Part shown: positions 1-22,877 of the stretch, one piece after another
How the letters are laid out: every line of letters starts with the position of its first letter
How positions within the stretch are numbered: position 1 is the stretch's first letter
Assembly: GCA_030591105.1 (NCBI GenBank)
Contig: JAUVBS010000002.1
Coordinates: forward strand, 1-22,877
DNA from: a bacterium
Lineage (GTDB): Bacteria > Krumholzibacteriota > Krumholzibacteriia > LZORAL124-64-63
Direction of reading: 5' to 3'
Length of the DNA stretch: 22,877 nt
The notes under the pieces: model-generated
Told to the model about the DNA's origin: nothing
Databases searched by the model: none
What the model saw: only the letters and a program-made list of their open reading frames with translations
Program-made: the position numbers and the translations under genes

Positions 1-254
1 CGCAAGAAACGACCGACCCTCGTCACACGAACGTCGCCGCCGACGGTGACGCTGCTACCCCAGCGCGCCGCATCAGCGACCATGGTTCGGAATTTATAGA
101 TGCGAAACCGTATACCGTGCCTACCTACCCGCTCCTGGCGGAAAAAAATCGGTCCGCGTCCTGTCGCCCTGATCGAAATTGCAACGGCCACGAAAATCGG
201 TGATAGCAGCACCAGTCCCGCGCTGCTGGCAACGACGTCTACAAATCGTCGCAA
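1..254 (-). CDS. Bacterial sugar transferase (initiating phosphoglycosyl transferase), N-terminal part, cut by window edge
   Basis: The first 84 codons of a polyprenyl-phosphate glycosyl-1-phosphate transferase (bacterial sugar transferase family, PglC/WcaJ catalytic core). This family moves a sugar-1-phosphate from a nucleotide sugar to undecaprenyl phosphate on the inner face of the membrane and so starts the repeat unit. Seen: RRFVDVVASSAGLVLLSPIF, the usual R-x-x-D start and membrane hairpin; then GRGPIFFRQERVGRHG and FRIYKFRTM, the family's conserved Q-R-x-G and KFR(S/T)M motifs; then VTVGGDVRVTRVGRFL. An in-frame stop lies shortly upstream, and the only plausible start is TTG at 254-252, with GGGAGGGAGA 5' of it. 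No long N-terminal membrane domain is present, so it resembles the short PglC-like type rather than WcaJ. The C-terminal half lies outside the window. Family assignment is firm; the sugar is unknown. Confidence 0.88.
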   Translation of the reverse strand, partial: MRRFVDVVASSAGLVLLSPIFVAVAISIRATGRGPIFFRQERVGRHGIRFRIYKFRTMVADAARWGSSVTVGGDVRVTRVGRFL

Positions 255-545
255 GATCTCTCTCCCTCCCGCGTAGATCTACCACTCGATCAGCGACCAG
301 CGCCGCAGACGCCAATCACAGCTTGCGTAACGCAACCGCTGTCGCTGTATCTGCAGGCAAAGCGTGCCGGCGTCCACAGGCCCTCGCCGACAATAATTAA
401 CGGCTGACCAACAATAGCCAAGTGCTTACCGACCTAAATTCCGGTGATATTGTTAATCTCAATTGCCATCAGATACAAGTCCGGATCTATACAATTTAGA
501 ACGGGTCGGACCGATCTCACCTTTCGCAGCAGGAAAGGACCGGAT
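255..545. other. Divergent intergenic region between sugar transferase and aminotransferase
   Basis: About 290 bp with no convincing gene on either strand. It should hold the promoters of both divergent genes. The stretch from about 390 to 500 is clearly more A+T-rich than the surroundings. On the plus strand the best promoter-like pairing is TTGCCA near 470 with TATACA/TACAAT about 19-21 bp downstream, which is a weak match. A 13-bp element, TTGCG-TAA-CGCAA, at 323-335 is a perfect inverted repeat and could be an operator. Nothing here resembles an RNA gene. Confidence 0.45.
323..335. promoter_or_regulatory. Small inverted repeat, possible operator
   Basis: TTGCG/CGCAA arms of 5 bp with a TAA centre, about 70 bp upstream of the TTG start of the sugar transferase and in the shared divergent promoter region. 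The size and symmetry fit a dimeric regulator site, but no regulator gene is in the window and 5-bp arms can arise by chance. Confidence 0.22.
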
Positions 546-1703
546 ATGCGCGAGGAATTCCTGCCTTTTGCACCGCCGAACATCGGTGACGCGGAAATCG
601 CCGAGGTGAGTGACGCGTTACGTTCGGGCTGGATCACCACTGGCCCGAAGACCAAGCAATTCGAGGCTGATTTCGCCGCTTACCTCGGTGCACCCAGCGC
701 ACTGGCGGTCAGCTCTGGCACCGCAGCGATGCACCTGGCTCTGGTTGTGCACGGCATCGGCCCGGGAGACGAGGTCATCACCACACCGATGACTTTCTGC
801 TCCACGGTCAGTGTCATCGAACACGTCGGCGCACGCCCCATCCTCGTCGACGTTCAGCCCGATACCCTGAACATCGATCCAGACCTGGTGGCCGCGGCGG
901 TGACGGATCGCACGCGCGCGATCCTGCCGGTGCACTATGGCGGCCACCCGGTGGCACTCGACCGCCTCCAGCAGATCGCCCACTCCCACTCGCTGGCTGT
1001 GATCGAGGACGCCGCCCACGCCTTGCCGGCGCGCTATGACGACCGTTTGATCGGATCGGGTGACAACCTGGTCGCCTTCAGTTTCTACGCCACCAAGAAC
1101 CTGACGACCGCCGAGGGTGGCATGTTGACGGGTGCCACCGAGCTAATCGCCCGCGCCAAGGTGGCGCACCTGCACGGGATGGACCGCGACGCCTGGCAGC
1201 GTTACGGCCAGGGCGGTAGCTGGTATTACGAGATCGTGATGCCGGGCTTCAAGTACAACATGAGCGACCTGCAAGCGGCGCTGGGGCTGGCCCAGTTGCG
1301 GCGCCTGAATGGTATGCAAACACGCCGGCGTGAGATCGTCTCACGTTATCACGAAGCTTTCACCGACCTGGATGCGGTCGAATTGCCAATCCAGCGCAAC
1401 ACTGTCGAGAGCGCCTGGCACCTCTATCCAATCCGTCTCCGTTTAGAGGCGCTGAACATCGATCGCAACCGGTTCATCGAGGAGATGACGTTGCGCAACA
1501 TCGGCACTTCGGTGCACTTCATACCGATTCACGTGCACCCGTACTACCGCGACAAGTACGGCTGGCGGCGTGACGAATTCCCCCAAACGATAGCCGCTTA
1601 CGAACGCTTGGTGAGTTTGCCGCTACATTCCGGGCTCAGCGATACCGATGTGGCCGACGTCGTCGCGGCGGTCAGAGCGATCGTCACTGCACACGCGGCA
1701 TGA
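546..1703 (+). CDS. DegT/DnrJ/EryC1/StrS-family sugar aminotransferase (ArnB-like)
   Basis: A 385-residue PLP-dependent aminotransferase, the usual length for the family, which converts a 4-keto (or 3-keto) nucleotide sugar to an amino sugar in the cytoplasm. Seen: FLPFAPPNIGDAEIAEV and SGWITTGPKT at the N-terminus, close in form to ArnB; SSGTAAMHLAL, the PLP phosphate-binding stretch; EDAAHALPA, with the Asp that contacts the pyridine ring; and FYATKNLTTAEGGM, with the Schiff-base Lys at residue 184. GFKYNMSDLQAALGLAQL follows, also typical. The open frame extends upstream to a GTG at 444, but ATG 546 has AGGAAAGGA just upstream and begins exactly where the family begins. It is the only polysaccharide gene on the plus strand and is convergent with the sulfotransferase, 19 bp away. 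It probably supplies an amino sugar to the repeat unit; the exact substrate cannot be read from sequence. Confidence 0.9.
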   Translation: MREEFLPFAPPNIGDAEIAEVSDALRSGWITTGPKTKQFEADFAAYLGAPSALAVSSGTAAMHLALVVHGIGPGDEVITTPMTFCSTVSVIEHVGARPILVDVQPDTLNIDPDLVAAAVTDRTRAILPVHYGGHPVALDRLQQIAHSHSLAVIEDAAHALPARYDDRLIGSGDNLVAFSFYATKNLTTAEGGMLTGATELIARAKVAHLHGMDRDAWQRYGQGGSWYYEIVMPGFKYNMSDLQAALGLAQLRRLNGMQTRRREIVSRYHEAFTDLDAVELPIQRNTVESAWHLYPIRLRLEALNIDRNRFIEEMTLRNIGTSVHFIPIHVHPYYRDKYGWRRDEFPQTIAAYERLVSLPLHSGLSDTDVADVVAAVRAIVTAHAA

Positions 1704-1722
1704 TCCGGGCCGCAATCCCGCG

Positions 1723-2592
1723 TTACTTCGCGTAACCGAGTACGGTTTGCTGCGGCTCGAGCAGGGGCATCACTCGTGCCAGTTCAGCGTTGGTCAACTC
1801 GTCACGCCATTTGCCTACCGATCCGACGCGGACACTCTCGGCAATAAATCGATCCCGGTCCCGAGTCGCCTCGAGCGATAGAAAACGGGCCAAACGGTCG
1901 GCGGTGGCGATCGGCTGCCGCACCAGATCCTCGTAACGTACCTGCAGCCATAGCTCGCGCGGAACCACCTGTAAATCGCGCCGGGATGCTGCGACACATG
2001 TACTCCATTGTCGGGCGCAAACCTCGTGCAGCGACAGATCGCGTACGTCGGCGGCGATACCGGGATAGACCGGTCCCCAACTGCGCAGACCTCGTTCGCG
2101 CCGCAACCAGCGACCCAAATAGTGACCGGCGTAGCGGCCCGCGTAGAGGCGCGCCGACCACCAGGGAAACGTCTGTATCTTGGGCCACAACTCGCGCCAC
2201 CGCAGCGGCGCCTGCCACTGGCGGTACGCCGATGCGACCACGTCGCGCCCGTCACGCACCAGATGAATCAAACGGGCTTCCGGGAAAATCGAACGTACAT
2301 AGGCGACCCGCAAAGAGTTGCCAACGGTCTTCTCGACCACCCGCCCACCGCCGGCACGCCTGGCGTAACGCGTGAAATACTCGCGTACGAAGCGGCGGGT
2401 CTCGGGCCCGGCATCGCCGACGGTCAGCGCATCGTCGGCGCACCGCCTGCTGTCGTGTCGCCAGACGTAGTTGATGTCGTGGGGTATCTCGACCATGCCG
2501 CAGTGCAGCGCAACGATGCGCCGCAGCAGTTTCGAACCGGTGCGCGCCGCTGCGATGATGATCACGGGGTCCGGCTTTGTCGAGCCGCTCAC
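1723..2592 (-). CDS. Sulfotransferase family protein
   Basis: A 289-residue PAPS-dependent sulfotransferase of the bacterial Sulfotransfer family. Seen: VIIIAAARTGSKLL at residues 10-23, the 5'-phosphosulfate-binding loop (usual form G-x-x-R-S/T-G-T/S-x-L-L); VEKTVGNSLR around residue 86; and FPEARLIHLVRDGRDVVAS at 103-121, the 3'-phosphate-binding motif with Arg113 and Ser121. The protein ends in LGYAK, a common end for the family. The GTG start overlaps the TGA of the preceding glycosyltransferase (GTGA), with GGAG about 6 bp upstream, so the two are probably translationally coupled. Its place at the end of a Wzx/Wzy locus implies that the acceptor is a sugar hydroxyl or amine of the polysaccharide, but this is inferred from context. 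No PAPS-synthesis genes are in the window. Confidence 0.85.
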   Translation of the reverse strand: MSGSTKPDPVIIIAAARTGSKLLRRIVALHCGMVEIPHDINYVWRHDSRRCADDALTVGDAGPETRRFVREYFTRYARRAGGGRVVEKTVGNSLRVAYVRSIFPEARLIHLVRDGRDVVASAYRQWQAPLRWRELWPKIQTFPWWSARLYAGRYAGHYLGRWLRRERGLRSWGPVYPGIAADVRDLSLHEVCARQWSTCVAASRRDLQVVPRELWLQVRYEDLVRQPIATADRLARFLSLEATRDRDRFIAESVRVGSVGKWRDELTNAELARVMPLLEPQQTVLGYAK

Positions 2593-3758
2593 TGCCGTCT
2601 CCGATCGTCCGGCACCGGATGGTCTGGTCCGACGCCGAGTTCGCGGTAGAGGGCGAAATGCCGGGCTGCGATCACCTCGGCAGCGAATTCTTCTTCAGCG
2701 AGCTGGCGCGCCCGTCTACCGAGGGCAAGACGGCGCTCGGGATTGGCCAGCAGCGAGAGGATGGCTGCCGCCAGCGCATCAGCATCCCGCACCGGGACCA
2801 GCAACCCGGTTTCGCCGTCGTGGATCGCCTGGCGGGTACCAGGCACGTCGGCGCCAACGGAGGGCACGCCGCAAGCCGCGGCCTCCAGTACCACCCGCGG
2901 CGCACCTTCCCGATAGGAAGGCAGCACGCAGAGGGTGCTGGTCGCCAGCGTTCGGTGCGGATCCGTCAGGTAACCCGGATACTCGATATGTCCTTCGGCG
3001 ACGGCTTGCTCGAGGTACCGAGCCGGCACGGCGTCGCGATGCGTCCGGTCGGTCTCGCCAGCAAGTAGGAACACCACGTCCGGCCGCCGCCCGCGCACCA
3101 GGCGAGCCGCCTCGACGAACTCGCGCACACCTTTCTGCCAGAGCAGACGCGCCATCATCAGCACTCGTTCGCCAGCGGGCGGAGTGTCCGGCACCGGGTG
3201 GAACTGCTGTACGTCGATACCGCTGCCGACAATCGTGCAAGCACGTTCGGCGGCAACCCAGCCCGAACCGACAAATAGATCCCGGTCGTCATCGTTCTGG
3301 AAGATCGTCAGATCGGTCCGCGTCAGGGCGATGCGGTAGCCCAGTGAGACGAGCCGACGGACCGTACCGCCGGCGATGAACGCGTGTCCCAGGCCGGTGA
3401 TGGTGTTGACCACCTTCACCTCGCGACCGAGGACGAGCCGCGCGGCGACACTGCTGAGAATGATCGCCTTGGCGTGGAAATTGTGAACCAGCCGCGGTCG
3501 ATACCGCCGCATCGCACGCCAAAGCGCGGCGCCGGCTCCCGCGTCGCGGACGGGATAGAACCCGCCGCGGCGGAAGGCGATCGGTGCCAGCTCGGCTCCC
3601 CACGAAACCAGTTGCTGTGCATACTCATCGTCGGCAGTAGCGACGACGACCTGCCAGTCAGCGCCGAGGTAAGCCTCGATCAATTTCCGCCGGGAGCTAG
3701 CCAAGGCATAGCCGCGCTGCGCCGTTAACAGAAAACAGGGCCGGGTCATGCCGGTCAT
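2589..3758 (-). CDS. GT4-type glycosyltransferase, PglA-like
   Basis: A 389-residue retaining glycosyltransferase with the GT-B fold (Glycos_transf_4 N-terminal, Glycos_transf_1 C-terminal domain). Seen: KVVNTITGLGHAFI (about 125-138) and MARLLWQKGVREFVEAARL (about 207-225), which resemble PglA, the enzyme adding the second sugar to undecaprenyl-PP-bacillosamine; and PSYREGAPRVVLEAAACGVP, holding the GT4 E-x7-E donor-binding motif. It likely acts on the lipid-linked sugar at the cytoplasmic membrane face. The start is ATG 3758 with AGGAGCGGG upstream; a second ATG three codons in is possible. The gene begins 3 bp after the previous stop and ends overlapping the sulfotransferase start. The PglA-like form fits a short PglC-like initiating enzyme at the left edge, but donor and acceptor are unknown. 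Confidence 0.88.
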   Translation of the reverse strand: MTGMTRPCFLLTAQRGYALASSRRKLIEAYLGADWQVVVATADDEYAQQLVSWGAELAPIAFRRGGFYPVRDAGAGAALWRAMRRYRPRLVHNFHAKAIILSSVAARLVLGREVKVVNTITGLGHAFIAGGTVRRLVSLGYRIALTRTDLTIFQNDDDRDLFVGSGWVAAERACTIVGSGIDVQQFHPVPDTPPAGERVLMMARLLWQKGVREFVEAARLVRGRRPDVVFLLAGETDRTHRDAVPARYLEQAVAEGHIEYPGYLTDPHRTLATSTLCVLPSYREGAPRVVLEAAACGVPSVGADVPGTRQAIHDGETGLLVPVRDADALAAAILSLLANPERRLALGRRARQLAEEEFAAEVIAARHFALYRELGVGPDHPVPDDRRRQ

Positions 3759-3761
3759 CGC

Positions 3762-4967
3762 TCACCCGCTCCTGCGCGGCGGGTGCAGCTCAGGCTCACC
3801 GCACCGATCGGTAAGTTCGCGGTACAGCCGGTCATACCCGGCAACCATGCGGTCGAGCCCATAGCGCGCAACGATATGCGCCCGGGCTGCTCGGCCCTCC
3901 TGCTGGCGCGCTTGGGGTCCGGCGTCCAACCAGCTGGTGACTGCCGCGGCCGCAGCTTGCCGATCGTCGCGCGGTACCACCGTACCGTGGCCGGCCAGCA
4001 GCCGAGCGGTGTCTCCCACATCGGTGGCCACCACGCAAACACCGGTTGCCATCGCTTCGCCGACCACGTTGGGAAACGCTTCGAGGCGAGATGGCGACAC
4101 CAGAATATCGAGAGCCGCCAGGATTGCCGGTACGTCATCACGTTCGCCGAGCAAGTGACAGCGACCCGCCAGTCCGGCCGCACCAATCCGGCTGCCTAGC
4201 ATCGCATCAGACACATCCATTCCGCGGCCGACCATCACGAATTGAACCTCAGGACGGCCGTAGCCGACAGCAGCGGCCATCTGCAGAAACTGGTCGTGAC
4301 CTTTGTGTGGGTGCAGCCGTCCGACACTACCGACCAGTAGCGTATCGGACGAGCAACCGAGTTCCCGGCGGATCCACTCCCTCGCTTCGTCCGACGGTCG
4401 AAAGAGATCGGTATCGAAGCCGTTGGGTATCACGATGCGACCCGGCGACCGATAGCCCAATGCTTCGTGCCGTCGGGCACTCTCGTAGCCGTTGTAGACG
4501 ATCGCGGCAGGCTTTCCCGAGAGGACGGCGCCGGCGCGGATCACCAGGCGCGTCAGCGGCTTCTCTTCGCGCAGACCGTAGACCGCGTGCCGCACGTTCC
4601 AAGCCAGGATCGGCCGGCGACGGTCGCCGGCACTAAGAGCCCACGCCGCGAGATTACCGTGATACATCCAGCCGTGAATCAAGTCGGCGTCGAGACCATT
4701 GTAGCAACGGCGCAGCCGCCACCACGCACGCGGCCCGGGAATAGTGCGCCGCCACCCCATGGTGAAGACCGGGATTCCCACCGCTCGCAACTGCTCCGCC
4801 ACCGGACCGGAATCGAGCAAGCCGATCACCACCGGATCGAAGCGTTCGCCATCGAGTCCCGCCAGTAGACGCAACAGAACGGTCTCTGCACCGCCGACGC
4901 CCAAACCGGTGATGACGTGGACCACACGCACGCGGCCGTACCGTCGCGGTGCGCGGTCGCCGCTCAC
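3762..4967 (-). CDS. GT4-type glycosyltransferase (second)
   Basis: A 401-residue GT-B glycosyltransferase. Seen: VRVVHVITGLGVGGAETVLL (about 13-32), the glycine-rich N-terminal acceptor-side loop of GT4 enzymes; VIPNGFDTDLFRP; VGRLHPHKGHDQFLQMA, with the conserved R and K that bind donor phosphates; and SRLEAFPNVVGEAMATG, with E-x7-E. The C-terminal half closely parallels the next gene upstream (FPNVVGEA, then TDVGD-x-ARL), so the two may be tandem paralogues with different linkages. The GTG start overlaps the upstream stop as GTGA, with GAGG about 7 bp before it. It is expected to extend the lipid-linked repeat unit; specificity is unknown. Confidence 0.88.
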   Translation of the reverse strand: MSGDRAPRRYGRVRVVHVITGLGVGGAETVLLRLLAGLDGERFDPVVIGLLDSGPVAEQLRAVGIPVFTMGWRRTIPGPRAWWRLRRCYNGLDADLIHGWMYHGNLAAWALSAGDRRRPILAWNVRHAVYGLREEKPLTRLVIRAGAVLSGKPAAIVYNGYESARRHEALGYRSPGRIVIPNGFDTDLFRPSDEAREWIRRELGCSSDTLLVGSVGRLHPHKGHDQFLQMAAAVGYGRPEVQFVMVGRGMDVSDAMLGSRIGAAGLAGRCHLLGERDDVPAILAALDILVSPSRLEAFPNVVGEAMATGVCVVATDVGDTARLLAGHGTVVPRDDRQAAAAAVTSWLDAGPQARQQEGRAARAHIVARYGLDRMVAGYDRLYRELTDRCGEPELHPPRRSG

Positions 4968-6151
4968 GACGCGACCTCGCGTAGCAATGCGGCAGTCTTC
5001 TCGATCATCGCCGCTACGCTGTATGTACGCACGATTTGCCGATGCAGCGACTGAGGGTCGGGACGTCCGGCCGCAAGTTGCGCCAGAATGCCGTCGGCCA
5101 GCAGTCCGGGATCATGCGGCGGCACGACGGCACCGGTGGCGCCAACCAACCGCGCCGAATCACCCACATCGGTGACCACACAACCGACACCGCAAGCCAA
5201 GGCTTCGCCGACGACGTTAGGAAAGCCCTCGCTCACCGAAGAAGAGACGGCGAGGTCGAGAGCGTTGTACACCGCCGGCATGTTCGTCCTCTCGCCCGCC
5301 CAGATCAAGCAGTCGTCGAGGTCCAACTCACGCGCGAGTCGCTCGAGCCGGCGGGTGTAGACCGTCCGCCCGCCACCGACACACACGAATCGAGCGTCCG
5401 GACGGCTTTGCACCACGCGTCGAGCGGCAGCCAAAAACGTCGGATGGTCCTTCACGGCGGTCAATCGTCCAACCAGTCCGATGAGCGGTTGAGTCTCGCC
5501 GATCCCCCACTCGCTGCGCAACCGGCGACCAGCGTCGGCGTCGGGCCGAAAGCGATCGGTAGCGAAACCGTTGGGAATCACGACGTGCCGGCGGGCCTGA
5601 AACCCCCGTCTCTCGTGGAAGCGGCGTCCAGCGTTGCTATTGAACACGATGGTACCGACAGCGGAGCTGAGATCGCGACCCCAGCGCCGGGCCAAGGTTC
5701 GGAACCACGGCAGGCGGTTATCAGAAGCACGAATACCCCAGACCAGCCGGCCGGCGCGGCCAGCGCCGAGCGCGAGCCGTGCGTGCAGGTTGCTCATGTA
5801 CAACAGGCTGTACACCACGTCGGGGCGCCAGAACTTCACCTGGCGCCGCAGCGCGGTCGGGGCGCGGGTCAGCTGCCAGGCCACCCCCGGTTTGATACCG
5901 GCCTTGGCACCATATAACGCCCTCAGCTGAACGTCGGGCCAATGCCGCATCCGGTCCCAGTGCTTACCACCCGGAAACATCGTGACCACGGCGATCGGCC
6001 AGCCGCGGTCTGCTAGCCCGCGCACGATCTGTGTCAACTGTCGTTCGGCACCTCCGGAACGCAGCGACCCGATGTAGAAGAGCAGCCGTGGGCCCGCCGC
6101 CGTCCCGGCTGCTGTTGCCTGCCGATCATCCATCGTCCCGTCCCACCGCAT
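4964..6151 (-). CDS. GT4-type glycosyltransferase (first in operon)
   Basis: A 395-residue GT-B glycosyltransferase. Seen: LLFYIGSLRSGGAERQLTQI (about 23-42), the G-G-A-E-R-Q form common in GT4 polysaccharide enzymes; VIPNGFATDRFRP; LVGRLTAVKDHPTFLAAAR, with the donor-phosphate R and K; and SVSEGFPNVVGEALACG, with E-x7-E. Start choice is uncertain. ATG 6151 gives a 26-bp overlap with the flippase gene, while ATG 6133 (MDDRQ...) gives an 8-bp overlap and has GGTGGGACGGGA before it. The first 20 residues are not conserved in the family, so both are plausible. It is probably a cytoplasmic, membrane-associated enzyme of repeat-unit assembly; the sugar is unknown. Confidence 0.88.
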   Translation of the reverse strand: MRWDGTMDDRQATAAGTAAGPRLLFYIGSLRSGGAERQLTQIVRGLADRGWPIAVVTMFPGGKHWDRMRHWPDVQLRALYGAKAGIKPGVAWQLTRAPTALRRQVKFWRPDVVYSLLYMSNLHARLALGAGRAGRLVWGIRASDNRLPWFRTLARRWGRDLSSAVGTIVFNSNAGRRFHERRGFQARRHVVIPNGFATDRFRPDADAGRRLRSEWGIGETQPLIGLVGRLTAVKDHPTFLAAARRVVQSRPDARFVCVGGGRTVYTRRLERLARELDLDDCLIWAGERTNMPAVYNALDLAVSSSVSEGFPNVVGEALACGVGCVVTDVGDSARLVGATGAVVPPHDPGLLADGILAQLAAGRPDPQSLHRQIVRTYSVAAMIEKTAALLREVAS

Positions 6152-7550
6152 CGCGGTCGATCACCGCTGAATTTTCCGTCGTCTGGAGGTAACTACCGCA
6201 TAGCAATCGCCACCAGACGATGCCCAAGCGTTGGTTTATACTGCGAGTGAGCGCCAGGTTCCAACCCAGCTTGACCAGAGCCGTCGCCAGCGCCGCCCCG
6301 ACGATTCCCAGCCACGAAATCAGAATATAGTTCAGCGCAACGTTGATGATTACCGCAACGAACAAGCTGGTGGCTGCTTGGCGCTCGTTCCCGGTCATCG
6401 TCATCATGAAACCGGCCAGCCCCATCGTCGCGCTCAACAGACGGCCAACAACCAACACCACCAGGGCTGGATAGCCTGCAACGAATTCCGTACCGAACAG
6501 GCCGAGAACCAACCGACCGGAGAGGGCCAGAACCAGCGCCACCGGCAACGCCACCAAGAGGATACCGCGTAGCGCCCAGGTCGTCATGACCTTCAGCTCG
6601 GTCAGACGTCCTGCCGCATACAATCGGGCGATCAGCGGCGCGGCCACGGCGCTGACCGCGGTCACACCGAACAAAACCAACAGCGACGTGCGGCTCGCTG
6701 CCGCGTACACGCCCGCCGACTCCGGGCCGAGCCGATAGCCGATCATGAGCACATCGGTCTGGGTCAGAAGTGTATGCAGGCCCGACATCATCATCAACGG
6801 CAGTCCCACGACCAACCAGCCGCGGGTCTGGCCCTTTCGCGCGGCGGCCACCGCGACGTCGGGGATCCTCTTGCGGAACGCGCGATCCAGCCAGATCAAG
6901 ACCGCCAGCGTAACTACGATGTTCGCCGTCATGGCCAACTCTGCTGTCGCCGGCGCAATTCCAGCACCCCACGCCACGCCGATCACCACGATCAGGATTC
7001 CGATTGGACGTACAATTTCGCGGGGGGCCAACGCCGCGGTGATCCGACCGACAGCACGCAGACCGGCGCTCCGCAGTTGCATCAGGCCGGCGACCGGGAC
7101 CAGTAACGCGGCCAGCAGAAGTACATTTCGCAATTCCGGATCGAGCCCGGCACGCTGGGTTGCGACCCAGATCAAGAACCCGGCGACCACGACCAGCGAG
7201 CCGCTGAACACCAGCCGCGTACTCCACCGCAAGTATCGCCTCAACAAACCCCACTGCTCCGCCGCCGCCAGCTCGGTGACGAAGCGCAAGCTCGCGGTAT
7301 CCTGCCCGAGTTTGGCCGGCAGTACAGCCAGGTACGCCCAGGCCAGGGCATAGGTGTATACCCCGTATGATTCGACACCGAGCAGGCGGGCCAAAGCTAC
7401 CTGGACACCAAACACGACACCGGCGCCAACAACCTTCACGGCCAGCGCACTCATACCGCCACGCGCCAGGACGCTCAGTACGTCGCCTTCGCCGCCGGTC
7501 AGTGCAGCGCGTAGTTGCTGCCAGCAAGGGAGCCTCAAGGGTGGCGCCAC
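6126..7550 (-). CDS. Wzx-like oligosaccharide flippase (MOP superfamily)
   Basis: A 474-residue polytopic membrane protein with the length and layout of polysaccharide flippases (about 12-14 hydrophobic segments). Seen: a start region LARGGMSALAVKVVGAGVVF leading into LARLLGVESYGVYTYALAWA, the characteristic ARxLGxxxYGxY(T)xA signature of Wzx/RfbX proteins; later GLPLMMMSGLHTLLTQTDVLMIGYRLGPESAGVYAAASR, the matching signature at the start of the second half. It would translocate undecaprenyl-PP-linked repeat units to the periplasmic face. The start used is GTG 7550, which overlaps the polymerase gene by 16 bp. It lacks a clear Shine-Dalgarno at proper spacing, so a start a few codons inward (TTG 7538) is possible. 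It lies between the polymerase and the glycosyltransferases, as usual for such loci. Confidence 0.88.
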   Translation of the reverse strand: MAPPLRLPCWQQLRAALTGGEGDVLSVLARGGMSALAVKVVGAGVVFGVQVALARLLGVESYGVYTYALAWAYLAVLPAKLGQDTASLRFVTELAAAEQWGLLRRYLRWSTRLVFSGSLVVVAGFLIWVATQRAGLDPELRNVLLLAALLVPVAGLMQLRSAGLRAVGRITAALAPREIVRPIGILIVVIGVAWGAGIAPATAELAMTANIVVTLAVLIWLDRAFRKRIPDVAVAAARKGQTRGWLVVGLPLMMMSGLHTLLTQTDVLMIGYRLGPESAGVYAAASRTSLLVLFGVTAVSAVAAPLIARLYAAGRLTELKVMTTWALRGILLVALPVALVLALSGRLVLGLFGTEFVAGYPALVVLVVGRLLSATMGLAGFMMTMTGNERQAATSLFVAVIINVALNYILISWLGIVGAALATALVKLGWNLALTRSINQRLGIVWWRLLCGSYLQTTENSAVIDRDAVGRDDG

Positions 7551-8800
7551 TCCCCGTTGCGAGCCTTGCGGCGCGTACGTACCGAGTGCACGAAACTCAG
7601 CAGAAGACTCGATCCGACCAGACCCGCCACGAAGATCACGAGGATACGTTTCTCGAGATCAATCTGGTAAACCAGATCATTGCGATGGATATAGAACGCC
7701 CAGTAACTTCCCGCCAGCGCGACATAGCCACGCAGACGTGGATCGGAAACACCGAGCAACCAGGATCCGAGCCCGAGTATCAGGACAAACAGGAGAAGGA
7801 ACCCGATCAACAACGGCCAACCGCCGCTACTAATCATCTCTGCCCAGATATTACTGGCCATGCCGAATTTGGACTGGGGAAACAGGCGCGTCTGGAACAG
7901 ATCGTTGAACGCCACCGACTCGGCACCGACCGCCGGTGCAAAGAATAGCAGGCGGTAGATCAAGCCGGAAAAATGCGACATGCCGACCTGCAGGTCGCTA
8001 CGGACGACCGCATCGAGGACTGCCTGGGTCGAGAACGGCTCCGAATAGGTGAGCGCCGACAGGTAGAAATTGGAGTCGACGATTCGCCCGAGAACACCTT
8101 CGACATCGCCCATCTTCACGGCAACGTACAGGAACTTGTACACAAAAACGACCGCGCCCAGGCCCAAACAGAGCAGCAATTGCGGCCAGCTCTGTCGCAC
8201 CAACCGCTGCGGACCGATCGCCCCCAGCCAGAGAACCATCACACCCAACATGGCCATGGCGAAGTTGGACCGAAAACCGATGAACACATCGACTGCGACC
8301 AGCGCGACGCCAGCCGCGAAGAGCAGGCCGCGCCGCTCGGCGAAGCTGCAGACGATGGCCAACGACGCGCCGACGACCCAGACCAGGTGCCAGCGGTTCA
8401 GCTCCGCCATCATCGTGGCCTTGTCAGGCGACAGCAAGGCCCGCCCCGTGGTCAATAGCGCCATAACGAAACCCAACGTCGCCAGCGAAACGATCACCCC
8501 CGTGGCCAGCTCGCTGTTGGTCAACGAAAACGGTGGCAATTCGGGGCGCGCCAACCGGTCGAACACGGCGGCTCCCAACCAGATCGACACCAAGACCGAA
8601 ATCATTATGCGGTAAGTGCCCGGTACCAGCAATACCGGTTCGCTCAGCAGGCCGCCGGGATAGAGAGCGTATCCGAAAAAACCGGGCAGGAAATAGACCA
8701 ACGCCGATACGTAAGCGAGGGAGAACAGATCGAAGGTCCGCTTGACCAGTGAGAAGTACGCCAGTCCGAACGCCGCGATTACCACGAACCAAAGCTGCAT
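7535..8800 (-). CDS. Wzy-like O-antigen/exopolysaccharide polymerase, putative
   Basis: A 421-residue integral membrane protein with about ten or more hydrophobic segments spread along its length (for example VVIAAFGLAYFSLV, YFLPGFFGYALYPGG, WLLIGF-type and LLIGFLLLFVLILGLGSWLLG near the C-terminus). Larger hydrophilic loops lie in the second half (about 220-310), the layout of Wzy-type polymerases. Wzy proteins share little sequence, so the call rests on topology and on its position between a Wzz-like and a Wzx-like gene. Start: a GTG at 8803 directly precedes ATG 8800. GGAGG lies 6 bp before the ATG but only 3 bp before the GTG, so the ATG is preferred. The C-terminal tail is basic (RTRRKARNGEWRHP). 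It would join repeat units in the periplasm. An O-antigen ligase-like role is a weaker alternative. Confidence 0.72.
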   Translation of the reverse strand: MQLWFVVIAAFGLAYFSLVKRTFDLFSLAYVSALVYFLPGFFGYALYPGGLLSEPVLLVPGTYRIMISVLVSIWLGAAVFDRLARPELPPFSLTNSELATGVIVSLATLGFVMALLTTGRALLSPDKATMMAELNRWHLVWVVGASLAIVCSFAERRGLLFAAGVALVAVDVFIGFRSNFAMAMLGVMVLWLGAIGPQRLVRQSWPQLLLCLGLGAVVFVYKFLYVAVKMGDVEGVLGRIVDSNFYLSALTYSEPFSTQAVLDAVVRSDLQVGMSHFSGLIYRLLFFAPAVGAESVAFNDLFQTRLFPQSKFGMASNIWAEMISSGGWPLLIGFLLLFVLILGLGSWLLGVSDPRLRGYVALAGSYWAFYIHRNDLVYQIDLEKRILVIFVAGLVGSSLLLSFVHSVRTRRKARNGEWRHP

Positions 8801-8831
8801 CACAGGCCTCCGCCGGTATCAGCCACCGGGC

Positions 8832-9830
8832 TCAGACGTCGCCCGCGCGAAATGCTCCGATCTGAGCGCGCACGAGAACGGTCAATAAGGCCAAGATGCC
8901 TCCGATGACACCGCCGAGCAGTCCGTTCAACTTCCGCTTGGGACTCGACCTGACGACCGGCACGTTCGCCCGGTCGAGAATTTCCAGCGACACCGACTGT
9001 TTGTGTTCGTCGAACTTGGCTAGCTCCAGTTGGCGTCGTAGATCGACCCAGATCGAGGTCTGGGCCTGGACCTCCCGTTCGAGTTCACCATGATCCTTGA
9101 GGCGCCGCGGCGAGTTTCGATAGGCACGATTGCGCAGCAGGAACGCTGTGAGGCTGTCCTCGGCCGCCCGCAGATCGGCATGGACACTCGCCATTCGTTC
9201 CGCAAGAAACAAGCGATGGCTGGCCGCCTTGGTGTGGTAAAACACCCGGTTGAACCGATCGAGCTCCGCGATGAGGAAGTTCGCCAGATCCGCCGCAAAT
9301 TCCGGGTCGCGAGGAACGGTCACCAACAGATCCATGAAGCCGCTCATGCGGTTACGGCGAAATTTGATCACTTGGCCACGCAGGACACTCTTGATCCGGT
9401 AGTCCCGACGGCGTACGTCCCGCGGTTCGGTACCGGTTTGCTTGATACCGAAGATCTCGTATACCGTCAGCGTATCGCCAGCGGTTGCAAACCACCAGCG
9501 ACGATCCACTACCCGGTCGAGTACACGGTCCGAGGCGATGATCTCTCCGTACAATTCTTCGTTGTTCGTCGCCTGGCCGATATTGCCGCCGGTGAGCGAA
9601 GCGAGTTGGCCGAGTACCGAAGCCCCCCTGCCCTCGGCGTACGGTAGTAGCGTCACCTTCGCTGTGTACTTGTCCGTCATCAGATACGTCGCACCGACGC
9701 CGATGATTCCACCGCAAAGGACTGCCAGCCCTAACACGAGCCGCTGTTGCCAGAGTCCCCAAAGGAACTCAGCGACGCTCCATCTGATCTCGCTTTTGTT
9801 CAATTCGTCCCGCGATCGATTGCCAGCCAT
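8832..9830 (-). CDS. Wzz-like chain-length determinant (polysaccharide co-polymerase), no kinase domain
   Basis: A 332-residue inner-membrane protein with the Wzz architecture. A short cytoplasmic N-terminus precedes a membrane segment at about 31-51 (LVLGLAVLCGGIIGVGATYLM). A long periplasmic part has the opening YTAKVTLLPYAEGRG and a helical region around 190-290 rich in charged residues. A second membrane segment lies near the end (LLGGVIGGILALLTVLVRAQI, about 305-325). Just before it, the sequence DRANVPVVRSSPKRKLNGLLGG matches the Wzz P-x-x-P-x-x-P-K-R/K signature. The protein stops after this segment, so it carries no BY-kinase domain (Wzc type). ATG 9830 has no strong Shine-Dalgarno; the 31-bp overlap with the export gene suggests coupled translation. 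It probably sets polymer length together with the polymerase and SLBB exporter on either side. Confidence 0.88.
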   Translation of the reverse strand: MAGNRSRDELNKSEIRWSVAEFLWGLWQQRLVLGLAVLCGGIIGVGATYLMTDKYTAKVTLLPYAEGRGASVLGQLASLTGGNIGQATNNEELYGEIIASDRVLDRVVDRRWWFATAGDTLTVYEIFGIKQTGTEPRDVRRRDYRIKSVLRGQVIKFRRNRMSGFMDLLVTVPRDPEFAADLANFLIAELDRFNRVFYHTKAASHRLFLAERMASVHADLRAAEDSLTAFLLRNRAYRNSPRRLKDHGELEREVQAQTSIWVDLRRQLELAKFDEHKQSVSLEILDRANVPVVRSSPKRKLNGLLGGVIGGILALLTVLVRAQIGAFRAGDV

Positions 9831-12265
9831 ACGGTGGCCAAACTGCCCAGGATTAACACGATATCCTTGAGAACCTCGAGGGAGTTGGCCCCCTCCGGCG
9901 GCGGCTTGACCGGTACGATGATGGTCGAGCCAGCCACCACTTTCGACCCGCCCTTGTTGGGCAGCGACAATCCGTTGGGATGGACGACACGGGTCTTGTT
10001 TTTATCCGCGTTCTCGAGATAGCCGCCGGCGCGATCGACGTAATAGTCGATCTTGCGTCCTTTCTCCCAAATCAGGCTGGTGGGGAAACCGATCTCGCCG
10101 GCCACCTTCACCGTGTACTGCCGGTCGGGAATGATGACCTCGTCCCCTTCCTGCAGGACGATGTCGTACTGAGAACCCGGATCGGCGAGCGCCCGTTCCA
10201 AATCGATAGCGATGTTACCCACACCGTCCTGCTGGCGGACGACGCGTGCGCCGCCGGGGTAGGCGTTCGGCTTCAGCCCGCCGGCCCGCGCAATCACCGA
10301 TGAAAGTTTTTCATCGGACCTCTCGAGGCTGTAGGTGCCCGAGAAATAGACCTCACCGTAAAGCTCGACGGTACGTTGTAGCTCCCACCACGGTAGCCGG
10401 CGTACCACGACTCGGTCGTGGGGCTGTAGCACGACACTCTGCGTCTGGACCAAATAATCGTAGCCCATATCGATCATGATGATTTCTACGGTCTGTGTGG
10501 GCACCGTGTTCACGTCGAGACTCTCGACTGCCTCGCGCTTGACCCGACTGATCTCCGCGCGTAGCGGGTCGGCTGACTGCTTCAAGCCGCCGGCTTTGAG
10601 GACCAGGTCCCGTAGCGTCATGCCTGCGCGATAATCGACACTCAGGGGCGCACGCACTTCACCGGCGATATGCACTTCGTAGCGGTCCTGAACGTCCCAG
10701 CGCGAAAACACCTGCACCACATCGCGTGGTTGCAGTAGCACCGGTTGAGCACGTCCGGCGAGCACGTCGCCGAGATGGAAGCTGAACGCGCTGTAACGCA
10801 GTTGGGCGTCGGTACGGTCGATCAGCGCGCGCTCTTCGAGGGTGTCGGGCCACAGACCGCCAGCGCGATCGATCAGGGCGCCGACGTCTAGCTCGGATTC
10901 GTACTCGTAAAGACCGGGATGCTTGACGTTGCCCTGGATCTCGACCCAGTTATCGAGACGGTCCTCTACGGCATCGACGATCACTACGTCGCCGTCATAG
11001 AGTACACCTTCCTCCAGGTCGCGCGCCTTACCGGTGACCGGATCGAGCTGGATGTCCACGATCACGCGGTCGGATGACTCCGGCAGCCGGAGGTGCCGCG
11101 GTATGATCCGTTCGACGCGGACCACGTCGGAGACCGCCTGCGCCGTGAAACCGCCCGCGAAACGCAGTAGGTCGTCGATGCCCTCGCCCGGTTTCAGTTC
11201 GAACAGCATTGAGCGGCGGATTTCGCCGCGCAGCTCGATGGTCGGCCCACGTTCACGGACGTAGACCGTGTCTCCCTCACGGAGCAATTTGTCACCGGTG
11301 CGCCGCCCGCCGAGCAGGTAATCGTAGACGTCCAAGTGTGCGATCACCTCGTCGGCCCGCACCAACCGGATGTCGCGCATACTGCCCGTAGCGGCGGGCC
11401 CGCCGGCCGCATAGAGCGCACCGAACACCGTGGCCACCGAACTGACCTCGAAGGAGCCGGGCTGAACCGCTTCGCCCACGACGAAGATGCGGATCGACCG
11501 CAGCGAACCGAGCGAGACTTCGAGATGGAGGTCGCCGGAATCGGTAGCCAGCCCGGCGTGCGAACGGGCCAAACGATCGAGGATCGACTGGCGGACCTGC
11601 GCCAGGGTGCGATCCTGGCAGACGATCTTGCCCGCTTCAGGCAGGATTACCGTACCGTCGCGATCCACAATGCGGGCGATGCGGAACTCGGCCTCGCCCC
11701 ACACGTCGATGACGAGTTGATCGCCGACGCCGAGCCGGTAATCATCCGGCACCGGTCCAAACGACGGTGGTGCAAAGACACCGCGATCGAGCCGGAAGAA
11801 ATCCGAACCGAAGAACAGCAACGTATCGACTTCAACCGCTACACTTTGTAGCACCGAGTCGATCTGCGCATCGGTCAACTCCGGCCGGAGTTGCCGTTCG
11901 TATGGCAACAAGACCTCCGGGGCATCGAGCCAGTATCTCGCTTCCTCACGGCCTACACCCAGCGCTTGGCCGGCGGCGGCCGGATCCGTTCCGGCGGGGT
12001 AGCGGTCGTCGATACCATCGAGGCTCGTACGACCCGGTTCGGTGACGTAGGTCGTATCGGCGGCCGCGCTCTCCGCCGAGCGATTGGCCTGGTACCGGCG
12101 CAGCAACTCTTCCTCGCTCATTCCGGTACGGCGCGAGGCTTCCTTCAGCATTTCGGGCGTAATGTCCTGAGCCACTGAGACAGCAACTGGCAAGAGGGCT
12201 ACGCCCACCAGCCCGAGCGCAACCAGAAGCCATATACGGCGCCATGGCCGTAGCGGTAATATCAC
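9800..12265 (-). CDS. Wza-like polysaccharide export protein with multiple SLBB repeats
   Basis: An exported protein of about 821 residues, more than twice the length of E. coli Wza. It has a signal peptide (basic MILPLRPWRRIW, then a hydrophobic run ending at SVA-QD), a Poly_export domain opened by YRLGVGDQLVIDVWGE, and then six SLBB-type units. These begin at RIFVVGEAVQPG, TIELRGEIRRS, WVEIQGNVKHPG, YEVHIAGEVRAP, TVELYGEVYFSG and YTVKVAGEIGFP, and each ends in (A/R)AGG or KAGG. The C-terminus has a hydrophobic helix (VLILGSLATVWLAID). Such proteins form the outer-membrane/periplasmic exit channel. The frame extends to ATG 12289, but GTG 12265 has GAGGAGA 7 bp upstream and gives a better signal peptide, so it is preferred. 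There is no obvious lipobox, unlike Wza. This is the first gene of the polysaccharide operon. Confidence 0.87.
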   Translation of the reverse strand: MILPLRPWRRIWLLVALGLVGVALLPVAVSVAQDITPEMLKEASRRTGMSEEELLRRYQANRSAESAAADTTYVTEPGRTSLDGIDDRYPAGTDPAAAGQALGVGREEARYWLDAPEVLLPYERQLRPELTDAQIDSVLQSVAVEVDTLLFFGSDFFRLDRGVFAPPSFGPVPDDYRLGVGDQLVIDVWGEAEFRIARIVDRDGTVILPEAGKIVCQDRTLAQVRQSILDRLARSHAGLATDSGDLHLEVSLGSLRSIRIFVVGEAVQPGSFEVSSVATVFGALYAAGGPAATGSMRDIRLVRADEVIAHLDVYDYLLGGRRTGDKLLREGDTVYVRERGPTIELRGEIRRSMLFELKPGEGIDDLLRFAGGFTAQAVSDVVRVERIIPRHLRLPESSDRVIVDIQLDPVTGKARDLEEGVLYDGDVVIVDAVEDRLDNWVEIQGNVKHPGLYEYESELDVGALIDRAGGLWPDTLEERALIDRTDAQLRYSAFSFHLGDVLAGRAQPVLLQPRDVVQVFSRWDVQDRYEVHIAGEVRAPLSVDYRAGMTLRDLVLKAGGLKQSADPLRAEISRVKREAVESLDVNTVPTQTVEIIMIDMGYDYLVQTQSVVLQPHDRVVVRRLPWWELQRTVELYGEVYFSGTYSLERSDEKLSSVIARAGGLKPNAYPGGARVVRQQDGVGNIAIDLERALADPGSQYDIVLQEGDEVIIPDRQYTVKVAGEIGFPTSLIWEKGRKIDYYVDRAGGYLENADKNKTRVVHPNGLSLPNKGGSKVVAGSTIIVPVKPPPEGANSLEVLKDIVLILGSLATVWLAIDRGTN

Positions 12266-12303
12266 CGTAATTCTCCTCAGCCGAGACATAGAACCGGTTT
12301 CAT

Positions 12304-12339
12304 CGCGCCGATCGCACCGATTGCGCGGATTGCGCGGAT
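12304..12339. repeat. Four tandem 9-bp units in the polysaccharide operon leader
   Basis: CGCGCCGAT, CGCACCGAT, TGCGCGGAT and TGCGCGGAT lie end to end; the last two are identical. They sit between the candidate promoter and the start of the export gene, so they would be in the 5' leader. They could be regulator contact sites or slippage-prone repeats; there is no coding frame here. Confidence 0.4.
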
Positions 12340-12362
12340 ACCTGCGCGACGATTGGGTTCAT

Positions 12363-12391
12363 ATTTTCCGTTAATGGCGATACTCAGGCAA
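12363..12391 (-). promoter_or_regulatory. Candidate promoter for the polysaccharide operon
   Basis: TTGCCT and GAAAAT with a 17-bp spacer, about 100 bp upstream of the GTG start of the export gene, in the 147-171 bp gap after ribF. Each hexamer matches the sigma70 consensus at 4 of 6 positions, so the match is weak. The element lies in a locally A+T-richer stretch, and no obvious terminator separates ribF from the operon, so read-through from ribF is also possible. Confidence 0.28.
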
Positions 12392-12436
12392 GCGAATTCT
12401 GACTCGGTTCGAATCGCGACGGACTCGATCCGCCCG

Positions 12437-13549
12437 TCAGTCCGGATCATTCGTGGACGACCGGTTCAGACCGAGAAGAGTCCGCGCAGCGACCTCATCG
12501 ATGCGCAACTGCGCGACCAACTCCTCGACCCCGGCGAATTTGCGTTCCGCACGGAGTCGCCTGAGGAACTCGATCTTGATCGTGCGACCGCGCAGGTCGC
12601 CGTCGAACGAAAAGATGTGCGCTTCTACCCGCGGGACCGGCAGGCCTTCACCGTGGAAGGTCGGCACCTTGCCATAGTTCAGCATACCGCCGAAGACAAC
12701 CCATTCGCTCGGTGCCGTGCTCACCAGATCGCCCTGGCGGTCCACCTCCGGTAACGCCTCGGTGATGTGGCCGAGTACACCGTCCTGGCGACCTACACGC
12801 GCGATGTCGCCCGGCATCTGAACGCGAACGGCGTAGACCCCCGGCGCCGGCAGTAGCTTATAGGGATCCAGCGGTACGACGTTGGCAGTCGGATAGCCGA
12901 TGGTGCGGCCGCGACCGTCGCCGGGTGCAACTTCACCCCACAACGCGTACGGTCGCCCGAGCATCGCTTCAGCTTTTTGCGGGTCACCGGCACGCAGCGC
13001 ATCGCGGATGACTGAACTACTGATGGTATCGCCTCCCTCGCGCAGAGCGCTGCAAACCTCGAGGGTATAGCCCAACTCCTCTCCGAGCGCCTCGAGGGTC
13101 CGTGCATTCCCGCGACGATCCGCGCCCAGGTGTGCATCGTAGCCGGCCACAAAGTGCTTCATACCGAGATACTGAACCAGGAAAGTATCGACAAAAGAAC
13201 GGTAGTCGAGCCTGGCAAGCGCCGGGCAGAAATCGGCCGCAACCACCAAGTCGAGCTGTGCTTCGTGCAGCGCTGCCAGCTTTTCTCGCCAGGTCGTCAG
13301 CAGGAACGGCTCCGGGTCCGTAGTGAGGACCAGACGCGGGTGGTGCCGAAACGTGAACACGCAGCCGGTATCCAGCAACCGCCGGTTCTTCGCTTCCCCT
13401 ACACAGGAAAGGAGTTCCCGATGGCCGCGGTGCAACCCGTCAAACGAACCGACCGAGAGCGCCGTCGGCCCCAAATGTTCGCTCGGTAGATCGCATTCTC
13501 CCGCGACGATCCGGGTGATATACTCCTCCGTCAGTCGGATCATGCGCAT
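12437..13549 (-). CDS. ribF: Bifunctional riboflavin kinase / FAD synthetase
   Basis: A 370-residue RibF, which phosphorylates riboflavin to FMN and adenylates FMN to FAD in the cytoplasm. N-terminal FAD synthetase domain: SVGSFDGLHRGH (32-43, the nucleotidyltransferase G-x-F-D-G-x-H-x-G-H motif), FTFRHHPRLVL, AGYDAHLGADRRGN (135-148) and ISSSVIRDAL (176-185). C-terminal flavokinase domain: GRTIGYPTANV (214-223, with the P-T-A-N that binds ATP/Mg), NYGKVPTF (291-298) and VEAHIFSFDGDLRG (308-321, with the catalytic Glu). The kinase domain is unusual. About 35 extra residues (246-283) separate GVYAVRV from the next strand, and the usual N-I-G-x-R-P-T-F reads NYGKVPTF. The frame opens at TTG 13555, but ATG 13549 has GAGAGG 7 bp upstream and is preferred. 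It follows truB by 2 bp, as in many bacteria. Confidence 0.93.
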   Translation of the reverse strand: MRMIRLTEEYITRIVAGECDLPSEHLGPTALSVGSFDGLHRGHRELLSCVGEAKNRRLLDTGCVFTFRHHPRLVLTTDPEPFLLTTWREKLAALHEAQLDLVVAADFCPALARLDYRSFVDTFLVQYLGMKHFVAGYDAHLGADRRGNARTLEALGEELGYTLEVCSALREGGDTISSSVIRDALRAGDPQKAEAMLGRPYALWGEVAPGDGRGRTIGYPTANVVPLDPYKLLPAPGVYAVRVQMPGDIARVGRQDGVLGHITEALPEVDRQGDLVSTAPSEWVVFGGMLNYGKVPTFHGEGLPVPRVEAHIFSFDGDLRGRTIKIEFLRRLRAERKFAGVEELVAQLRIDEVAARTLLGLNRSSTNDPD

Positions 13550-13551
13550 GA

Positions 13552-14574
13552 TCAAGCCTCTCGGCTAGCCGGCTGCCGATCTCCGAACACCGCCAGCGTG
13601 CGTGGCGCGCCGGTATGCGGGTCGGTGGCAGCTACGGCGACGAGTTCACCCTCGGGATCGCAATACTTGAATCGAGGCGGTGCGTCCGAGCCGTCTAGCC
13701 AATCGACCGCCGGTTGCCCACCTTGGCGCAACCAGTTCGCCCGCCGGGTGCCGATGGTGTGCGTCGCCAGGTGCGGCAAGGCGGCCGCCAACGAGCGCAG
13801 GACCGTCAGCGTGGCCACTGGATCGGACAGCTCAACAGCCGGCCGTGCCGCCTCCACCACGAACGGTCCGACCCGTGTTCGCCGCAGGGCGTGAACGTGC
13901 CCGACGCTACCCAGCGCCGCCGCGATGTCGCGAGCGAGTGAGCGGACGTAGGTACCGCTCGAGCAGTCGATGGCCAGGGTCGCTTCGTACACGAGACCAT
14001 CTGCGGCCGTCTCCACCCCAGGGTCGGTAGCAATCTCTTCCGGCGCCAATCCCCAGCGGGTTGCCAACAGCTCCAGACGCGCGATCCGGACGCTTCGTGC
14101 GTCGGGCTCGGGGACGACCTCACCGCGTCGCACTCGTCGGTGGAGCGGCTGACCGCCTCGCTTGAGCGCCGAAATAACGGGTGGTATTTGGCGCACTTCG
14201 CCCCGCCAAAGATCGAGCGCGGCGGGGAGGTCTCGTGGATCGGCGGGGACCGGTCGCCGCGCCGTTACAGTGCCGTCGCGATCGTGCGAGTCCGTGCCCA
14301 CCCCGAAACGGACGACTGCCGTGTATGATTTATCCAGCCCCACCAGAAAACGGGACAGCCTTACACCACGGCCGACCAGGACGAGCAACAGACCCGTGGC
14401 CAGCGGATCGAGGGTTCCAGCGTGGCCACATTTCAGTCTGGCTCGACGCCGGCGCTCGGCCGGCGCAGCCTCCGACCGAAGGCCGACCAGGCCACGGCGG
14501 ATACCGTCCACCACCGCGAACGAGGTCGTTCCCGCGGGTTTGTCGACCAGCACGATACCATCGGTCGCGCTCAT
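13552..14574 (-). CDS. truB: tRNA pseudouridine-55 synthase
   Basis: A 340-residue TruB, which makes pseudouridine at position 55 in the T-loop of tRNAs. Seen: GIVLVDKPAGTTSFAVV at 6-22 (family start), CGHAGTLDPLATGLL at 49-63 with catalytic Asp56, YTAVVRFGVGTDSHDRDG, the IPPVISALKRGGQPLHRRVRRGE stretch and SSGTYVRSLARDI, a conserved active-site segment. About 12 Arg/Ala/Glu-rich residues (around 34-46) are inserted before the catalytic loop. The C-terminus is a divergent PUA-like region, about 60 residues longer than in the shortest TruB proteins. ATG 14574 has a strong GGGGAGGA just upstream. It lies 59 bp after rbfA/nrnA and directly before ribF, the conserved order. Confidence 0.95.
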   Translation of the reverse strand: MSATDGIVLVDKPAGTTSFAVVDGIRRGLVGLRSEAAPAERRRRARLKCGHAGTLDPLATGLLLVLVGRGVRLSRFLVGLDKSYTAVVRFGVGTDSHDRDGTVTARRPVPADPRDLPAALDLWRGEVRQIPPVISALKRGGQPLHRRVRRGEVVPEPDARSVRIARLELLATRWGLAPEEIATDPGVETAADGLVYEATLAIDCSSGTYVRSLARDIAAALGSVGHVHALRRTRVGPFVVEAARPAVELSDPVATLTVLRSLAAALPHLATHTIGTRRANWLRQGGQPAVDWLDGSDAPPRFKYCDPEGELVAVAATDPHTGAPRTLAVFGDRQPASREA

Positions 14575-14633
14575 CTATCCTCCCCAACCGACCGCTCAGC
14601 CTGAACTGCTCATGATCGGCTACAGCACGCAGC

Positions 14634-16040
14634 TCACGCGGCGGGCAACGCCGCCGTCAACTCCACCACCAAACGTTGCAGGACTGCTTCTCCGTCACCC
14701 TCGATGGTACAACCAGCGGCTTGGCGGTGGCCGCCACCACCGTAGTTAGCAGCCACGGACTGCACGTCGCCGTCGCCACGCACGCGCAAAGATACGCGCC
14801 AGACATCGGTCTCGAGCTCCTTCAGAAGCGCCACGTACTTGACCCCCTCCACCGCGGTGGCAAGGTTCACGAACCCCTCGGAGTCGGCCAGCTGAGCACC
14901 GGTTTTGGCGAGCATCTCCCGGGTGACGAGGGCCGTCACGATACGGCCGCCGGCATGGTAGACAAAACTGCCGAGTACCTGCTCCAGCAAGGCGATCCCG
15001 GCCGGGTGGTAGCGATGCAGGGTTTGCCTCGCAACCGCGGCCGTATCGACACCCTGCGCCGCCAGCTCTCCGGCGAGCTCGAACGTCAGTGGCATCGTGT
15101 TATCGAAGCGGAAGCCACCGGTGTCGTTGACCAGACCGGTGTAGATGTTCGTCGCCATCGCTACCGTAATTGCGAACGGTTCACACAGGCCGCCGGCTCC
15201 CCGCGCCAACTCGTCAATTACCCGATGCACAAGGGTACAGGCCGAACACGATCGTTCGTCGACCCAGCCCGGTAGCGGTGCCTTGCGCCCGCTGACCAGA
15301 TGGTGATCGATGCACCAGATTTCTGCGGTACGGTCGAGAGTCTCGGCGAGGTGACCACAACGGTCGGTGCGGTGGCAATCGACCAAGAGTACTAGATCGG
15401 GCGGCCGAGTCGTGTACACCTCGGGTGCATCGTCCGCCAGCGATACCGCCGCGAATCCAGGTAGGTCGGCGAGGCCTAACGGCGGATCGGCGTAGCACCA
15501 GACGGTCACCTCTTTATCGATGCCAGCGAGGGCCTCACCCATGGCCAACGCAGCACCCATGGCGTCCGGATCCGGATTCCAGTGAGGGACGACCCAGACC
15601 CGCCGAGCTGCACATAGCGCTCGCAGCAGTTCAGCCGGCGGTCGGAGGTCGGTCAGTTGCAATTTACCGCGCCGTTGTGCTTCCGTCTCGAACTCGCCCC
15701 GTTGTTCGAGATCATGCAGGACGCTTTCAACATCCTCGCTGCGCTGCAGCGAATCGTCATAAACGAAGCGTAACTCGGGTGTCTGCCGCAAACGCAGCGC
15801 ACCGGCCAGTCGCCCTTGCAGAAACCCGCGCGCCTTGCGAAGACCGGTCAGACTCTGTTCACGCTCCTGCTCATCCCCGAGCACCGAGACATATACCTTG
15901 GCCACCGAATGGTCCCGGTTCAGCTCGACGCTACCGACGGTAACGAAACCGACTCGCGGATCTTTGACCGCGGTTTCGAGTAGCAGGCTCAGAGTCTTGC
16001 GGACCGAGTGGTTGAGTTTGCGGGTCTTGTAGGGGTCCAT
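14634..16040 (-). CDS. rbfA-nrnA: Fusion of ribosome-binding factor A (RbfA) with a DHH/DHHA1 nanoRNase-type phosphoesterase (NrnA-like)
   Basis: A 468-residue protein with two complete domains. Residues 1-115 are RbfA, a 30S maturation factor: VKDPRVGFVTVGSVELNRD (25-43), AKVYVSVLG (47-55), RLRQTPELRFVYDDSLQRSEDVESVL (83-108). Residues about 138-468 are a DHH-DHHA1 phosphoesterase like NrnA, which degrades 2-5-nt RNAs and dephosphorylates pAp: HWNPDPDAMGAAL (153-165, metal ligands His153, Asp157, Asp159), VDCHRTDRCG (Asp221), CIDHHL (Asp245, His246, His247), NDTGGFRFDNT (Asp306) and GGGGHRQAAG (434-443, DHHA1 substrate loop). All expected catalytic residues are present. The linker (116-137) is charged and has no stop or frame break. 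ATG 16040 has GGAAGG 7 bp upstream. In many bacteria rbfA and nrnA are separate neighbours in this same position, so a fusion fits an ancestral gene pair. Confidence 0.93.
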   Translation of the reverse strand: MDPYKTRKLNHSVRKTLSLLLETAVKDPRVGFVTVGSVELNRDHSVAKVYVSVLGDEQEREQSLTGLRKARGFLQGRLAGALRLRQTPELRFVYDDSLQRSEDVESVLHDLEQRGEFETEAQRRGKLQLTDLRPPAELLRALCAARRVWVVPHWNPDPDAMGAALAMGEALAGIDKEVTVWCYADPPLGLADLPGFAAVSLADDAPEVYTTRPPDLVLLVDCHRTDRCGHLAETLDRTAEIWCIDHHLVSGRKAPLPGWVDERSCSACTLVHRVIDELARGAGGLCEPFAITVAMATNIYTGLVNDTGGFRFDNTMPLTFELAGELAAQGVDTAAVARQTLHRYHPAGIALLEQVLGSFVYHAGGRIVTALVTREMLAKTGAQLADSEGFVNLATAVEGVKYVALLKELETDVWRVSLRVRGDGDVQSVAANYGGGGHRQAAGCTIEGDGEAVLQRLVVELTAALPAA

Positions 16041-16088
16041 CGTGTCGCCTTCCCGGCCGCGGTCGGCTCTAACGGGGTTCGTTCACGA

Positions 16089-16117
16089 ATGATCGTAACA
16101 ACCAGGTATAGTGGCAA
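16089..16117 (-). promoter_or_regulatory. Candidate internal promoter for rbfA/nrnA
   Basis: TTGCCA and GATCAT with a 17-bp spacer. The -35 matches consensus at 5 of 6 positions and the -10 at 4 of 6. It lies directly after the long inverted repeat, and the implied start site is about 40 bp before the rbfA ATG. It could restart transcription after a structured or terminating infB 3' end. Confidence 0.33.
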
Positions 16118-16171
16118 CGATACCCGTCGGTATGCTCTTCGCGCGGCGCGAAACGAACCGACGGGTATCGT
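16117..16171. repeat. Perfect 15-bp inverted repeat with nested hairpin, infB-rbfA gap
   Basis: The arms ACGATACCCGTCGGT (16117-16131) and ACCGACGGGTATCGT (16157-16171) are exact reverse complements. Inside the 25-nt loop is a second perfect stem, TTCGCG-CCG-CGCGAA (16138-16152). As RNA this would be a very stable hairpin with an internal loop. No T-run follows on either strand, so it is not a standard intrinsic terminator. It could be an RNase III processing site, an mRNA 3'-end stabiliser (REP-like), or a protein-binding palindrome. No second copy was noticed in this window. Confidence 0.8.
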
Positions 16172-16203
16172 CATCCTGCGTGTGCTGGGCGTCGGCGCCG
16201 GTG

Positions 16204-19023
16204 CTACAGCTCGGTACGGGCAACTTTCTCGATTTCGTAAGCCTCGATGACATCGTCGGGCTGAATCTCGTGGAAATTCTCCAAACCGATGCCGCACTCG
16301 TAACCCTGGGCCACTTCCTTGGCGTCGTCCTTGAATCGTTTCAGGGAACTGATCTTGCCTTCGAAGACCACGACCTCCTCCCGTACCAGGCGTGCCCGCC
16401 CGTTACGGACGATCTTACCGTCGAGCACGAACGACCCCGCGATCTGCCCCACTTTGGGAATCCTGAAGACCTCGCGAACCTCGGCCCGGCCGGTGGAGAC
16501 CTCGCGCTCGATGGCCGAGAGCAGACCGGCCATCGCCTTCTTCAACGTGTCGACCGCTTCGTAGATGATGTCGAAGACCTCGACGTTGACGTTGTGCGCA
16601 TTGGCCAGATCCTTGATCGCGGCGCCGGGGCGTAGATGGAACCCGAGGATCATCGCTCCGGTGCCGTCAGCCAGCAGAACGTCCGATTCGCTGATGGCGC
16701 CGACCGCTTTGTGCACGATCTTCACCTGTACCTCTGCGGTATTAAGCTCCAGCAGCTGGTCGGCAAGCGCCTCGACCGATCCCGCCACGTCACCCTTGAT
16801 GATGATCGGCAATTCCTTCAGGTCGCCACTGGACATCATTTCGGCGAGGTTATCCAGGCTGATTTTCTTCTTGGGCGACGTCAGCTGTTGCTGCCGTTTC
16901 TGTATCTTCCGCTTGTTCGCTATGTCGCGTGCTTCGCGTTCGCTGCCCAGCACGTAGAATCGGTCGCCCGCCTCCGGTACGTCAGCGGCGCCGAGAACCT
17001 CGGCGGGTTGGCCAGGCTCGACCTGCACGAGCTTCTCGCCACGCTCGTCCACCAGACCACGCACGCGGCCGTGTTGCATACCGACCAGGAAGATGTCACC
17101 GACCGACAAGGTCCCCTTTTCGACCAACAGCGAGAATACGACGCCGCGGCCCGGCTCCTTACGCGCCTCGATCACGACACCACGCGCGTTCCCCTTGGGG
17201 CTCGCAGTCAACTCGAGAACTTCGGCCTGCAGGTGGACCAGCTCCAGCATCTTATCGAGATTCAGACCCTGCTTGGCCGAGATCTCCGCGCTGAGAATCT
17301 CGCCACCGAATACCTCGATGACGATATCGTGCTGCATTAATTCCTGCTTGACGCGATCGGGCTTGGCGTCGGCCAAGTCGATCTTGTTGATCGCCACGAT
17401 GATCGGTACGCCGGCTACCTTGGCATGGTTAATCGCCTCGACGGTCTGTGGCATCACGCCGTCGTTGGCGGCCACCACCAGGATCACGATATCGGTGACC
17501 TGGGCACCGCGGGCACGCATGGCGGTGAACGCGGCATGACCCGGTGTATCGAGGAACGTAATCGGCCCACCCGGCGTAGCCACGGTGTAAGCACCAATAT
17601 GTTGCGTGATGCCTCCCGCTTCGCCGGCGATCACGTTGGTCGCTCGTATCTTGTCGAGCAGCGAAGTCTTACCGTGATCGACGTGGCCCATGACCGTGAC
17701 TACCGGCGGCCGGTGGACCAGGTCGCCGACCGGAGTCTCCTGCTCCTCGAGGAGCTCCTCGCCGTACTCGCTGAGGAATTCCACGTCGCGCTCGTACTCC
17801 TCGGCGAGCAGATCGATGTACTCGCGATCCAGACGTTGGTTCATGGTCGCCATCACGCCCAGGCCGAGAAGCCTGGTTATGATGTCTCGCGCCGGTACGT
17901 CGAGTTTCTCGGCGAAATCCTGGACGGTGATGAATTCGGTGATCCTCACCACCTCCTCGCTCTGCTCATCGGCCTCGATCTGGCCGCCCTTGCGACGGCG
18001 GCGTTTCCCGGCTCCGGTCTCCAGTTGCGCCATGGTCTGCTTCAACTGGCGTGCGACCTCCGCCTCGTCCACCTTCTTTTTCTTGACGCGGCGACGCTTG
18101 GTGCGCGGTAACGTTTCCTGAGCAGCCCGCTCGGTCACGCGTTTGCGGATCGCCGCCTTGACCGACTCCTTGACCGACTCCTTACTGACCTTCGGTTTCG
18201 CGGCCACAGGCGGCGCTTCGGATGCGGGGCGGACGATATCCCCCACCTTGAAGCCGTCGTTCTTACGGCCCACCTGGTCTGCCTGGTCTGCCTGGTCCGT
18301 CTGGTCCGGATCCACAACCGCCGGCGGTTCGGTAAGCGTCGGCTCGGCAGCAGCCTGTGGGGTTTCGGCCGGCGCTGCCGTCTCCGCCACCGCGGCGACT
18401 TCCGTCGCGGCATCGGCATCGGCGACCGGCTCGGTCACCTCGGTGTCAGCGGCGGCGGCCTCGGCGACAACCTCGGCCTCGGCGACAACTTGGTCCTTCT
18501 TGACCAACCGTGCCTTCCGACGTAACTGTGCGCTCTTTTCGCGCTTGATTGCACGCTCGGTTTCCTGCGCGTCGCGCTCGGCGTGCTCGGCCGCTTTCTT
18601 GTCCGCAGCCACCTGTGCGGCGGCCTTCCGCCTTGCCTCTTGCTGCCGGGCAACAGCTGTCTTCGTGCCCGCTTTCTTGATCACGACCACCTTGGGCTTG
18701 GCCGGACCCTTCTTCTTTTTGGCGACTTTCTTCTTGGTCGCCTTCTTCTTCGGTTCGGGCGCGGGCTCCGGCTTGGGCAGCGGCTTGAGACTCGCGACAT
18801 GCTTCAGCTTGTCCGGATCGAGACCGTGGGCCTTGGCGTAGTTGATCCGTGCCAGCTCACGCTTGCGCTGGAAGACCGTGTGAACCTTGTCCACCAGATC
18901 GTCTTCGACGACGCTCATGTGGCTCTTGACTTCGGCCTTCATCTTCTTCAACAGGACCGTTATGGCCTTGCTGTCGACGCCGTAGTGCCGTGCCAGTTCA
19001 TAGACCCTGAGATTTCTGGCCAA
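16204..19023 (-). CDS. infB: Translation initiation factor IF-2
   Basis: A 939-residue IF-2, the GTPase that brings initiator tRNA to the 30S subunit and drives subunit joining. Domains: IF2_N at 1-50 ([21 protein letters not shown]); a long Lys/Ala/Glu-rich linker at about 80-355; a second IF2_N at about 360-415 ([22 protein letters not shown]); the G domain from about 438 with GHVDHGKT (446-453), GGITQHIG (470-477), DTPGH (492-496), NKID (546-549) and SAKQG; then domains II-IV ending in [37 protein letters not shown] sequence. The start is TTG 19023, with GGAGG 9 bp upstream; the ATG at 19030 is out of frame. The linker contains a short D-Q-A/T repeat and is low complexity. It sits between ylxQ (45 bp) and rbfA/nrnA (163 bp), the conserved order. 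Confidence 0.96.
18273..18308 (-). repeat. 9-bp tandem repeat in the IF-2 linker
   Basis: Four in-frame 9-bp units, two of them identical, encode D-Q-T/D-Q-A-type triplets (about residues 240-250 of IF-2). They lie in the unconserved linker, where length change should be tolerated. This looks like slippage in low-complexity coding sequence. Confidence 0.6.
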
Positions 19024-19068
19024 GACACATAACCTCCACCCACCGCATCACGGCGGGAATCCGATTGA

Positions 19069-19470
19069 TCAACGACCCCTGCGTCTGGCGCCGGAGTCCT
19101 CGCCTTTGCGCACCGATGGTTGTGGGCGCTCGTCCGATCTTGCGTCGACCGTCGCAGCGGTCGCGCCGAGTCGGTCGATCCCTGCGACGAACCCGGCATC
19201 GCCGACCGCGACGATCGCCAAATCGCGGCGTCCTAGCGCCGCTGCTAGCTCGTCGCGGCTGACCAGTCCGGCCACGAAACCGCGGACCGGCTGCAGACCA
19301 TAATAGCGGCGTCGCTGGGCCTCACCCGCATCGTGAGCAACGACGACCAAGGGCCGCTTGCCACGCCGGACGAGCTTCTCGACCGCAGAGGCGCCAACCG
19401 CCAGCTGGCCGGCCCGCTGGGCCAGACCCAGCAGAGCCAGAAGCTTGGTGGCCGTCTCACGTTCATCCAC
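19069..19470 (-). CDS. ylxQ: L7Ae/L30e-family RNA-binding protein, YlxQ-like
   Basis: A 133-residue protein of the ribosomal L7Ae/L30e/S12e/Gadd45 family, found between nusA and infB in many bacteria. Seen: KLLALLGLAQRAGQLAVGASAVEKLVRRGKRPLVVVAHDA-type N-terminal part (about 8-48), with the L-G-L-A-x-R-A-G and the lysine/arginine-rich RNA-contact region of YlxQ, and RDLAIVAVGDAGFVAGI near residue 85, matching its final strand and helix. A basic, low-complexity tail of about 30 residues (DERPQPSVRKGEDSGARRRGR) is extra. The start is GTG 19470; an in-frame stop lies 24 bp upstream, so no earlier start exists. The nusA stop is only 30 bp away, which leaves no room for the YlxR gene common here. 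The precise role is unproven; RNA binding is expected from the family. Confidence 0.87.
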   Translation of the reverse strand: MDERETATKLLALLGLAQRAGQLAVGASAVEKLVRRGKRPLVVVAHDAGEAQRRRYYGLQPVRGFVAGLVSRDELAAALGRRDLAIVAVGDAGFVAGIDRLGATAATVDARSDERPQPSVRKGEDSGARRRGR

Positions 19471-19500
19471 AGCTCGCTCCCGTCGCCGTAATCACGGCGG

Positions 19501-21012
19501 TCACTCCGCCGATTCACCTTTACCGAAGGAACCGGTCTTGCCGAGCTCGTCGACCGTCTCGTCGGTTGCCATCGGTTCATCCGACAGCTGACTCTCGTCG
19601 AATAGCGGCTGATCCGTAGCTTGGCCACCTTCGACCTCTTCGGCCTCGATCATCTCGTCCGAGACGACCGTGTCTTCGTCGAGCTTGCTTTCGTCGAAAA
19701 GCTCCTGCTCCTCCGCCTCCAGCTGGGCTAGCTCGGCGGTCACAGTCTCTTCGATCATCCGGGCCAGTTCGTCTACGGTGGCTCGGGCGGTCGCGGCCAA
19801 CGCCAGAGTCTGCTCGTCGGTTATACCCTCGATCTCGCCGAGGCTTTCGACTGATGTCGCGGCCAATTCCGCGATGGAATTGATATCGGCGGCGTTCAGC
19901 AATTCGGCGATTTCCGGAGTCACGCCCGACATCTCTTCGAGTCTCATGGACATCTCGTCGCTCACACGCTGACGAATACTCCACTCCCGTCCGCTGACCA
20001 GATCGATCTTCCATTCGGTCAATTTGGCGGCCAAGCGAACATTCTTGCCCTCTTTCCCGATCGCCTTGCTCAACTGGTCGTCGCTGACGATAACCGTCGC
20101 TTCGCCCTGCTCCGGTCGCAGGATGATGTTGCTGACCTCGGCTGGGCTGAGCGCTCGGGAGATCAGCAGACTCGCCTCGGCGCTCCACGGCACGATGTCG
20201 ATACGCTCGCCGGCGAGTTCGCGCGTGACCGCCTGGACACGGCTACCCTTCATGCCGACGCACGAACCGACAGCATCGACGCGGTCATCGTTGCTGACGA
20301 CGGCGATCTTCGAACGTGTGCCGGGTTCACGAGCGACCGCCCGAATTTCGACGATGCCCTCCTGGATTTCCGGCACCTCTTGCGCGAAGAGCAACTTCAA
20401 GAAACCGGGGTGACTGCGCGACAGGATGATCTGCGGACCTTTGGCATTATCGAGCACCTCGATGATCAAGGCGCGGATCGTCTTACCCTGGTGCAATTTC
20501 TCGCCACGAATCTGCTCGCGGTACGGCAGCAACGCTTCGACGCGACCGAGGTTTACCAACACGTTGCCGCGGTCGACCTGTTGGATGGTGCCGACGATGA
20601 TCTCGTTGACACGGTCCTTGTACTCCTCGAATATCTGTGACCGTTCCGCTTCACGCACTTTCTGGACCAGGATCTGCTTGGCGACCAGAATGGCGTTCCG
20701 GCCAAACTGGTCGAGCGGTAATTCCCAGCGCACCTCGTCGCCCAACTCGACTTCCTCGCCGAACTCGATCTGTGCCTCATCCAGCGAAATCTCCACATCG
20801 GGATCGTCGAGTTCTTCGACTACGGTCTTGACATGCTCGACTACCATCTCGCCGGTATCGGCGTCTACCCAAGCGTCGATATTCGCTTCGGCGCCGAGCT
20901 TCTTCTTGGCGGCCGATTGTAGACCAGCGACCAGTGATTCGATGATGATCTCGCGGTTGATGTGCTTTTCCCTCACGATCATCTGGAGGGCATCGAGCAC
21001 GTTGTAATCCAT
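19501..21012 (-). CDS. nusA: Transcription termination/antitermination factor NusA
   Basis: A 503-residue NusA, which binds RNA polymerase and nascent RNA to modulate pausing, termination and antitermination. Layout: N-terminal domain 1-130 (start MDYNVLDALQMIVREKHINREIIIESL), S1 domain about 135-200 (GTIQQVDRGNVLVNLGRVEALLPYREQ), KH1 about 230-285 (DRVDAVGSCVGMKGSRVQAV), KH2 about 300-350 (VSDDQLSKAIGKEGKNVRLAAKLTEWKIDL), then a helix-hairpin-helix repeat region (GVTPEIAELLNAADINSIAELA). From about residue 420 there is a very acidic tail of some 80 residues with two copies of LFDES-x-L. ATG 21012 has AGGAGAGA at good spacing. It lies 75 bp after rimP. Confidence 0.96.
   Translation of the reverse strand: MDYNVLDALQMIVREKHINREIIIESLVAGLQSAAKKKLGAEANIDAWVDADTGEMVVEHVKTVVEELDDPDVEISLDEAQIEFGEEVELGDEVRWELPLDQFGRNAILVAKQILVQKVREAERSQIFEEYKDRVNEIIVGTIQQVDRGNVLVNLGRVEALLPYREQIRGEKLHQGKTIRALIIEVLDNAKGPQIILSRSHPGFLKLLFAQEVPEIQEGIVEIRAVAREPGTRSKIAVVSNDDRVDAVGSCVGMKGSRVQAVTRELAGERIDIVPWSAEASLLISRALSPAEVSNIILRPEQGEATVIVSDDQLSKAIGKEGKNVRLAAKLTEWKIDLVSGREWSIRQRVSDEMSMRLEEMSGVTPEIAELLNAADINSIAELAATSVESLGEIEGITDEQTLALAATARATVDELARMIEETVTAELAQLEAEEQELFDESKLDEDTVVSDEMIEAEEVEGGQATDQPLFDESQLSDEPMATDETVDELGKTGSFGKGESAE
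19576..19701 (-). repeat. Repeated acidic segment in the NusA tail
   Basis: LFDESKLDE (residues 438-446) and LFDESQLSDE (470-479) are two copies of one short motif, each followed by further Asp/Glu-rich sequence with the D-E pattern. They look like a duplicated segment in an otherwise unconserved extension. Confidence 0.6.
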
Positions 21013-21087
21013 CGGTTCTCTCCTGCTGACGGTTCTGCTGCGACCACGCCGGGGGTGTCACCGTTACCGGTGGACTCCACTAAGTCA

Positions 21088-21666
21088 TCACGACTTCCGT
21101 CGTCGTTGTTCGCGGCGCTCGCGTTTCTCAGCTTTGCGGCGACGACGATCGGCCCCGATCAACGCCTGGACATCGAACTCCGGATCTAGATTGGCTTCGA
21201 CCAGCTGATCAAGCGAGATCCTCAGTTCGGTCGGCGGGCCGCCTGATGCCGCCTCTTGCTGGAGTACTAGCCCCTGCTGGTCGCACCCCAATAGCTTGCC
21301 ACGGAACTTCTCCGGTTTGCCGCGGCGGTCAATCTTCAGCTCTACATTCTGCCCCACCGCCGCAGCGAAGTGCGCCGCCGTGCGCAACGGCCGCCGCACG
21401 CCGGGCGAGGAGACCTCGATCACGTAAGCCATCGAGAAGACGTCGGCCTCTTCGAGTAGCATACTGACCGTACGCGAGGCGCGCGTACAATCGCCCAGGT
21501 CGACACCGTCGGCGGCATCAACGTACAGCCGTAGCTGTAGCCGCCCGCCCCCGCGAAAAACACGCACGTCGAGCAGCTCATAGCCGTCGGCGGCAAGATC
21601 TTCCTCGACCAGGGCGATGACCCTTTGCGCCAGGGCGTAACGATCCTGTTTCCGGTCACCGGTCAC
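21088..21666 (-). CDS. rimP: Ribosome maturation factor RimP
   Basis: A 192-residue RimP, needed for 30S subunit maturation. N-terminal domain: RVIALVEEDLAADGYELLDVRVFRGGGRLQLRLYVD (16-51), then LGDCTRASRTVSMLLEE and YVIEVSSPGVRRPLRTAAHF (80-99), the family's hallmark (L-E-V-S-S-P-G-x-x-R-P-L). The C-terminal SH3-like domain includes RGKLLGCDQQGLVLQ. A basic tail of about 25 residues (RRRRKAEKRERREQRRRKS) is longer than usual and probably touches rRNA. The start is GTG 21666, with GAGGA 9 bp upstream. It is first in the operon and is preceded by a promoter and attenuator-like leader. Confidence 0.94.
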   Translation of the reverse strand: MTGDRKQDRYALAQRVIALVEEDLAADGYELLDVRVFRGGGRLQLRLYVDAADGVDLGDCTRASRTVSMLLEEADVFSMAYVIEVSSPGVRRPLRTAAHFAAAVGQNVELKIDRRGKPEKFRGKLLGCDQQGLVLQQEAASGGPPTELRISLDQLVEANLDPEFDVQALIGADRRRRKAEKRERREQRRRKS

Positions 21667-21689
21667 GGGTCCGAATCCTCGTTAGCACG

Positions 21690-21715
21690 AAAAGAAGTGG
21701 ACTTACGCCCACTTC
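21690..21715 (-). terminator. Attenuator-like hairpin in the rimP leader
   Basis: On the minus strand GAAGTGG (21715-21709) pairs with CCACTTC (21700-21694) across an 8-nt loop and is followed at once by TTTT (21693-21690). This is the form of an intrinsic terminator, though the T-run is short. It lies about 30 nt into the predicted transcript and 24 bp before the rimP GTG. Premature terminators ahead of rimP operons have been described in other bacteria. It could instead end M28-peptidase transcripts. Confidence 0.55.
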
Positions 21716-21752
21716 GGAAAGTCACCCCTGCGGTGCACCTTTCGACGTGCAG

Positions 21753-21781
21753 AATATACACGTAGCGGCATTCCCCTGCAA
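21753..21781 (-). promoter_or_regulatory. Promoter of the rimP-nusA-infB operon
   Basis: TTGCAG and TATATT with a 17-bp spacer: 4/6 and 5/6 matches to the sigma70 consensus at the ideal distance. The implied start is near 21746, giving an 80-nt leader that contains the hairpin at 21690-21715. It lies in the 162-bp gap between the M28 peptidase and rimP. Confidence 0.65.
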
Positions 21782-21828
21782 GCACAATGTTGATCGACCG
21801 AGAGGGAAGTCTGCCGCTGATCCAGCCG

Positions 21829-22776
21829 CTAGTCCAGCGGCCGGTAACAGATATCCGTTACGAGTTTACCAACCTGTTCGAGGCTGGCGGCAGCGCACAC
21901 GGCCGGCACGTCACCGGTGGTATGCCATTGCGGAAAATTGAAATCGATCAGGTCGGTCGCCTGTATACCTTGCTGGAGAAACGGCACGTGGTCGTCGTAG
22001 ATCGCCGGGCCCGGCTGGGGCTCGAAAGCGGTCAAACCGAGGCTGATGGCACGCTCGAATATCGCGCGGGTCCACGCCGGCGCCAAGCGTAGCGAGTAGC
22101 CCTCTTGCGGTACTGTCAGTTGCGCCTTGCCGATCATGTCGAGCACGATCAATCCTGTCGGCTCGCCGGTGGCCAGGGGACTTCCGAACTCACGCCAGGA
22201 GGCAGCCAAGTGCCGGCTACCCACGCAGAAGCCGCTCACTTCGCCCGCACGTCCAGAGTCCTCACCGTCGAAGAAGATCAGATCGACACCGCGCGGGGGT
22301 GCGGTCGCTGCCAGCAGCTCGGCCAGATGCAGTAGTACCGCAACGCCGCTCGCTGCATCGTTGGCTCCGAGCAGCGGCTCGTCGCGGCGCGCCGGATCCG
22401 GGTCGCGGTCGCACCACGGCCGCGTGTCGTAGTGAGCACCTAACCACAAGCGCGCACCACCCGGCGGTCCCGCCGAGATCACCAGGTTACACAGTCGCTG
22501 GGTGCTGTCGTTACCGGCGATTGCCGCCGTGAAACAGAGTTCAGCGTACGAAAGCCCCAGCGAATCGGCCTGGGCGGCGATCACTGCTCGTAAGGCGGCG
22601 ATACCCGCCGAGCCCGGCGGGCGCGGGCCGATGGCGCACTGCCGCTCCAGCCACTCCATCGCGCGGTCGCCGGAAAATGCCGGCGGTATCGGCGCGGCGA
22701 CGGTTTCCGCCCCGCAAACGACCGGCAAGCACCCCCCAAGCAACAGTACCGCCGCAAATAACATGTATCTCGACAA
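21829..22776 (-). CDS. Exported M28-family zinc metallopeptidase (aminopeptidase / glutaminyl-cyclase-like)
   Basis: A 315-residue secreted protein with an M28 fold. Seen: LWLGAHYDTRPWCDRDP (His and Asp zinc ligands in the H-Y-D motif), LLGANDAASGVAVLLHLAE (second Asp ligand, N-D-A-A-S-G), IFFDGEDSG (catalytic Glu and Glu ligand region), FCVGSRHLA, LDMIGKAQL (Asp ligand), and IYDDHVPFLQQGI...DLIDFNFPQWHTTGDVP (terminal His ligand). This pattern is shared by M28 aminopeptidases and glutaminyl-peptide cyclotransferases, so the reaction is not settled. The frame extends to 22839, but TTG 22776 has a perfect AGGAGG 7 bp upstream and gives a clean signal peptide (SRYMLFAAVLLLGGC). L-G-G-C could be a lipobox; cleavage at C-G-A is the alternative. 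It acts in the periplasm or at the cell surface. It is upstream of rimP and probably separate from that operon. Confidence 0.87.
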   Translation of the reverse strand: MSRYMLFAAVLLLGGCLPVVCGAETVAAPIPPAFSGDRAMEWLERQCAIGPRPPGSAGIAALRAVIAAQADSLGLSYAELCFTAAIAGNDSTQRLCNLVISAGPPGGARLWLGAHYDTRPWCDRDPDPARRDEPLLGANDAASGVAVLLHLAELLAATAPPRGVDLIFFDGEDSGRAGEVSGFCVGSRHLAASWREFGSPLATGEPTGLIVLDMIGKAQLTVPQEGYSLRLAPAWTRAIFERAISLGLTAFEPQPGPAIYDDHVPFLQQGIQATDLIDFNFPQWHTTGDVPAVCAAASLEQVGKLVTDICYRPLD

Positions 22777-22830
22777 GCTCTGACCTCCTGGCCCGGTCCG
22801 CCCGCTGTCGTATCGTCGCCGCCAATCTGG

Positions 22831-22857
22831 ATTATACACGAGAAACGTCGTTTTGAA
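22831..22857 (-). promoter_or_regulatory. Promoter of the M28 peptidase gene
   Basis: A perfect TATAAT (22836-22831) lies about 55 bp before the TTG start. The best -35 is TTCAAA (22857-22852), at a short 15-bp spacing. The -35 region lies in an inverted repeat, TTGAA-N5-TTCAA, which may be an operator. The -10 is convincing; the -35 is not. Confidence 0.5.
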
Positions 22858-22877
22858 CCTGTTTCAAGAATCTCGGC

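Follow-up and report, generated by a model that had tools for sequence, protein, structure and literature searches.

The window analysed here (the whole 22,877-nucleotide stretch of contig JAUVBS010000002.1, from a genome of the Krumholzibacteriota) encodes an authentic, lineage-fixed and probably recurrent fusion of two known proteins, RbfA and an NrnA-like DHH/DHHA1 phosphoesterase. The fusion is fixed in the window's family. We think it quite likely that the gene makes one bifunctional chain, an RbfA-type 30S factor followed by a nanoRNase of the NrnA kind, which would have arisen from overlapping genes and would carry its nuclease beside the mRNA path. No paper on the fusion was found in the open literature, a scope that leaves subscription papers and preprints aside, in keeping with the original prediction; papers naming both RbfA and NrnA do not describe it in the portions available. 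The fusion is undescribed in the open papers searched, yet present in sequence databases: the listed homologs with a source name are labelled either RbfA or RecJ-like/NrnA, and the fusion therefore stands there under one-domain names.

Gene organization and domain identity

The gene is one open frame of 468 aa on the minus strand, with its ATG at 16040 and its stop ending at 14634. It lies in a minus-strand gene row assigned by Pfam as rimP, nusA, L7Ae-like, infB, the fusion, truB and ribF. The features are:

14634..16040, minus strand: RbfA-DHH/DHHA1 fusion protein, 468 aa (single open frame, Pfam, homologs)
15717..16025, minus strand: RbfA KH-II domain, residues 6-108, with K26-D27-P28-R29 and A70/G72 (Pfam, alignment, contacts from the available part of PMC9917171)
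15603..15704, minus strand: connector, residues 113-146; from about residue 127 onward it matches, by eye, the start of unfused NrnA
15660..15662, minus strand: codon 127, TTG here, in line (by eye) with the codon at which nrnA begins in unfused relatives
15135..15602, minus strand: DHH catalytic domain, residues 147-302 (Pfam, alignment)
14667..14906, minus strand: DHHA1 substrate-binding domain, residues 379-458 (Pfam)
14727..14741, minus strand: GGGGH motif, residues 434-438 (alignment)
16204..19023, minus strand: infB (IF-2), upstream of the fusion in the same gene row (Pfam)
13552..14574, minus strand: truB, next downstream of the fusion (Pfam)
12437..13555, minus strand: ribF (FAD synthetase/riboflavin kinase; Pfam)
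19069..19470, minus strand: L7Ae-like gene (Pfam)
19501..21012, minus strand: nusA (Pfam)
21088..21666, minus strand: rimP (Pfam)

Rfam and tRNA scans of the window gave no match. A hairpin with two perfect 14-base arms, single-copy in the window's genome, is located at 16118-16170 between infB and the fusion, and the fold of the whole gap (16041-16203) has a z of -4.23. Across the family loci this gap is 74-539 nt long; it folds at z ≤ -3.5 in 7 of 12 loci (60 shuffles each), and the sequences differ.

All three domains scored above their Pfam cut-offs: RBFA (PF02033) at residues 6-108 with 101.4 bits (cut-off 34.7), DHH at 147-302 with 47.9 bits (28.1) and DHHA1 at 379-458 with 33.4 bits (25.9). 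With the single frame, these domains bear out the original prediction of an RbfA and an NrnA-like DHH/DHHA1 module in one 468-residue protein, the strand being minus. The RbfA is complete, as had also been claimed; its N-terminal part scores over the cut-off with the RbfA equivalog TIGR00082 as well (96.8 bits, cut-off 51.15). The DHH half reached 80.3 bits against the NCBI NrnA equivalog NF053633, below the 350-bit cut-off, and because of this it is called NrnA-like here. No RecJ model (equivalog TIGR00644) was among the 11 families listed for the fusion protein. Among the relatives of known structure picked up by sequence were M. tuberculosis NrnA/Rv2837c (E 1.4e-32) and, on the RbfA side, structures with a best E of 3.5e-21.

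The AlphaFold2 model of the fusion had a mean pLDDT of 92.1 and a pTM of 0.74, at which the domain arrangement is left unsettled. The RbfA part was modelled in the order α1-β1-β2-α2-α3-β3 (KH-II) followed by a helix at residues 97-113, which agrees with S. aureus RbfA as described in the available part of PMC9917171. The best Foldseek matches of the model were NrnA-type phosphodiesterases (highest target TM 0.90); the best 50 were DHH-type structures, and RbfA structures were not among the matches listed.

Functional residues

B. subtilis NrnA uses H20, D24, D26, D80, H103, H104 and D156, while R86 and F162 lie close to its substrate (PMC5593865, available part). Mapped by spacing, these correspond to H153, D157, D159, D221, H246, H247, D306, R227 and F312 of the fusion, in which the expected DHH/DHHA1 residues are present (H153, D157, D159, D221, D245-H246-H247, D306 and GGGGH at 434-438). 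The metal ligands (H-x3-D-x-D, D, DHH, D), GGGGH and R227 were found in 121/121 rows of the alignment and F312 in 120/121; the claim that every expected active-site residue is in place thus holds for the metal ligands and GGGGH in all rows. Outside the family, 23 fused proteins could be compared: all of them keep the seven metal-site residues and 18 keep R227, while F312 was present in none, with H or Y in its place. S. aureus RbfA contacts the 16S 3' end via D27-R29 and A70-x-G72 (PMC9917171, in the part available). Of these rRNA-contact positions, K26, D27 and R29 were found in 121/121 rows, P28 and G72 in 120 and A70 in 117. Judged by their residues, both halves are probably active.

According to the available text of PMC9757072, NrnA proteins attack 2-4-mers at the 5' end, and the available text of PMC5593865 has NrnA acting from both ends. 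The NrnA proteins assayed in PMC9757072 showed no significant pAp hydrolysis within the part of the paper available, and nanoRNA is therefore a better substrate guess than pAp. The pAp turnover originally proposed is doubtful, though PMC4014445, in excerpt, cites one NrnA, from M. pneumoniae, as having pAp phosphatase activity.

Spread of the fusion

A homolog search of ∼5.8 billion clustered proteins gave 316 matches among 7995 scored candidates. Of the 120 homologs listed from these 316, 119 had RBFA, DHH and DHHA1, the nearest at 96%, 89%, 77% and 67% identity. In the exception, P0075, only the DHHA1 call is missing and GGGGHRQAAG is still present. Some family members (P0104 and G038/G039, the latter being L111) have an insertion inside DHH near residues 281-287; P0104 is 46 residues longer.

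The survey with the fusion protein covered 80 genomes of the phylum, 38 from the window's family and 42 from other families. Within the family 33 of the 38 genomes matched; 31 of the matches span the junction, and every one of these is fused, with all 14 genus groups represented. The matches in G058 and G050 run into contig ends and are uninformative on fusion. An apparent internal TGA in three family matches (G067, G064, G048) proved on reading to be the terminal stop. In the other families 38 of the 42 genomes matched: 23 had separate neighbouring genes, 11 had the genes far apart or on different contigs, three had one part only and one (G010) was fused. The 23 separate pairs comprise 14 read by script, two that were read (G026 and G020) and seven taken from differing open-frame lengths. 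Together with the named loci, they confirm that rbfA and nrnA-like genes are neighbours elsewhere, as had been supposed. Relatives with separate genes, which had been named as a sign of a local error at the junction, did not occur among the nearest relatives but only further away, in the other families of the class and outside it, and they therefore do not point to a local sequencing error.

Among 79 named loci, 17 were fused at 53-66% match (nine of them named Krumholzibacteriia or -ota), and two fused Clostridia, L043 (Lachnospiraceae) and L060 (Family XIII), were found in the same set; their genomes have one RBFA each. From L034 to L094, 56 of the 58 usable loci were separate. L042 was called fused by script and was separate when its sequence was read. 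G105, also of the Clostridia, is fused too, and it was the only one among the RBFA matches listed from 392 genomes to lie in a frame of more than 380 codons. Searches with RbfA parts returned RBFA+DHH+DHHA1 in 10/13 and 15/16 matches among fusion-length proteins, shares of DHH partners that are biased upward, since these searches began from fused proteins and the query was counted. Other partners of RbfA were IF-2 (P0124, P0125), an alanine-racemase-like domain (P0126) and an ABC/SMC-like protein (P0147). In P0124 and P0125 the end of IF-2 is joined to RbfA; both are single clusters in which frame errors are possible. P0142, which is fused, has the source name 'Actinobacteria bacterium RBG_19FT_COMBO_54_7'. 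Beyond the phylum, similar fusions are present in Clostridia and in a group of which one member has an actinobacterial label.

Phylogeny and number of origins

A quick DHH tree was built from 103 rows, 33 of them fused and 70 separate. The family formed one clade in it, with a support of 100; its rows were the window, L111-L114 and 15 proteins from the 120 listed. The fused and separate labels change eight times on this tree, at least five of the changes being forced by starred branches; given the long rows L050, L060 and P0133 and the long branches meeting at L050/L060, the stars are less trustworthy. The tree skipped L073, L085 and L093, for which there was no RbfA match, omitted P0121 as the same protein as L043 and did not contain P0124-P0126; P0134-P0147 came later. 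In a careful tree of 25 rows the fused G010 grouped with three unfused members of its own family (94/88), and a single clade of all fused rows was not rejected (p-AU 0.107). Inside the phylum, two fusions and one fusion plus one split are equally parsimonious. Between phyla, recurrence of the fusion is supported.

The connector and the origin of the join

Residues 113-146 are 34 long in 121/121 rows, with G115 invariant and E116, F117, D131, P135 and L138 each present in at least 113/121. Constant length as a sign of coupling was rejected, as 307 of the 434 stretches of 34 residues across the protein are equally indel-free, and so are the whole of 60-280 and 291-419. By this control a neutral join was weighted up and an action of the nuclease on the pre-30S particle was weighted down. 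In this respect the join is on a par with the remaining protein and no more settled. In its letters the connector is the most variable segment (mean top-residue frequency 0.60 vs 0.71-0.77). AlphaFold2 placed helices at 97-113, 120-125 and 136-144, with a pLDDT of 82-98 for the block and 76-80 at residues 91-110.

Column 127 holds L in 69 and M in 50 of the 121 rows. In 23 distinct family linkers, from 30 of the 31 loci given, codon 127 is ATG in 12, CTG in six, CTC in three and CGA and CGC in one each. It is a probable fossil of the nrnA start, with the start function no longer kept; an internal start at this site was rejected as a conserved feature, 11 of the 23 codons being other than ATG. 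Where the class has the two genes as separate neighbours, rbfA ends within the likely start of nrnA in six pairs (as GTGA, TTGA or an 8-base overlap after ATG), the starts having been picked by eye and in these six pairs only. Overlapping stop and start codons are a typical layout of translational coupling. The fusion would have arisen from such overlapping neighbours, probably via a one-base frame change at the junction, and the family has kept it in fixed form from its common ancestor on.

Other RbfA, DHH and Orn copies

The fusion is the sole RBFA found in the window's genome (G000, 82.6% complete). Among the 36 family genomes with a DHH match, 33 have at most one match over the cut-off besides the fusion; such a match is RecJ in G043 (435.5 bits, TIGR00644 cut-off 396.9) and, in G068, a protein of the DHHA2 type. 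More than one was found in three genomes: G071 with a RecJ fragment, G045 with a frame that carries phage-like domains and falls below the DHH cut-off once rescored, and the window's own genome. Here recJ lies in two contig pieces (345.9 and 90.4 bits, both below the cut-off of 396.9), and contig C82 carries a further, standalone NrnA-like DHH/DHHA1 gene (L001/L119; 106.6 bits with the NCBI NrnA model, cut-off 350). The C82 gene was not seen in other family genomes in a protein search of the phylum genomes and is either contamination or a recent gain; the GC of its contig (0.638 vs 0.630) does not distinguish the two. It adjoins a sulfate adenylyltransferase-like frame, named by eye. The DHH-like domains L126 and L127 (G045, contig C157) lie near a Dam-type methyltransferase and a phage protease domain, perhaps in a prophage. 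None of the 38 family genomes has an Orn over the cut-off, and G049 gave a single weak match (20.1 bits); the control for this search was positive in 3 of 14 genomes, E. coli included.

Discussion

In the bifunctional chain that we favour, the N-terminal RbfA would hold the 3' end of 16S rRNA in late 30S assembly, and the C-terminal DHH/DHHA1 half would be a two-metal nanoRNase of the NrnA kind, degrading RNA of a few nucleotides. In S. aureus RbfA, the helix made of residues 97-115 contacts S7 and lies over part of the mRNA path (PMC9917171, available part). Since the model of the fusion has a helix at 97-113, as in S. aureus RbfA, we infer by homology that the DHH module lies near S7 on a pre-30S particle: the chain would exit RbfA after helix α4, which reaches S7 on the 30S head in S. 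aureus, and this would leave the nuclease dangling next to where the mRNA runs on the immature subunit. We likewise infer that the chain stays uncut and has both activities, along with any pre-30S coupling; functional coupling is plausible. The fixed ratio of RbfA to nuclease foreseen in the original prediction would hold only if the chain is uncut and without an internal start. Against the bifunctional chain stand the score of the DHH half, far under the NrnA equivalog cut-off, the by-eye R-x-S-x-R in place of the B. subtilis R-x-R-x-R patch, the incomplete conservation of R227 and F312 outside the family, a domain arrangement that the pTM of 0.74 does not fix, and the additional NrnA-like gene that the window's genome has on contig C82.

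A sequencing or assembly error at a stop between two genes is virtually impossible: stop-separated genes do exist in other families of the class, but the idea is refuted by the same architecture in 119/120 listed homologs from several data sources and in 31/31 readable family genomes. That the join has no function has a probability only somewhat short of even. Two independent working enzymes would then have been joined when the stop between overlapping genes was lost, which is compatible with the bifunctional chain and denies coupling only. The overlap of neighbouring rbfA and nrnA in the class fits such an event, as do the sporadic occurrence in Clostridia (G105 alone among the matches listed from 392 genomes, with L043 and L060 found separately) and a connector no more indel-free than most of the protein; fusion in every one of the 31 readable family genomes and the near-invariant connector residues argue against it. 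Genes that overlap could also fuse repeatedly with no coupling of function between their products. It is unlikely that the gene ends up yielding two proteins, whether because a protease cuts the connector or because translation also starts at the former nrnA codon. The ATG in 12 of the 23 linkers, the Met in 50 of the 121 rows and the variable letters of the connector would suit this outcome, but the other 11 codons are CTG, CTC, CGA or CGC, the TTG of the window has no clear Shine-Dalgarno sequence by eye, and the connector block is modelled with a pLDDT of 82-98.

A new role for the DHH half, such as trimming of the 16S 3' end or blocking of the mRNA path in place of bulk nanoRNA clean-up, seems improbable. 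RbfA binds the 16S 3' end and its C-terminal helix faces the mRNA path, and the authors of PMC9917171, in the part available, suppose that another bacterial protein may complete the block of this path, replacing the extension of mitochondrial RBFA. Against such a role, the active site is fully NrnA-like. The nanoRNase candidates searched for in the family were Orn and DHH proteins; as no Orn passes the cut-off and few DHH proteins exist besides the fusion, some further enzyme would have to do the clean-up. There is likewise only a small chance that the fused nuclease acts on the assembling subunit itself, the DHH module by S7 and the mRNA path clearing short RNA and excluding mRNA until RbfA leaves. 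The short RNA would be leader or trailer scraps, or bound nanoRNA able to prime or block. If true, the module would be a counterpart of the C-terminal extension of mitochondrial RBFA, reached independently by several lineages.

We know of no physical joining of 30S maturation to the last step of RNA decay, two housekeeping processes that the fusion, if functional, links. The fusion is also a hint that RbfA and NrnA may cooperate where they are separate proteins, whose genes lie side by side in many phyla, and its recurrence makes a physical coupling of ribosome building and RNA clean-up a testable question.

Comparison with known systems

The N-terminal half shares with RbfA (TIGR00082/PF02033) the fold order, the KDPR and AxG contact residues, the position between infB and truB and the single copy in the window's genome; the fusion differs by an enzyme-like second module behind the C-terminal helix. 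Mitochondrial RBFA with long terminal extensions is likewise an RbfA with a C-terminal addition possibly in the mRNA path, whereas the addition here is a folded two-domain phosphoesterase, and no shared origin is claimed. The fusions of Clostridia (L043, L060, L101), with the kin of L043 (P0122, P0123), and the fusions P0128-P0132, P0127 with P0134-P0146, and P0133 have the same domain order and metal ligands. The fusions outside the family stand on other branches of the tree, from which P0134-P0146 are absent, and in P0121-P0123 and P0127-P0146 the stretch aligned to residues 113-146 has 18-34 residues.

In comparison with NrnA-type phosphoesterases (B. subtilis NrnA, M. tuberculosis Rv2837c, T. 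maritima TM1595), the metal ligands, GGGGH and the fold are the same, while the fused module sits behind RbfA and scores below the NCBI NrnA equivalog cut-off. The R-x-R-x-R nanoRNA patch of Bacillus NrnA, described for close homologs in the available part of PMC5593865, reads R-x-S-x-R here (R415, S417, R419; by eye, with a one-residue gap assumed). The equivalents of R227 and F312 are also shared between NrnA-type enzymes and the fusion of the window.
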